This document shows, piece by piece, positions 1 through 64,000 of a stretch of 64,000 nt of DNA. Origin of the DNA: Chromohalobacter moromii. Lineage in GTDB: Bacteria > Pseudomonadota > Gammaproteobacteria > Pseudomonadales > Halomonadaceae. The DNA lies in assembly GCF_023091865.1 (NCBI RefSeq), contig NZ_JAHXDI010000002.1, positions 496,001 through 560,000 on the forward strand. Reading direction: 5' to 3'. Each line of letters opens with the position of its first letter. Position 1 is the stretch's first letter. A program made the position numbers and the translations under genes. A model generated the notes under the pieces. It made no database searches. It was not told the origin of the DNA and was given only the letters and a program-made list of their open reading frames with translations.

Positions 1-30
1 TTCAATCCCCTAGCCCCCAATGAGGTTGCC

Positions 31-822
31 ATGGCGTCGCTGTCCACGATTCACCTTTATCCCATCAAATCTACTGCGGGACGTATGCAAGAATCGGCAT
101 GGGTCGGTTTGGAAGGGATAGTGGGTGATCGACGTTTCATGGTTGCCAAGCCCGATGGCACCTTCCTGACCGCCCGCACGCATCCACAGTTGCAGTGCGT
201 GACCGCGACGTTCGACGGTCAAACGCTGGGCCTGTCGCATCCGCAACTGCCCGCGTTGGAACTGGCGGTGGGGGCCTTCGATCTAGCAACGTTCGCCACT
301 ACGGTATGGGCCGACGACTTCGATGCCTGGACCACGCATGCACGCCTTGATGCCTGGTTCAGTGAGGTGGCGGGCGAACCCGCGCGGTTGTTGTGGCTGG
401 GTGAGCAATCCGCACGTTATCGGCGCTCCATCGAACAGCGCGTCAGCTTTGCCGATGGTTACCCGCTGTTATTGATCTCCGAGGCCTCGTTGGCCGATCT
501 CAACACGCGCACGGCTGAGCAGCATCTCATGGCGCAGTTTCGCCCCAACCTGGTGATCGCCGGTACCTCGGCGTATGCCGAGGACGAGTGGCGACGCATC
601 CGTCTGGGCGAGGTCGTTTTCCGTGTCGCCAAGCCATGCGCTCGCTGCGCGATGGTTAGCGTCGATCCCGCCACGGGTACGTTCAAGGAGGGGCGCGAAC
701 CCTTGCGCACGCTAGCCGGTTACCGGCGCGGCGAGGGCGGCAAGGTGTATTTCGGGCAGAACCTGATTGCCGAAAACGAAGGCCGCATCACGTGTCATGA
801 TCGTCTCGAGGTGCTGGAGTGA
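31..822 (+). CDS. MOSC-domain protein, YcbX-like N-terminal type
   Basis: 263-residue cytoplasmic protein. It starts with the MOSC N-terminal beta-barrel signature (HLYPIKST, residues 8-15) and ends in a MOSC domain. Cys203 and Cys206 lie in KPCARC; a cysteine at this place binds molybdenum cofactor in MOSC proteins. Family members such as E. coli YcbX use Moco to reduce N-hydroxylated compounds, but YcbX (about 369 aa) also has a C-terminal 2Fe-2S ferredoxin domain. This protein stops before that domain, so it would need an external electron donor. The ATG at 31 follows a GAGG sequence. The next gene encodes a secreted molybdopterin/pterin-fold protein, so the two may share a cofactor theme. 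Exact substrate is unknown. Confidence 0.85.
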   Translation: MASLSTIHLYPIKSTAGRMQESAWVGLEGIVGDRRFMVAKPDGTFLTARTHPQLQCVTATFDGQTLGLSHPQLPALELAVGAFDLATFATTVWADDFDAWTTHARLDAWFSEVAGEPARLLWLGEQSARYRRSIEQRVSFADGYPLLLISEASLADLNTRTAEQHLMAQFRPNLVIAGTSAYAEDEWRRIRLGEVVFRVAKPCARCAMVSVDPATGTFKEGREPLRTLAGYRRGEGGKVYFGQNLIAENEGRITCHDRLEVLE

Positions 823-941
823 AAATAGACCGGCCACGATATTCGGCAACCGAGTCTGGCATGCAAGCACCATGTTGCGGTGGTAGGGTCATTGATAGCG
901 GTATGACGTTTTTGCTCGCACTCGGATGGGAACGGCTAATC

Positions 942-1484
942 ATGAGTATCTTGATGACGCTGAGGCAATGCCTGAGGCGTCGAGGCATGACGGCCGGACT
1001 TGGCTTCTTTGTGTTCATGTCCTGTGTGTCGGTGGTACATGCTCACCCATTGCCGGCTCCCGAAGGAAAGGTCATGTTGACCGTGGAGGGGGATATCTCG
1101 CGTACCAACGGTAATGGTGTGGCACGCTTCGACCGCGACATGCTGCAGGCATTGCCACAAGGCACTACCGTCACGCATACCCCCTGGACCGCAGGTGCAT
1201 CGCATTTCAAAGGCCCTTTGCTGGGCGCAATTTATGACGCGGTCGGCGCTCGCGGCGATTCGCTGCACGTCGTCGCGTTGAATGATTTCGCTGCCGACGT
1301 ACCGCTGACCGAGGCAAAAGAGTACGGCGTCATTCTAGCCATGCAGCGCGATGGCGAGCCGATGCCGGTGCGTGAGTACGGCCCGTTGTTCGTGCTCTAT
1401 CCTTTCGATGATTACCCCGAACTGCAGACTGAGGAAGTGCGTTTCCGCTCGGTCTGGCAGGTCGCGCGTATTGTCGTGGAATGA
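942..1484 (+). CDS. Secreted pterin-binding-like protein (SUOX/Oxidored_molyb fold, PruR-like)
   Basis: 180 residues from the ATG at 942; the frame is open back to 819, but that extension looks noncoding. A charged start and a hydrophobic core (residues 16-31) end in VVHA-HP, a likely signal-peptidase site. The mature part resembles the sulfite-oxidase/YedY molybdopterin fold in miniature (THTPW, FKGPLL, ALNDF, GPLFVLYPFD) but is too short for a molybdoenzyme. Small periplasmic proteins of this kind, exemplified by Agrobacterium PruR, bind pterins and modulate a neighbouring membrane signalling protein. The stop overlaps the ATG of the downstream sensor kinase by four bases (ATGA), so coupled translation and a direct partnership are inferred. 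Confidence 0.75.
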   Translation: MSILMTLRQCLRRRGMTAGLGFFVFMSCVSVVHAHPLPAPEGKVMLTVEGDISRTNGNGVARFDRDMLQALPQGTTVTHTPWTAGASHFKGPLLGAIYDAVGARGDSLHVVALNDFAADVPLTEAKEYGVILAMQRDGEPMPVREYGPLFVLYPFDDYPELQTEEVRFRSVWQVARIVVE

Positions 1485-3694
1485 TGATGGTCTGGCGCTC
1501 CCGTATCCATCTCGTGTCGCGTTTGCCGATGCGGCTCAAGCTTGGGGCCTGCGCGGCGATCCTGTTTTTCGTTGCGGCCCTGGTGGTGGTCAGCTTGATC
1601 ATCTGGCGACAGGAAGTCCTGGCCAAGAGCGTTGCCGGCGACGCCGCCTGGGCGGCCTACAAGCTGGATCGGGAAACCATTCAGATGCGCAATGCCGTCT
1701 TGCAGGCCGAACAGAATCCGGGCGAGTTCGATGACGTGCGCATGCGCTTCGAATTGCTGTATAGCCGCATCAATCTGCTACGCGAAGGCGAAATCGCCGC
1801 GCTTTTTCAGTCGTTGCCCGAAGCGCGCGCGCTGTTGCCGGAGATCCTGTCGCGCAGCGATGCACTGGATGCCGCCTTGACGCGAATGTCCCCCGAGTCA
1901 CCCGAGCTTTCCTCATTAGATGAACGCTTGCAGACGCTGAGCGGCCTCAGCGAGCGCCTCGTCGTGTCGGTCAACGCCTATCTCGCCGAATCCAAGACGC
2001 GTGAGCGTGAAGTGCAGTTGGCACTGTATGCCGCCTTGCTAGCGCTGATCTTGCTGATGTGCGGTGCCACCGTATTGGTGATCCGTTTCCTGTTCCAGGA
2101 GGCGGGAGAGAATATCGCGGCGCGCCGGGCATTGGAGCATCTGAGCCAGGAGCTTCAGGACACCGCGCGTCATGCCGAGTCCGCCAACCAGGCCAAATCG
2201 GATTTCCTAGCCACCGTCAGCCATGAGATACGCACGCCGCTCAACGGTGTACTGGGTATGACGGAACTACTGCGCGAGCGCACGCTGGATGAAACCTCGC
2301 ATCAATATGTCGAAACCATCCACGACAGCGGTTCACAGTTGTTGGTGTTGATCAGCGATCTACTGGACTTTTCCAAGATCGAGGCTGGGCATCTGGACAT
2401 CGAGCGTGAGATGTTTTCTCTCCCCGAGCTTGTCGGGTCCTTGATGCGATTGCTCGAGCCGCGCGCCACATGTGTCGAGTTCGCGAGTGTCGTCTCGCCG
2501 GCGTTACCCGAGTATCTGGTCGGCGATGTGGGGCGCTTGCGCCAGGTGTTGCTCAACCTTCTCTCCAACGCGCTCAAGTTTACGCGGCAAGGTAGCGTGA
2601 CGCTGATCGTCAAACCGATGCGTGGCGATTGGATACATTTCGAGGTAAGCGACACCGGTTGCGGCATCGAGGATGTCGACCGCGAACGTTTGTTTCAGCC
2701 TTTTTACCAGGGAGCAGCCACGCAGAATGGGACCGGCCTGGGGCTGGCCATCAGCAAGCGTCTGGTGGAAGCCATGCAGGGGCGTATCGGCGTCTCGAGT
2801 CCGGCCAACCAGGGCAGCCGCTTCTGGTTCGAGCTGCCATTGCCCCACGACGCCGGTAAGGATGGAAAGCACATTCCATCAGGAGAAACATGGAACGCGA
2901 CAGCGGCACGTACGGCGCCCCTGCTGGTGATTGAGGACAATCCCGTCAATCGCCAGGTGGCCGTGGCCATGCTCGAACGTCTTGGACATACGGTGCATAT
3001 CGCCGACAGCGGTGAAGCGGCCTTGGAACTGACCGAGCACACGCCATTCGCCTTGATTTTCCTGGATATTCGTATGCCCAAGCTCGATGGGCCGGAGACG
3101 GCACGACGGATCATTGCCCAGAACGGTCCCAACCAGGCCACCCCTCTGGTCGCGATGACCGCGAGCGTCACCACCCAAGAACACCAACGCGCTTTGGCCT
3201 CCGGCATGGCGGAGGTGTTGACGAAGCCCATACGCCAGCACGTCCTGGTCGATATCCTCGTGCGCTTCGGCGTACGTGATCTGGAAGAGACGATCACGCC
3301 TGACGAAGTGCGCTCGTCTGCCGTGACGGCGTCGGCGGATACGCTACCGGCACTCCTCGATCGCCAGGAATTCGCGATGCTTGGTGACACGTTGGGTGCG
3401 GCGCAGCGTAGCGCACTGGTGGCGGCCTGGCAGTATCAGTCGCGGGTGCTGGAGGAGGCGCTCGAGGCGGCCGTCGCCGACGCAGATATGACGCGCACGG
3501 CTGAACTGGCACATCGCCTCAAGGGCGAGTCATCGTCGCTGGCCTTGACGCGCCTGGTACACGGCAGTGATTGCCTGGAGCGCACGGCGCGCCAGGCGGA
3601 TTCGGACGAAGCCGGTCGGCAGTGGAGAATGCTGCGCCCCACCATCACCTCGTCGCGTCAAGCGTTGCGCATGGCCAATGACATGCCCGCCTGA
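1481..3694 (+). CDS. Hybrid sensor histidine kinase (HisKA-HATPase-REC-Hpt)
   Basis: 737 residues. Transmembrane segments at about 21-42 and 179-205 flank a periplasmic region of about 135 residues that is probably helical. No HAMP domain is evident. The HisKA H-box is [10 protein letters not shown] with phospho-acceptor His248. The ATPase N-box (LSNALKF) is near 361-367, with DTGCGI and GTGLGL after it. The receiver domain holds acidic residues at 485-486 and phospho-acceptor Asp529 (LIFLDIRMP). The C-terminal Hpt domain has His678 (AHRLKGES). This is the TorS/BvgS-type four-step phosphorelay layout. No response regulator lies nearby, so the output partner is unlinked. Overlap with the preceding secreted pterin-fold gene suggests that protein is the ligand-sensing subunit. 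Confidence 0.9.
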
Positions 3695-3734
3695 AGAGGC
3701 GTGCACGCGCCTCGCTTCATCTGGAGACATCATA

Positions 3735-4976
3735 ATGCACAAAAAACGCTGGATCGGCGGGGGCTGCCTGCTTTTGTTGTTCGGCATTGGTTGGTGCGCG
3801 GCGCAGGCGTGGTCGAGTCATGCCGGTGAACAGGCGCTGGAACGCCTGACCGCACGGCTGGACGCTCGTGAGGGATGGCAGGCCTCTCGGCATGATGTCG
3901 AACAAGGGTGGTGGCATTCCTCCGGCGTTCTGCGTCTGGAAACCGTTGTGGTGGAAGGCAGTTCGCTGCGTGTGGCGCTCCCTTATCACGTTCGCCATGG
4001 CGTTCTGAGCAGCCATCTCGATGGTGAAGCGGTTGTGACTCGCGCAGGGGAGACGCTGTTGGCAGCGGATGTCGCCCCGACATGGCAGGCGACCTATCGA
4101 ACGTTATCGGGCGATATGAAAGGGCGGCTGACATGGTCTGCGTTCACCTCACGTGGTGTGCTGCCCCAGGCAGCGTCGCTGGAAGTCGGCGCCGGCGAGC
4201 TGATGTTGAATGGGCATGCCGGGGATGTGCGTTATCACTTACGCTCGGCGCCGTGGCGCGTATCGTTGGGCGAGGCGTCGCTCGAACTCGGGAAGTTCGA
4301 CGTCGAGGGTCGTCACCGGGGCGACGCGCAAAACTTCCATCACAGCATGGACCTGTCCCTGGCGTCGCTGGCCTGGCACGAGGGTGCGCCGTTCTCGCTG
4401 AACGCACTGGACTTCGAGGCCGATCTGCGCCTCGACGATGATACCTTCGGCTATCATGGTGAAGGCAACGTGGCGAATATCGCCGTGGCGGGACAGTCGG
4501 TGGCCTCGGGACGCATGTCGCTGGGATTGGAGCGCGTCGATGCCGATGCCCTGCGTGCTCTAATCGCACGCATTCATGAAAAGGGTTTGGGCGCTGGCAG
4601 TGGCCGTGACGTGGCCTCGGTCGACGCGACGTCGCGGTGGGCGCGGTTGACCCCTTTGATAGTGAATGTGCTGCGCGATTCACCGCGACTCACGCTGGAG
4701 ACCCTGCAAGTGACCAGCGAGGCCTTCGGCATCGACAGCCGCGCCTTCGGAGAGTTGACGCTCGACGGTGACGAATCGGCCTCTCTGATGGCCACTCCGG
4801 TGACATCTCCCGCCTTCTGGCGCCATCTCCAGCAACGTCTCGATGGTCATATCACGCTTGTCGATGCGCCGGCGCTTTTGGCCCTGCATCTGGGGCTTCC
4901 ACCGGAAACGCCGCGCTTGGTTTTTCGCGTCGACGCCGGCCAATGGCGCGTCAATGAGCGTGCGCTGCGTTGGTAA
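3735..4976 (+). CDS. DUF945 (YdgA-like) family protein
   Basis: 413 residues starting at the ATG at 3735; the open frame extends upstream into the kinase gene but that part is not credible. An N-terminal hydrophobic segment (residues 7-24) acts as a signal anchor. The rest is predicted soluble, beta-rich and periplasmic (many short LDGD/LTLDG-type strands), as in DUF945 proteins. E. coli YdgA is about 500 residues, so this member is shorter at the C-terminus. Function of the family is not established. It sits 40 bp after the kinase gene and upstream of lon; nothing ties it to either. Confidence 0.65.
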   Translation: MHKKRWIGGGCLLLLFGIGWCAAQAWSSHAGEQALERLTARLDAREGWQASRHDVEQGWWHSSGVLRLETVVVEGSSLRVALPYHVRHGVLSSHLDGEAVVTRAGETLLAADVAPTWQATYRTLSGDMKGRLTWSAFTSRGVLPQAASLEVGAGELMLNGHAGDVRYHLRSAPWRVSLGEASLELGKFDVEGRHRGDAQNFHHSMDLSLASLAWHEGAPFSLNALDFEADLRLDDDTFGYHGEGNVANIAVAGQSVASGRMSLGLERVDADALRALIARIHEKGLGAGSGRDVASVDATSRWARLTPLIVNVLRDSPRLTLETLQVTSEAFGIDSRAFGELTLDGDESASLMATPVTSPAFWRHLQQRLDGHITLVDAPALLALHLGLPPETPRLVFRVDAGQWRVNERALRW

Positions 4977-4993
4977 GCATCATCCCACGTAGG

Positions 4994-5021
4994 CTTGAAG
5001 TTCGCCGGTGACGCCCGCATT
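4994..5021 (+). promoter_or_regulatory. Candidate sigma-32 (heat-shock) promoter of lon
   Basis: CTTGAAG at 4994-5000, a 13-bp spacer, then CCCGCATT at 5014-5021. This is close to the RpoH consensus CTTGAAA-N13-17-CCCCATNT. It ends 44-47 bp before the lon start codon, and lon is a classical RpoH target. Confidence 0.6.
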
Positions 5022-5033
5022 CCTCTTGGCAAA

Positions 5034-5048
5034 CGGGCAATTTGCCCG
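5034..5048. repeat. Small perfect palindrome in the lon 5' leader
   Basis: CGGGCAA-T-TTGCCCG, 7-bp arms around one base, between the putative heat-shock promoter and the lon start. It would be in the 5' UTR if the promoter is used. It could be an operator or a small RNA fold; no U-tract follows, so a terminator is unlikely. Confidence 0.5.
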
Positions 5049-5064
5049 ACGACTTTCAAGGTGA

Positions 5065-7524
5065 ATGATGAGCGAACGCGATCAGGATCAATCCCGGGAT
5101 TTTTACGCCGAACTCGAAGAGGCCCGGCAAGACGCCGAAGAGGAAAATTCCTCGACGCGAGACGGGCAGGAATCGACCTCCCAAGGACGCGCGGTGGTGC
5201 CGACGCAGGACTACCTGCCCGAGCGCCTCTACCTACTGCCGATTCACAACCGACCGTTCTTTCCTGCACAGGTGCAGCCACTGGTCATCCACCGCGAACG
5301 CTGGGAAGACACCATGGAGCGGGTCGGCAATACGCCGCACCAAAGCGTCGGGGTGGCTTTCGTCGGCGATTCCGGTGTCGATGAGCTAGGGCCCGGTGAC
5401 TTCCCGGAGATCGGTACGGCGGTAAAGGTCCACCGCTCACAGACCGAAGAACAGCAGATCCAGTTCATCGCCCAAGGGGTGCGGCGTTTTCGCATCGTTC
5501 GCTGGTTGTCGAAGACCCCGCCGTACTTGGTCGAGGTCACCTATCCCAAGGAATCCATCGAGGCCAGTGACGAGGAAGCTCGCGCCTATGCCATGGCGAT
5601 GATCAATGGCATCAAGGAATTACTGCCGATCAATCCGCTGTACGGTGAAGAGCTCAAGCATTATCTCAATCGCTTCAGCCCTCATGAGCCTGGGCCGCTG
5701 ACCGACTTCGCCGCGGCCATCACCTCGGCCAAAGGGCCCGAGTTGCAGGAAGTACTCGAGACGCTGCCGGTGATGGCACGCATGCAGAAGGTGCTGCCGC
5801 TGCTGCGCAAGGAAATCGAGGTGGCGCAGCTGCAAAGCGAGATCAGCGAGCAGGTCAACGCGCAGATGCAGGACCGCCAGCGCGAGTTCTTCCTGCGAGA
5901 ACAACTCAAGGTCATCCAGCGCGAACTGGGCATCTCCAAGGACGATCGCGATAACGATGTCGATACGTTCCGCGAACGTCTCGAGAACCTGGAAGTGCCC
6001 GAGCGCGTCATGGAGCGCATCGAGGACGAGCTGGGCAAGCTCTCGGTGCTCGAGACCGGCTCGCCGGAATACGGCACCACGCGCAACTACCTGGATTGGT
6101 TGACGTCGCTGCCGTGGGGGATCACCTCCGAGGACCAGCTCGATCTGCCCCGAGCGCGCAAGATTCTCGATCGCGACCATGATGGCCTGACGGACGTCAA
6201 AGAGCGCATCGTCGAGTTCCTCGCCGAAGGTACCTTCAAGGGTGATGTCGGTGGCTCGATCCTACTGTTGGTCGGCCCTCCAGGCGTGGGCAAGACCTCG
6301 GTGGGGCGCTCCATCGCCGAAGCCTTGGGACGCGAGTTCTATCGCTTCTCGGTAGGCGGCATGCGCGACGAGGCTGAGATCAAAGGCCATCGGCGGACCT
6401 ATATCGGCGCGATGCCAGGCAAGCTGGTGCAGGCGCTCAAGGAAGTCGAGGTCGAAAATCCGGTGATCATGCTCGATGAGGTCGACAAGATGGGGCAGTC
6501 GTTCCAGGGCGATCCCGCCTCGGCGCTGCTCGAAGTGCTCGATCCTGAGCAAAACGTCGATTTCCTCGATCATTATCTCGACGTGCGTATGGATCTTTCC
6601 AAGGTACTGTTCGTCTGCACCGCCAACACGCTGGATTCGTTGCCGCCGGCGCTGCTCGACCGTATGGAGCAAATCCGCCTGTCGGGCTACATCGCCGAGG
6701 AAAAGATGGCCATCGCCAAGCACCATCTGTGGCCCAAGCTGCTCGAGCGCGATCGCATTCCCAAGAAGCGCATCAACCTCACCGATGCCGCACTCAGACG
6801 CGTGATCGAAGGCTATGCGCGCGAGGCTGGGGTGCGTCAGTTGGAAAAGCAGCTGCACCGCATCGTGCGCAAGGCGGCGGTGACGATGCTCGAAAACGAG
6901 CAGGATACGGTCAAGATCTCGGTCAACAACCTCGAGGACTTCCTGGGTGCGCCGACGTTCCGTAAGGAAAAAGTGCTCAAGGGCGTCGGCGTGGTCACCG
7001 GGCTGGCATGGACCTCGATGGGCGGGGCGACGTTGCCGGTCGAAGCGGCACGCGTGCACGCGAAATCGCGCGGTCTCAAGCTCACCGGCCAGTTGGGCGA
7101 CGTGATGCAGGAGTCGGCGAACATCGCCTATAGCTATACGATGGCGCATCTCAAGGAGTTCGGCGCCGACTCGACCTTCTTCGACGAGGCGCATGTGCAT
7201 ATGCACGTGCCCGAGGGTGCCACGCCCAAGGATGGCCCCTCGGCTGGCGTGACGATGACCACGGCTCTGCTGTCGCTGGCCAAGCAGCAGCCCCTGGCCC
7301 GCCCCCTGGCGATGACCGGCGAGTTGACGCTGAGCGGCCAGGTGCTGCCGGTGGGGGGTATTCGCGAGAAGGTGATTGCCGCGCGGCGCAGCGATATCTT
7401 CGAGCTGATTCTGCCCGAGCCCAACCGTCGCGATTATGAGGAGCTGCCCGATTATCTCAAGCAGGGGATGACCGTGCACTTCGCCAATCGCTACCGGGAC
7501 GTGGCTAAGGTGGTCTTCGGCTAG
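5065..7524 (+). CDS. lon: ATP-dependent Lon protease
   Basis: 819 residues (ATG at 5065; a second ATG at 5068 is equally possible). An acidic, polar N-terminus of about 50 residues precedes the LON substrate-binding domain ([17 protein letters not shown]). The AAA+ module has Walker [10 protein letters not shown] (404-412) and Walker [11 protein letters not shown]. The C-terminal serine protease domain carries the Ser-Lys dyad Ser726 (PKDGPSAG) and Lys769 (GGIREK). It degrades misfolded and regulatory proteins in the cytoplasm. The N-terminal sequence differs from canonical E. coli Lon (784 aa) and looks like the second Lon paralogue found in Pseudomonas (AsrA type), so a clpX-linked lon may exist elsewhere. 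A sigma-32-like promoter lies upstream. Confidence 0.95.
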
Positions 7525-7837
7525 TCGTATAGGCGCTGCCTGAAGGAGCGTGTTCACGTGCTCACTATTGGGCGCGATCGGATGTCCGATCGCGCCCAAC
7601 GTCGTTACAATGGACGTACCCCTTTCTGCGCGGGGCATGGCGAGTCGCTTTATCCAGGTCGTTTCACTAGAAGAGCCGCTTCACGAGAGCCGCCTTACCC
7701 AAGAAACACGAGGCCCGCGCAACGTCATGTGACCGTGACATTGGACGCACGTCGCTCGTCTTATCGCTGCATCATCCCAGCCGGCATGCGTCGCCCATAA
7801 TTCGCCCTCGGGCCTACCAGACGAAAAGGAGCACTTG
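7525..7837. other. Intergenic region between lon and ilvD
   Basis: 313 bp without a convincing gene. It holds a strong 15-bp inverted repeat (listed separately) just after lon. The rest should contain the ilvD promoter, which I cannot pin down. Two overlapping short open frames here have no ribosome binding site or coding character. Confidence 0.6.
7568..7599. repeat. Perfect 15-bp inverted repeat after lon
   Basis: TTGGGCGCGATCGGA at 7568-7582 and its exact reverse complement at 7585-7599 with only TG between them. Placed 43 bp after the lon stop. It may end lon transcription, but no T-run follows on either strand, so it is either an unusual terminator, an mRNA 3'-end stabiliser or a protein-binding palindrome. 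Confidence 0.75.
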
Positions 7838-9550
7838 ATGAGCCAGCAGGACTTTCCGGAGAACGCCGATCCGCGTCGCCGCCATTCCGCCAATGTGGTC
7901 GACGGCCCGGGCAAGGCGGCCAGTCGCGCCATGCTACGTGCGGTAGGCTTTACCGATGAGGATTTCAAGAAGCCGCAGGTGGGTATCGCGTCGACCTGGA
8001 GTCGCGTCACACCGTGCAACAGCCATATCAACGTGCTGGCGGATGCAGCTAGTGACGGCGCCGACGCCGCCGGGGGCAAGGGCGTGGTGTTCAATACCAT
8101 CACCATCTCCGACGGTATCGCCAACGGCACCGAGGGCATGAAGTACTCGATGGCCTCGCGCGAGATCATCGCCGACTCCATCGAAGCCGTTTCCGGCTGC
8201 GAGGGCTTCGACGGCGTGGTCGCCATCGGTGGCTGCGACAAGAACATGCCGGGCTGCATGATCGGTCTGGCGCGTCTCGATCGCCCCAGCATCTTCGTCT
8301 ATGGCGGCACCATCCAGCCCGGCGCCGGGCATACCGATATCGTCTCGGTGTTCGAGGCGATGGGTGCCTATTCTCAGGGCAACATGTCACTGATCGACGT
8401 CAAGCAGATCGAGGAGACGGCGATTCCGGGGCCGGGCTCCTGCGGTGGCATGTACACCGCCAACACCATGGCGTCGGCTATCGAGGCCATGGGCATGAGC
8501 CTGCCCAACTCCTCGGCGCAGGAAGCGGTCTCGCAGACCAAGAACGACGATTGCCGCGCCGCTGGCGAAGCCGTGCTCAAGCTGCTCGAACTGGATCTCA
8601 AGCCTTCCGACATCATGACCCGCAAGGCGTTCGAGAACGCCATTACCGTGGTCATCGCGCTGGGCGGTTCGACCAACGCCGTGCTGCACTTGCTGGCGAT
8701 TGCCAACACCATTGGCGTCGAGCTCTCGCTCGACGACTTCACCGAGATCGGCAAACGCGTGCCAGTGTTGGCGGACGTGCGTCCGAGCGGCCACTACATG
8801 ATGAGTGAGCTGGTAGCCATCGGTGGTATCCAGCCGATGATGAAGATCCTGCTCGACGCGGGCTTGCTCCACGGCGACTGCCTGACCGTGACTGGTAACA
8901 CGCTGGCCGAGAATCTGGCCGATGTGGCGCCGTACCCGATGGATCAGGACATCATCAAGCCGCTCGACAAGCCGGTCAAAACCTCCAGCCACTTGCGCGT
9001 TCTCTATGGCAATCTGGCACCGGAAGGCGCGGTCGCCAAGATTACCGGCAAGGAAGGCACGCGCTTCACGGGGCGTGCGCGAGTCTTCAACTCCGAAGAG
9101 GAAGCACAGGCGCGGATCAATGATCTGACCGTGGTTGCCGGGGATGTGGTGGTCATCCGCTACGAAGGTCCCAAGGGTGGCCCCGGCATGCGCGAGATGC
9201 TGACGCCAACTTCGGCGATCATGGGGCGCGGCCTGGGCGACAAGGTCGCACTGATCACCGATGGGCGTTTCTCCGGCGGCAGTCACGGTTTCGTGGTCGG
9301 GCACATCACGCCGGAAGCCTTCGTGGGTGGCCCCATCGGTCTGATCGAAGATCATGATGAGATCACTATCGATGCCGAGAATGACGTGATGACATTGCAT
9401 ATCAGCGACGACGAGATGAATCGGCGTCGCGAGGCCTGGAAGCGTCCGGCACCGCGCTACACGCGTGGCACGCTGGCCAAGTACGCCAAGACGGTCAGCT
9501 CCGCGTCTAAAGGGGCAGTCACCGATCTGCCCGAAGCGCTGGACGACTGA
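7838..9550 (+). CDS. ilvD: Dihydroxy-acid dehydratase
   Basis: 570 residues from the ATG at 7838, with AAAGGAG as ribosome binding site; a TTG codon three bases earlier is in frame but less likely. It converts 2,3-dihydroxy-isovalerate and 2,3-dihydroxy-3-methylvalerate to the 2-oxo acids of valine and isoleucine synthesis. Iron-sulfur cluster cysteines are Cys60 (TPCNSH), Cys133 ([10 protein letters not shown]) and Cys202 ([12 protein letters not shown]). The C-terminal signature [11 protein letters not shown] is present. It is of the shorter family form (E. coli IlvD has 616 aa). No other ilv gene is adjacent. A strong bidirectional terminator follows. Confidence 0.95.
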
Positions 9551-9573
9551 GGCGGCGTTTTCTTTGCATCACC

Positions 9574-9599
9574 AAAGCGGCCCCTGCGGGGGCCGCTTT
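9574..9599. terminator. Bidirectional terminator between ilvD and aconitase
   Basis: Arms AAAGCGGCCCC and GGGGCCGCTTT (11 bp, perfect) around a TGCG loop. T-runs flank the stem on both strands. It serves ilvD (forward) and the aconitase gene (reverse), which converge here. Confidence 0.9.
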
Positions 9600-9614
9600 T
9601 CATTGGTGGGCTTG

Positions 9615-11558
9615 TCAGGCGGCCTTGTGGTCGCGCATCCAGGCGATCAGGCCGCCGCTGAACAAGATCTCGACCTGGCGTGGGGTCAAGGTATGTTCGA
9701 GCGTCAGCGTTCTACCGTCAGCCTGCGCCGTCACGGGATCGCCAGCTTCCAGCGCTTCTTTTAGCTTATCGAAGCCGATGCGGGTATCGACCTCGAGCGC
9801 ATCGTAATCGTTGTCGTCGGCGAAGGTCAGCGGCAGCACACCGAAGTTGACCAGGTTCTGGTGGTGGATACGGGCAAAGCTCTTGGCGATGACGACACGC
9901 ATGCCCAAGTAGCGCGGGGCGATGGCGGCATGCTCCCTGCTCGACCCTTGGCCGTAATTCTCGCCACCGATGACGATATGATCGCCTGTCTCGCGGGCAC
10001 GGTCGGCATAGTCGTCGACGACGCCGCGAAAGGAAAACTCGGCGATCTTGGGGATGTTGGAACGGTAGGGCAACACCTCGCCGCCGGCCGGCATGATCTC
10101 GTCGGTGGAGACATCGTCGCCGGCCTTGACCAGCACCGGCAGGTCCAGCTGTGTCTCGAGCGGCTCGAAATTCGGCAGCGACTCGATATTCGGTCCCTTG
10201 ATCAGGTGCACCTTGCGCGCCTTGGACGCCTCCATGGGAGCGATCAGGGTGCGGGTGTTGATGATCGGGTCGTCAGGCTCCCGCACCTGTGGGTAGGCCA
10301 TGTCCAGCGTTCGAGGGTCGGTGATCATGCCCTTGAGCGCCGAGGCCGCTGCGGTTTCCGGGCTACACAGGAAGACGCGGTCTTCGCGCGTGCCTGAGCG
10401 ACCGGGGAAGTTGCGCGGCACCGTGCGTAGGCTGTTGGTATCGTTGGCTGGCGCCTGCCCCATGCCGATACAGCCATTGCAGCCGGCCTGGTGCAGGCGG
10501 GCGCCGGCACCCAGCAGGCTCAATAGGTGGCCGTCGCGGGTCAGCGTTTCGAGAATCGAGCGCGAGGTGGGGTTGATCTCCAACGAGACGTTATCGTCGA
10601 TGGTTTGATCCTTGAGCATGGCGGCGACGATAGCGAAGTCGCGGTAGCCAGGATTGGCTGAAGAACCGACATACGCCTGCGATAACGGCTGGCCGGCTAC
10701 CTCGCGAACGGGGACGACATTGCCGGGGCTCGATGGGGTGGCAATCAGAGGCTCGAGTTGCGATAGGTCGAGCGTCTCGTGGCGGTCGTAGCTGCATCCG
10801 TCGTCCGGCAACAGTTCGTGCCAATCCTCGCCGCGCCCCTCGGCAATGAGGAACGCCTTCACCGCCGTATCGGAGGGGAATACGCTGGTAGTGGCACCGA
10901 GTTCCGCGCCCATGTTGGCGATGACATGGCGGTCCATCGCCGAAAGCTGCTCGAGGCCGGGACCATAATATTCGATGATGCGTCCCACGCCGCCGCTGAC
11001 GCCATGGCGGCGTAGCATCTCGAGAATCACGTCCTTGGCACTGACCCAGTCGGGCAGATGGCCCTCGAGACGCACGCCCCAGACTTCTGGCATGCGCGTA
11101 TGGAAGGGCTCGCCGGCCATCGCCATGGCGACGTCGATGCCGCCGGCGCCGATTGCCAGCATGCCCAGCGAGCCGGCGGCCGGGGTATGGCTGTCGGATC
11201 CCAGCAGGGTCTTGCCGGGCTTGCCGAAGCGTTGCTGGTGTGTGGGGTGGCTGACGCCGTTGCCCGGGCGTGAAAACCACACACCGAGACGTTCCGCCGA
11301 GGTCTGTAGAAAGCGGTGGTCGTCCGGGTTCTTGTTGTCTTCCTGAATCAGATTGTGATCGACGTACTGGGCGGAGACCTCTGTCTTGACGCGGTCGAGC
11401 GCCATGGCTTCCAGCTCCAGCATTACCATGGTGCCGGTGGCATCCTGAGTGAGGGTCTGGTCGATTTTCAGGCCTATGGCTGCGCCCGGCGTCATGTCGC
11501 CGCTGACGAGGTGCGAGGCGATCAGCTTCTGGGTAACGTTACGGGGTGTGTGACGCAT
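9615..11558 (-). CDS. Aconitate hydratase, Aquifex-type
   Basis: 647 residues. It interconverts citrate and isocitrate through a 4Fe-4S cluster. Cluster region GCNGCIGMG, the substrate-binding motif GSDSHTPAAGSLG, and the swivel-domain motif GGENYGQGSSREHAA are all visible. It is much shorter than AcnA (about 890 aa) and AcnB (about 865 aa) and matches the monomeric 'Aquifex-type' putative aconitase family in length and order of domains, with the swivel domain C-terminal. It is a single-gene unit, convergent with ilvD. Substrate preference within the aconitase/homoaconitase/isopropylmalate isomerase superfamily is inferred. Confidence 0.88.
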   Translation of the reverse strand: MRHTPRNVTQKLIASHLVSGDMTPGAAIGLKIDQTLTQDATGTMVMLELEAMALDRVKTEVSAQYVDHNLIQEDNKNPDDHRFLQTSAERLGVWFSRPGNGVSHPTHQQRFGKPGKTLLGSDSHTPAAGSLGMLAIGAGGIDVAMAMAGEPFHTRMPEVWGVRLEGHLPDWVSAKDVILEMLRRHGVSGGVGRIIEYYGPGLEQLSAMDRHVIANMGAELGATTSVFPSDTAVKAFLIAEGRGEDWHELLPDDGCSYDRHETLDLSQLEPLIATPSSPGNVVPVREVAGQPLSQAYVGSSANPGYRDFAIVAAMLKDQTIDDNVSLEINPTSRSILETLTRDGHLLSLLGAGARLHQAGCNGCIGMGQAPANDTNSLRTVPRNFPGRSGTREDRVFLCSPETAAASALKGMITDPRTLDMAYPQVREPDDPIINTRTLIAPMEASKARKVHLIKGPNIESLPNFEPLETQLDLPVLVKAGDDVSTDEIMPAGGEVLPYRSNIPKIAEFSFRGVVDDYADRARETGDHIVIGGENYGQGSSREHAAIAPRYLGMRVVIAKSFARIHHQNLVNFGVLPLTFADDNDYDALEVDTRIGFDKLKEALEAGDPVTAQADGRTLTLEHTLTPRQVEILFSGGLIAWMRDHKAA

Positions 11559-11704
11559 GATGATGTCCCCAATGGTGAAATTCGTCCCTTCAGTGTAGGA
11601 CAGACATCGTCGGCTTCACGGACCGAGCATGTGGCCGCTGCCAGTGACGGGCAATCATCGCCAGACAAGGCTCGCCACGAAAGGCCGGGGGCAGCCTCGA
11701 AATA

Positions 11705-11715
11705 GGGGGGGGGGG
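11705..11715 (+). repeat. Homopolymeric G11 tract
   Basis: Eleven consecutive G residues, noncoding, about 145 bp before the aconitase start (reverse strand) and 8 bp past the stop of the small reverse-strand ORF. Such tracts are prone to slipped-strand length change. Confidence 0.95.
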
Positions 11716-11723
11716 ACGCCACG

Positions 11724-11834
11724 TCAGGCGGCAAGTTGCCAAGCCTGAGCGGCGTCATCCATCATTAGCCATTGCTCGATGTCGTACCATAATGTTTCCA
11801 GTAGCAGCTCGAGACTCTCTTCCGAGCAACACAT
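11724..11834 (-). CDS. Possible small protein, 36 aa, unrecognised
   Basis: Short reverse-strand ORF beginning MCCSEESLELLLETLW. A GGGAGAG sequence lies about 6 bp before its ATG, a credible ribosome binding site. The product is acidic and amphipathic, rich in Leu, Glu and Trp, with two cysteines at the start. No family is recognised. The open frame extends further upstream without a good start. It may not be expressed; the main support is the ribosome binding site. Confidence 0.3.
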   Translation of the reverse strand: MCCSEESLELLLETLWYDIEQWLMMDDAAQAWQLAA

Positions 11835-12008
11835 AACGTCTCTCCCGGTAACGTGGCAGGGTGAGTGAAGCCCAGCTTTCAGTATGGCGCTCGTAAGCCA
11901 AGTCGCCGAGGTTTTTAGTGACGCTTTGTCACCGCGCGTACGGGTGGGCATCATCGCGCCGTCCTGTGGGTTGACGCCCGAGGGCGCAGGAGCAGAAGGG
12001 ATTCACGC

Positions 12009-13067
12009 ATGACCAACAAGATCAATGTGGGGTTGGTAGGTTACGGTTTTGCCAGCAAGACGTTTCATGCACCGCTGTTGATGGCGGATGACGGCATGAC
12101 ATTGCGAGCAATCTCCAGCAGCGATGCCGCTAAGGTGGCGGCCGATTGGCCGCAGGTTGAGGTCGAAGCCAGCGCGGCCGCGCTCTTCGCGCGCGACGAT
12201 ATCGATCTGGTGGTGATCCCCACCCCCAACGATACGCACTACGATCTGGCGAGTGCGGCCCTGTCCGCCGGAAAGCATGTGGTGATCGACAAGCCCTTCA
12301 CGGTCACCCTCGACGAGGCGACGTCACTGGTCGAACAAGCCTCGCGGGCGGGCAAGCTGCTTTCTGTCTTCCACAATCGGCGTTGGGATGCGGACTTCCT
12401 GACCGTGCGGGACCTGCTCGAGAGTGGCGATCTGGGGCGTATCGCGCATTTCGAATCGCATTTCGACCGTTACCGGCCCGAGGTCAAGACGCGCTGGCGT
12501 GAATCGGCCGCCCCGGGGGGTGGCATCTGGTATGACTTGGGGCCGCATTTGATCGATCAGGCGTTGGTACTGTTCGGTATGCCCGAGGAGATCTTGCTCG
12601 ATCAGGCGTGCCAGCGCGACGGTGCACAGGTCGACGATTATTTTCATGCCGTGCTCCGCTATGGGCAGCAGCGGATCATTCTGCATGCTGGCAGTCTGAT
12701 GGCGGCGCCTGCACCACGCTTCTCCGTGTATGGCACGCATGGTAGCTACGTCAAGCATGGGCTCGACCCGCAGGAGGAGATGCTCAAGCGCGGCGAGCGT
12801 CTGCCCACGCCGGGATGGGGCGAAGATCATCAGCATGGGCTGCATACGGTGACCAATGTGCACGACGCCGGTGCGCGCCCTGAATTGCGGGAAGTGCCTA
12901 CACGCGCGGGCAATTATCCGGCGTATTATGCGGGCGTTCGCGAAGCGATACGGGGGCAGGGGAAGAACCCCGTACCAGCGGAGCAAGCCCTGGCGGTGAT
13001 GCAGGTGCTCGAAGCGGGTCGACGCAGTGCGCAACACGGGGCTTTCGAGCACTTGGTGGCGCATTGA
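12009..13067 (+). CDS. Gfo/Idh/MocA-family NAD(P)-dependent oxidoreductase (YdgJ-like)
   Basis: 352 residues. N-terminal Rossmann fold with VGLVGYGFASKTFHAP (7-22); the GYGFA loop binds NAD(P). The family motif HVVIDKPF, with the substrate/cofactor lysine, is near residue 95. The C-terminal alpha/beta domain includes GGIWYDLGPHLIDQA, whose Asp and His are the usual catalytic residues. It most resembles E. coli YdgJ. The substrate is probably a sugar, inositol or similar polyol, but cannot be told from sequence or neighbours. It stands alone, divergent from the aconitase gene. Confidence 0.85.
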   Translation: MTNKINVGLVGYGFASKTFHAPLLMADDGMTLRAISSSDAAKVAADWPQVEVEASAAALFARDDIDLVVIPTPNDTHYDLASAALSAGKHVVIDKPFTVTLDEATSLVEQASRAGKLLSVFHNRRWDADFLTVRDLLESGDLGRIAHFESHFDRYRPEVKTRWRESAAPGGGIWYDLGPHLIDQALVLFGMPEEILLDQACQRDGAQVDDYFHAVLRYGQQRIILHAGSLMAAPAPRFSVYGTHGSYVKHGLDPQEEMLKRGERLPTPGWGEDHQHGLHTVTNVHDAGARPELREVPTRAGNYPAYYAGVREAIRGQGKNPVPAEQALAVMQVLEAGRRSAQHGAFEHLVAH

Positions 13068-13219
13068 GGCTTTCGAGCAGGCGCTCGGTAGGTGGTTTTT
13101 CCTTGCATCATGCGAATACCTTGTCTAGGGTCTGTATAGGGTTGAGCGATAACCTTTTACTCGCATAACCCACACACTTCACCTGAATGTGAAGGCGTAA
13201 AGGATTAAGGAGGATTCGC

Positions 13220-13606
13220 ATGAAACAGCAACTGACCGCACTGACCTTCGCCGCGCTCCTAGCACTGCCCACTGCGGGTGCCTTCGCGCAAGATGATTCG
13301 GCGCCGGATGTCAGCAGTGAGAAAGGGTCAGCCAACACCGCGGAAGGGTCTACCAAAGTTGAAGGTGGTACCGTCAGTGGTGAAACCGAAGGATATGTCG
13401 ACGGAGAAGACAGCATCCCCGGTGGTGATCAGGAAGGCCTGAGCACCGAAACCGGCTCGGCGAATACCGAGCAGGGTGACACTGCTGCACAGGGTGGCAC
13501 TGCCGCGGCTCCCGATGCGGATGATGGTCCGGTACCGGAAAGCATGGATGATCCGGCAGACAACCACGGTGTGGATTCCGCGCAGGATGTCGATCCCGAA
13601 GAATGA
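13220..13606 (+). CDS. Small secreted acidic protein, unrecognised
   Basis: 128 residues. A signal peptide of about 23 residues ends in AGAFA-QDD. The mature protein is low-complexity and extremely acidic, rich in Asp, Glu, Gly, Ser and Thr and without Cys or aromatic clusters. Two imperfect repeats begin GSANTAEGST (near residue 37) and GSANTEQGDT (near residue 80), each followed by a GGT motif. It is probably an intrinsically disordered periplasmic or surface protein. AAGGAGG precedes the start. A 6-bp inverted repeat (CTTCAC-N6-GTGAAG, 13177-13194) lies in front and could be an operator. Function unknown; acidic content fits a halophile. Confidence 0.7.
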   Translation: MKQQLTALTFAALLALPTAGAFAQDDSAPDVSSEKGSANTAEGSTKVEGGTVSGETEGYVDGEDSIPGGDQEGLSTETGSANTEQGDTAAQGGTAAAPDADDGPVPESMDDPADNHGVDSAQDVDPEE

Positions 13607-13655
13607 TCGTTTTGATGGTCCATGGACTGGGCCACTGTCACGCTAGGAAGCGATA

Positions 13656-13687
13656 CGATGAAGCCCCGCCACGGCGGGGCTTCGTCG
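13656..13687. terminator. Bidirectional terminator
   Basis: Core arms AAGCCCCGCC/GGCGGGGCTT around AC, extended by further pairs. It lies between the forward small secreted gene and reverse nudE. T-tails are weak. Confidence 0.75.
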
Positions 13688-13702
13688 CGTTTGGACGGTG
13701 GC

Positions 13703-14335
13703 TCACCACCACTGTTCGTGGGTGCGCTCGTTACGCAATCGGTCGCGTGCGATGAATAGGGCGGCGATGGCGCGTCCTTCGTGGAAATCCTCCCGCGCCA
13801 ATAGGGAGGCGATATCCTCAATAGGATGACGTTCGACGATCAAGGGCTCCGGTTCATCGCCGGGCAAGCGCTTCTCATAAAGGTCGGTGGCGAGCATCAC
13901 ATGGATGCGGTGGCTCATGTAATTGGGCGCCAGGGAGAGTTCCACCAGCGGTTCGATGCGTTGCGCACCCATGCCGCATTCTTCCATTAGCTCGCGATTG
14001 GCCGCACTGACGATGTCCTCACCGGGATCGACGAGCCCCTTGGGCAAGGTCAGGGCATAGTCATCGAAACCCGCAGCATATTCATGAATCAGCAACACAT
14101 GCTCCGGGTCCGTCATGGCGACGATCATCACGGCGCCACCGCCATGGCCATTACCGCTGCCCGTGAGGCGTTCAAAAGTGCGCTCGGCGCCGTTGTCGAA
14201 GCGCAACTCGAGTTCTTCGACGGCGAACAGGCGGGTGCGGGCGACTTCACGACGGTTCAAGAGGCGTGGCTTGGGATGGCCCACGCCGGTGTCTTCGGGC
14301 GGTATGCCGCCATCCCGATGGGAAGAAAAGGCCAT
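13703..14335 (-). CDS. nudE: ADP compounds hydrolase NudE
   Basis: 210 residues from the ATG at 14335, chosen because GGAG lies just upstream; the frame continues open beyond it. The NUDIX box is complete: GLVDPGEDIVSAANRELMEE followed by CG, with the metal-binding REXXEE. NudE hydrolyses ADP-ribose, Ap3A and NADH to nucleoside monophosphates. Assignment to NudE rather than another ADP-ribose pyrophosphatase rests on the divergent yrfG-hslR-hslO neighbours, the same order as in E. coli. Convergent with the small secreted gene. Confidence 0.85.
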   Translation of the reverse strand: MAFSSHRDGGIPPEDTGVGHPKPRLLNRREVARTRLFAVEELELRFDNGAERTFERLTGSGNGHGGGAVMIVAMTDPEHVLLIHEYAAGFDDYALTLPKGLVDPGEDIVSAANRELMEECGMGAQRIEPLVELSLAPNYMSHRIHVMLATDLYEKRLPGDEPEPLIVERHPIEDIASLLAREDFHEGRAIAALFIARDRLRNERTHEQWW

Positions 14336-14416
14336 GGTGTCTCCGTGCGGGTAGCTATCATGCAGCGTACAATAAGAGAGCTTTAGGTTCGATATCCACC
14401 CTGGCGGGAGCCCATC

Positions 14417-15091
14417 ATGGTTGACTGGAACGCCATCGACACTGTGCTGCTCGACATGGATGGCACACTGTTGGACTTGCATTTCGATAGCCATTTCTGG
14501 CTAGAACACTTGCCGCAGCGCTATGTGGAACTGCACAAGCTGGATGCCCATCATGCCGATACGCTACGTTCACGTATCATCGGCGAGCAGGGCACGCTCA
14601 ACTGGTACAGCCTGGCCTACTGGAGTCGCGAGCTGGGCGTCGATGTGGTCGCGCTCAAGCGTGAGGTACAGCACTTGATCGGCTTGCGCGGCGATGCGCT
14701 GGATTTCCTCAAATGGCTCAAGAAGGCGCATCCCCGTGTCGTGCTGGCGACCAACGCCGACCGTGAAAGTTTGGCGCTCAAGTTACCGCTGACCGGGCTT
14801 GAAGGGTACCTCGATGCCATCGTCTCGTCGGCGGACGTGGGTGTCGCCAAGGAAGCGCCCGAGTTCTGGTTCGCGTTGCAGGATATCGAGCCGTTCGAGC
14901 CCGCGCGTACCTTGTTCATCGATGACAACCCCGCGGTGTTGGAAAGCGCGCGCGAATACGGCATTCGCTATCTGCTGGGCATCAAGCAGCCGGACAGCCA
15001 ACGACCCGAGCGCGAGCTGGAAAATTTCATCGCTCTGGAGCGTTTCGCCACGCTCTTGCCGCAGGATATGCCGAGTGCATCGCGCCGTTGA
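14417..15091 (+). CDS. yrfG: HAD-family nucleotidase YrfG (GMP/IMP 5'-nucleotidase)
   Basis: 224 residues. HAD motif I is VLLDMDGTLLDL (nucleophile Asp in DMDGT), motif II is the LATNA region, and motif IV/III FIDDNPAVL supplies the metal-binding acids. E. coli YrfG is a purine nucleotide monophosphatase; the function is transferred by synteny and motif pattern. It is divergent from nudE (81 bp gap) and followed by hslR after about 100 bp carrying a heat-shock-type promoter. Confidence 0.85.
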   Translation: MVDWNAIDTVLLDMDGTLLDLHFDSHFWLEHLPQRYVELHKLDAHHADTLRSRIIGEQGTLNWYSLAYWSRELGVDVVALKREVQHLIGLRGDALDFLKWLKKAHPRVVLATNADRESLALKLPLTGLEGYLDAIVSSADVGVAKEAPEFWFALQDIEPFEPARTLFIDDNPAVLESAREYGIRYLLGIKQPDSQRPERELENFIALERFATLLPQDMPSASRR

Positions 15092-15107
15092 TCGCTCCTC
15101 ATCCCGC

Positions 15108-15136
15108 CTTGAAAAGTCGCCCTTCGGCGCCCACGT
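15108..15136 (+). promoter_or_regulatory. Candidate sigma-32 promoter of hslR-hslO
   Basis: CTTGAAA at 15108-15114 is an exact -35 match to the RpoH consensus. A 14-bp spacer leads to GCCCACGT at 15129-15136, a good -10 match. It ends 57 bp before hslR. Confidence 0.65.
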
Positions 15137-15193
15137 TACACGTTTCGTTCGTAGGGCGTTCTCGCGTCTTGAGGCGGCGATGCAGGGAGAGAT

Positions 15194-15586
15194 ATGAGCG
15201 ACACGATCCGTATCGACAAGTGGCTATGGGCGGCACGCTTCTTCAAAACGCGTGGCCTGGCCAAGAAAGCCATTGAAGGTGGCAAGGTCCACTACAATGG
15301 TGGGCGTGTGAAGACCAGCAAGGCGGTCGAGCTCGGTGCCTTGCTCAGGGTGCCGCAAGGCTGGGACACCCTCGAAGTCGAAGTGACGGGGCTCTCCGGT
15401 CAGCGCCGCGGCGCCGCCGAGGCTCGCGAGCTCTACCGCGAAACGTCGTCGAGCCAGGCGCGACGTGAGCGCGAAGCCCAGAATCGGCGTCTGGCCAATC
15501 AAAGCATGCAAGGGCCACGTGGCCGCCCCGACAAGAAGCAACGCCGTGCGATTCAAGACTTCCAGCGCCATGGCTTCGATGATTGA
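15194..15586 (+). CDS. hslR: Heat-shock protein Hsp15 (S4-domain RNA-binding protein)
   Basis: 130 residues. An N-terminal S4 RNA-binding domain starts IRIDKWLWAARFFKTR and includes GGKVHYNGGRVK. The C-terminal tail is long, basic and arginine-rich. Hsp15 binds stalled 50S subunits carrying nascent peptidyl-tRNA and helps recycle them after heat shock. GGGAGAG precedes the ATG. It forms an operon with hslO (50 bp gap) behind a sigma-32-like promoter. Confidence 0.93.
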   Translation: MSDTIRIDKWLWAARFFKTRGLAKKAIEGGKVHYNGGRVKTSKAVELGALLRVPQGWDTLEVEVTGLSGQRRGAAEARELYRETSSSQARREREAQNRRLANQSMQGPRGRPDKKQRRAIQDFQRHGFDD

Positions 15587-15636
15587 ATGCCGGCATGGCA
15601 TCCCTTTCGGCCTTTCCAACCTGACGACGAACCATC

Positions 15637-16512
15637 ATGACCGACCAGATCCAACGTTTTCTTTTCGACGATACCAACGTGCGCGGTGAAATCGTCAACT
15701 TGCAGCAGGCTTACGCCGAGGTACTCGACAAGCATGCTTATCCCGAGGCCGTAAGCCGTCAGCTAGGCGAGTTATTGAGCGCCGTGGCTCTGCTCACCGA
15801 GACAGTCAAGCTCGATGGCACCGTAAGCCTTGAGGTACGTGGCCAGGGCGCCGTGCGTTTGCTGATGGCGGAGTCCAATCCCGGGGGCGACTTGCGTGCT
15901 ATCGCGCGTCTTGACGATGAAGCGGCACTTCCCGAGGAAAACACCTCGCTCACGTCCCTGGTTGGCGAGGCGCAGATCGTGATCACGCTCGACCCTCGCG
16001 AGGGGCAGCGCTATCAGGGCATCGTCGCCGTCGAGGCCGATAGCCTGGCCGCCTGCCTGGAGGACTACTTCGCGCGTTCCGAACAGCTGGCCACTCGCCT
16101 GTGGTTGGCGGCCGATGGTCGCCGTGCGGCGGGAATGCTGCTGCAGCAACTGCCCGACGATGAGGCCAACAGCGATCCTGATGCCTGGGAGCGCACCGCG
16201 CATCTGGCCACCACGCTGAGCGATGCGGAATTGCTCGACCTCGAGCAACGCGAGCTGCTCCATCGCCTCTTTCATGAGGAACAGACCCGCGTCTTCGACC
16301 CCAAGACGCTACGCTTCGGTTGTACCTGTACGCGCGAGCGCATCGCCAATGCGCTGCATGGCTTGGGTGCCGAGGAATTGCGCAGCATCGTGCGCGAACA
16401 AGGCGAAGTGGAAACGCAATGCCACTTCTGTCATAGCCATTATCGCTTCAATGCCGCCGATATCGAGGCGCTGATCGAGTCGCCGGGCGCCGACGCCTCG
16501 ACCCTGCATTGA
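15637..16512 (+). CDS. hslO: Redox-regulated chaperone Hsp33
   Basis: 291 residues. An N-terminal Hsp33 substrate-binding domain begins [14 protein letters not shown]. The C-terminal zinc redox switch has CTC (FGCTCTRER) and CHFC ([10 protein letters not shown]); these four cysteines hold zinc when reduced and form disulfides on oxidative stress, activating the holdase. Usual length for the family. Second gene of the heat-shock unit hslR-hslO. Confidence 0.95.
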
Positions 16513-16709
16513 TCTGACGCGCGTCATGCCCAAGTGCGCGCGGTGTCATTACCGTGCTGGCGACGTTTTCCGCGCAGAGCCTTTTTGCCATAATGACGGC
16601 CCCTCAGTCTCGCCTTGTCCTCACAAGAGGCAATCCATTGTCCGGGTGGCCCTGGCGAGTAAGCATCGGTTAACGAGAGAGAAACGCCCTCCGGGCCCAG
16701 GACACGATA

Positions 16710-18293
16710 ATGACCACGACCCCAGCCGCCTCCCCGGCAACCCACGAGGCACGTCCCGTGCAAACCCATACCAATCTGAGCAGCGCCGCGTTGATCGAGC
16801 ATGCCATCGTGCGCGGTGAAGGCCATCTCGCCGACAACGGTGCCTTCGTGGCGAATACCGGACGGCGGACCGGCCGCTCCCCGAAGGATCGTTTCGTCGT
16901 CAAGGAGCCCTCCACGGCGGACTTGATCGACTGGGGAAGCGTCAATCAGCCGTTCGACGCCGACAAGTTCGACGCGCTGTGGGAGCGTGTCGAGGATTAC
17001 TTGGCCGAGGGTGACAACTTCGTCTCCGAATTGCATGTCGGTGCCGACCCCGAGTATTACCTGCCGATTCGTGTCACCACCGAGACCGCCTGGCACAATC
17101 TTTTCGGGCGGAACTTGTTCGTGCGTCCCGAAGGCTACAACCCCAAGGGCAAGAGCGAGTGGACCATCCTCAATGCGCCGCATTTCGAGTGCGTGCCCGA
17201 GCGTGACGGCACGAACTCCGACGGCACGGTGATCCTCAACTTCGCCCGGCGCCGCGTGCTTATCGCCGGCATGCGCTACGCCGGCGAGATGAAGAAGGCC
17301 ATGTTCTCGGTGCAAAACTTCCTGTTGCCCGAGAAAGACGTACTGCCCATGCACTGCAGCGCCAACGTTGGTGAGGATGGCGAAACCACGCTGTTCTTCG
17401 GTCTTTCGGGCACCGGCAAGACCACGCTCTCCGCTGATCCTGAACGCTACCTGATCGGCGACGACGAGCATGGTTGGGGAGAGGGCACCGTATTCAATCT
17501 GGAAGGCGGCTGCTACGCCAAATGCATCGACCTCTCGGAGAAGAATGAGCCTCTCATCTGGAAGGCCATTCGCTTCGGTACGGTGCTCGAGAATGTGGTC
17601 CTCGATGAGTGTCGCCATCCCGATTATAGCGATGACGGCCTGACCCAGAATTCCCGCGCCGCCTATCCGCTCGAGCACATCGACAAGCGCGTGCCCGAGA
17701 ACCTGGCCGGCGAGCCCAATGCGATCATCTTTTTGACCTGCGACATGAGCGGGGTGCTGCCGCCGGTGTCGCTATTGTCCAAGGAAGCTGCCGCCTATCA
17801 CTTCCTATCCGGCTACACCGCCAAAGTCGGCTCCACCGAAATGGGCGCCTCTGCCGGTCTGGAAGCGACGTTTTCGACCTGCTTCGGTGCGCCGTTCTTC
17901 CCGCGTCCGGCGCGCGAGTACGCCGATCTGCTGGTCAAGCGCGTCGAGGCCTTCGAGTCGCGTGTATACCTAGTCAACACCGGTTGGACCGGTGGCGCCT
18001 ACGGCGAGGGTGGCTCGCGCTTCAGCATTCCCACCACACGGGCGATCATCGCGGCGATCCAGAACGGCGACCTCAAGGACGTCGAGACGCGTCACATCGA
18101 GGGATTGAACCTGGACGTGCCGGTGGCCGTGCCGGGCGTCGACTCGACGCTGCTCGACCCGCGTCAGGCGTGGCCGGATAGCGCCGACTACGAACGCCAC
18201 ATGCGCGTATTGGCAGACAAGTTCATCGCCAACTTCGCCAAGTTCGAAGGCGTCGACGAGGATATTGTTGCCGCCGGTCCTGCGCTGACCTGA
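16710..18293 (+). CDS. pckA: Phosphoenolpyruvate carboxykinase (ATP)
   Basis: 527 residues. It converts oxaloacetate plus ATP to phosphoenolpyruvate and CO2, the first committed step of gluconeogenesis. The kinase P-loop is [11 protein letters not shown], the substrate arginine motif [11 protein letters not shown] is near residue 50, and the metal/PEPCK motif [10 protein letters not shown] follows. The ATP-dependent class is clear from the P-loop form and length. The position after hslO repeats the E. coli order. The 197-bp gap upstream must hold its promoter. A hairpin follows the gene. Confidence 0.96.
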
Positions 18294-18324
18294 CGAAGCG
18301 AACCATTCAGTGGAATTCGCCTCT

Positions 18325-18357
18325 AACGGGGAGAGTCGGCCATCGGCTCTCCCCGTT
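18325..18357 (+). terminator. Terminator-like hairpin after pckA
   Basis: AACGGGGAGAG and CTCTCCCCGTT (11-bp perfect arms) around an 11-base loop. Only a weak T content follows. It lies 32 bp after the pckA stop and 24 bp before msrB. Confidence 0.6.
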
Positions 18358-18380
18358 ATGTATCGCAAGGAGGACACGTC

Positions 18381-18887
18381 ATGCATCGCCGTCGTTTTTT
18401 GGGCTGGTTGGGTGTCGCGGGAATCCTGGGTGCAGTGCCGGGTTTCGTCCTGGCACGCCCCAAGTTGTCGCTGGAACGGGGCGCGGATGTCGAGGTGCTC
18501 ACGCTCGATGACGCCGAGTGGCGCGAGCGACTCAGCAAAGAGCGCTATCGTATTCTGCGTGAGGCCGATACCGAGCCGGCAGGTAGCAGTCCGCTCGACA
18601 AGGAGACGCGCGCCGGTGAATATCGCTGTGCCGGTTGTGACTTGCCGCTTTTCTCCTCGCGGACCAAGTATGACTCCGGCACTGGCTGGCCGAGCTTCTT
18701 CGACCATATCGAAGGCCACCTGCTGACAGAACTGGACTTCGTGTTGCTGATTCCACGTACCGAGTACCACTGCGCGCGTTGTGGCGGGCATCAGGGCCAC
18801 GTCTTCGAGGACGGTCCCGAGCCGACCGGCCTGCGCTGGTGCAACAATGGCCTGGCGCTGCGGTTCGTGCCCGACGAGACGGGATAA
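18381..18887 (+). CDS. msrB: Peptide methionine-R-sulfoxide reductase MsrB with Tat signal peptide
   Basis: 168 residues. The N-terminus HRRRFLGWLGVAGI is a twin-arginine-type signal followed by a hydrophobic stretch and ending near VLARP, so the enzyme is probably exported folded. The MsrB domain shows both structural-zinc CXXC pairs (CAGC and CARC), the GTGWPSF motif, and the catalytic cysteine in LRWCNNGLALRF. It reduces methionine-R-sulfoxide in proteins; here the action would be in the periplasm or at the outer face of the membrane. AAGGAGG gives a strong ribosome binding site. E. coli MsrB is cytoplasmic and lacks this leader. The electron donor outside the cytoplasm is unknown. Confidence 0.9.
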   Translation: MHRRRFLGWLGVAGILGAVPGFVLARPKLSLERGADVEVLTLDDAEWRERLSKERYRILREADTEPAGSSPLDKETRAGEYRCAGCDLPLFSSRTKYDSGTGWPSFFDHIEGHLLTELDFVLLIPRTEYHCARCGGHQGHVFEDGPEPTGLRWCNNGLALRFVPDETG

Positions 18888-18977
18888 GGAAGCGCCATCT
18901 GCGTCGCGCCGGCGGTTGTGATACCTTGTCGCCACTTCTGTGACAGGTCGTTTTCGACAAACGGCTTTCGACATGAC

Positions 18978-18997
18978 GGCCCGCGTTATCGCGGGCC
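18978..18997 (+). terminator. Hairpin between msrB and tex
   Basis: GGCCCGCG-TTAT-CGCGGGCC, perfect 8-bp arms. Followed by GAGGTTTTG, an interrupted T-run. Probably ends msrB transcription. Confidence 0.5.
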
Positions 18998-19047
18998 GAG
19001 GTTTTGCCGAGCGTCTCGCGCCCGGCCCGGAGAACGTCAAGGACATC

Positions 19048-21375
<2,328 letters not shown>

Positions 21376-21399
21376 AACGCCTCGTGCGCGCGATTTGCC

Positions 21400-21427
21400 T
21401 TGAAAGGTGGCCGGCCGCCTCCATAAT
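21400..21427 (+). promoter_or_regulatory. Candidate sigma-70 promoter of gshA
   Basis: TTGAAA at 21400-21405, a 16-bp spacer, and CATAAT at 21422-21427. About 168 bp before the TTG start of gshA. Confidence 0.45.
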
Positions 21428-21554
21428 GGTTTTTTAATGCGGCGCGCTCAGGGGGCCGACGATCCGCCGGGTTGTCCTCGGCGATGTTTCCGTTAGCCGC
21501 ACACATGAGATCGTCCGGCGATGCCGGCAAGCCACGATCCACCGGTGACACCAG

Positions 21555-21575
21555 GGGAAAAGCCGCGCTTTTCCC
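21555..21575 (+). repeat. Hairpin directly before the gshA start
   Basis: GGGAAAAGC-CGC-GCTTTTCCC, 9-bp perfect arms and a 3-base loop, ending 6 bp before the GAGGG ribosome binding site. Could affect gshA translation. Confidence 0.55.
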
Positions 21576-21594
21576 AGACGTGAGGGAATTTATC

Positions 21595-23190
21595 TTGTCC
21601 GAAACACTCGCCACCGCCATTCAGCGCATGCACGGGCTGGCTCGCCAAGGGCGATTCGGCCGCTTGCGCCGCGGCATCGAGAAAGAAGGCTTGCGCGTCG
21701 ATGGCGCCGGGCGCATCGCCCAAACGCCCCATCCCCATGCCCTGGGTTCCAAGCTCGCGCATCCCTATATCACCACCGATTACTCGGAAGCATTGCTCGA
21801 GTACATTACGCCGGTCTACTGTCGCCCCGACGACGCCTTGGCATTTCTCGGTGATCTACTGCGCTATAGCTATCGACAGCTCGGCGATGAGTTGATCTGG
21901 CCGGCAAGCATGCCGAGCCGCCTGGATGGCAACGACAGCGTGACCATCGCCGATTACGGCACCTCCAATGTCGGCATCATGAAATACGTCTACCGCAAGG
22001 GGCTCGACGTGCGTTATGGGCGCATCATGCAGTCCATCGCCGGTGTTCACTACAACGTCTCGCTACCCGAGAACCTGTGGCCGATGCTGCGTGAACTCGA
22101 AGGCCGCGACGGTGAGAGCCTGGAGGGCTATCGCTCCAGCCGCTATTTCGATCTGATCCGTAACTTCCGGCGTCACAGCTGGTTGTTGCTGTACCTGTTC
22201 GGAGCGTCGCCGGCGTTGGATCGTAGCTTCCTCACCGGCCCGGCACCCGATCACCTCGAAGCGCTGGGCGAACACACCTTGGCAGGACGTTACGCCACAA
22301 GTCTGCGCATGTCCGATCTGGGCTATCAGAACAAGGTGCAGGAGCAGCTCAAGATCTGCTTCAATTCGTTGTCCAACTACGTGGGCACGCTACGCCATGC
22401 GATCAGCACGCCGTGGCCGGACTATCAGCGTTTCGGCGTCAATGTGGACGGCGACTGGCGCCAACTCAACGCCAATATCCTGCAGATCGAGAACGAGTAC
22501 TACAGCGACATTCGTCCCAAGCGAGTGGCGCGTCACGATGAGACGCCCACCCAAGCGCTAGAGGCGCGTGGTGTCGAATACATCGAGGTGCGCTGTCTGG
22601 ATCTCGATCCTTTCACGCCGTTGGGTATCGACGAAACGCAGATGCGCTTCCTGGATACCTTCCTGATGTGGTGTCTGCTCTCCGAGAGCCCGTGGATTCC
22701 CGACGAAGAATGCGACCGCCTCGACGATAACCGCCGCCTGGTAGTCGAGCGTGGCCGTGATCCTGAGCTCAAGCTGAGTGTCGGCGATCGCCAGCGTTAT
22801 TTACGCGATTGGAGCCACGACATCTTCGCGGAGCTCGACGGTGTTGCCGAGTTGCTCGACACCAATGAGGAGGGAACGCCGCATCGCGATGCCCTCGTGG
22901 CGCTTGCGCCGCGCCTCGACGACCCCGAATTGACGCCGTCCGGTCAGCTTTACGCCCAATTGGTCAACGAAGGCGTCGAATACCTTGATCAAGCGCGTGC
23001 ACTGGCCGAGCAACAGGCGGCTGAGTTACGCGAAGCGCCTATGGATCGGGCGCGTGAGGCGTTGTTCGAGCAGCTCGTCGAGACCTCGCATCAGCAGCAA
23101 GGCGATATCGAACGCGCCGATCACGAGGATTTCGCGACCTTCCTGGCGCATTATTTCGAGCGTGCAGGTAAACCTCTCAGCGTCGCGTGA
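21595..23190 (+). CDS. gshA: Glutamate-cysteine ligase
   Basis: 531 residues from a TTG at 21595. The TTG is chosen because GAGGG lies 8 bp upstream and homology to E. coli GshA (518 aa) begins here; the 41 residues encoded upstream in frame do not resemble the family and span a hairpin. It joins glutamate and cysteine using ATP, the first step of glutathione synthesis. Family motifs: FGRLRRGIEKEGLRVD, ITTDYSEALLEYITPV and the PSRLDGN region. A very good terminator follows the gene. Confidence 0.92.
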   Translation: MSETLATAIQRMHGLARQGRFGRLRRGIEKEGLRVDGAGRIAQTPHPHALGSKLAHPYITTDYSEALLEYITPVYCRPDDALAFLGDLLRYSYRQLGDELIWPASMPSRLDGNDSVTIADYGTSNVGIMKYVYRKGLDVRYGRIMQSIAGVHYNVSLPENLWPMLRELEGRDGESLEGYRSSRYFDLIRNFRRHSWLLLYLFGASPALDRSFLTGPAPDHLEALGEHTLAGRYATSLRMSDLGYQNKVQEQLKICFNSLSNYVGTLRHAISTPWPDYQRFGVNVDGDWRQLNANILQIENEYYSDIRPKRVARHDETPTQALEARGVEYIEVRCLDLDPFTPLGIDETQMRFLDTFLMWCLLSESPWIPDEECDRLDDNRRLVVERGRDPELKLSVGDRQRYLRDWSHDIFAELDGVAELLDTNEEGTPHRDALVALAPRLDDPELTPSGQLYAQLVNEGVEYLDQARALAEQQAAELREAPMDRAREALFEQLVETSHQQQGDIERADHEDFATFLAHYFERAGKPLSVA

Positions 23191-23208
23191 GTCGAAGCGT
23201 TGTCCAAG

Positions 23209-23239
23209 GCCTGTGCCGCACCTGCGGCACAGGCTTTTT
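23209..23239 (+). terminator. Rho-independent terminator of gshA
   Basis: GCCTGTGCCGCA and TGCGGCACAGGC (12-bp perfect arms, CC loop) followed by TTTTT. Confidence 0.95.
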
Positions 23240-23297
23240 CATGAGCGAAGCAAAGACCCAACACGAAACGAGTCGGATTGCCTGAGGAGACGTGACG

Positions 23298-23816
23298 ATG
23301 ATTACCCGATTGGCCGCGATGAACGTGCGTCGAGGCTGTTTGCTTGGCCTGGCGATGTGCGTGCTGATGATGGGCGTGGCCTTGGTATTGCAATATGTCT
23401 ATGGGTTGACGCCTTGTCCGCTGTGTATCGGGCAGCGTATTGCGGTCTTGCTTGCGGCGCTCGTTTTCGTCGTGGGTGCGGTGCACAATCCTGCAGGATG
23501 TGTCGGGCGCGGCGTTTATGCCGGCTTGGGCGCATTGGCTGCAGCCCTGGGCGTGGCGGTTGCTGCACGCCATGTGTGGTTGCAGTCGCTGCCCTCGGAA
23601 AGTGTGCCCAGTTGCGGTCCAGGACTGGACTACATGATGGAAGTGCTGCCATTGTGGAGCGTAATCTCGCGAGTGCTTTCCGGCTCGGGGGAGTGCGCCG
23701 AGATACACGGCTTGCTGTTGGGCATGTCGATCCCGCAATGGACGCTGGTGGGGTTCGCCGTGCTGCTGCTGATTCCACTGGGCATGCTGGCCGGTATCGT
23801 GATTCGCCGCCGTTGA
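23298..23816 (+). CDS. dsbB: Disulfide bond formation protein DsbB
   Basis: 172 residues from the ATG at 23298 with GAGGAG upstream; a GTG six bases earlier is in frame but closer to the ribosome binding site. Four membrane helices. The first periplasmic loop has the CPLC redox pair (TPCPLCIGQR); the second has SVPSCGPG and GECAEI, the second redox pair. DsbB reoxidises DsbA and passes electrons to quinone. It lies between the gshA terminator and the rsd-like gene. Confidence 0.92.
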   Translation: MITRLAAMNVRRGCLLGLAMCVLMMGVALVLQYVYGLTPCPLCIGQRIAVLLAALVFVVGAVHNPAGCVGRGVYAGLGALAAALGVAVAARHVWLQSLPSESVPSCGPGLDYMMEVLPLWSVISRVLSGSGECAEIHGLLLGMSIPQWTLVGFAVLLLIPLGMLAGIVIRRR

Positions 23817-23822
23817 GGGGCG

Positions 23823-23848
23823 GGAAGGTGGCAGGAGAGCCGCCTTCC
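23823..23848 (+). terminator. Possible hairpin after dsbB
   Basis: GGAAGGTGGC and GCCGCCTTCC pair over 10 bp with one G-U, around AGGAGA. No T-run follows. Weak evidence. Confidence 0.3.
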
Positions 23849-23895
23849 TCAATGTCAGGGAGTGGCCTGCGCGGCCATGACAGGAGAGGTTCATC

Positions 23896-24405
23896 ATGCT
23901 GGAAGATACCAAGACGGCCCTCGAGCGTTGGGGTGGTGTTCACACGCTCATCGACCGCTGGCTACAACAACGCTATGACATGCTGGTGACGCTGATGGAG
24001 CTGCGCGAGGCCTGCGACGCGGAACTGGAGTCGGTTTCCAAGGCGCGCATCGATGCCTTCAGCGAAGCGCTGATGGATTACATCAGCGGTGGTCATTTCG
24101 AGGTCTATCCGAAGCTGCGCGATGAGGCGGTGGCATTCGACGACCGAGACGCCCTGGTCCTGGCCGACCGTCTGCTCGCACGGCTGGAGATGTCCACGCA
24201 GATGGTGCTTGAGTTCGACAACGACTATTCGACGCCGACGCGTTGTCAGCATTACGTGACGCGTTTACCGGCATGGCTCGAACGCCTGGGCAAGGCGCTC
24301 ACCGAGCGCTTCGCGCTCGAGGATCAACTGATCGCACGCTTGCATGCCGCGCATGCACCGTCTTCCGGCGTCGGCGACTCCCCTGCACCGCGCGCCTTGT
24401 CGTAA
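23896..24405 (+). CDS. rsd: Rsd/AlgQ family anti-sigma-70 regulator
   Basis: 169 residues, helical. The start LEDTKTALERWGGVHTLIDRWLQQR and the later LPAWLERLGKALTERFALEDQLI match the Rsd/AlgQ family, with the family's usual length plus a short Pro/Ser-rich tail. Rsd binds the housekeeping sigma factor and favours alternative sigma factors in stationary phase; AlgQ is the Pseudomonas counterpart. AGGAGAG precedes the ATG. RpoS, which would benefit, is 26 kb away. Confidence 0.88.
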   Translation: MLEDTKTALERWGGVHTLIDRWLQQRYDMLVTLMELREACDAELESVSKARIDAFSEALMDYISGGHFEVYPKLRDEAVAFDDRDALVLADRLLARLEMSTQMVLEFDNDYSTPTRCQHYVTRLPAWLERLGKALTERFALEDQLIARLHAAHAPSSGVGDSPAPRALS

Positions 24406-24450
24406 GCCGGGTCGTTTCGGCTGTGCCGCTTAGCGTCAGCCGTCGGGGCG

Positions 24451-26379
24451 TCAATCGTCCTGAAGAAAGTACGTGGTGCTGCCGTCGACGCCCAGTTGCG
24501 CGATGCTGGCGGGGCGGCCTTGCGCATCCAAGGTGACCAGCCCGATGCCGGCTTGATTCCACAGTCGCTCGCCGTGGCTGGCTCCTTGTGGGTAGCGTGG
24601 GAGAATGTGCATGGGGCGACGCTTGGTGAACCAGTTAAGCGGCGACGCCGGTGCATACAGCCAGCGGTTGAGACGGTCGAATACATCCAGTAACCGTGTG
24701 GGAAATTCGTTCTTGAGCCCGCTGCTGGTAATCTGCCAGAGGCGTGGGCCGCGCTGACGGTGGCGAACCTCGATATCGTAGACAAAGGAATAATGCACGT
24801 CGCCGGAGAGGATCACGTAATTGCCGGGGGTGCGGGTATGGCGAAAGATATTGAGCATGACGCTGGCCGCGCCGCGATGGGCCATCCAGTTTTCCGCATC
24901 CACCAGCAGCGGCTTGCCCACCAGCGTGAATAAACGCTGTATTCCCTCGATCAACTTCACCCCGAACATCGGCGCCGGCGAGACCACGATCACTGAATGC
25001 TGCCCGAGCAGTGTCTGCTGGAGTTCGCTCAAGGCCTCCCAGTCCATCAGTCCCGAAGGATGATGGCGCCGCCGCTCGCTGCGCCAGCGGTGTGTGCGTG
25101 TGTCGAGCACCACCAGGCGTGGCGTGGAAGGCAGTTGATAATGCCAGTGGTCGAAATCATACAATTGCTCGATGAGGGCGTCCTGCGTTTGGCAGTCGAG
25201 ACGTCCCTTGGCGTCGCGGTGTTCGAACAGTGCTCCCAGCTTGGGCCACAGTGAGCGGAAGGCGTCGGGGTCGTTGCCCCATCCCTGGCACAGCAGATAT
25301 CCCAGCAAGGCATTGCCGATGATGCGTCGCGAGAATGGGTGGCCGTAGGCGGTTTCCTCCCAGGCCGCGGACAGGTTCCAGTCATCGGTGACGTCGTGGT
25401 CGTCGAAGATCATCAGGGTCGGTATATGTGCCATCACGCGCGCGGCGCGAGGCAATCCCTCGCGAAAGGCGGCGATGATCCCGGCCTCGGCGTCGAAGGT
25501 CTCGGCCAGCGTGTCGTCGAGCGAGGGCCGTGTCATCTCGATCAGCGACCAGGGCGTCGGCGACCACGTCAGCAGGTACATGGCCATGATCTCGGCCAGC
25601 GTGATCAAGTGATTGTGCGCACTGCTGGTGGTGAAGACTGGCTTGCGGACACCGCCGAAGAAGCGCTCGCGCAGTTTTTCGTTGGCCTCGAACGCGGGCA
25701 GCAAGTGTTCCCGGCGATAATACGTATCGGGGTGCGTGTAGAGGCTGTCCGCATCCTCGACCACGGCACCTTGCACACATTCGCCGAATAACCCCAGCCG
25801 TTGAATGAGCGCGTGGATGGCGACCAGCATTGGGCCGGCGACATCATCGGCATAAATCTGATCGCCCGTCATCAAGAGTGCTGCGGGCATGCGTTCGACG
25901 TTGCTGCGTGAGGCCGCGACATGGGCGTCGGCGCGTACCAGACCATCTTCGGAGGGATGGTGCGGTTTGCGACATGAGCCGTGGAGTAGCGAATCGAAAC
26001 GCGAGCGCAATACGAAGCAGGGGCGGTCGGCATCGTCATATAGGAGATGAGACGCCCAGTCGGCGATGCCTTGCGTGGCATCGCTGGTTTCCTCGGCTAC
26101 GCGCAGATCGTAACCAATCGGACGGTCGTAAGGCAGCGGCGCGGTAAGTGGCACATCGATGAGATGCAGCCATGCGTGTTCGCCTACCGGTACGCGCCTG
26201 CACAGCGAGCTATCCAGTGCGAAACGCTGGCTCGGCGACTCGGCGTCGTCGACATGCAAGGTTAATGTCAGGTCGAGTGGGCGCGCCCCGACGAGCCAGA
26301 TTACCAGGCGGTCGGGTAATGCGCGGCGCAGGATCGGTCCGGCCAAGACCTCGGGTAAGGAAGCGTGAGACGACGTCAT
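24451..26379 (-). CDS. PhoD-like metallophosphatase/phosphodiesterase
   Basis: 642 residues from the ATG at 26379; an upstream in-frame ATG at 26406 (651 aa) is also possible, and neither has a clear ribosome binding site. An N-terminal beta domain of about 130 residues precedes a PhoD-type metallophosphatase domain. Metal motifs are LLMTGDQIYADD, LMIFDDHDVTDDW and VILSGDVHYSF. No signal peptide is visible, so unlike secreted PhoD it may be cytoplasmic. Substrate unknown; relatives are annotated as alkaline phosphatase D-like. It starts just after the Cra-like gene on the same strand (43-bp gap) and may be co-transcribed with it. Confidence 0.8.
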   Translation of the reverse strand: MTSSHASLPEVLAGPILRRALPDRLVIWLVGARPLDLTLTLHVDDAESPSQRFALDSSLCRRVPVGEHAWLHLIDVPLTAPLPYDRPIGYDLRVAEETSDATQGIADWASHLLYDDADRPCFVLRSRFDSLLHGSCRKPHHPSEDGLVRADAHVAASRSNVERMPAALLMTGDQIYADDVAGPMLVAIHALIQRLGLFGECVQGAVVEDADSLYTHPDTYYRREHLLPAFEANEKLRERFFGGVRKPVFTTSSAHNHLITLAEIMAMYLLTWSPTPWSLIEMTRPSLDDTLAETFDAEAGIIAAFREGLPRAARVMAHIPTLMIFDDHDVTDDWNLSAAWEETAYGHPFSRRIIGNALLGYLLCQGWGNDPDAFRSLWPKLGALFEHRDAKGRLDCQTQDALIEQLYDFDHWHYQLPSTPRLVVLDTRTHRWRSERRRHHPSGLMDWEALSELQQTLLGQHSVIVVSPAPMFGVKLIEGIQRLFTLVGKPLLVDAENWMAHRGAASVMLNIFRHTRTPGNYVILSGDVHYSFVYDIEVRHRQRGPRLWQITSSGLKNEFPTRLLDVFDRLNRWLYAPASPLNWFTKRRPMHILPRYPQGASHGERLWNQAGIGLVTLDAQGRPASIAQLGVDGSTTYFLQDD

Positions 26380-26422
26380 GAGGCCAGCATAACGGGCGGC
26401 TTGCATGCCGTCATCCGGTGTC

Positions 26423-27418
26423 TCACGTCGGTGCAGGGCGACGCAGCTTGAGGTCGCGTTCGACGATATCCACGCCCGGGCGATAGTCGCCACGTGCCGC
26501 TTGCATGGCGCGGTCGAGGGCGAGTTCGGCGATGCGGTCGTGATGCTGGGGTAGTGAATTGACCGCCAAAGGCAGAAAGTCCAGCAGGCGGTCGTCGCCG
26601 AATGTCGCCAGACGCAGCTCTTCGGGTAGCCCCCCTTGTTCGAGCAGCACATCGAAGACGCCATCGAGCAGCACATAGGACGCCGTGACGAGCGCATCGG
26701 GAATGCCGTGTTCGTCGATCAGACGTCGCATGAGCGCTGCGCCGGTAGCGCGGTCGTAGCGCGCGCCGCTGAGCAATATCGGGTCGTCGAGGGAGGCCTC
26801 GTGAACCGTCTCCAGAAAGCCCGCCCGGCGTTCCACACTGATCGACAACTCCGGCACTGCATCCATCCAAGCGATGCGCGCGACATCGGTGTCGAGCACC
26901 GAGCGCGTCAGGGCGCCGGCGGCTTGGGCATTGTTACTGACCACACAGACTACGCGCTCTGGGTCGAGGGCGCGGTCGAGCGCAATGATAGGCAGACCGC
27001 CCGCCATCAGATCGGGATAGAACGGATCGTCCATGGCCAGGCTGCTGGCGACGATCAGGGCGTCGCAGCGTTGGGCGCGCAAGGCTCGCGCCAGCTCGCG
27101 TTCAGTGTCTGGGTCATCGTCCGAGCCGGCGATCAGCAACTGATAGCCCAGACGGCGGGCGCCATTCTCCAGACGCTTGGCCAAGCGGGCGTAACTGGTG
27201 TTCTCCAGATCCGGTACGATGAACCCCAGCGTGCGGCTCGCGCCCCGACGCAGCGCCGCCGCCTGTGCATCGATACGATAGTCATGCTTGGCGACCACGT
27301 CCATGACGTGCGCCACCGTCTCCGGTCGGATGCGCCGCTCAGCGGCCTGACCGTTGATCACGTAACTGGCGGTGGTGCGTGAGACGCCGGCCAGCCGAGC
27401 GATTTCTGCGAGAGTCAT
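26423..27418 (-). CDS. fruR: LacI-family fructose repressor (Cra/FruR)
   Basis: 331 residues from the ATG at 27418, where homology to E. coli Cra begins (frame open to 27475). The DNA-binding helix-turn-helix TLAEIARLAGVSRTTASYV is nearly identical to Cra. The hinge and periplasmic-binding-protein-like core follow (LGFIVPDLENTSYARLAKRL, LIAGSDDDPDTE, LRLATFGDDRLLDFLP). Cra/FruR proteins release DNA on binding fructose-1-phosphate. The gene is divergent from fruBKA, with two Cra-like palindromes in the shared 316-bp region, so local control of fructose uptake is very likely. Confidence 0.92.
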   Translation of the reverse strand: MTLAEIARLAGVSRTTASYVINGQAAERRIRPETVAHVMDVVAKHDYRIDAQAAALRRGASRTLGFIVPDLENTSYARLAKRLENGARRLGYQLLIAGSDDDPDTERELARALRAQRCDALIVASSLAMDDPFYPDLMAGGLPIIALDRALDPERVVCVVSNNAQAAGALTRSVLDTDVARIAWMDAVPELSISVERRAGFLETVHEASLDDPILLSGARYDRATGAALMRRLIDEHGIPDALVTASYVLLDGVFDVLLEQGGLPEELRLATFGDDRLLDFLPLAVNSLPQHHDRIAELALDRAMQAARGDYRPGVDIVERDLKLRRPAPT

Positions 27419-27533
27419 GGGTACATTCCTTGAACGAGCCGACGATGCAAAAGCGCCTATTCTAGAGGCTGACACGCGGTCTTGCTTGTCCGCCCCTGCG
27501 AAGGTCTAGTCCCGTGTGGCTTGATAAATCTTG

Positions 27534-27545
27534 GTGAACGTTTCA
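27534..27545. promoter_or_regulatory. Cra/FruR operator candidate 1
   Basis: GTGAACGTTTCA, centred on AACGTT. It agrees at 10 of 12 positions with TTAAACGTTTCA, the form known for Pseudomonas FruR. Confidence 0.6.
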
Positions 27546-27564
27546 GCATTGCTTCCAAGATAGC

Positions 27565-27576
27565 TGACACGATTCA
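27565..27576. promoter_or_regulatory. Cra/FruR operator candidate 2
   Basis: TGACACGATTCA, 11 of 12 matches to the E. coli Cra consensus TGAAWCGWTTSA. Its centre is 31 bp from that of the first site, about three helical turns, so two bound proteins would face the same side of the DNA. Confidence 0.6.
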
Positions 27577-27734
27577 GCCCGTCATCCGAAAACGCCGGGT
27601 GGTTGGCGTCCAATCGTCGGCATGTCCTGGTTCGACGGTGCTCATTCCTATTATGACGGTGCCATGTCGGGCGTGATCGTTGGCCTTACCCGAGGGACGG
27701 ACGGCTCCGTTCCGGCGGCATTCTGGAGAGTTCC

Positions 27735-30611
27735 ATGCTGACACTGACAAGCGAAGACGTTCTACTCGACCGGCACGCCGACGATTGGCGCGATGCCTTG
27801 AATCAGGCCGGTGAGGCCTTGGTCGAGGCCGGCCGTGTGGCGCCTGGTTACCGTGATGGACTGCACGCGCGTGAGGCGCAGTCGTCGACCTACCTAGGCA
27901 ATGGTATTGCCATTCCTCACGGCACTCCCGAAAGTCGCGAACACGTCAAGACCACCGGGGTGCGGGTGCTGCAATTTCCCCACGGTATCGAATGGCATGA
28001 TGGGCAACGCGTCACCCTGCTGGTGACCATCGCCGCGCAGAGCGACGAGCATCTCGATATTCTGCGCCAGTTGACGCACGTGCTCGATCGCGACGGCGTG
28101 GCTGAGCGTCTGGCGGCTGCCGACACTCGTGAAGAGATCATTACACTGTTGTCCAAGGCACCGGTCGAGGCGCGCCTGGATGCCGATACGCTGTGCCTGG
28201 GGTTCCCCGCGCGCGATCGCTTCGAGTTAGCGCTGGCCGCCGCGGCGCGGTTGCGTCAGGTGGGCAGCGTGGATAGCAGCTTCGTGGCCGAGATCAACAC
28301 GCTGGAGCCAGTGGCGCTGGGCCAGGGATTATGGCTGGTGAGCAGTGCCCAGGGCGTCATCACGCCGACGCTGGGCGTGGCGACGCCGGAACAGGCCTTC
28401 TCGGGCCCCAAGGGGCCGGTCAATGCGGTCTTCTGTCTGGCGGCGCAAGGTGATGCGCATCGCGGTTTGCTCGAACGCCTGGGTAGCCTGCTGGATGCCG
28501 GCGACGGCGAGAGCCTCGCCGATGCCGACGCCGCGACACTGCTGGCGCGGCTGTCCGGTGAGTCCGCCGAAGCGGAGACTGCGCGCGCGACGGTACTCAA
28601 TGCCCACGGGCTGCATGCGCGGCCGGCCAAACAACTGGTGCAGGTTGCCCGACGCCAAACCATGCCGGTCAAGGTGCGTCTGCTCGAGGGCAGTGCTGAG
28701 GCGGTTTCGGCGGCGAGTCTGACCAAGGTCATCGGATTGGGTGCGCGACGTGGCCAGACGCTGGTGTTCTCCGCCGAAGGGGATGGCGCCAGCGAGGCAC
28801 TGGAAGCTCTTGTCGCGGCCGTCAGGGATGGCCTCGGTGAGCACGTGACACCTCTTCAGGAGGCGTCGTTCGAGGCACCTGTCGACGAGGATGAGAGCCT
28901 CCCCGCGCCCTTGGAAGACGACGTCGCGCATCCCGCCGTGCCGGCATCGCCGGGGCTGGCCATCGCGCCGGCCTTCGTGATGCGCACGCCGCGCTTCGAG
29001 TATCCCGAGCGGGCCGACGGTCTCGACGACACCCGTCGCGGTGACAGCGACGCGCAACTGGCGCGCCTCGATGCCGCGATCCGAGAAGCTGCCGAGCAGC
29101 TTCGTGCTCTGGTGCGGACCGCCCAGGGCGGCGAGGTCGCCGAGATACTCTCGATGCATGAGGAAATGCTCGACGATCCCGAGCTGCGCGAAGCGGCGCA
29201 TGAGTCGTTGAGTACCGGCACGAGTGCCGAGGCGGCATGGTGGTCGGCCATCGATACTGCCGCCCGCGCCCAGGAAAACCTCGCCGATCGTTTGCTGGCC
29301 GAGCGTGCTGCCGATCTGCGTGACGTCGGCCGGCGTGTGCTGGGCATCCTGTGCGGTGTGCGCCTGCCCACGCCGCCGGAGACGCCTTACATTCTGATCA
29401 CTGATGACGTCGGCCCCTCGGACGTGGCGCGCCTGGATACCGCTAAGGTGCGCGGTCTGGTCACTGCGCGCGGCGGTGCGACCTCGCACAGCGCGATTCT
29501 CGCCCGGGCGCTGGGTATTCCCGCCGTGGTAGGTGGCGGTGAACGCGTGCTGACGCTGGCCAATGACATTGATGTGATCGTCGATGGCGAGCGAGGCCGC
29601 GTGATTCCCGCACCGTCCGACGAGCGTCGCTCACGCACCGAGCTACGCCTGAAAGAGCACGAAATGCGTGAGCGCGAGGCCTATGCCGCGCGCCATGAGG
29701 AAGCGCGCACGCAGGACGGGCATCGTGTCGAAGTCGCCGCCAACTTGGGCAACACCGCGCACGCGACGGATGCCGTCGAGCGCGGCGCCGAGGGCGTGGG
29801 GCTGTTGCGTACCGAGTTCGTGTTCATGGCGCACCCCGAAGCACCGGATCTGGACACCCAGATCGCTGAGTATCGCCAGGCGATTGACGCCCTCGATGGT
29901 CGCCCGTTGGTCGCTCGTACGCTGGATGTCGGCGGCGACAAGCCGCTGCCGTACTGGCCGTTGCCCCAAGAAGACAATCCGTTCCTCGGCTTGCGTGGCA
30001 TTCGTCTGGCGCTGACGCGTCCCGAGGTGCTCGAGACGCAACTGCGCGCCCTGCTGACTGCGGCGGGCGACCGCCCGTTGCGGATCATGTTCCCAATGGT
30101 CAAGGACATCGCCGAGTTTCGCGCCGCCCGCGAGATCTTCGATCGTGTGCAGGCCGAGGTGCAGGCTGGCGATGTGCAATTGGGGGTGATGATCGAAATC
30201 CCCTCGTGCGCGCTGTTGGCACCGAGCCTGGCCGCCGAGGTCGATTTCTTCTCCATAGGCACCAATGACCTGACCCAGTACACCTTGGCCATCGACCGCG
30301 GTCACGCCGAGCTCTCGGCCCAGGCCGACGGCCTGCATCCCGCGGTGCTGGCGCTGATCCGCATGACCGTCGAAGCCGCGCACGCTCAGGGCAAATGGGT
30401 GGGTGTGTGCGGCGAGCTGGCCAGCGACGCCCAGGCGGTTCCCGTGCTGGTGGGGCTGGGCGTCGATGAGCTTTCGGTCTCGGCGCGGCAGGTGCCGATG
30501 GTCAAGGCACGGTTGCGCGAGCTGACCCTCGAAGTGGCTCGCCAGCACGCCGAGCTGGCCCTGAGCCAGTCGACCGGCGATGCCGTGCGCGAAGCGTTGG
30601 AGGCTCTCTGA
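27735..30611 (+). CDS. fruB: Fructose PTS multiphosphoryl transfer protein (IIA-HPr-EI fusion)
   Basis: 958 residues combining three PTS proteins. The N-terminal IIA-Fru domain (1-145) carries phospho-His62 (IAIPHGTPE). A linker/M-like region (about 150-280) leads to an HPr domain with His294 (NAHGLHARPAKQL). From about 395 comes Enzyme I with phospho-His585 (GGATSHSAILAR) and the PEP-binding domain (VCGELASDAQ). It takes phosphate from PEP straight to FruA, making fructose uptake independent of general PTS proteins. E. coli FruB lacks the EI part. GGAGAG precedes the ATG; the stop overlaps the fruK start (TGATG). Confidence 0.95.
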   Translation: MLTLTSEDVLLDRHADDWRDALNQAGEALVEAGRVAPGYRDGLHAREAQSSTYLGNGIAIPHGTPESREHVKTTGVRVLQFPHGIEWHDGQRVTLLVTIAAQSDEHLDILRQLTHVLDRDGVAERLAAADTREEIITLLSKAPVEARLDADTLCLGFPARDRFELALAAAARLRQVGSVDSSFVAEINTLEPVALGQGLWLVSSAQGVITPTLGVATPEQAFSGPKGPVNAVFCLAAQGDAHRGLLERLGSLLDAGDGESLADADAATLLARLSGESAEAETARATVLNAHGLHARPAKQLVQVARRQTMPVKVRLLEGSAEAVSAASLTKVIGLGARRGQTLVFSAEGDGASEALEALVAAVRDGLGEHVTPLQEASFEAPVDEDESLPAPLEDDVAHPAVPASPGLAIAPAFVMRTPRFEYPERADGLDDTRRGDSDAQLARLDAAIREAAEQLRALVRTAQGGEVAEILSMHEEMLDDPELREAAHESLSTGTSAEAAWWSAIDTAARAQENLADRLLAERAADLRDVGRRVLGILCGVRLPTPPETPYILITDDVGPSDVARLDTAKVRGLVTARGGATSHSAILARALGIPAVVGGGERVLTLANDIDVIVDGERGRVIPAPSDERRSRTELRLKEHEMREREAYAARHEEARTQDGHRVEVAANLGNTAHATDAVERGAEGVGLLRTEFVFMAHPEAPDLDTQIAEYRQAIDALDGRPLVARTLDVGGDKPLPYWPLPQEDNPFLGLRGIRLALTRPEVLETQLRALLTAAGDRPLRIMFPMVKDIAEFRAAREIFDRVQAEVQAGDVQLGVMIEIPSCALLAPSLAAEVDFFSIGTNDLTQYTLAIDRGHAELSAQADGLHPAVLALIRMTVEAAHAQGKWVGVCGELASDAQAVPVLVGLGVDELSVSARQVPMVKARLRELTLEVARQHAELALSQSTGDAVREALEAL

Positions 30612-31579
30612 TGGCGCGTGTACTGACGTTGACCCTCAATCCCGCGCTGGACCTGGCGATTCGCTTGCCCGCGCTCACGCTGGGGGCGGTCAATCGCACC
30701 GAGGCCACGCATCTCGAGGCGGCGGGCAAGGGCGTCAACGTGGCGCGGGTGCTGGCGGCGCTGGGCCATGAGGTGGCGGTCTCGGGCTTTCTGGGCGCGG
30801 ACAACGACGGTGCCTTCGGGCGCGCTTTCGCCGACTGGGGCCTAGAGGACGCCTTTCTGCGCTTGCCTGGCGACACGCGCATTAATGCCAAGGTGGCCGA
30901 GGCTCAGGGACGCATCACCGATATCAATGGCCCCGGTCTCGAGGTTGCTCGCGATGATCTGGCGGCACTCTATGCCGTGCTTGAGGCGCGGTTGATGGAT
31001 GCTGCGTTATGCCCCGATGCGGTAGTGATCGCCGGGAGTCTGCCGCCAGGCGTGTCGCCCGACGACTTGGCGGCCTTGATCGGCTGGCTGCGCGGCTATG
31101 ACGTGCCGGTCTGGGTGGATACCAGCGGCGCGGCGTTGAACGCCGCGATTGCCGCCACGCCCAATGCCGTCAAACCCAACGAGACGGAACTGGCCGAGTG
31201 GGCGGGTGAGTTGCTGGAAGATGCCGCGTCGCGCCTGGCCGCCGCCACACGCCTGCACGCGTCAGGCATCGAGCACGCCCTGGTGTCGCTGGGCGGCGAG
31301 GGCATGCTGTGGGTCGGCCCCGAGGGGAGCTGGCAGGCCACGCCGCCGCGCGTCGAGGTCGCCAGCACGGTATGTGCCGGCGATACGTTGCTGGCGGCAA
31401 TGCTCCACGGACAGTTGGCGGGCTTGCCTGCCGAGGACGCGTTGCGCCTGGCGAGCGGTTTGTCTGCCGAGGCGGTGCGCCATGTCGGGGTGGGTGATAC
31501 GCATGCCCCGGACCTTGACCAACTCCAACAATGCACGCGCGTGCGTCGGCTCGACGATAACGCGAGGGAGGATTCATGA
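30611..31579 (+). CDS. fruK: 1-phosphofructokinase
   Basis: 322 residues of the PfkB/ribokinase family. It phosphorylates fructose-1-phosphate, made by FruA, to fructose-1,6-bisphosphate. Signatures: LTLNPALDLAI at the start, GGKGVN-type substrate loop (AAGKGVNVARVLAALG), the anion-hole motif VCAGDTLLAAMLHG with catalytic Asp, and VWVDTSGAAL. Middle gene of fruBKA, overlapping fruB by one base and fruA by four, so translation is coupled throughout. Confidence 0.94.
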   Translation: MARVLTLTLNPALDLAIRLPALTLGAVNRTEATHLEAAGKGVNVARVLAALGHEVAVSGFLGADNDGAFGRAFADWGLEDAFLRLPGDTRINAKVAEAQGRITDINGPGLEVARDDLAALYAVLEARLMDAALCPDAVVIAGSLPPGVSPDDLAALIGWLRGYDVPVWVDTSGAALNAAIAATPNAVKPNETELAEWAGELLEDAASRLAAATRLHASGIEHALVSLGGEGMLWVGPEGSWQATPPRVEVASTVCAGDTLLAAMLHGQLAGLPAEDALRLASGLSAEAVRHVGVGDTHAPDLDQLQQCTRVRRLDDNAREDS

Positions 31580-33357
31580 AAGCGATCCTGATTACGGCCT
31601 GCCCGAGTGGTGTGGCGACGACGTTTCTGGCCGCTCGACGCCTTGAGCAGGCCGCCCAGCGTCGTGGTTGGCAGGTCACGGTGGAAATGCATGGCGAGCT
31701 CGAACCGCCGCAGCCGGTGTCCGAGGCGGACGTGCGCGATGCCGAACTGGTTATCGTGGCCGCCGACCATGTGCCGGAGGCGTCGCGTTTCGCGGATAAG
31801 CGTTTGTTCCAGGCGCCCATCGCCGAGGCGTTGCCCGACCCGGATGCGTTCCTCTCACGGGCCGAGCGCGAGGCCGAACTCTTCGCTGGCGGTGACACAG
31901 TAGCGCCACAGGCAGCGCCTACGAGCACCGCTGGGGGCGATGATGATCAAAGCCAACGTATCGTCGCGGTGACGGCGTGCCCAACGGGGGTCGCACATAC
32001 CTTCATGGCGGCCGAGGCGTTGGAAGAGGCCGGACGCGGCCTGGGACATCATATCCGGGTCGAGACGCAAGGCTCGGTCGGGGCGCAGAATCAACTCAGT
32101 GAAGCGGATATCGCGGCGGCCGATGTGGTGCTGCTGGCCTGCGATATCGAAGTCGACGATGAGCGCTTCGCGGGTAAACGCATCTACCGGACGTCGACCG
32201 GTAATGCGCTCAAGAAAGCTCGTCAGACCGTGCAGGACGCTCTCGCTGAAGCTGCCGTGGAGAGCCAGGGCAGTGCTGCCGCGTCTGGCGATAAAGCCGC
32301 CGGCAAAGGCAAGAGCGTCAAGGAAAAAGGAGTCTATAAGCACCTGCTGACGGGTGTTTCGTTCATGCTGCCGATGGTGGTTGCCGGTGGCTTGTGCATC
32401 GCTCTCTCGTTCGTGTTCGGTATCGAGGCCTTCAAGGAAGAGGGCACACTGGCGGCGGCCTTGATGCAGATCGGTGGTGATGCCGCCTTCGCCTTGATGG
32501 TACCGGTCCTCGCTGGGTATATCGCCTATTCCATCGCCGACCGGCCGGGGATCGCGCCCGGCATGATCGGCGGGATGCTGGCCAGCAATATCGGCGCCGG
32601 GTTCATCGGCGGCATCCTGGCTGGTTTTCTTGCTGGGTACGCCGCCAAGGCGATTACCCGGTATCTCAAGCTGCCGGCGAGTGTGGAATCTCTCAAACCG
32701 ATTTTGATCATTCCCTTGCTGGCGAGTCTGTTCACCGGGTTGGTGATGATCTACATCATCGGCACGCCGGTGGCGGGCTTGCTCAATGCCTTGACCTCGT
32801 TCCTCGACAGCATGGGCTCGACCAATGCCGTGTTGCTGGGCCTGCTGCTCGGCGGGATGATGTGCGTCGATATGGGCGGGCCGGTCAACAAGGCGGCATA
32901 TACCTTCGGTGTGGGACTGCTATCGAGCGAGACCTATGCGCCGATGGCGGCCATCATGGCGGCAGGGATGGTCCCGCCACTGGCGATGGGTATCGCCAGC
33001 ATGCTGGCCAAGCGCAAATTCGATACGACCGAGCGCGAAGGGGGCAAGGCGGCCTTCGTGTTGGGGCTTTGCTTCATCACCGAAGGTGCGATTCCCTTCG
33101 CTGCCAAGGACCCATTGCGCGTGTTACCGGTATGCATCATCGGTGGGGCGATCACCGGCGCCTTGTCGATGTATTTCGGTATTCAGTTGATGGCACCGCA
33201 TGGCGGGCTGTTCGTGCTGTTGATCCCGCACGCGGTCAACTTCGCACTGCTGTATCTGCTGGCTATCGCGGTGGGCGCAGTCATCGCCGGGGTGGCGTAT
33301 GCCGTCATCAAGCCAGGCGCTTCTACCATGCCGGTCGAGGAGAAGGTGGCGTCGTGA
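31576..33357 (+). CDS. fruA: Fructose-specific PTS permease IIB'BC
   Basis: 593 residues. Two tandem IIB domains: the first (1 to about 100) has Cys9 in LITACPSGVATT, the second (about 128-230) has Cys135 in VTACPTGVAHTF; the latter is the phospho-site expected to act. A Lys/Gly-rich linker leads to the IIC membrane domain (about 255-580) with the HLLTGVSFMLPMVVAGG start and a GGMMCVDMGGPVNKAAY motif. It imports fructose as fructose-1-phosphate. In E. coli the first IIB' has lost its cysteine role; here a cysteine is kept. Last gene of the operon, with a clear terminator behind it. Confidence 0.94.
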   Translation: MKAILITACPSGVATTFLAARRLEQAAQRRGWQVTVEMHGELEPPQPVSEADVRDAELVIVAADHVPEASRFADKRLFQAPIAEALPDPDAFLSRAEREAELFAGGDTVAPQAAPTSTAGGDDDQSQRIVAVTACPTGVAHTFMAAEALEEAGRGLGHHIRVETQGSVGAQNQLSEADIAAADVVLLACDIEVDDERFAGKRIYRTSTGNALKKARQTVQDALAEAAVESQGSAAASGDKAAGKGKSVKEKGVYKHLLTGVSFMLPMVVAGGLCIALSFVFGIEAFKEEGTLAAALMQIGGDAAFALMVPVLAGYIAYSIADRPGIAPGMIGGMLASNIGAGFIGGILAGFLAGYAAKAITRYLKLPASVESLKPILIIPLLASLFTGLVMIYIIGTPVAGLLNALTSFLDSMGSTNAVLLGLLLGGMMCVDMGGPVNKAAYTFGVGLLSSETYAPMAAIMAAGMVPPLAMGIASMLAKRKFDTTEREGGKAAFVLGLCFITEGAIPFAAKDPLRVLPVCIIGGAITGALSMYFGIQLMAPHGGLFVLLIPHAVNFALLYLLAIAVGAVIAGVAYAVIKPGASTMPVEEKVAS

Positions 33358-33400
33358 TACGCCGCTTGCCAGAGCGCCCGCCGCCGAGGGTGCTAACGCA

Positions 33401-33429
33401 AGGAGCGCCCCGTAGGGCGCTCCTTTTTG
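33401..33429 (+). terminator. Rho-independent terminator of fruBKA
   Basis: AAGGAGCGCCC and GGGCGCTCCTT (11-bp arms, CGTA loop) running into a T-run. Confidence 0.93.
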
Positions 33430-33503
33430 TCTGGGGGGAGACAGGGTTGCGTGCCCATGAGCGTTGGCACTGAATCGTCACCAATAGGATCGTCGCAATA
33501 AAA

Positions 33504-33529
33504 AGGGGCGCATCTGGCGATGCGCCCCT
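33504..33529 (-). terminator. Rho-independent terminator of betT
   Basis: AGGGGCGCATC and GATGCGCCCCT pair over 11 bp around TGGC. On the reverse strand it is followed by TTTTATTG, right after the betT stop. Confidence 0.9.
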
Positions 33530-33556
33530 AATGGCTCGGCGTGGTGGTTGACTAGA

Positions 33557-35611
33557 TCATTCCGGCGGTTGCTCAGGGCTGTCCGGCATGGTCACGGTCC
33601 CCGGCGCTTGCCGGTTCATGTGCAGGAAGTGGAGGTGACGTTCATACTGATCGAGGATGTCTTCGATCACCTGTTCCTTGTTGTATCCCATCAAATCGTA
33701 GCCCTGGCTGCCTTCGAGCAGATAGACCTCTAGGCGATAGTAATACGCATTGGTTTGCTGGGCGCGAAGCGCGAACGAGGGGGTAGCGAAGCGGCGCGGC
33801 CAGACCTGATACGTGAAGTTCTGTTCGTCGCCGAGGCTGACATTGAGCGCCAGGTGCGGCTCGTCGCCTTCCTGCTCGTCGACCTCGACCTTGACGCCTT
33901 CCTGGCCGATGGCCTGACTGACTTCCTGCATGGCCGGTTTGGCCACTTCATCGAGGAAGCGTCGCGCCTGCTTGTCGCCCGGGAAGCTCATCGCCCGGCT
34001 GAGACGCTGGCGCCAACCGCGCGGCGCGCGCTCGCCGCCACCGGTGCGGCTGGAAAGATGCCCAGCGAGGCTGGTGCGATGGCTGTCCTCTTTGAGACCT
34101 TCCACGCGCAGCGCCTTGAGCAAGCCCGCCATCATGAAGAACAGCACGATGGAGAAGGGTAGGCCGGTGATGACCACTACGCTCTGCAGGGCCGACAAAC
34201 CACCGGCCATGAGCAACGCTAGCGTCAGCAGGCCAATCACGCAGGCCCATAGGATACGCATCCAGATCGGTGCGTCGCTGTTCACGTCCTTGAGCTTGGA
34301 GGTGAAATTGGACAGCACCAATGCCCCGGAGTCGCCCGATGTGACGAAGAAAACGATGGCTAGAATGGTCGTGACCAGCGTGGTGATCCCGGTCAGTGGC
34401 AAGGACTCGAGAAACAGATAGATGGACGAAGCGGGCGTGTTCATCGCCGCATCCCCGAAATCCGTGGCGCCGTTCATGACCATGTCGATGGCGCTATTCC
34501 CCATGATCGACATCCACGCCATCATGAAGGCCAGCGGCAGAATGAGCGTGCCGGCCACGAACTCACGAATCGTGCGGCCGCGCGAGATACGTGCCAGGAA
34601 AAGTCCTACGAACGGTCCCCAGGCAATCCACCAAGCCCAGAAAAACAAGGTCCAGCCGTTTAGCCAGGCGGTGGGCGGATCGAAGGCGTAGGTGTTCATC
34701 GATAGGCTGATGAAGTCGGAGAAGTAGTCGCCGACGTTGAGCACCAGGACGTTGAGCAGGAACAAGGTTTTGCCGCTGAAGAGTACGAACAGCAACAGCA
34801 ATAGTGCCAGCAGCATGTTGAACTCTGACAGGCGGCGAATGCCTTTTTCCACCCCGGTGACGGCAGACACCGTGGCGAAGAACACGATCATGATCACCAG
34901 CGCCGCCTGCACTAGGGTGTTCTCGGGAATCGAGAACATGTAGTTGAGGCCAAAGTTGAGCTGGATGACCCCGATTCCCAGGCTGGTGGCGATACCGAAG
35001 ACCGTGCCCAGCACGGCAGCGATATCGACGGTATGCCCGATGGGACCATGGATTTTCTTGCCGAAAATAGGATAGAGCGCGCTGCGGATGGTCAGCGGCA
35101 GATTATGCCGATAGCTGAAGAACGCCAGCGACATGCCCACCAACGTGTAAATGCCCCAGCCGGAAAGCCCCCAGTGCAGGAACGTCAGCTGCATGGCGTG
35201 GCGTGCGGCTTCTATCGTGCTGCCTTCTCCCTCGGGAGGTGCCAGGAACTGCGTTACCGGTTCGGCGATACAGAAAAACAGCAGGTCGATGCCGATACCC
35301 GCCGAGAATAGCATCGCCGCCCAGGAGGCCATGTTGAAGTCGGGTTTGGAATGCTCAGGCCCTAACTTGATCTTGCCGAAGCGTGATAGGCCTATGGCGA
35401 TCACGAACACCAAGTAGGCAACCACGGCAATGAAGTAATACCAACCGAACGTGTTGGAAATCCAGCCCAGTATGGCGTTGATGATGTCGCTGGCCGAGTC
35501 GGTGAAAAACATCGTCCAGAGTGCGAAAAGCACGATGCCGATCACCGAACCGTAAAAGACCACCGGATTGAGACGGTCGCGACTGACGTCGTCGGTGTGT
35601 TGTGGATGCAT
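33557..35611 (-). CDS. betT: BCCT-family choline transporter BetT
   Basis: 684 residues from the ATG at 35611, with AGAGGA 7 bp upstream; the TTG two codons earlier is rejected. Twelve membrane helices (about 15-510). The BCCT glycine motif is of the choline type, FSAGIGIDLLFFCIAEP, and the tryptophan-rich FFWAWWIAWGPFVGLFLARISRGRT is present. A C-terminal cytoplasmic domain of about 170 residues, as in E. coli BetT (677 aa), senses osmolality. It takes up choline with H+ or Na+ for conversion to glycine betaine. betIBA is not in the window. A BetI-type palindrome lies 257 bp upstream. It adjoins the trehalose operon, forming an osmoprotection block. Confidence 0.93.
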   Translation of the reverse strand: MHPQHTDDVSRDRLNPVVFYGSVIGIVLFALWTMFFTDSASDIINAILGWISNTFGWYYFIAVVAYLVFVIAIGLSRFGKIKLGPEHSKPDFNMASWAAMLFSAGIGIDLLFFCIAEPVTQFLAPPEGEGSTIEAARHAMQLTFLHWGLSGWGIYTLVGMSLAFFSYRHNLPLTIRSALYPIFGKKIHGPIGHTVDIAAVLGTVFGIATSLGIGVIQLNFGLNYMFSIPENTLVQAALVIMIVFFATVSAVTGVEKGIRRLSEFNMLLALLLLLFVLFSGKTLFLLNVLVLNVGDYFSDFISLSMNTYAFDPPTAWLNGWTLFFWAWWIAWGPFVGLFLARISRGRTIREFVAGTLILPLAFMMAWMSIMGNSAIDMVMNGATDFGDAAMNTPASSIYLFLESLPLTGITTLVTTILAIVFFVTSGDSGALVLSNFTSKLKDVNSDAPIWMRILWACVIGLLTLALLMAGGLSALQSVVVITGLPFSIVLFFMMAGLLKALRVEGLKEDSHRTSLAGHLSSRTGGGERAPRGWRQRLSRAMSFPGDKQARRFLDEVAKPAMQEVSQAIGQEGVKVEVDEQEGDEPHLALNVSLGDEQNFTYQVWPRRFATPSFALRAQQTNAYYYRLEVYLLEGSQGYDLMGYNKEQVIEDILDQYERHLHFLHMNRQAPGTVTMPDSPEQPPE

Positions 35612-35669
35612 GAGCAATCCTCTAGTTGTGTAAGCACGGCGGTAGCGAGACGAGAGGCGCGTTCTTTTA

Positions 35670-35735
35670 CTATGGCCGAGTCATGAAGATGCGATCTGGC
35701 CATGCGCCGCCGCCGTCGTGAACACGATTCTCCAT
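35670..35735 (-). CDS. Possible leader peptide ORF before betT, 21 aa
   Basis: Reverse-strand ORF starting MENRVHDGGGAW and ending in TAG at 35670-35672. AGGAG lies 5 bp before its ATG, better than most ribosome binding sites in the window, and it comes right after a 10-bp hairpin. It ends 58 bp before betT. It may be a regulatory leader; expression is unproven. Confidence 0.35.
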   Translation of the reverse strand: MENRVHDGGGAWPDRIFMTRP

Positions 35736-35743
35736 GCGAGCTC

Positions 35744-35773
35744 CTTGGCAGCGGATCCCTGGGCGCTGCCAAG
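35744..35773 (-). repeat. 10-bp hairpin in the betT leader
   Basis: CTTGGCAGCG and CGCTGCCAAG, perfect arms around a 10-base loop, just before the leader ORF's ribosome binding site. No T-run follows, so it is not a simple terminator. Confidence 0.6.
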
Positions 35774-35867
35774 ATGTTCGCGGGAGACGCGACTGGCGTC
35801 GTCATGGGTCACGTTCCGTAGGAGGTGCGCTTCACGTGGCTACCGATGGAATGAAATCGTATTTTTA

Positions 35868-35887
35868 TTGATTGAATGTTCAATCAA
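35868..35887 (-). promoter_or_regulatory. BetI-type operator palindrome
   Basis: TTGATTGAA-TG-TTCAATCAA, perfect 9-bp arms in an AT-rich pocket that probably holds the betT promoter. It strongly resembles bet operators (TTGATTGGACGTTCAAT in E. coli). BetI is the choline-responsive TetR repressor. Confidence 0.65.
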
Positions 35888-35942
35888 AATACTTGGTTAT
35901 GTATCGGCTTTCAACCGTCAGGCGCAATCGAAGAGGGGCATT

Positions 35943-37319
35943 TCAACCCGATACGGCATACCCGAGATCGTCCAGGAAACGCTGCCACCAACGCGTCAGA
36001 TCATTGCAGCAGACGCTGGCCAGCATGCTGGCATGGCGTCGACAACGCTCCTCGTGTGGCATCTGCAGTGCTTGATCGAGCGCTTCGGCGATGGCGTGCG
36101 GATCGTAGGGGTTGACCAGCAAGGCCCCTTCGAGCTCATGCGCGGCGCCGGCGAGTTCGCTGAGCACCAGCGCGCCGGGATCGCGGCTGTCCTGGGCCGC
36201 GACGAATTCCTTGCAGACCAGGTTCATGCCATCGCGCAGCGGTGTAACGAGGCCCACCTGGGCGGCGCGAAAAAGCCCCATGAGGGCGGTACGCGGATAG
36301 GTCTTGTTGATGTAATGCACTGGCACCCAATCGAGGTCGGAATGCAGGCCGTTGATATGGCCGGCCTGGGATTCGAGCTGCTGGCGCAGGTCGTCATATT
36401 CGGTGATAGCGCTTCGAGAGGGGCTGGCGACTTGTGTATAGAGGACGTGGCGCCGGTAGTGGGGGTAGTCGTCGAGCAGATGCTCGAAGGCGAGCATGCG
36501 TTCACCGAGTCCCTTGGAATAGTCGAGTCGGTCGGCGCCGGCGATCAGCGCACAGCCGCCCAACGAGGCGCGTAGCTGGCGGACGGCTTGCTTGGTTTCG
36601 CTATGCTGTGCTTCGCGTTGCAGGGTATCGACATCGATGCCCACGGGGTAGATGCCGAGTTTCAGGCGTTGGTCACCGTAGCGCAGCACATTGTCGCTGC
36701 GCTTGGCCCCGAGGATGCGGATCGCGGCATGGCAGAAGGTTTCGAGGTCTTGAGGCGTCTGGAATCCCAGCAAATCGTAAGCGAAGAAGCTTGCCAATAA
36801 GTCGCGATGTCCGGGAATACAGCGCAATAGCTCGGCGCTGGGAAAGGGAATGTGCAGGAAGAACCCCATCGGGGCGTGGTTCCCCTGGCGCCGCAAGGCT
36901 TCGCCGAGAGGGATCAGGTGATAGTCGTGTACCCAGATGAGCTCGTCGCCGGTAAGCAGCGGGCTGAGTTTCTCGGCGAAATGCTGGTTGGTGGCGTAGT
37001 AGACCTGGGCATGGCGGCGTTGGAACTTCATGGCGCCCAGATTGAAGTGGAAGATAGGCCACAGCACTTCGTTGGAAAACCCCAGATAATAGTCACTGTG
37101 CTGCTCTGCGTTCAGCGGCAAGGTGGCGTAGGTAATGCCATTGCGACGTGTCTGCGTTGGCTGTGGTGAGGTGTCATGGCAAATCTCGCCATTCCAGCCG
37201 AACCACATGCCCCCATGGCGGGCGAGGGCGCTATTGAGCGCCATCGCCAAGCCCCCTGCCTGGGAGCGTCCGGCCTCGGGGATCGACACCCGGTTGGAGA
37301 CCACGACAAGGTCTTTCAT
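35943..37319 (-). CDS. otsA: Trehalose-6-phosphate synthase
   Basis: 458 residues from the ATG at 37319, with GGGAGGA upstream; the start overlaps the GH15 stop by four bases. It makes trehalose-6-phosphate from UDP-glucose and glucose-6-phosphate. GT20 motifs: [44 protein letters not shown] and [10 protein letters not shown]. Retaining glycosyltransferase with donor-site residues in [18 protein letters not shown]. Last gene of otsB-GH15-otsA; trehalose is a compatible solute for salt and heat stress. Confidence 0.95.
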
Positions 37320-39133
37320 AGCGCTTCCTCCCAGCTCTTGCTGAGGTGCAGCGCCGAGTTGATCAGCCCCACCATGCTGTAGGTTTGCGGGAAGTTGCCC
37401 CATAGCTGGTGACTGTCGGGGTCGAGGTCCTCGGAGAGTAGCCCCACCTTGTTGCGACATGCCAGAAGCCCCTCGAACAGGCGCCTGGCTTCGGTGTGAT
37501 CGCCGATCGCCCAGAGCGCGTCGATATACCAGAAAGTGCAGATGTTGAAGGCATTTTCGGGCGCCCCGAAATCGTCGTCAGCGACGTAGCGAAAGAGGTG
37601 ATCGCCACGCCGCAGATGCCCGCCAATGGCCTTGACGGTGGCGACGAAGCGCGGGTCGTCGGCGGGCAAAAAGCCCAGCTCGTTGATGAGCAACAGGCTG
37701 GCATCCAGGCCCTCGCCGCCGAAGCTCTCGGCGAAGAAGTCTTGCGTCTCGTTCCAGGACTCGGTGCAGATGGTGCGGTGCATGGTGTCTGCGGTGTCGC
37801 GCCAGTGCCGTGCGGCGCTGTCCAGATCGAGTTGCGCGGCGATCTTGGCCAGCCGATCGCAGGCCGCCCAGCACATGATGGCCGAGTAGGTATGTACGCG
37901 CGCGCGGCCGCGATATTCCCAGATACTGGCATCGGGTTGGTCGTAACATTCAGCGGCCAAGTGGCCCAAGGGCTCGAGGCGCCGGAACAGGGTCTCGTTG
38001 CCGACCTCCTCGAGGCGCTGATCGAAGAAGACTTGGTTGGCAGCCAGGACGACGGCGCCGTAGACATCATGCTGATTCTGCAGATAGGCCGCGTTGCCAA
38101 CACGTACCGGCTCCATACCGTGATATCCGGCGAGCGTCTCGAGGCTGTGCTCGTCCAGCACTGTCTCGCCGCCAATGCCATAAAGCGGCTGTAACTGATG
38201 GCGATGGGTGCCGACGACGAGGTCGATGATGTAGTGCAGGAAATTTTCCATCGTCCCGGTCGCGCCGAGCCGGTTGAGTGCATGCACCACGAAATATGAA
38301 TCGCGCAGCCAGCAATAGCGGTAATCCCAATTGCGCTGGGTGTTCGCAGCTTCGGGAATCGAGGTGGTCATGGCCGCGACCACGGCCCCAGTATCGTCGA
38401 AGGTGCTGAGTTTCAGCGTGATGGCGGCGCGAATCACGGCGTCCTGCCATTCGAAGGGCACGGCCAGCCGGCTGACCCAGTCGTGCCAATAGCGGCGCGT
38501 CTCTTCCCAATAGTGGTTGTAGAGCCGCGCGGGGGTGGTGGTCAGGCTCTCGTCGGGCCCGATGATGAAATGCAACGGGCGATCCAGGGCATGGGCGGAT
38601 TCCTGCAACAAGTGGGTGATCGAGGCGTCGGTGGTCAGACGCATGACGTCGTCCTGGCACAGGTAGCGGATGTGGTGGCTACCGTGGGTCGTGTCGGGCG
38701 ACGTACCGTCGTAGCCCCGCACCGGACGTAGACGCGTGCGGATGACTGGCGTGCCGGCGATGCGCTCCACGCGTCGACACAGCCCGGTGGGATGGAATTC
38801 TCGCCCGAACTGCAGGAAGCGAGGACAAAAGTCGGTGATACGGACCTTTCCGCCCTCGGTATCCTCGATCTCCGTGCACAGAATGGCGGTGTTGCGGACG
38901 TAATATTGATGGCTGGCGATACGGTTTTCGACATCGATGGCGAAATAACCGCTGTCCTGCGTATCCACCAGGCGGGAAAATACCGGGGCGCTATCCAGGC
39001 GAGGAAAACAGAACCAGACGATGCGCGACTGGTCGTCGATCAGCGCACTGACCTGACAGTTGCCAACCAGCCCCAGTTCGAGTGTCGGATCCTGCGTTAG
39101 CGTGACATGCTCCTTGTCTGACGTTCCAACCAT
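37316..39133 (-). CDS. Glycoside hydrolase family 15 protein within the trehalose operon
   Basis: 605 residues. The ATG at 39133 has a strong GAGGAGG and lies inside the end of otsB (37-bp overlap). GH15 pattern: an N-terminal beta-sandwich (LGLVGNCQVSALIDDQSRIVWFCFPRLDS), then an (alpha/alpha)6 catalytic barrel with NWDYRYCWLRDSYFVVHAL and the C-terminal LLSEDLDPDSHQLWGNFPQTYSMVGLINSA, where catalytic glutamate/aspartate residues lie. No signal peptide, so cytoplasmic. GH15 enzymes include glucoamylases and, in mycobacteria, a trehalase. Being coupled to both ots genes, it may hydrolyse trehalose or a related glucoside and so tune the pool. Substrate is inference. Confidence 0.88.
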   Translation of the reverse strand: MVGTSDKEHVTLTQDPTLELGLVGNCQVSALIDDQSRIVWFCFPRLDSAPVFSRLVDTQDSGYFAIDVENRIASHQYYVRNTAILCTEIEDTEGGKVRITDFCPRFLQFGREFHPTGLCRRVERIAGTPVIRTRLRPVRGYDGTSPDTTHGSHHIRYLCQDDVMRLTTDASITHLLQESAHALDRPLHFIIGPDESLTTTPARLYNHYWEETRRYWHDWVSRLAVPFEWQDAVIRAAITLKLSTFDDTGAVVAAMTTSIPEAANTQRNWDYRYCWLRDSYFVVHALNRLGATGTMENFLHYIIDLVVGTHRHQLQPLYGIGGETVLDEHSLETLAGYHGMEPVRVGNAAYLQNQHDVYGAVVLAANQVFFDQRLEEVGNETLFRRLEPLGHLAAECYDQPDASIWEYRGRARVHTYSAIMCWAACDRLAKIAAQLDLDSAARHWRDTADTMHRTICTESWNETQDFFAESFGGEGLDASLLLINELGFLPADDPRFVATVKAIGGHLRRGDHLFRYVADDDFGAPENAFNICTFWYIDALWAIGDHTEARRLFEGLLACRNKVGLLSEDLDPDSHQLWGNFPQTYSMVGLINSALHLSKSWEEAL

Positions 39134-39849
39134 GACAAAACCTCCTCGACGCTATCCAAGCGATACGTGGCTTGACTCTGCGCGGCTTCACCGACGCGCA
39201 CGGAGAAGCCGCCGTGTGCATTGACGACGGGAAACGCGTCCTCGTCCGTGCGATCGTCACCAATGAACATCGGGGTGCGCAGCCGAAAGGGCGGTGTGTC
39301 GAGCAGTCGCTGCACGGCGCGTCCCTTGTGGCAAGCATGATGACGCAGCTCCAGCAGGCACTTGCCCTCGGTGAGTTGATAGGCATCGCGGTGCGCCTGC
39401 CAAAGGCGTGTCATCGTGTCTCGGCAGGCCCGTTCGTACTGCGGCGCCTGACGGTAGTGGAGCGCGAAAGCGTACGTTTTATCCTCGAACACGGTACCGG
39501 GATGTCGTTGTGAGAATTCGGTCAGGGCGGCTCCCAGGTGCACCGTGGCCTCGGACTCGAGTCGCTCGGCGTGTCGGGTGCCGTCGCTGTCGCGCCACTG
39601 CGCGCCATGACAACCCATGAGCGTTAGCGGCAGGGGCGCCGTCAAGCGTTCCATGTCGGCCAGGCGGCGGCCACTGATGATGGCGAGGGCGCCCTTGAGC
39701 CGGGTCTGCAAGGTGCTCAGCAAGCGGCGCTGGCGGGGCGGTAGCGTGACGGCATCGGGGTGCGATGCGATGGACACCAAGGTGCCGTCGAAATCGAGAA
39801 ACAATGCGATATTGGAAAAAGCAAGTACCGACGGGAGTGGCGTCTGCAT
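39097..39849 (-). CDS. otsB: Trehalose-6-phosphate phosphatase
   Basis: 250 residues from the ATG at 39849; no strong ribosome binding site, and a GTG at 39873 is an alternative. HAD-family signatures: ALFLDFDGTLVSIA (nucleophile Asp), AIISGRRLADM, and MFIGDDRTDEDAF (metal-binding). It dephosphorylates trehalose-6-phosphate to trehalose. First gene of the operon; its 3' end overlaps the GH15 start. Confidence 0.93.
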   Translation of the reverse strand: MQTPLPSVLAFSNIALFLDFDGTLVSIASHPDAVTLPPRQRRLLSTLQTRLKGALAIISGRRLADMERLTAPLPLTLMGCHGAQWRDSDGTRHAERLESEATVHLGAALTEFSQRHPGTVFEDKTYAFALHYRQAPQYERACRDTMTRLWQAHRDAYQLTEGKCLLELRHHACHKGRAVQRLLDTPPFRLRTPMFIGDDRTDEDAFPVVNAHGGFSVRVGEAAQSQATYRLDSVEEVLSWLERQTRSMSR

Positions 39850-40045
39850 GCCGATATCGGTCTCAGTATTCACAATCGATGTCTTTAAGCGTTGGTCATG
39901 CAAGGAAAAATTGCAAGCGGCCCTCGGCGCTTGATTGCCAGAGGTGGTCTGGACGAGCCTGGGCTCATGCCTCCTGCACCGTTCGGCTAATGGCTCGTCG
40001 TGCCCGGCGCCTCTATGATCACGACATGCATTCCAATTAACACAT

Positions 40046-40075
40046 ACGTTTGAATGATGGACGTATGAATGATGA
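40046..40075 (+). repeat. Two tandem 15-bp repeats upstream of the acyl-CoA dehydrogenase
   Basis: ACGTTTGAATGATGG followed at once by ACGTATGAATGATGA, 13 of 15 identical. A 7-bp inverted repeat CATACGT-N11-ACGTATG overlaps them. They end 9 bp before the start codon, so they could be an operator or a duplication around the ribosome binding site. Confidence 0.7.
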
Positions 40076-40084
40076 AGGTGAGCC

Positions 40085-41863
40085 ATGTCTTCTTATGCCG
40101 CGCCGTTACGCGATCTGCGCTTCGTCCTCGAGGAATTGCTCGAGAACCGCTCGCTTCAGTTACCCGAGTATCAAGAGCTTACCGAGGATTTGATCACCGC
40201 CATCCTCGACGAGGCTGCACGCCTGGCGGGCGAAGTGTGGGCACCGCTCAATCGCCGTGGCGACGAGCAAGGATGCCGTCTGGTAGAAGGTGAGGTGCGC
40301 ACGCCCGCGGGGTTCGCCGAGGCCTATCGTGCCTTCGTCGAGGGCGGGTGGAACGGCATCGGCAGCGATAGCGTCCATGGCGGGCAGGGGCTTCCGGAGG
40401 TCGTCGCCAGCGCGGTGCAGGAAATGTGGCAAGCCGCCAACATGGCGCTGGCGCTGTGTCCACTGTTGACGGCGGGAGCTGTCGAAGCACTGGCCCAGCA
40501 TGGCAGCGAGGCACTCAAGGCGCGCTATCTGGAGAAGTTGGTTAGCGGTGAGTGGACGGGCACCATGAACCTTACCGAACCGCAGGCCGGCTCGGACTTG
40601 TCACAGGTTCGCACGCGGGCGATACCGGAAGGCGAACACTATCGCATCAGCGGTCAGAAGATCTTCATCACTTGGGGCGAGCATGACTGCGCCGACAACA
40701 TCATCCACCTGGTCCTCGCCCGTCTGCCGGATGCCGCCGAAGGCAATCGCGGTATCTCGTTGTTTCTGGTGCCCAAATTCCGGGTCGATGAACAGGGCCG
40801 CCTAGGGGAGCGCAATGACGTAAACTGCGTATCGCTGGAGCATAAACTGGGCATTCATGGGTCGCCGACCTGTGTACTCAGCTTCGGCGAGCACGAGGGC
40901 GCCATCGGTTATTTGGTCGGCGAGCCCGGCCGTGGGCTTCAGCACATGTTCACGATGATGAACGCGGCGCGCCACAAGGTCGGCATTCAAGGCATTGGCG
41001 TGGCCGAGCGGGCTTATCAGCAAGCGCGTGCGTATGCCGCAGAGCGTGTACAAGGATACACGCCCGAGGCGCGCGGCGGTCGGTCCGCCGTGCTCAGCGA
41101 GCACTACGACGTGCGTCGCATGCTGCTGTCGATGCGCGCGCGCCTGGAAGCCTTGCGGGCTTTGGCTTTGCTCTCGGCCAGCGAGATGGACCGTGTCCGG
41201 CATGCGTCCACGGCTGACGAACGGCAACGCGCTCAACAGCGGGTCGATCTCTATACCCCAGTGGTCAAAGCTTTTTCCACCGACCAAGCGGTAGACATCA
41301 CCTCGTTGGGTATTCAGGTACATGGTGGTATGGGGTACATCGAAGAGACTGGCGCCGCACAGCATCTACGCGATGCGCGCATCGCACCGATCTACGAAGG
41401 CACCAACGGCATTCAAGCGCTCGACCTCGCGGGTCGGAAGATCTACCGCGACGGCGGTACCGCCTTGAGTGGTGTGCTCGACGAGGTCGCCGCTTGCGCC
41501 GATGCGCTTACCGCCGACACTGAGCTCGCTGAATTGGGCGTGTCGCTGCATCAGGGCGTAGTGGATCTACGTCGGGCGGTGGCCATCGTGCTGGCGCGGG
41601 GCGACGATGCCGAGCGCGGCCCAGACGCGCTCCAGGCCTTGGCGACGCCGCTGCTGGCATTGACGGGCCATGTGCTGTGCGCCTGGCAGATGGGACGCGC
41701 GGCACTGATCGCGCAGGCGGCGTTGGTAACCGGTGATGACGATGCCTTCTATCGCGCCAAGTTGGCCAGTGCGGACTTCGTCTTGCGCCAGTGGCTGCCC
41801 ATCGGGCGGGCGCAGTTGGCGGCGATCGAAGCCGATCCGGGGGCGTTCGATGAAGCGTGGTGA
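40085..41863 (+). CDS. Acyl-CoA dehydrogenase (long form, DmdC/FadE-like)
   Basis: 592 residues, longer than ordinary acyl-CoA dehydrogenases (about 380 aa) because of a C-terminal helical extension. Motifs: GTMNLTEPQAGSDLSQVRTRA (FAD/substrate loop), ISGQKIFITWGEHD, the FAD-binding QVHGGMGYIEETGAAQHLRDARI, and IYEGTNGIQALDLAGRKI, whose glutamate sits at the catalytic-base region. It oxidises an acyl-CoA thioester to the enoyl-CoA. Members of this group act on fatty acyl-CoAs or on 3-methylmercaptopropionyl-CoA (DmdC); no dmdB or dmdD is adjacent, so the substrate is open. Divergent from otsB. Confidence 0.88.
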   Translation: MSSYAAPLRDLRFVLEELLENRSLQLPEYQELTEDLITAILDEAARLAGEVWAPLNRRGDEQGCRLVEGEVRTPAGFAEAYRAFVEGGWNGIGSDSVHGGQGLPEVVASAVQEMWQAANMALALCPLLTAGAVEALAQHGSEALKARYLEKLVSGEWTGTMNLTEPQAGSDLSQVRTRAIPEGEHYRISGQKIFITWGEHDCADNIIHLVLARLPDAAEGNRGISLFLVPKFRVDEQGRLGERNDVNCVSLEHKLGIHGSPTCVLSFGEHEGAIGYLVGEPGRGLQHMFTMMNAARHKVGIQGIGVAERAYQQARAYAAERVQGYTPEARGGRSAVLSEHYDVRRMLLSMRARLEALRALALLSASEMDRVRHASTADERQRAQQRVDLYTPVVKAFSTDQAVDITSLGIQVHGGMGYIEETGAAQHLRDARIAPIYEGTNGIQALDLAGRKIYRDGGTALSGVLDEVAACADALTADTELAELGVSLHQGVVDLRRAVAIVLARGDDAERGPDALQALATPLLALTGHVLCAWQMGRAALIAQAALVTGDDDAFYRAKLASADFVLRQWLPIGRAQLAAIEADPGAFDEAW

Positions 41864-41873
41864 GGCGGTGTCT

Positions 41874-42551
41874 TCAGCGGGCCGGATCGATGCTGCTGCC
41901 CAGTGAGGTGTTGCGGCGAAACCAGCCGGCGATGCTGGCACGCGGGGCCTGAGTAGGCAGTACCTCGTGGGGAATGCGTTCGGCGAGAAAGCACACGAAG
42001 GTGCCGAGTTCAGGGCGTATGCGCGCGATTTCGCTTGCTGGGTCGTCGGGATCGAACAACGCCATCTCGCCGCCATGCGTTGTCGTCCATGCGGGATTGA
42101 GATATAGCACAGTCGAGACGATGCGATTGCTGCGGCCGCGAAAGCTGTCGAGGTGCTTTTTGTAGAAGGCGCCGGGCGGGTACAGGGCAAAGTGCGCCTC
42201 GAACTCGAAAAGCCCCAGATAGAGTGCGCGGTTGATGGTCTGCTGCAAGAATGTCATGACCGTCAGGTATTGGCGCTGGGCCCGGCTTTCGCGGTCCAGC
42301 CAATGAATGGCGTCGCCCCGAACATCGCGTTGGATGCGGTGCGCCTGGCCGCGGCCGATGCCGGCTTCGTCGAGATGCGATTGTGTCTTCAGCGTCTGTA
42401 ATTCCGCCTGCAAGCTGTGGCATAGCGCGGTATCGATGAAGCGTTCGCCGACGAACCAACCCTGCGTGACCAGCGCATCCAGAAGCCGGGGTAACGCGGC
42501 CATGTCGAGGTAATCGGCGGGATCGGGTCGCGACATTCGCATGGGGTCCAT
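41874..42551 (-). CDS. 2-oxoglutarate-Fe(II) oxygenase, prolyl-4-hydroxylase/SM-20-like
   Basis: 225 residues from the first of three clustered ATGs (42551; others at 42542 and 42536). The double-stranded beta-helix carries the facial triad: HLDSF (His-X-Asp) and the distal His in RIPHEVLPT, with the 2-oxoglutarate-binding Arg in RASIAGWFRR. Similar bacterial proteins hydroxylate proline or other residues on proteins; some act on EF-Tu. It begins 9 bp after the upstream NUDIX stop, so the two form an operon. Target unknown. Confidence 0.85.
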   Translation of the reverse strand: MDPMRMSRPDPADYLDMAALPRLLDALVTQGWFVGERFIDTALCHSLQAELQTLKTQSHLDEAGIGRGQAHRIQRDVRGDAIHWLDRESRAQRQYLTVMTFLQQTINRALYLGLFEFEAHFALYPPGAFYKKHLDSFRGRSNRIVSTVLYLNPAWTTTHGGEMALFDPDDPASEIARIRPELGTFVCFLAERIPHEVLPTQAPRASIAGWFRRNTSLGSSIDPAR

Positions 42552-42559
42552 GGTAGATA

Positions 42560-43183
42560 TCAAGGTCGTGGCGGGGGTGGTGCGGGCAGATGACGCAATG
42601 GACTCCCGAGGGGCGCACGGTCGAGGCTGATGGGGCGCGCGAACCCCACCGCCAGCAGTTCGACCAGCATCATCGCCGACAGGCCCCATATTACATGATT
42701 GGCGTAGGCATAGCTGGGCACATAATACGTGTGCTCACCGTGACGGATGACATCCGTGTGGCTGCGGCGATCCTCGAGGAACCACGCCAATGGCACTTCG
42801 AAAATGGTATCCAGCTCATTATGATCCGGTACCAATGGAAGGCCGGGCGGAATCAGGCCGACGAACGGCGTCACGCCGATGCCGTGGCGCGAGGTGACAT
42901 CGCTTAGCCGGCCGAGGTATGCGACGTGTGCGGGCGGTAGAGCGATCTCCTCATGCGCTTCGCGCAAAGCGGTGGCCCACAAGTCGGCATCCTCGGGTTC
43001 GACCTTGCCGCCGGGAAACGCGACTTGTCCGCCATGCTGCGCGAGGTGGCCGGCACGACGCGTCAGCACGAGCGTGGGCTCGCGGCGCTCGACGATCGCG
43101 AGCAGCACTGCGGCTCTCGGAAGATCGGCGTTCAGTTGCTGCGGTCGATGCGCTTGCAGGCGTTTGCGCAGTGTCTCTAACAT
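42560..43183 (-). CDS. CoA pyrophosphatase-type NUDIX hydrolase (NudL-like)
   Basis: 207 residues from the ATG at 43183, with AGGTGA 8 bp upstream; a GTG at 43195 is in frame. The CoA-specific NUDIX signature LTRRAGHLAQHGGQVAFPGG precedes the box GGKVEPEDADLWATALREAH with EE next. This arrangement marks enzymes that cleave coenzyme A to 4'-phosphopantetheine and 3',5'-ADP. Followed at 8 bp by the 2OG oxygenase gene. Divergent from another NUDIX gene 48 bp away. Confidence 0.85.
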   Translation of the reverse strand: MLETLRKRLQAHRPQQLNADLPRAAVLLAIVERREPTLVLTRRAGHLAQHGGQVAFPGGKVEPEDADLWATALREAHEEIALPPAHVAYLGRLSDVTSRHGIGVTPFVGLIPPGLPLVPDHNELDTIFEVPLAWFLEDRRSHTDVIRHGEHTYYVPSYAYANHVIWGLSAMMLVELLAVGFARPISLDRAPLGSPLRHLPAPPPPRP

Positions 43184-43231
43184 GTTGCTTTTCACCTAAT
43201 GGGGCGCCATATCGCTCGCCCGAGGACGACC

Positions 43232-43789
43232 ATGAATTTCTGTAGCCATTGCGGCCAAGCTGTGCGTTTCGCGATTCCCGAGGGCGACGATCGCGGGCGT
43301 TTTCTCTGCGATGCCTGCGGCACCATCCATTATCAGAATCCGCGCATCGTGGCCGGTACTTTACCGGTAGCGGGCGACCGCGTCTTGCTGTGCCGGCGTG
43401 CGATCGCGCCTCGCATGGGCTATTGGACGCTGCCTGCCGGCTTCATGGAAAACGGCGAAACCACGTCCGAAGCCGCCACGCGCGAGACACGCGAGGAAGC
43501 CTGCGCCGACGTCGACCTCGAAGGCCTTTATACGCTCATCAATCTGCCGCATATCAATCAGGTCTACATGATCTTCCGGGGGGCGCTGCGCGGCGATTAT
43601 GCGTCCGGCCCGGAGAGTCTCGAAGTCGCGCTGTTCGAGGAAGCCGAGATTCCCTGGCACGAGTTGGCCTTCCCGACCATCGAACGTACCTTGCGCCACT
43701 ATTTCGACGACCGCCGAGGCGGTGACTATCCGCTTCACGTGAGCGACATCACCGCCGAAGATCGGGAGCGTTATCTGGGCAGCGCGTAA
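43232..43789 (+). CDS. Zinc-ribbon NUDIX hydrolase
   Basis: 185 residues starting at the ATG at 43232 (GAGGA upstream). An N-terminal zinc ribbon FCSHCG...FLCDACG (four cysteines) is followed by a NUDIX domain with AGFMENGETTSEAATRETRE and EAC. The combination resembles the NudC NADH-pyrophosphatase group but lacks the SQPWPFPXS motif of NudC, so the substrate, probably an ADP-ribose-type dinucleotide, is not fixed. Divergent from nudL-like gene, convergent with the YqfO-like gene. Confidence 0.85.
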   Translation: MNFCSHCGQAVRFAIPEGDDRGRFLCDACGTIHYQNPRIVAGTLPVAGDRVLLCRRAIAPRMGYWTLPAGFMENGETTSEAATRETREEACADVDLEGLYTLINLPHINQVYMIFRGALRGDYASGPESLEVALFEEAEIPWHELAFPTIERTLRHYFDDRRGGDYPLHVSDITAEDRERYLGSA

Positions 43790-43794
43790 CGTGT

Positions 43795-44106
43795 CTAAAC
43801 GTCTGCCAGGCGCCACGCCTCATACGCCGGTTCCTCGTACGGGTGGGCCAGTTTGAGCGCCGCCACGGCGGCTTCCAGGTGATCGTCCTCGCAGACCAGT
43901 TCGACCTTCAATTCCTCGACATGGCTGAGCGCACCGACCTGGCCGATATGCGGATCGGCCCCGTCGAGCGGGCGAAATTGGCCCTGCCCGGGCGTCTGGA
44001 AGCAGCAGGCTTCGTAGTCGCCGATGCGCCCGGCGCCGGTAGCGAAAACCGCTTCCTTGACGCTTTCGGCGTCGTCCACGGGAACGAAAAACGCGAGTTT
44101 GTACAT
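43795..44106 (-). CDS. YqfO/NIF3-C-terminal-like small protein
   Basis: 103 residues from the ATG at 44106, with AAGGAG 7 bp upstream. The sequence MYKLAFFVPVDDAESVKEAVF, GRIGDYEACCFQTPGQGQFRP and the end AHPYEEPAYEAW match the PII/CutA-like ferredoxin-fold insertion domain of NIF3/YqfO proteins standing alone. Such proteins are widespread in gammaproteobacteria; their function is not known. Lies back-to-back with ftsB. Confidence 0.8.
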   Translation of the reverse strand: MYKLAFFVPVDDAESVKEAVFATGAGRIGDYEACCFQTPGQGQFRPLDGADPHIGQVGALSHVEELKVELVCEDDHLEAAVAALKLAHPYEEPAYEAWRLADV

Positions 44107-44231
44107 GCGGGGCTCCTTGACGTCGCTTTGAGCGGGGCGCGTCACGCGGCGATGGCTCGCCGCGTGGACTGCGCGGGTGCCGTGATGATGGCATAATGCC
44201 GGGCAGCTGTCGGTCCAGGACGGAACCAACG

Positions 44232-44597
44232 ATGTTGAAGTGGATATGCATAACGCTAGTGGTACTGATCGGTCTACTGCAGTATCACCTGTGGTTCGGT
44301 GAAGGGGGAGTGCGTGAGCTTAACCATATTCGTCACCGTGCCGATGTGCTCGAAGAAAAAAACGAGCGGCTGCAGGCGCGTAACGACCGTCTGGCGGCGG
44401 AGGTGATCGATCTCAAGAAAGGGCTCGATGCCATCGAGGAGCGGGCACGCAGTGACCTGGGCATGGTGCGCCGTGACGAACAGTTTTTCTGGGTACCCGG
44501 CGTGACCGCGGAGCGCTCCATCGTCGAACAGAGTGCCACTACGGTGCGTGGCGATCCCGAAAAGGCGGCGGCGATGCCCGAGGAGGCTGCGCCGTGA
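44232..44597 (+). CDS. ftsB: Cell division protein FtsB
   Basis: 121 residues. One membrane helix (about 4-20) is followed by a coiled coil (RADVLEEKNERLQARNDRLAAEVIDLKKGL) and the AIEERARSDLGMVRRDEQFF motif typical of FtsB. It joins FtsL and FtsQ in the divisome in the inner membrane, with its C-terminus in the periplasm. The tail after 95 is longer than in E. coli FtsB (103 aa). Overlaps ispD by four bases; starts the conserved ftsB-ispD-ispF-truD-surE-pcm run. Confidence 0.93.
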   Translation: MLKWICITLVVLIGLLQYHLWFGEGGVRELNHIRHRADVLEEKNERLQARNDRLAAEVIDLKKGLDAIEERARSDLGMVRRDEQFFWVPGVTAERSIVEQSATTVRGDPEKAAAMPEEAAP

Positions 44598-45316
44598 GTC
44601 GATTGTGGTTGATCGTGCCGGCGGCGGGGCAAGGCCGCCGCATGGGCGCCGGCTTGCCCAAGCAGTATCTCGATATCGCAGGCAGGCCGGTACTGGCGCA
44701 CACCTTGGCGCGGCTGCACGCTGCCTTTCCTGATGCGGCGCTGCGCCTGTGCCTCGATGCCGACGATGCTCGTTTCTCTTCCGAGTGGGTTCCCTTCACC
44801 GACTGGCAGCGGGTACCCGGCGGCTGTGAGCGTGCCGATTCGGTGGCGAACGCGCTGGCCTCGCTCGAGGGTGTTGCGGTGGACGATGACCTGGTGTTGG
44901 TCCACGACGTCGCGCGGCCTTGCGTGGCGCTCGATGACTTACGTCGCCTGCGCACCGTGCTGGAAACCTCACCCGATGGCGGGTTACTGGCGTCGCCGGT
45001 GGCGGACACCATGAAGCGCGCCGATGCCGATGGCCGCGTCGTGCATACGGTATCGCGCGAGGGGCTGTGGCATGCCATGACCCCGCAAGGTGCTTCCTAT
45101 CGCGTGCTGTGCCGGGCATTCGCGCATGCCCGCGACACGCGCGTGGCGCTCACCGATGAGGCTTCGGCGCTCGAGGCGCTAGGCTTGGCGCCGCGCTTGG
45201 TGCCCGGCCGCCGCGATAATCTCAAGATCACGCATCCCGAGGATCTTTCCCTCGCCACGCGGCTTCTCAGCGAAACCGCAATCGATGCCCCGCTTTCCGA
45301 CGAGACATGTTCATGA
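44594..45316 (+). CDS. ispD: 2-C-methyl-D-erythritol 4-phosphate cytidylyltransferase
   Basis: 240 residues. The cytidylyltransferase loop is [20 protein letters not shown]; further motifs are VHDVARPCV and [11 protein letters not shown]. Third step of the MEP isoprenoid pathway: CTP plus MEP gives CDP-ME. Overlaps both ftsB and ispF, so translation is coupled. Confidence 0.95.
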
Positions 45317-45801
45317 CGCTACGTATTGGTCACGGTTTTGATGTGCACCGCTTCGGCGATGGCGATCACCTGATGATCGGCGGTGTGCGCATCGCGTATA
45401 CGCACGGGTTCATCGCCCATTCGGACGGCGATGTCCTGCTGCATGCACTGTGCGATGCGCTGCTCGGTGCCTGCGGCCTGGGCGATATCGGCCAGCATTT
45501 TCCCGATACCGATGCGACCTGGGCCGGTGCCGACAGTCGCGAATTGTTGCGCCAGGTATACGCTCAAGTCATCGCTACGGGGTATCGCATCGCCAACCTG
45601 GATACCACCGTCATCGCCCAGGCGCCGCGCCTGGCCGATCACATCGCATTGATGCGCACGCGTATCGCCGAGACGCTCGAGGTGGCGGAAGAAACGGTCA
45701 ACGTCAAGGCGACCACCAGCGAGCGCCTCGGTTTTACGGGGCGCAAGGAAGGCATCGCCGCTGAAGCGGTAGTGTTACTGACACGTGCGGACGCGACATG
45801 A
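45313..45801 (+). CDS. ispF: 2-C-methyl-D-erythritol 2,4-cyclodiphosphate synthase
   Basis: 162 residues from the ATG at 45313, which overlaps the ispD stop (ATGA); an in-frame ATG at 45307 is equally possible. Metal-binding GHGFDVHRF and [18 protein letters not shown] are present, as is [18 protein letters not shown]. It cyclises CDP-ME 2-phosphate with loss of CMP. It follows ispD as in most gammaproteobacteria. Its stop overlaps truD. Confidence 0.96.
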
Positions 45802-46844
45802 TCGATATGTCGCTCTGGCCACCCGATTGGCCACGTATTCACGGCGGACCGCTGGCGTCGGGCGACTTTCGCATGACACCAGAGGACTTCCTCGTCGAGG
45901 AAGTGTTCGACTTCGCGCCGGAAGGGCAGGGCGAACACCTCTGGCTGTGGATCGAGAAGCGTGATCTGACGACACCGGAAGCCGCTAAGCATGTGGCGCG
46001 AGTGTGTGGCGTGCGTCCGCGCGACGTGGGCTATAGCGGCCTCAAGGACCGCATCGCGGTTACCCGCCAGTGGCTCTCGGTGCATTTGCCTGGACGTGAC
46101 GCCCCTGCTGCGTTGGCTACCCAACTGAGTGACGTAGGGATCGTGGTGCAAGAAGCGCGACGTCATCCACGCAAGCTCAAACGCGGCGTGCATCGCGCCA
46201 ACCATTTTACGCTTCGTCTGAGCGGCGAGATTGCCGCGCATCCCGATCTGACGCGGCGTTGGCAGCGTCTGTGCGCGGATGGCGTACCCAATTACTTCGG
46301 CCCACAACGCTTCGGCCGCGAAGGGCGCAACCTGGTGCTCGCTCAGAAGGCTTTTGCGCGAGGTTGGCGTAAGCGTGACGATCCGCATGGTATGCAGCTT
46401 TCTGCGGCACGTAGCTTCCTGTTCAATGAGGTGCTGGCCATGCGCCTGCGCGCGCAGACCTGGCGAACGCCGCGTCCGGGCGATGTGCTGGCGTTGGCAG
46501 GTACGGCCAGCCGCTTTGTAGCCGACGAGATCGACTCTGCCTTGCACGAACGCGCCGCGCGTGGCGACGTCACCCCCACCGGCCCGTTGTGGGGGCGCGG
46601 GCGTTTGGAGAGTGGCGCAGAGGTGGCCGAGGAAGAAGCGCGGCTTGCGGCGCGACATGAAGCACTCATGCAGGGGCTGGAAGCGGCCGGCGTACGCATG
46701 GATCGGCGCACGCTATGCGTGCCGCTTGATGCACCGTCGCTGGAGCATGAGGCCCCAAACCGGGTGACGCTCGGCTTCGGCTTGCCGCGCGGCGCCTTCG
46801 CGACCTCGGTATTGCGCGAGTTGATGCATCACCCGTTGCTGTGA
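45798..46844 (+). CDS. truD: tRNA pseudouridine-13 synthase
   Basis: 348 residues. The TruD family has the motif [17 protein letters not shown], with the catalytic aspartate in LKD, and [12 protein letters not shown]. It converts U13 of tRNA-Glu to pseudouridine. Length matches E. coli TruD (349 aa). Overlaps ispF by four bases. Confidence 0.95.
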
Positions 46845-46880
46845 AGGGATATCGGCTACCAGAAAAGCAAGAGGATAGAT

Positions 46881-47633
46881 ATGCGCAAGTTACTGTTATC
46901 CAACGATGATGGCGTCCATGCACCGGGGCTTCGTGCGTTGCATGACGCGCTCTCGGCACATGGGCGTCTGCGTGTGGTGGCACCGGATCGTGACAAGAGC
47001 GGCGCCAGCAACTCGCTGACGCTGACGCGTCCCCTGGCGTTGACGGCCCTCGACAACGGCTTTTATTCAGTCGACGGTACGCCTGCCGATTGCGTGTACC
47101 TGGGCGTCAACGGGGTCTGGGACGAGAAGCCTGATCTAGTGATTTCAGGCATCAACCATGGTGGCAATCTGGGCGACGACGTGCTGTATTCGGGCACCGT
47201 GGCCGCCGCCATGGAAGGACGCAACCTGGGCATGGCGGCGATTGCCGTATCGCTTTGCGGCGAGCGCTATTTCGAGACGGCCGGCCGCGTCGCGGCGACC
47301 TTGGTGGGGGCGGCGGAGTCGCTGTCATTGCCCCCACGGAGTCTGCTCAACGTCAACGTGCCGGACGTGCCTTGGGAAGATATTCAGGGCGTACGCGTAA
47401 CGCGGATGGGGTATCGCGGTCCTGCGGCCCGACCGATGAAGGTGAAAGATCCGCGTGGCCGCGAGCGTTATTGGATTGCCGCCGTCGGCGATAACGCCGA
47501 TGATGGGGCGGATACCGATTTCGCGGCTATCGACGCGGGGTACGTATCGATCACGCCCCTACAGACCGATCTCACGCGCCATGCCGCGTTGGACGACGTA
47601 CGGAACTGGCTGGATGCATTGTCGAATTCCTGA
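46881..47633 (+). CDS. surE: 5'/3'-nucleotidase SurE
   Basis: 250 residues. The N-terminal metal site is [16 protein letters not shown], followed by [18 protein letters not shown] and [22 protein letters not shown], all diagnostic of SurE. It removes phosphate from nucleoside monophosphates in stationary phase. AGAGGAT precedes the ATG. Upstream of pcm, as is typical. Confidence 0.96.
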
Positions 47634-47667
47634 CACACACGATACACACCGACTCGGTGGCATCGGC

Positions 47668-48303
47668 ATGACCTCGCAGCGTACTCGCAACCGCTTGATA
47701 CGGCGCTTGCAGGCCGGTGGCATTCAAGATCGACGGGTGCTCGACGTCATGGCGCGCGAACCGCGTCATGTCTTTCTCGACGAGGCGCTGGCGCATCGGT
47801 CCTATGAAGATACTGCCTTACCGTTGGGCCATGGCCAGACGCTTTCTCAGCCGTGGATCGTGGCGCGGATGACCGAGTTGGTGCTGGCCGCGCAGCCGCG
47901 TCGCGTGTTGGAAGTCGGGACTGGCTCAGGCTATCAGACCCTGATTCTGGCGCGCCTGGTAGAGTCGGTATGGAGCATCGAGCGCATTGGTGCGTTGCAT
48001 CGCAGCGCCGCCTCTCGCCTGGCCATGCTGGGGGCCGGTAATGTGCGCCTGCGCCATGAAGACGGCGGCCATGGATGGCCGCAGGCTGCCCCCTTCGATG
48101 TCATTCTCTTCACCGCCTGTGCCAGTGTGCTGCCTAAAGAACTATTGGACCAACTGGCTGACGGCGGAGAACTGATCGCGCCGCTGGAGGATGAAGTAGG
48201 TCATCAATGGCTGACGCGAGTACAGCGGTGCGGCTCCACCTTCGAACGTACACGGCTCGAGCGGGTCAGATTCGTACCGCTCTTGGAAGGGGTCATAAAA
48301 TGA
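47668..48303 (+). CDS. pcm: Protein-L-isoaspartate O-methyltransferase
   Basis: 211 residues from the ATG at 47668 (34 bp after surE); the frame is open upstream through surE. SAM-binding motif I is VLEVGTGSGYQTLILA; family motifs YEDTALPLGHGQTLSQP and LPKELLDQLADGGELIAPL are present. It repairs isoaspartyl residues in aged proteins. The stop overlaps the DUF368 start by four bases. Confidence 0.94.
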   Translation: MTSQRTRNRLIRRLQAGGIQDRRVLDVMAREPRHVFLDEALAHRSYEDTALPLGHGQTLSQPWIVARMTELVLAAQPRRVLEVGTGSGYQTLILARLVESVWSIERIGALHRSAASRLAMLGAGNVRLRHEDGGHGWPQAAPFDVILFTACASVLPKELLDQLADGGELIAPLEDEVGHQWLTRVQRCGSTFERTRLERVRFVPLLEGVIK

Positions 48304-49241
48304 AGCGTTACCTGACGCTTTTTTTCAAAGGCGCCGGGATGGGCGCCGCGGACGCAGTACCCGGAGTTTCCGGCGGCACCATTGCCTTCATCACGGGCAT
48401 CTACGAGGAGTTGATCCACTCGATCAAGCAATTCGGCCCTCGTGCCTTTGGGGCGTGGCGTCGCGGTGGTCTGGCGGGGCTCGTAAAGCATCTCAATCTG
48501 GCATTTTTGCTGCCTTTGCTGCTAGGGATCGTGGCGAGCCTGGTGAGTGTCGCACATCTGGTGACCTGGCTGCTGGATCATCATCAGTTATTGCTCAATG
48601 CATTCTTCTTTGGATTGGTGCTAGCCTCGGCCGTCGTGGTGGGTAGACAGGTCGGCCATTGGCAGTGGCGGCATGGCTTTCCCTTGATTCTGGGCGTCTG
48701 CGTGGCCCTGTGGCTGCCCAGCCTTTTGCCCGCCCCTACGGGAGGCAGTCAGTGGATATTATTGGTGGGAGGCGCCATCGCCATCAGTGCGATGCTTCTG
48801 CCGGGCGTCTCGGGGAGCTTCCTGCTATTGGTGATGGGGCTTTACGGGACGGTCATGGAGGGCATCAAAAGTGCCGACCTGGCCTTGATCGCGACCTTCG
48901 GTACCGGCTGTGTCATCGGCTTGATGGTGTTCTCGCGAGTCCTGTCGTGGCTGTTCCATCATTACCGACTGGGAACGCTTTTGACCCTGGTCGGCTTCAT
49001 TCTCGGCTCGTTACCGCAACTCTGGCCGTGGCGCGAGCTGGTTAGCTACCGCCTCGCAAGTGGCGATAAGATCGTGCCGCTCGACTATCGCTATCTCATG
49101 CCTTCGGACTATAGCGTGATCACCGGTGAGCCGGCCCAATTGCTGACGGCGGTCGTCTTGATGATCGCTGGCCTGGTGTTGGTCATGGTCATCGGCGAAC
49201 GCAGTCCATCCCCGTTTAAAGAGGACCGACCCCATGTCTGA
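48300..49241 (+). CDS. DUF368 membrane protein, probable undecaprenyl-phosphate translocase (PopT family)
   Basis: 313 residues from the ATG at 48300, overlapping the pcm stop. About eight to nine membrane helices. The DUF368 hallmark appears twice: GMGAADAVPGVSGGTIAFITGIYEEL-type motif at the N-terminus and ISAMLLPGVSGSFLLLVMGLY in the middle, suggesting two inverted halves. DUF368 proteins (PopT) have been shown to return undecaprenyl phosphate from the outer to the inner leaflet for reuse in envelope synthesis. Placed between pcm and nlpD, and overlapping nlpD by eight bases, it links to envelope genes; this insertion is absent from the E. coli cluster. Confidence 0.88.
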   Translation: MKRYLTLFFKGAGMGAADAVPGVSGGTIAFITGIYEELIHSIKQFGPRAFGAWRRGGLAGLVKHLNLAFLLPLLLGIVASLVSVAHLVTWLLDHHQLLLNAFFFGLVLASAVVVGRQVGHWQWRHGFPLILGVCVALWLPSLLPAPTGGSQWILLVGGAIAISAMLLPGVSGSFLLLVMGLYGTVMEGIKSADLALIATFGTGCVIGLMVFSRVLSWLFHHYRLGTLLTLVGFILGSLPQLWPWRELVSYRLASGDKIVPLDYRYLMPSDYSVITGEPAQLLTAVVLMIAGLVLVMVIGERSPSPFKEDRPHV

Positions 49242-50340
49242 CGCTCGTCGACTACTGCCCGCGCTGGGACTCGTGGCACTGGGCCTGGCGGGGTGCGCAA
49301 GCTCCAGCGGTGCGCCCCAGGTGCAGGATCTCTCGATCAGCCGTAACAGCGAGCCGCCGAGTTCGTATACCGTCAAGTCGGGCGATACCTTGTATGGCAT
49401 TGCCTGGCAGAACAATCTCGATTTCCGTGACTTGGCACAACTCAATGATATTACGCCACCCTATCGCCTCGACCCGGGGCAAACGCTACGCCTGACTCCC
49501 GAAGGCGAGGCCCGGGCGGCGTCAAGTAACGCGTCCGACGAGACAAGTGGTGCGGTCGCGACCCCGTTGGGCGATGGTGCCGAGTCGGCCGGTAGCGCTC
49601 AGGACGATGACTGGCTGGTACCGGCGGATAGCGCGTCTTCCCAAGGCCGTGACCTGGATACCGCGTCCATCGACGCGCAGGCCGTAGGCGCCGCTTCCGA
49701 TGCCCGCGAAAGCGGTGCGCCGGGACCGGTCTACGACGCAGACGACGCGTCAGACGCGCCTGCGCGCGATGACGAAGCCGAGAGCGATACCTCGAATGCG
49801 TCAACTGCAGGCGATGCGTCGCAAGAGACACCATCCGATAGTGCGAGCACGGATGATCAAGCGACGGGCAAAGCGCCGTCCGAGCCTACCTCCGAGGCCG
49901 GCACGAGCGTCGCCGGTGAAAGCGACGCGACGGCCGATCGCTCGCAACGCGAGTACCAGCCGGTCGACAATGTGGCTTGGCAGTGGCCCACTGAGGGCAA
50001 TGTCGTCAACGGTTTCGACGACAATTCCACCGTGACGGCCGGCATTGATATCGCCGGTGAAAAGGGGCAACCTGTCAAGGCAGCGGGTCCGGGCATCGTG
50101 GTGTATGCCGGCGGTGGCGTCCGCGGATATGGCAACCTCATCATTCTCAAGCATAACGACCATTTCCTGAGTGCTTACGCGCATAACGATACGTTGCGTG
50201 TGGAGGAAAACGATGTCGTCAAAGCAGGGGAAGTCATTGCCACCATGGGCGATACCGATGCCGATCGCGTCAAGCTGCATTTCGAGGTGCGCCAGGACGG
50301 CCAGCCTCAAGACCCAATGGAGTACCTGCCGTCGCGTTGA
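49234..50340 (+). CDS. nlpD: Lipoprotein NlpD, LytM-type amidase activator
   Basis: 368 residues. Lipobox LGLAGCAS (lipidated Cys near residue 21), a LysM peptidoglycan-binding domain (SYTVKSGDTLYGIAWQ, about 43-88), a strongly acidic Ser/Asp/Glu/Thr linker (about 90-240) and a LytM domain (about 245-368, GYGNLIILKHNDHFLSAYAHND). The LytM zinc-site His is missing (TAGIDIAG), as in E. coli NlpD, so it activates amidase AmiC rather than cutting peptidoglycan. The linker's acid content fits a halophile. The rpoS gene follows; in E. coli the main rpoS promoter lies inside nlpD. Confidence 0.93.
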   Translation: MSDARRLLPALGLVALGLAGCASSSGAPQVQDLSISRNSEPPSSYTVKSGDTLYGIAWQNNLDFRDLAQLNDITPPYRLDPGQTLRLTPEGEARAASSNASDETSGAVATPLGDGAESAGSAQDDDWLVPADSASSQGRDLDTASIDAQAVGAASDARESGAPGPVYDADDASDAPARDDEAESDTSNASTAGDASQETPSDSASTDDQATGKAPSEPTSEAGTSVAGESDATADRSQREYQPVDNVAWQWPTEGNVVNGFDDNSTVTAGIDIAGEKGQPVKAAGPGIVVYAGGGVRGYGNLIILKHNDHFLSAYAHNDTLRVEENDVVKAGEVIATMGDTDADRVKLHFEVRQDGQPQDPMEYLPSR

Positions 50341-50462
50341 GCACGGTAGGACTCAGACCCTGAATATGCGCACAACAATAAACGGGTAGTCCGCCATGGC
50401 CGGTGGCTCGCACGCCCCGGCCGAGGTCATCAAATCGGCAGTAGTAAAGTGGGGTATCGGAT

Positions 50463-51440
50463 ATGAGCATGCTGGAGCGGGATATTCAGGGTGTGGATCT
50501 CGACGACGTTGATAACGAAGTGGAAGTCGATGCCGGAGAGGTCGCTAGCGACAAGGATGACGATGCGTTCGAGAAAGCGTTGAATCGTGACGAAAAAAGT
50601 TACCATCAAAGCCTCGACGCAACACAGATTTACCTCAATGAGATCGGCTTTTCGCCGCTTTTGACCCCCGAAGAAGAAGTGCACTATGGGCGCCTGGCCC
50701 AGAAGGGCGATCCCGCCGGGCGCCAGCGCATGATCGAGTCCAATCTGCGGCTAGTGGTCAAGATCGCTAGACGCTATCTCAACCGTGGGTTGTCACTGCT
50801 CGATCTAATCGAGGAAGGCAACCTGGGCCTGATTCGTGCCGTGGAAAAGTTCGACCCCGAACGAGGCTTTCGCTTCTCGACCTATGCGACTTGGTGGATT
50901 CGCCAGACCATCGAGCGGGCGTTGATGAATCAGACACGCACGATTCGCTTGCCCATTCATGTGGTCAAGGAACTCAACATATACTTGCGGGCCGCGCGCG
51001 AGCTGACACAGCGACTCGATCACGAAGCCACCGCCGAGGAAATTGCTGATTTCCTGGACAAGCCGGTGGGCACCGTCAAGAAAATGCTCGGGCTCAACGA
51101 GCGCGTCTCTTCGGTCGACTATCCGATGGGCGGCGAGAGCGATAAGCCCTTGATCGACACGCTAGCCGATGAAAACGAAGCCGGTCCCGAATCGTTGCTG
51201 GTCGGCAACGACGTCAAGCAGCACGTCGATGACTGGCTGGCGGAGTTGACCGACAAACAGATGGAAGTCGTCGTGCGTCGTTTCGGTTTGCGCGGACATG
51301 AAGCCGCAACGCTCGAGGACGTCGGGGCGGAAATCGGTCTGACGCGTGAGCGGGTGCGTCAAATTCAGGTCGAGGCGTTGAAAAAATTGCGCCGGGTACT
51401 GGAGAAGCAAGGATTGTCGCTGGACTCGATTTTCGAATGA
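50463..51440 (+). CDS. rpoS: RNA polymerase sigma factor RpoS
   Basis: 325 residues. Region 1.2 contains [21 protein letters not shown]; region 2 has [40 protein letters not shown]; region 4 has [20 protein letters not shown]. The acidic N-terminal extension and [16 protein letters not shown] type start are typical of RpoS rather than RpoD. It controls stationary-phase and osmotic stress genes; otsBA are known RpoS targets in E. coli. A hairpin follows the gene. Confidence 0.96.
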
Positions 51441-51449
51441 CGCGCACCA

Positions 51450-51479
51450 GGCATGATGAGCCGTATGGCTTGTCATGCC
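51450..51479 (+). terminator. Terminator-like hairpin after rpoS
   Basis: GGCATGA-TG-AGCC-GTAT-GGCT-TG-TCATGCC: 11 pairs with a symmetric internal TG/TG loop, starting 10 bp after the rpoS stop. No T-run. Confidence 0.5.
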
Positions 51480-51551
51480 ACCGTTCTGTCACGGCAATGA
51501 CGCGCTTTCCACGCTATCCTTGGTACTTGCTTATTTGCCTGATACATTGAT

Positions 51552-51580
51552 TTGAGGCAATACATGCGGCATTGTATGTA
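51552..51580 (+). promoter_or_regulatory. Possible promoter of the tolC-like gene
   Basis: TTGAGG at 51552-51557, 17-bp spacer, TATGTA at 51575-51580. Only a fair match to sigma-70. Confidence 0.3.
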
Positions 51581-51651
51581 ACCCCGATACCCCTGTTGGC
51601 GGTGACACTGCCGGTCGTCGAGCCCGTAATCAGCTCGCCCCGAGAAAATCA

Positions 51652-51711
51652 GTGAAAAGCAAGTCAGTCAAAAGCACGTTCGTCAAAAGAACGTGCTTCA
51701 AAAGAAAGGAA
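51652..51711 (+). repeat. Four tandem 15-bp repeats before the tolC-like start
   Basis: Units start at 51652, 51667, 51682 and 51697, all based on GTCAAAAGNACGTNC. Units two to four also form a 10-bp hairpin, AAGCACGTTC (51672-51681) with GAACGTGCTT (51689-51698). The last unit supplies AAAGGAA, the likely ribosome binding site. The repeats are in frame with the gene and would encode five-residue VKSTF/VKRTC-like units if translation began at the GTG at 51652. Confidence 0.85.
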
Positions 51712-51720
51712 CCCAAGCCG

Positions 51721-53193
51721 ATGTCCTCTCGAGAGCCGTCATCGCCGAAATTTCGGCTGCGTTTATTGCCGGTGTTGATCGCCGCCGCTGTTACCTCTCA
51801 GGCGCACGCCGCCGATTTGTGGACCATTACGCAGGACGCCCTGCAGAACAATTCCACTCTGGGGGCCTCGCGGTCGACTTTCCAGAGTGTCGAGGCCGGG
51901 CGTGATGTGGCGCGTGGCAGCTTGTTGCCGCAAATCGATGCGACCGCGCAGGTCGCGCACAACAACACGCTGGAAAGCCAGAGTTCATCGAGTGCTTTGG
52001 GAGGTGCCGGAACGGGAGGCACTGGGACGGGTTCCGAAAGTAGTTATAACTCCACCAGCGCCGGTATTGAATTGACCCAGGCGTTGTACGACGCCACGAG
52101 CTGGGCTGAGCTTGAAATCGCCAAACGCGAGACTGGTCAGCAAGCGCTTTTGCTTCAAGCCGACCGTCAACAGTTGCTCTATGATGTCGCCTCGGCGTAT
52201 TTCGAGATCTTGCGCGCCAATGACGTGCTCGAAGCGAGTATTTCCCAGGAGAAAGCGATCAAGCGCCAGCTCGACCAGGCGCAGGAGCAATTCGATGTCG
52301 GGCTAGTGGCAACCACCGATGTCAACGAGGCGCAGGCGTCTTACGATCTAGCCCGCTCCCAGCGTATTTCCGCCGAAAACGACCTGCAGGTCAGTTTCGA
52401 GGCGCTGGAACGTCTGACCGGTAAGCGTTACGACAGCATCGACGCCTTGTCGGACGATATTCCCATCGAGTCTCCCGAGCCGGCGGGGCGCGATAACTGG
52501 ATTCAGATGGCAATCGCCAATAATCCCAACGTACAGGCGGCACAGGCCGCGGTGGATGTGTCTCAGGCGGAAGTCGAGCAGGCGGAAGCCGGCCATAAGC
52601 CGACGCTCTCGGCCTTCGCCAACTATAATTATTCGGATAGCGACCAGGATTATCTGGACGGCCATAACACGGACACACAAGTCGGGCTCCAGGCCTCACT
52701 GCCTATCTACAGTGGCGGGACGACCAGCGCTCAGGTGCGTCAGCAGACCTACTCGTTAGAGGCCACGCAGTACGATTTCGAGGCCCAGCGTCGCGACACC
52801 ACCCAGCAGGTACGCTCGCTGTTCACGCAGGTCATGAACGATGTCGAAAGCGTCGAGGCCCAGCGGCAGGCGATCGTCTCCAACCGTAGCGCACTGGAAG
52901 CGACGCGTTCCGGCTACGAGGTGGGGACCCGCAATATCGTCGATGTGCTCGACGCCGAGCAGGCCTTGTATCAAGCGGTGTCCGATTATGCCGATGCACG
53001 TTATACCTACGTGACCGATATGGTGGAGCTGCGCCAACAGGCTGGGGTGCTCGATCAAGACGTGATTCGCGATCTCAATCAGTGGCTGCGGGAGACCGAG
53101 ACAGTGACGCTGCGTCTGCCCGAGGATGGTGGCATGAGCCAGATGGAAGATATCGGCGAGCGGCCCACGATGGAGCAGTCCTCTGCGCCTTGA
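51721..53193 (+). CDS. tolC: TolC-family outer membrane efflux channel
   Basis: 490 residues from the ATG at 51721. The signal peptide (LPVLIAAAVTSQAHA-AD) ends near residue 34. Two outer-membrane-efflux-protein repeats follow, each with long helices (GRDVARGSLLPQIDATAQVAHN; VEQAEAGHKPTLSAFANYNYSD) and the TolC-typical LYQAVSDYADARYTYVTDMVELRQQAG near the C-terminus. It forms the trimeric exit duct for drug efflux and type I secretion. A GTG at 51652 would add 23 basic residues encoded by 15-bp repeats; AAAGGAA before 51721 favours the shorter form. No inner-membrane pump is adjacent. Confidence 0.9.
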   Translation: MSSREPSSPKFRLRLLPVLIAAAVTSQAHAADLWTITQDALQNNSTLGASRSTFQSVEAGRDVARGSLLPQIDATAQVAHNNTLESQSSSSALGGAGTGGTGTGSESSYNSTSAGIELTQALYDATSWAELEIAKRETGQQALLLQADRQQLLYDVASAYFEILRANDVLEASISQEKAIKRQLDQAQEQFDVGLVATTDVNEAQASYDLARSQRISAENDLQVSFEALERLTGKRYDSIDALSDDIPIESPEPAGRDNWIQMAIANNPNVQAAQAAVDVSQAEVEQAEAGHKPTLSAFANYNYSDSDQDYLDGHNTDTQVGLQASLPIYSGGTTSAQVRQQTYSLEATQYDFEAQRRDTTQQVRSLFTQVMNDVESVEAQRQAIVSNRSALEATRSGYEVGTRNIVDVLDAEQALYQAVSDYADARYTYVTDMVELRQQAGVLDQDVIRDLNQWLRETETVTLRLPEDGGMSQMEDIGERPTMEQSSAP

Positions 53194-53220
53194 CGCAAGT
53201 TCGATAAACGCCATTCGTCG

Positions 53221-53247
53221 CGCCGCACCTTTTGGGTGCGGCGTTTT
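53221..53247 (+). terminator. Rho-independent terminator of the tolC-like gene
   Basis: CGCCGCACC and GGTGCGGCG around TTTTG, followed by TTTT. Confidence 0.92.
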
Positions 53248-53325
53248 ACGTCGTGCCGCGCACCACTTCCGTGAGCGAGGTAGAATAAGGCGCCCGTTAT
53301 TGCCTTGTCAGAAGGAACGTTTGCC

Positions 53326-54420
53326 ATGTCTCGGCCGCTGATCGCCGACATCGACCTGGGCGCTTTGCGCCACAATTATCGTCTTGCCTGCGATCAAGCA
53401 CCGCACAGCCGTGCCATCGCGGTCCTCAAAGCGGGTGCCTACGGTCATGGGGCGGTAGAGTGCGCCAATGCCCTGGCCGATGTTGCCCCCGCGTTTGCCG
53501 TCGCGAGTATCGAGGAAGCCCTGGCGCTGCGCGATGCGGGGATCGAGCAGCCAATCATGTTGCTGGAGGGATTCTTCGACGCCGAGGAGTTGCCGCTCAT
53601 CGACGCACACCGGCTCTGGATCGCCGTGCACAGCGACTGGCAGCTCGACGCCTTGCTGGCATTTCAGCCTCGGACGCCGATTCCGACCTGGCTAAAGCTG
53701 GATTCCGGCATGCATCGCCTGGGGTTCGCGCCGGAGGCCTTCGTGTCGCGTTGGCAGCGTCTGAAGGCGGCGCCGGATCAGGCCACCGACCTGCATCTGA
53801 TGACGCACTTCGCCACTGCCGATGCGCTCGATCCTGGTTATTTTCGTCGTCAGATGGCGTGTGTCGAGGCGCTGCGCGAGCGGCTCGAGGCGCCGGTCTG
53901 CCTCGCCAATTCGCCGGCCACGTTGGCCTGGCCGCAGACACACGGTGAATGGACACGTCCGGGCGTCATGCTCTATGGCAGTGATCCGCTGGAAGGTGCC
54001 AACGATGCGAGTCGCGCCCTCAAGCCAGTGATGACATTGCGATCTGAGGTCATCGCGGTGCGTGAATTGGAGACGGGGGAAGCGGTCGGCTACGGTGGGC
54101 GTTGGCGGGCACCACGTCCCTCACGCATTGGCGTGGTCGCGTGTGGCTACGGCGATGGTTACGATCGCCACGCTGGGGATGGCACACCGGTGCTCGTCGA
54201 GGGACGGCGTGTGCCATTGGCCGGCAAGGTGTCCATGGACATGCTGACGGTCGATCTCACTGAGGTGCCCGAGGCGCACATCGGCAGCCAGGTCGTGCTG
54301 TGGGGTGAAGGGCTGTCCATTGATGAAGTGGCGCGTCACTGCGATACCATCAGCTATACGCTGATGACCGGGGTCTTGCCCCGCGTGCCACGTCGCTATC
54401 GGGTGGCCGACACAGTGTAA
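53326..54420 (+). CDS. alr: Alanine racemase
   Basis: 364 residues from the ATG at 53326, with GAAGGA upstream (frame open to 53305). The PLP lysine is in AVLKAGAYGHGA; the second catalytic tyrosine is in CGYGDGYDRHAGDG; GKVSMDML is also present. It supplies D-alanine for peptidoglycan. Length fits Alr/DadX; the lack of dadA nearby favours the biosynthetic Alr. Confidence 0.95.
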   Translation: MSRPLIADIDLGALRHNYRLACDQAPHSRAIAVLKAGAYGHGAVECANALADVAPAFAVASIEEALALRDAGIEQPIMLLEGFFDAEELPLIDAHRLWIAVHSDWQLDALLAFQPRTPIPTWLKLDSGMHRLGFAPEAFVSRWQRLKAAPDQATDLHLMTHFATADALDPGYFRRQMACVEALRERLEAPVCLANSPATLAWPQTHGEWTRPGVMLYGSDPLEGANDASRALKPVMTLRSEVIAVRELETGEAVGYGGRWRAPRPSRIGVVACGYGDGYDRHAGDGTPVLVEGRRVPLAGKVSMDMLTVDLTEVPEAHIGSQVVLWGEGLSIDEVARHCDTISYTLMTGVLPRVPRRYRVADTV

Positions 54421-54463
54421 AAATCCGCTACAATGAGCGGCGTTTCGATGCCTCGAGAGAGAT

Positions 54464-55384
54464 ATGGCCAAGCACGTATTGCCTGATAATTTCGCCCATC
54501 CCCGCTATTGGCCCACCTGGCTGGCCATCGGACTGATGCGTCTCGGTGCCTGGTTGCCCTGGCGCCTCAAAATGGCGGTAGGGCGCCTCATCGGCCTGTG
54601 TGCCTGGCGCTTCGCGCGCAGTCGCCGGCGCATTACCGAGACCAATCTGGGGTTATGCTTTCCAGAGTTGAGCGAGGAGGAGCGGTCTCGGCTGGTACGT
54701 GAGACCTTCATCGCCAACGGCAAGGGTATTCTCGAGACTGCTACTGGCTGGTGCCGTGATCCCGAGCATTTGCGCCATCGCGTGACTTTCAAGGGCGAAG
54801 AGCACATGACTCAAGCCTTGGCGCAGGGCAAAGGGGCGTTAATCATTGGGGTGCATTTCTCGACCCTCGACCTCGGCGGTGCGCTGCATTCGCTGTTCTT
54901 TCCTGCGGACGTCGTCTACCGGGCGCATGACAATCCGCTATTCGAGCGCTTCATGACGCGTGCACGACGGCGTATTTTCGGACGTGCCATCGATCGCCAT
55001 GACCTGCGCGGTGTGGTGCGTCGTATCAAGGAAGGGCACGCCGTGTGGTATTCGCCGGATCAGGATTTCGGCCGTGATGCCAGCGTCTTCGCACCCTTTT
55101 TCGGGGTCGAGGCTGCGACACTCAAATTGACGGCGAAGATTGCCCGTATGACGGGGGCGCCGGTGATGCCTTTGATTTTTCATCGCAACCCCGGTGATGA
55201 GACGTACACGTTGGAATACCTGCCTGCGCTGGAAAATTTTCCGAGCGGGGACGATGTTGCCGATGCCACACGCATCAACGGCCTCATTGAAGACGCCATT
55301 CGTCGCCACCCCGAGCAGTACCTATGGCTGCATCGGCGCTTCAAGACGCGGCCACGCGGTGAGGCCTCGCTGTATTCGAAGTGA
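54464..55384 (+). CDS. lpxL: Lipid A biosynthesis acyltransferase (LpxL/HtrB family)
   Basis: 306 residues with an N-terminal membrane anchor (about 15-45). The catalytic HX4D motif is GVHFSTLDLGG; further family motifs are YRAHDNPLFERFMTRAR and WYSPDQDFG. It adds a secondary acyl chain to Kdo2-lipid IVA at the inner membrane. LpxL versus LpxM cannot be fixed by eye; HFSTLD fits LpxL. A TACAAT sequence about 35 bp upstream could be a -10 box. A degraded copy of the last part of this gene lies about 400 bp downstream. Confidence 0.9.
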   Translation: MAKHVLPDNFAHPRYWPTWLAIGLMRLGAWLPWRLKMAVGRLIGLCAWRFARSRRRITETNLGLCFPELSEEERSRLVRETFIANGKGILETATGWCRDPEHLRHRVTFKGEEHMTQALAQGKGALIIGVHFSTLDLGGALHSLFFPADVVYRAHDNPLFERFMTRARRRIFGRAIDRHDLRGVVRRIKEGHAVWYSPDQDFGRDASVFAPFFGVEAATLKLTAKIARMTGAPVMPLIFHRNPGDETYTLEYLPALENFPSGDDVADATRINGLIEDAIRRHPEQYLWLHRRFKTRPRGEASLYSK

Positions 55385-55509
55385 AGGTAATGGCGAACGG
55401 TTCTCGCCATAATGATCTTGACGTTGAGCGGATTACGGACAACTCTTGAGGCGTCTCTCATGGACAATGAGAGCGAAGGTAGACAACATCCAACGGAAGG
55501 AAATTACTT

Positions 55510-55668
55510 ATGCTCAATTATGCGATCATTTTTCTAATCATCGCCGTCGTTGCAGGTGTTCTCGGCTTTGGCGGTATTGCCGGGGCCGCCGCGACCATCG
55601 CCAAGGTCTTGTTCTTCGTCTTCTTGGTGCTGTTCGTGGTAACGCTCATTCGTGGCCGAGGTCGCTGA
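55510..55668 (+). CDS. DUF1328 small membrane protein (YtjA-like)
   Basis: 52 residues. Starts [20 protein letters not shown], with AAGGAAA in front of the ATG. Two membrane helices (about 4-25 and 30-47) and the family [17 protein letters not shown] motif; it ends in a short basic tail like E. coli YtjA. DUF1328 proteins are stress-associated but of unknown function. The stop codon lies at the start of the lpxL-like fragment described next. Confidence 0.88.
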
Positions 55669-55718
55669 CGCCACACGCATCAAGGCCTCATCGAAGAGGC
55701 CATTCGCCGGCAACTGTA
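55658..55718 (+). pseudogene. Fragment resembling the 3' part of lpxL
   Basis: About 50 bp closely matching lpxL at 55253-55310, e.g. GCCACACGCATCAA shared exactly, with one base missing after it. Read on both sides of the shift it encodes EVADATRI then GLIEEAIRRQL and a stop, against DVADATRINGLIEDAIRRHP in lpxL. It probably marks a lost second lpxL-like gene or a partial duplication. It overlaps the end of the DUF1328 gene. Confidence 0.6.
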
Positions 55719-55732
55719 AACTTTCCATAAGA

Positions 55733-55764
55733 AAACCCCACTAACCTTGCGGTTGTGGGGTTTC
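55733..55764. terminator. Bidirectional terminator between DUF1328 and ettA
   Basis: AAACCCCAC and GTGGGGTTT arms with an inner AACC/GGTT pair around TTGC and a one-base bulge; A-rich 5' and T-rich 3' flanks suit both strands. Confidence 0.88.
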
Positions 55765-55799
55765 TTCAAGCTTACAACTTCCAGCCCTAGCGAGGCCGG

Positions 55800-57461
<1,662 letters not shown>

Positions 57462-57597
57462 GGAATTCCGGTTTGGTTGGGAAATGGATCACAAGTAACG
57501 ATGATAGAGGGGGCGTGGCGTAAAGGCTAGCGTGATGAAATCGCGTCTACTCGCCGCGCGTCCCATTGCTTGAAAATTTCGCTCAGCATGCTGTTTA

Positions 57598-58032
57598 TCA
57601 GGCCTGCCCGCGCTCGGCACGCAGACGCTCGAGCTCCTGCATCGCTTCGACACGCTCGGTAACATCCTTCTGCACGCCGACGAAGTAGGTCAACTGGTCT
57701 TCGTCGTCATAGACAGGCGTGATCGAAAGTTCGTTCCAGAACATCGAGCCGTTCTTGCGATAGTTGCGCAAGACCTCCTGGCAGGGCCGTCCCTCGCGGA
57801 TCGCTCGACGAATGTTATCCAACTGGGGCTGATCGCGGTCGCCGTTCTGGAGAAAGCGACAGTCGCGATAGAGGATCTCGTCGGCAGCGTAGCCGGTGAG
57901 TCGTTCGAAGCCTTGGTTGGCATAGATCAGGATGGTTTCGTCGCCTTCCTGTTCGGCCACCACGATGCCGTCGTCTGACGCGTTGACAATACGCTCAAGT
58001 AGCGCCGGGCTGATCATGGGAGGTCGTTTCAT
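57598..58032 (-). CDS. Short LOV-domain photoreceptor protein
   Basis: 144 residues from the ATG at 58032 (others at 58059 and 58017). Almost the entire protein is one PAS/LOV domain with a short N-cap and a C-terminal helix (VEAMQELERLRAE). LOV hallmarks: YRDCRFLQ, with the photoactive cysteine at 58; RNYRKNGSMFWNELSITPV, providing flavin-contacting Asn residues; and FVGVQKDVTER with the signalling Gln. It closely resembles the short LOV proteins PpSB1/PpSB2 of Pseudomonas putida (about 142-150 aa), which bind FMN and form a light-induced adduct. No output domain is attached. It follows the MFS gene on the same strand after 71 bp. Confidence 0.85.
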   Translation of the reverse strand: MKRPPMISPALLERIVNASDDGIVVAEQEGDETILIYANQGFERLTGYAADEILYRDCRFLQNGDRDQPQLDNIRRAIREGRPCQEVLRNYRKNGSMFWNELSITPVYDDEDQLTYFVGVQKDVTERVEAMQELERLRAERGQA

Positions 58033-58103
58033 CGTCTCTGCGTTCCTTGGGACTGTCATGCATTCATCATGGCCATGCCGGGGGTGGATTTCAACGCGAC
58101 GTA

Positions 58104-59420
58104 TTACATCTCGACCTCCGGTAGGCGCTGGCTGGAGGCTGCCGCACCTAGGGCACACAGCGCCAGGACCAGCAATAGTCCAGCGCTGCCGGTGAAGTGC
58201 GCGATGGCGCCCAGCAGCCCGCCCACCAGCAACATGAGAATCCCGGTGAACGTATTGGAGAGCGCGACATACAAAGCACGCTTGTCGCTTCCGGCCATGT
58301 CGATCACGTAAGCCTTACGCCCCAGGCGTACGCCGGCATGAGCGATGACGAGCAGTGCGTACACCAACGCGTACGGCCACACGCTGTCGCTCCAGGCGCC
58401 AGGCAGCCAGGCGATCAATGCCGTGGTCGCGCAGCACAACGCGGCAATCACGGCGCTGTCGCGCATTACCTTGCGGCTGGAGCGGTCTGCAAGTTTGCCC
58501 CATATAGGGCTGGCCAGCATACCCGCCAGGCCCGAGACCAGGATCATGATACCCAGACCACCGAGGTTGGAGCCGCTTTGTTGTTGTCCCAGCAGGGCGA
58601 TATAGGGCAGCGCCAACGCGCTGGAAAGCAGCAGTGCCCGCGTCATGTTGAAATGCAGGAAGTGTCGGTCGGTACGCAGCAGACGCAGGCCTTCGCCGAG
58701 GCTGCTCCACACGTTCATGCCGCCTTCGGTGGCGCCGGGCTCTTCCTTGATGCGTGATGCCAAGAGAGCATTAAGCGCCCAGCCGAGCGTGGCGATGAGC
58801 AAGAGGATCGACAGCGCAATCTGCCCTGGACGATCGCCGAACAGCATTAGTACAGCGCCCACGGCTAGCGCGATGGCGCCTGCGGCGCTACCGCTCCATC
58901 CCATGAGCGTGCCGCGGCGTTGCTTGGAAATCGTCTTGCCCAGCACGTCCTTGGTGGCAATCGACGAGAGCCCACGGCCGAGCGATAGCACCACCAAGGC
59001 CGCGAGAACGATAGCGCCGCCCCAGGCGCCCTGGCCGAAAAGTGCCATGATGGCCATGATCAGCGCCGCGAGCGCTTGTACGATGCCGCCGGTGACCCAT
59101 ACGCCCTTGCGAATTGCCTTGAGGCGAATGTAACCGGCAACGAACACTTGCGGCAGCAGGGCACCCGCCTCGCGGACCGGAACCAGAAAGCCTACCATCC
59201 ACACCGGCGCGCCGAGGGCGCCCAGCAACCACGGCAATACCAGGCGGGCGCTGGAGAGCTCATCGGCGAGCTTGTTGCCCAGCGAGGCCAGTAAATGGCG
59301 CAGAAAGTTTCCGGGCTGCTCATGGCAGGCGGCGTCAGGAATATCCTTGCATAGCCGACTATCTTCGTCGCCGGTCAAGCGCTCGTAGAGCCGCGTCAGG
59401 GAAGAGGCGCGATCACTCAT
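58104..59420 (-). CDS. MFS transporter
   Basis: 438 residues. A polar N-terminus of about 40 residues precedes 11-12 membrane helices. MFS loop motifs are weak but recognisable (GKLADRSSRKVM between helices 8 and 9; SLGRGLSSIATKDVLGKTI). It is unlike well-known drug-efflux families, and the substrate cannot be inferred. The LOV gene lies 71 bp downstream on the same strand. Confidence 0.78.
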   Translation of the reverse strand: MSDRASSLTRLYERLTGDEDSRLCKDIPDAACHEQPGNFLRHLLASLGNKLADELSSARLVLPWLLGALGAPVWMVGFLVPVREAGALLPQVFVAGYIRLKAIRKGVWVTGGIVQALAALIMAIMALFGQGAWGGAIVLAALVVLSLGRGLSSIATKDVLGKTISKQRRGTLMGWSGSAAGAIALAVGAVLMLFGDRPGQIALSILLLIATLGWALNALLASRIKEEPGATEGGMNVWSSLGEGLRLLRTDRHFLHFNMTRALLLSSALALPYIALLGQQQSGSNLGGLGIMILVSGLAGMLASPIWGKLADRSSRKVMRDSAVIAALCCATTALIAWLPGAWSDSVWPYALVYALLVIAHAGVRLGRKAYVIDMAGSDKRALYVALSNTFTGILMLLVGGLLGAIAHFTGSAGLLLVLALCALGAAASSQRLPEVEM

Positions 59421-59553
59421 GCGTTTTGTCCTTACGTTGTGCTCTTACTACGTTCAGTCCTTGCCGGCTGGCTGGTCGCGATTGTGTGACTTGTCCGAGG
59501 GGCGCGGTCACCGCATCATGGCCGCCTTATCCACCGACGAAGGCGCGTTCGCC

Positions 59554-59826
59554 ATGTCCCGCATTCGCATCCATTATTGCACGCAATGTCACTGGTTGTT
59601 ACGAGCCGGCTGGTATGCTCAGGAATTGTTGCAAACCTTCGGTGAAGATCTCGAGCACGCTGCGTTGGCGCCAAGTCACGGTGGCCATTTCGAGATCATC
59701 TACGATGACGACGACGTGATCTGGGAGCGCAAGCGCGATGGCGGCTTCCCCGATATAAAATGGCTCAAGCAGCAGGTGCGCGACCGGCTCGACCCCGAGC
59801 GAGACTTGGGGCATACCGATCGATAA
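59554..59826 (+). CDS. SelW/Rdx-family thioredoxin-like protein
   Basis: 90 residues from the ATG at 59554; the upstream open frame is noncoding. The N-terminal redox motif CTQC (IHYCTQCHWLLRAGWYAQELLQTF) and the GGHFEIIYDDDDVIWERKRDGGFPDIKWLKQQVRD tail match the SelT/SelW/SelH family; cysteine replaces selenocysteine. Probably a small cytoplasmic redox protein. Function of bacterial members is not known. Confidence 0.87.
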   Translation: MSRIRIHYCTQCHWLLRAGWYAQELLQTFGEDLEHAALAPSHGGHFEIIYDDDDVIWERKRDGGFPDIKWLKQQVRDRLDPERDLGHTDR

Positions 59827-59830
59827 AGCA

Positions 59831-60805
59831 CTACCACCAATGCTTGCGCTTGAGTAGCCACATCACGCCTAACCCCATCACCACGGTGAGTGTGATGAAG
59901 ACGGCGAAACCATAAGGGCTGTCGGCCCCGGGGATGCCGCCTACGTTGATGCCCAGTAGTCCGGTCAAGAAGCTCAAGGGCAGGAAAACGGTGGTGATGA
60001 TGGCCAGCATGTACATGCGCTGGTTGAGCTGCTCGTTGTGCTCGCTCCAGATTTGCTCCTGAAGGATCAACGCACGTTCCTGCATGGCACTGAAATCCTC
60101 GACGTAGCGTGAGAGCTGGTTGGCGTTCTCGCGTAATGCCACTTGGGTCGTCTCATCTATCCACTGAGGACTTTGGGCAAGCTGCGAAAGACAGTCGCGT
60201 TGCGGTCCCATGAAACGCCGCAGAGTGATGAAGGGGCGGCGCAGCCGGGTAAGGTCATCGGCGTCGACATCGCCCTTGGCAAGTTGCAATTCTTCGAGCT
60301 CGCCGAGGGCGTTATCGAGTTGGTGGGAATAGTCACCGACCTGATCCACCAGCGCCTCGACCAGCCAGGCGAGCAGATCGGGCACCGATAGTGCGCCGTC
60401 GCCGGCATCCAGGCGTTCACGGACATCGCTGGCTGCCTTCAGCGGACGGCGGCGCAGCGTAATCATGCGCTTGGGCGTCATCCACACGCGCAGCGAAATC
60501 ATGTCGTCCATGGCGGCGCCAGGGTTGTGGTTGACGCCACGCAGCGTGGTGACGATGCCGCGTCCGAACTTGGCGACGCGCGGACGCGTGTCTTCCTCGA
60601 GCAATGCCTCGACCACTGTCTCGTCGAGCTCGGCCAAGTCGTTGAGATAGGTCGCGACATCGTCATGGCGAAAGTCGAGATGCATCCATACGGGGGCCTC
60701 ATCGCTGGCCCAGGCGGCCTGCAACTCGCTCACGCTCAATAATTCACCACCACCTTGACCGTTCAGCCGGTAGGCGGCCACCAGCGCGGTGTCCATGTCA
60801 CTCAT
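59831..60805 (-). CDS. zntB: CorA-family divalent cation transporter (ZntB-like)
   Basis: 324 residues; GGAG lies 6 bp before the ATG. A large cytoplasmic N-terminal domain (1-260) with long helices leads to two C-terminal membrane helices. The pore signature is GLLGINVGGIPG, i.e. GIN rather than the GMN of Mg-transporting CorA, which marks the ZntB branch (zinc transport). E. coli ZntB is 327 aa. Convergent with the SelW-like gene, 4 bp apart. Confidence 0.88.
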   Translation of the reverse strand: MSDMDTALVAAYRLNGQGGGELLSVSELQAAWASDEAPVWMHLDFRHDDVATYLNDLAELDETVVEALLEEDTRPRVAKFGRGIVTTLRGVNHNPGAAMDDMISLRVWMTPKRMITLRRRPLKAASDVRERLDAGDGALSVPDLLAWLVEALVDQVGDYSHQLDNALGELEELQLAKGDVDADDLTRLRRPFITLRRFMGPQRDCLSQLAQSPQWIDETTQVALRENANQLSRYVEDFSAMQERALILQEQIWSEHNEQLNQRMYMLAIITTVFLPLSFLTGLLGINVGGIPGADSPYGFAVFITLTVVMGLGVMWLLKRKHWW

Positions 60806-60921
60806 CGAGATCTCCTTGTCGACGATTAGCCTTGTACGCTAAGCATGAGTGAAATAGTCATCGCTGATATGCGTAAAATCAACCGCGCAGGCAAGACGCC
60901 TGCGCCAGCGTCAGTGCGTCT

Positions 60922-61578
60922 CTAATCATTCGTCGTCGAGGCTTGTTTCAGCATGGGCGCGAGGCCTTCCCACACATTGTCGAGGATAGTGGGCTGCGCT
61001 TCGGCGGTGGGATGAATGCCGTCGTCCTGCATCATGGCATCTTGTAGGGCGATACCGTCGAGAATGAAGGGCACCAGGGGGATGGCGTATTCTTCACTGA
61101 GCTGTCGGAAGACGCCACGAAAGGCATCGGTGTAAGAGGCGCCGTAATTGGGCGGTATTTCGATGCCCAGTAGTAGTACGCGCGCGTCCGCTGCCTGGCT
61201 TTTTTCGATCATGTCACGCAAATTGAGCTTCATCTGCTGTGGTGAAAGTCCACGCAGGCCGTCGTTACCGCCCAGTTCGAGCAGCACGATGTCGGGTGAG
61301 TGACGCTCGAGCAGTTCCGGCAGGCGTGCAGCGCCGCTCGAGGTGGTATCGCCACTGATGCTGGCATTGATGACCTGATGCTGACGGCCCAGGCGTTGTC
61401 GAAGCAAGTTGACCCAGCCTGCGTCACGCTCGATGCCGTGAGCCGCGCTCAGGCTATCGCCGACCACCAGCAGGGTATCGGCGCGAACATTCACGGCATG
61501 CCCCGCGGCGAAACACAACATGGCGACCATCAGGACGCGCATGCCTCCGCGTATCCAGGAAGAGGAATTCTCACGCAT
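60922..61578 (-). CDS. tesA: SGNH/GDSL esterase, TesA-type (arylesterase/lysophospholipase)
   Basis: 218 residues from the ATG at 61578 with AAGGAG 9 bp upstream. A signal sequence (MRVLMVAMLCFAAGHAVNVRA) ends near residue 33. Catalytic motifs: VVGDSLSAAHGI (Ser), GGNDGLRG (Gly/Asn oxyanion) and DDGIHPTAEAQ (Asp/His). The periplasmic enzyme hydrolyses acyl-CoA and other esters in vitro. Divergent from ybbA, as in E. coli; the two start codons share the sequence CATG. Confidence 0.92.
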   Translation of the reverse strand: MRENSSSWIRGGMRVLMVAMLCFAAGHAVNVRADTLLVVGDSLSAAHGIERDAGWVNLLRQRLGRQHQVINASISGDTTSSGAARLPELLERHSPDIVLLELGGNDGLRGLSPQQMKLNLRDMIEKSQAADARVLLLGIEIPPNYGASYTDAFRGVFRQLSEEYAIPLVPFILDGIALQDAMMQDDGIHPTAEAQPTILDNVWEGLAPMLKQASTTND

Positions 61579-62296
61579 GTCCGACGACTCCTTGAGTGAA
61601 GCTAAAACCCCCATTTTACACGCAAGTCACGTCGCGCAGCGCGTGCGCAGCGGTGAGCGTGTACTGACAATTCTCGACGACTTGGCGTTGGACGTCCATG
61701 GCGGCGAAAGCGTGGCCATCTTGGGTAGTTCCGGATCGGGCAAGTCGACCCTGCTAGGCTTGCTGGCGGGGCTGGATACGCCCAGTGAAGGCGATATCCG
61801 GTTATTCGGTGAATCGCTGAACGATCTGGACGAGGATGGCCGGGCGCGATTGCGCGCCGGTCGAGTCGGTTTCGTGTTTCAGAACTTTCAATTGCTGCCC
61901 ACGCTGACGGCACTGGAAAACGTGTTGCTGCCACAGGAGTTGTCGCCGGGCCCCGACGACGATCAGCGGGCACGTACCTGGCTGTCTCGGGTGGGGCTCG
62001 GCGAGCGCCTGTCGCATCTCCCCAAGCAGCTCTCCGGCGGTGAACAGCAACGCGTGGCGGTGGCCCGCGCCTTCGTCAGCCATCCCAGGCTGGTTTTCGC
62101 CGACGAGCCCACCGGCAACCTCGACCGAGCCACGGGGGCGTATATCATCGACTTGCTGTTCGAACTCAACCGGGAAATGGGCACGACCTTGATATTGGTC
62201 ACGCACGATCATGCTCTGGCGCGACGCTGCGAGCGATGCCTGCGCCTTGAAGAAGGGCGCCTACAGGCCATGAGCCACGACGAGGTGGTCTCGTGA
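61577..62296 (+). CDS. ybbA: ABC transporter ATP-binding protein YbbA
   Basis: 239 residues from the ATG at 61577, with AGAGGA upstream. Walker A GSSGSGKSTLLGLLAGL, Q-loop QNFQLLPTLTA, signature LSGGEQQRVAVARAF and Walker B LVFADEPTGNL. It belongs to the MacB/LolD-type ATPases that power FtsX-like permeases. It overlaps the downstream ybbP by four bases (GTGA), and its start overlaps tesA on the other strand. Confidence 0.93.
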   Translation: MSDDSLSEAKTPILHASHVAQRVRSGERVLTILDDLALDVHGGESVAILGSSGSGKSTLLGLLAGLDTPSEGDIRLFGESLNDLDEDGRARLRAGRVGFVFQNFQLLPTLTALENVLLPQELSPGPDDDQRARTWLSRVGLGERLSHLPKQLSGGEQQRVAVARAFVSHPRLVFADEPTGNLDRATGAYIIDLLFELNREMGTTLILVTHDHALARRCERCLRLEEGRLQAMSHDEVVS

Positions 62297-64000
62297 AGGC
62301 GCTCTCGCTATCGCTCAAGGGGTTGTGGCGTGATCTTCGTGCCGCCGACGTGCGGGCGCTGTTCGTGGCGCTGGCGCTGGCGGTGGCGGCCTCGACGATG
62401 ATCGGTTTCTTCCTGGATCGTCTTGACCGAGGGCTGACCCGGCAGGCCGGGCAGTTGATGGGCGGCGATCTGGTGCTTGAGCAGAGCGATCCCTTCTCCG
62501 AGGAGCTTCGTCAGGCGCTTCGCGATGCTGGGCTGACGCTCTCGCAGCAGGTCGACCTGATTTCGATGGTCAGTCGCGACGATGCCTTCCAGCCGGCCAG
62601 TCTCAAGGTCGTTGACGCCGCTTATCCGTTGTATGGGCAAGTGCGCGTCGATCGGGGCGAGGGCCTCGAAATGCTGGCTCACGGCCCCGCGCCCGGCAGC
62701 GTGTGGGTGGCGCCGCGCCTGGCGCGGCTGATGGAACTCGACATTGGTGACTCGCTCGCGATAGGCGACAGCACGCTCATTGTAAGTGGTCTGATCGAGC
62801 GCGAGCCGGATCAGAGCGCGGGGTTTTCGGCCTTCAATCCACGCGTGATGATGCACCGCGATGACCTGGCGGCGACCGATCTGGTGCAGCCCGGCTCGCG
62901 GCTCGAATACGAACTGCTGGCCCAGGGGCCGCCCGAAGCGGTGGCGCGTGTACAGTCACGCCTAGAGAGCCTGCGCGATAACGGTGTCGAAGTCCGCGAT
63001 GTGCGCGAGGATCGTCCTCGGCTGGGCGGTGCGCTGGATCGCGCCCAACGCTACCTGAGCCTATCGGGACTGGCCGCAGTATTGTTGGCAGGGGTCGCGG
63101 TAGCCATGGCCACGCGTCGCTATGTCGATCGCCATTTGGATACTGCGGCGTTGTTGCGCTGTTTCGGCGCCTCTCAGCGACAACTCGTGACATTGTTTGC
63201 CCTGCAGCTCGCCTGGCTGGCATTGGCGGCTGCGGTGGTGGGGGCGCTCTTGGGTCTGCTGGGACAGGCTGGCTTGCTGATGATTCTGACGAATTTCTTG
63301 CCGCTCGAACTGCCGCCGCCGGGACCATTGCCGCTATTGATGGGGGTGCTGACCGCGCTGGCGGTGCTCATCGGCTTCGCCGGTCCCACCCTGTTGCGTC
63401 TCAAGCGTGTGAGCGCGCTCAAGGTGCTACGGCGAGAACTCGACCCTGTGCCCATGGCCGGCTGGGCCGTGGTGGTCATCGCCAGTGGCGTTTTTGGCGC
63501 TTTGCTGTGGTTGTATTCGGGTGATTTCACGCTCTCGCTGGGGCTTTTGATCGGCGGCGAACTGGCGCTGGCGGCCTTGTGGCTATTGGGCCACGGGCTA
63601 CTCTCGGGGCTACTGCGACTGGTGCGAGGCGTCGCTGGCGAGCGCCGCCATGGCGCGCGGCACGCTTGGCGTCTCGGCGCGCGACAATTGGCCCGCCGTC
63701 GACATGCCAGCTTGGGGCAGTTGCTGGCCTTCTCGGTCACCTTCGCCGCCATGGCGATCATTGCCCTCGTGCGCGGCGATCTGGTGACGGCCTGGGAATC
63801 GCAATTGCCCGAGGATACGCCCAACTACTTTGCTATCAATATTCAGCCGGCCGAACGCGAAGGCTTTCGACAGATCGTCGAGGGGGCCAGCGATACGCGT
63901 AGTGCTTTGTATCCCATCGTACGTGGGCGGCTGGTCGCTATCGATGGCGATGCCGCCGAGGACGCCGTACCGGCCGAGCAACGTGACGCCAATGTGCTGC
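62293..64000 (+). CDS. ybbP: ABC transporter permease YbbP (FtsX-like), 3' end beyond window
   Basis: Partial: 569 codons before the window ends, of roughly 800 expected. It starts at a GTG overlapping the ybbA stop. A first membrane helix (about 20-42) is followed by a periplasmic MacB-like domain (VLEQSDPFSEELRQALRDAG onward). An FtsX core follows, with RYVDRHLDTAALLRCFGASQ and several helices to about 445, then a second repeat start (RHGARHAWRLGARQLARRRH). YbbA-YbbP complexes are mechanotransmission-type ABC systems with a proposed link to the neighbouring TesA in lipid or ester export; the substrate is unproven. Confidence 0.9.
   Translation, partial: MKALSLSLKGLWRDLRAADVRALFVALALAVAASTMIGFFLDRLDRGLTRQAGQLMGGDLVLEQSDPFSEELRQALRDAGLTLSQQVDLISMVSRDDAFQPASLKVVDAAYPLYGQVRVDRGEGLEMLAHGPAPGSVWVAPRLARLMELDIGDSLAIGDSTLIVSGLIEREPDQSAGFSAFNPRVMMHRDDLAATDLVQPGSRLEYELLAQGPPEAVARVQSRLESLRDNGVEVRDVREDRPRLGGALDRAQRYLSLSGLAAVLLAGVAVAMATRRYVDRHLDTAALLRCFGASQRQLVTLFALQLAWLALAAAVVGALLGLLGQAGLLMILTNFLPLELPPPGPLPLLMGVLTALAVLIGFAGPTLLRLKRVSALKVLRRELDPVPMAGWAVVVIASGVFGALLWLYSGDFTLSLGLLIGGELALAALWLLGHGLLSGLLRLVRGVAGERRHGARHAWRLGARQLARRRHASLGQLLAFSVTFAAMAIIALVRGDLVTAWESQLPEDTPNYFAINIQPAEREGFRQIVEGASDTRSALYPIVRGRLVAIDGDAAEDAVPAEQRDANVL

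Follow-up and report, generated by a model that had tools for sequence, protein, structure and literature searches.

The closest described relatives of the locus analysed here are built around PruR, a pterin-binding protein of SUOX-type fold, which in Agrobacterium tumefaciens binds and regulates its partner, and whose homologues carry a signal sequence as well (PMC13259868). The same 2026 review (PMC13259868) already names a class, PruR-DTB, in which pruR shares an operon with the gene for a TorS/BaeS-like kinase that has a DcpA-like periplasmic domain and a WX7E motif. Within the window (the whole stretch of DNA that was analysed, 64,000 nucleotides from the halophile Chromohalobacter moromii) we find a gene pair that, on the features that can be tested in its sequence, is a PruR-DTB system, and we consider it highly probable that an exported, pterin-binding PruR controls the kinase through the periplasmic domain of the latter.

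The pruR-kinase pair and its predicted phosphorelay

The two open reading frames, pruR (942..1484, start ATG at 942, 180 aa) and the gene of a DTB-type hybrid histidine kinase (1481..3694, 737 aa), lie on the + strand (as do all features given below) and overlap by 4 bp in an ATGA start/stop (1481..1484), so that pruR is followed by its regulator in an operon-like order, as in the described class; the same pair occupies the same place in all 10 Chromohalobacter genomes. The first-pass annotation had described a four-base overlap between a small exported SUOX-fold protein, not a molybdoenzyme, and a TorS-type kinase with a helical periplasmic domain, a description that holds in all but the kinase type, of which only part can be kept (see below).

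In a PDB search the window PruR matched A. tumefaciens PruR best (7KOS, 49% identity, E 1e-42), followed by the PruR proteins of K. pneumoniae (7RKB) and V. cholerae (7KP2), and its AF2 model (pLDDT 95) superposes on 7KOS with a TM of 0.97 at 0.9 A. With 180 aa and an N-terminal signal sequence (residues 1-34, 942..1043, read from the sequence, with cleavage inferred after VVHA) it conforms to the exported proteins of about 170 aa that typify PruR. Identity as a SUOX-family molybdoenzyme was rejected: the 145-residue mature protein contains no Cys, so the Mo ligand is missing, the Pfam model PF00174 (Oxidored_molyb) reaches 21.5 bits, slightly short of the 24 bits that its curated cut-off demands, and molybdoenzymes of the family match the PruR model at a TM of only 0.6-0.7, the best structural match being PruR itself. 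The pocket is conserved, since the equivalents of the pocket Trp (Trp82 of the TPW motif, 1185..1187), Arg, Gly-Pro and pterin-associated Trp160 (Trp172, 1455..1457) are invariant in 44/44 aligned PruR sequences. Asn114-Asp115-Phe116 (1281..1289) corresponds to Asn102/Asp103/Tyr104 of A. tumefaciens PruR, in which Tyr104 faces the pterin (PMC13259868); Phe takes the Tyr104 position in 29 of the 44 sequences, the one from the window included, and is a described variant, known from Halomonas elongata PruR (PMC13259868). By analogy with PruR-DcpA of A. tumefaciens, the window PruR would thus be expected to bind a pterin.

The kinase comprises HisKA (residues 238-303), HATPase (348-455), REC (482-592) and Hpt (657-711) domains by Pfam, a two-component cytoplasmic half of the TorS/BaeS-like kind. 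TorS is its nearest NCBIfam model, which is the part of the 'TorS-type' label that stands; the score (TIGR02956, 423.1 vs a cut-off of 676.5 bits) comes from a match that begins at residue 229 and covers the cytoplasmic half only, and identity as the TMAO sensor TorS was rejected as the curated cut-off was not reached. The HisKA phospho-acceptor His248 (2222..2224) and the receiver phospho-acceptor Asp529 (3065..3067) are invariant in 68/68 DTBs, and the Hpt phospho-carrier His678 (3512..3514) is present in 61 of the 68, four of the remaining sequences having gaps there. As all three residues are kept, the His-Asp-His chain is intact and phosphate should exit to a separate regulator.

The N-terminus of the kinase was modelled as an all-helical domain (AF2, pLDDT 85) with a hydrophobic segment, recognisable in the sequence, on either side, which gives a predicted periplasmic sensor of about residues 43-178 (1607..2014). 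A profile HMM trained on the sensors of 40 halomonad DTBs matches the periplasmic domains of 12/12 DcpA proteins (E 2e-7 to 2e-13), with Trp57 aligned to DcpA Trp40, and we take the two domains to be homologous on this sequence evidence. The WX7E motif of DcpA-type domains is found at Trp57-Glu65 (WAAYKLDRE, 1649..1675). Fold searches returned helical bundles (NarQ, LytS and QseE) at Z 11-13, values that are common among helical bundles.

The explanation we favour is that PruR would be exported to the periplasm and there bind a small pterin, probably in reduced form; in its loaded state it would dock on the helical domain near the conserved Trp57 and Arg96, and docking would shift the DTB between kinase and phosphatase states, with phosphate passing from His248 through Asp529 and His678 to a separate response regulator. 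The docking and regulatory steps are modelled on A. tumefaciens PruR-DcpA.

As for the source of the ligand, the genome encodes a FolM-type pteridine reductase (335.6 bits vs a cut-off of 249) with TGGAQRLG (TGX3RXG) and YX3K motifs; FolM of E. coli converts dihydromonapterin into H4-monapterin (PMC13259868). Phenylalanine hydroxylase, an alternative user of H4-pterin, was not found in the genome. Across the family FolM and PruR are uncoupled, PruR occurring without FolM in Vreelandella and FolM without PruR in other genera. On this distribution FolM was rejected as an obligate partner of PruR; for Halomonadaceae it also gives a partial answer to a question posed in PMC13259868, in that the presence of the reductase does not follow that of PruR, or the reverse. 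This uncoupling was counted against the PruR-DTB explanation, together with the Phe in place of the pterin-facing Tyr and a mirror-tree comparison in which PruR correlated with the sensor (0.76) and with the kinase core (0.78) alike, giving no signal of co-evolution beyond shared inheritance.

Co-occurrence, neighbouring genes and rival explanations

PruR is present in 238 of the 275 Halomonadaceae genomes, and a DTB kinase follows pruR directly in the 40 halomonad loci that were fetched (a set in which one kinase is frame-broken, L059, and one is cut at a contig end, L054). One genome of this set carries tandem pruR-DTB pairs (L069:4712-10543). Among 80 public loci, the PruR gene is directly followed by DTB (67) or DcpA (12) in 79 (one unresolved). 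Conversely, the DTB sensor is absent (E 1e-3) from 38 of the 44 family genomes that have no PruR or a distant PruR only, and the two genes are gained and lost together. Separation of pruR from the kinase in relatives, which had been named beforehand as an observation that would count against the first-pass annotation, did not occur. Homology, motifs, co-occurrence across genomes and joint loss give good support to its proposal that a PruR-type protein together with a kinase makes up a periplasmic sensor of pterins. As a separate observation, in three contigs of Rhodobacteraceae type (L176, L177 and L187) PruR-DTB comes right after another hybrid kinase gene, and the Glu of WX7E is replaced by His or Asn.

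Within the 67 DTB loci the neighbours include a gene for a TRAP fused permease (44 loci), UspA (41), DUF2189 (35) and MOSC (9, in a few genera, with other genes occupying the spot elsewhere). In the window, a gene encoding a MOSC_N-MOSC protein by Pfam (31..822) ends 119 bp upstream of pruR, where the first-pass annotation had placed it; given its distribution it was rejected as a constant partner and is better regarded as a lineage-specific neighbour, and a promoter scan of the interval between it and pruR returned nothing. Downstream, a gene for a DUF945 protein (3735..4976) is found in most Chromohalobacter loci. The genes of NosP, a NahK-like kinase and an ErdR-like regulator are present in 20 of the 67 loci (in L046:2525-5714 they come immediately after PruR-DTB), and NosP is absent from 10/10 Chromohalobacter genomes. 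Upstream of MOSC-pruR-DTB, in the same genome and ahead of the window, lies a TRAP fused permease gene (TIGR02123, DUF3394; L040:4244-6841).

This last gene, and the close upstream position of its counterparts in those 44 loci, raise the question of whether the pair responds instead to the TRAP substrate, PruR then being the binding protein for some non-pterin metabolite; the presence of kinases that work with a partner protein (LytS-XylFII and QseE-QseG) among the fold matches of the sensor would agree with such a role. We regard it as improbable, since the pterin-pocket residues are invariant, the DTB loci of the REC-EAL class (see below) lack a TRAP gene over the stretches covered, the synteny may be an inherited order of the locus, and matches between helical bundles are weak evidence.

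Still less probable, in our judgement, is that the kinase senses a ligand of its own, PruR having an accessory or scavenging function and no control over it. In favour of such independence, the sensor fold resembles those of the direct ligand-binding sensors NarQ and McpN, and in four loci (L246, L248, L250 and L253, from two genera) a DTB, an OmpR-type regulator and REC-EAL are retained with no pruR next to them. The sensors of these four loci have diverged, however: the Trp and Glu of WX7E are retained, Arg96 is changed to Gln (three) or Leu (one), and Tyr94 is Ser in 4/4. Genomes without PruR, furthermore, mostly lack the sensor, and the A. tumefaciens protein regulates its partner by binding (PMC13259868).

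At the position of Arg96 (1766..1768 in the window), Arg is found in all 80 PruR-partnered sensors (68/68 DTBs and 12/12 DcpAs) and in 0/4 of those without adjacent PruR, a contrast that involves four sequences from two lineages, three of which align weakly to the sensor profile. A distant PruR is encoded elsewhere in three of these four genomes. We propose Arg96 as a candidate contact of PruR, a lead rather than proof; the pattern was not found in the accessible literature, and together with the natural loci that lack pruR it offers a direct mutational handle on the action of PruR upon its partners.

The least probable alternative, in which the pair would sense the molybdenum cofactor or its state, with PruR binding Moco or molybdopterin and the MOSC protein taking part in the circuit, draws on the SUOX-type fold of PruR and on the presence of MOSC ahead of the pair, both in the genus and in those nine loci. 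The first-pass suggestion of Moco-state sensing finds little support, since the pocket in the solved structures of PruR is truncated, judged unlikely to accept Moco and devoid of a Mo-ligating Cys (PMC13259868), and since most DTB loci have no adjoining MOSC, the TRAP transporter, UspA and DUF2189 genes being commoner.

A REC-EAL module in sister-group loci

The accessible literature names no output for PruR-DTB. In part of the Halomonadaceae, a sister group of loci combines the pair with a divergent gene for an OmpR-type regulator on one side and a convergent gene for a REC-EAL phosphodiesterase on the other, a conserved four-gene module exemplified by L066:3084-7988. The REC-EAL protein has REC and EAL domains by Pfam, and its best response-regulator model is PvrR, under the cut-off of that model. 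Orthologues were found in 59 of 275 genomes searched (60 matches, 9 genera): among the 40 loci viewed in context, 31 have PruR and DTB, two PruR and a broken kinase, four DTB only and three neither, and a comparison of coordinates places the other 20 within about 3.5 kb of PruR. REC-EAL thus stands beside a DTB locus in 57 of the 60 cases. Common descent means that these do not count as independent, but the persistence of REC-EAL there across nine genera argues that it is an output of the DTB.

These data hint that the sister-group DTBs act through REC-EAL on the biofilm messenger c-di-GMP, and by extension from the sister loci we infer that DTB output can include the breakdown of c-di-GMP by a REC-EAL regulator. 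The OmpR-type/REC-EAL module was not found in the accessible literature, of which Greenwich 2024, known through PMC13259868, may report some of the neighbours. The module supplies a specific output that can be tested, and it points to two different wirings by which pterins of the periplasm may feed into c-di-GMP control.

Within the genus of the window no orthologue of the REC-EAL or OmpR-type protein was found (the matches were confined to EAL domains and to regulators with no more than 37% identity), and no regulator gene adjoins the pair. The genome of the window encodes 29 receivers, and the orphan candidates among them (GacA/UvrY-like, LuxR-type, OmpR-type and a REC-GGDEF protein with a degenerate GGDEF) include none that is preferable. 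The orphan REC-GGDEF protein (L204:4117-5988; G000:C2 about 189116-190987) has 623 aa, a weak Hpt match and the degenerate motif AGGAF.

Comparison with known systems

Several kinases share the general principle with the pair described here. In TorT-TorS, QseG-QseE and XylFII-LytS a periplasmic partner protein likewise works through a helical sensor domain of the kinase, whereas in the window a SUOX-fold PruR takes the place of TorT, QseG or the sugar-binding protein; for the sensors we claim no similarity in sequence. NosP-NahK, in which a cofactor-binding protein regulates a hybrid kinase, resembles the pair in this respect and adjoins PruR-DTB in the 20 loci mentioned above, but has no NosP counterpart in Chromohalobacter.

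The described PruR-DTB systems (a 2024 study, as reported in PMC13259868) agree with the window in the two-gene operon, the exported PruR, the DcpA-type domain with WX7E and the TorS-like cytoplasmic half. They differ in that the window kinase has the full HisKA-HATPase-REC-Hpt series without PAS, whereas the R. pomeroyi example has a PAS domain, with no Hpt mentioned in that account of it (PMC13259868); nor are the OmpR-type regulator and REC-EAL partners of halomonads mentioned in PMC13259868.

With PruR-DcpA-PruA of A. tumefaciens the pair shares its periplasmic half, namely the PruR fold and a homologous sensor domain. The reductase in the window genome is FolM and not an enzyme of the PruA group, and a phosphorelay kinase makes up the cytoplasmic half of the window protein, whereas DcpA acts directly on c-di-GMP by its GGDEF-EAL domains. 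We give an even chance to the proposal that PruR-DTB is a phosphorelay counterpart of PruR-DcpA and reaches the same messenger, periplasmic pterins then controlling c-di-GMP by phosphotransfer through the sister-group module, and that Arg96, besides WX7E, would report dependence on PruR in both classes.
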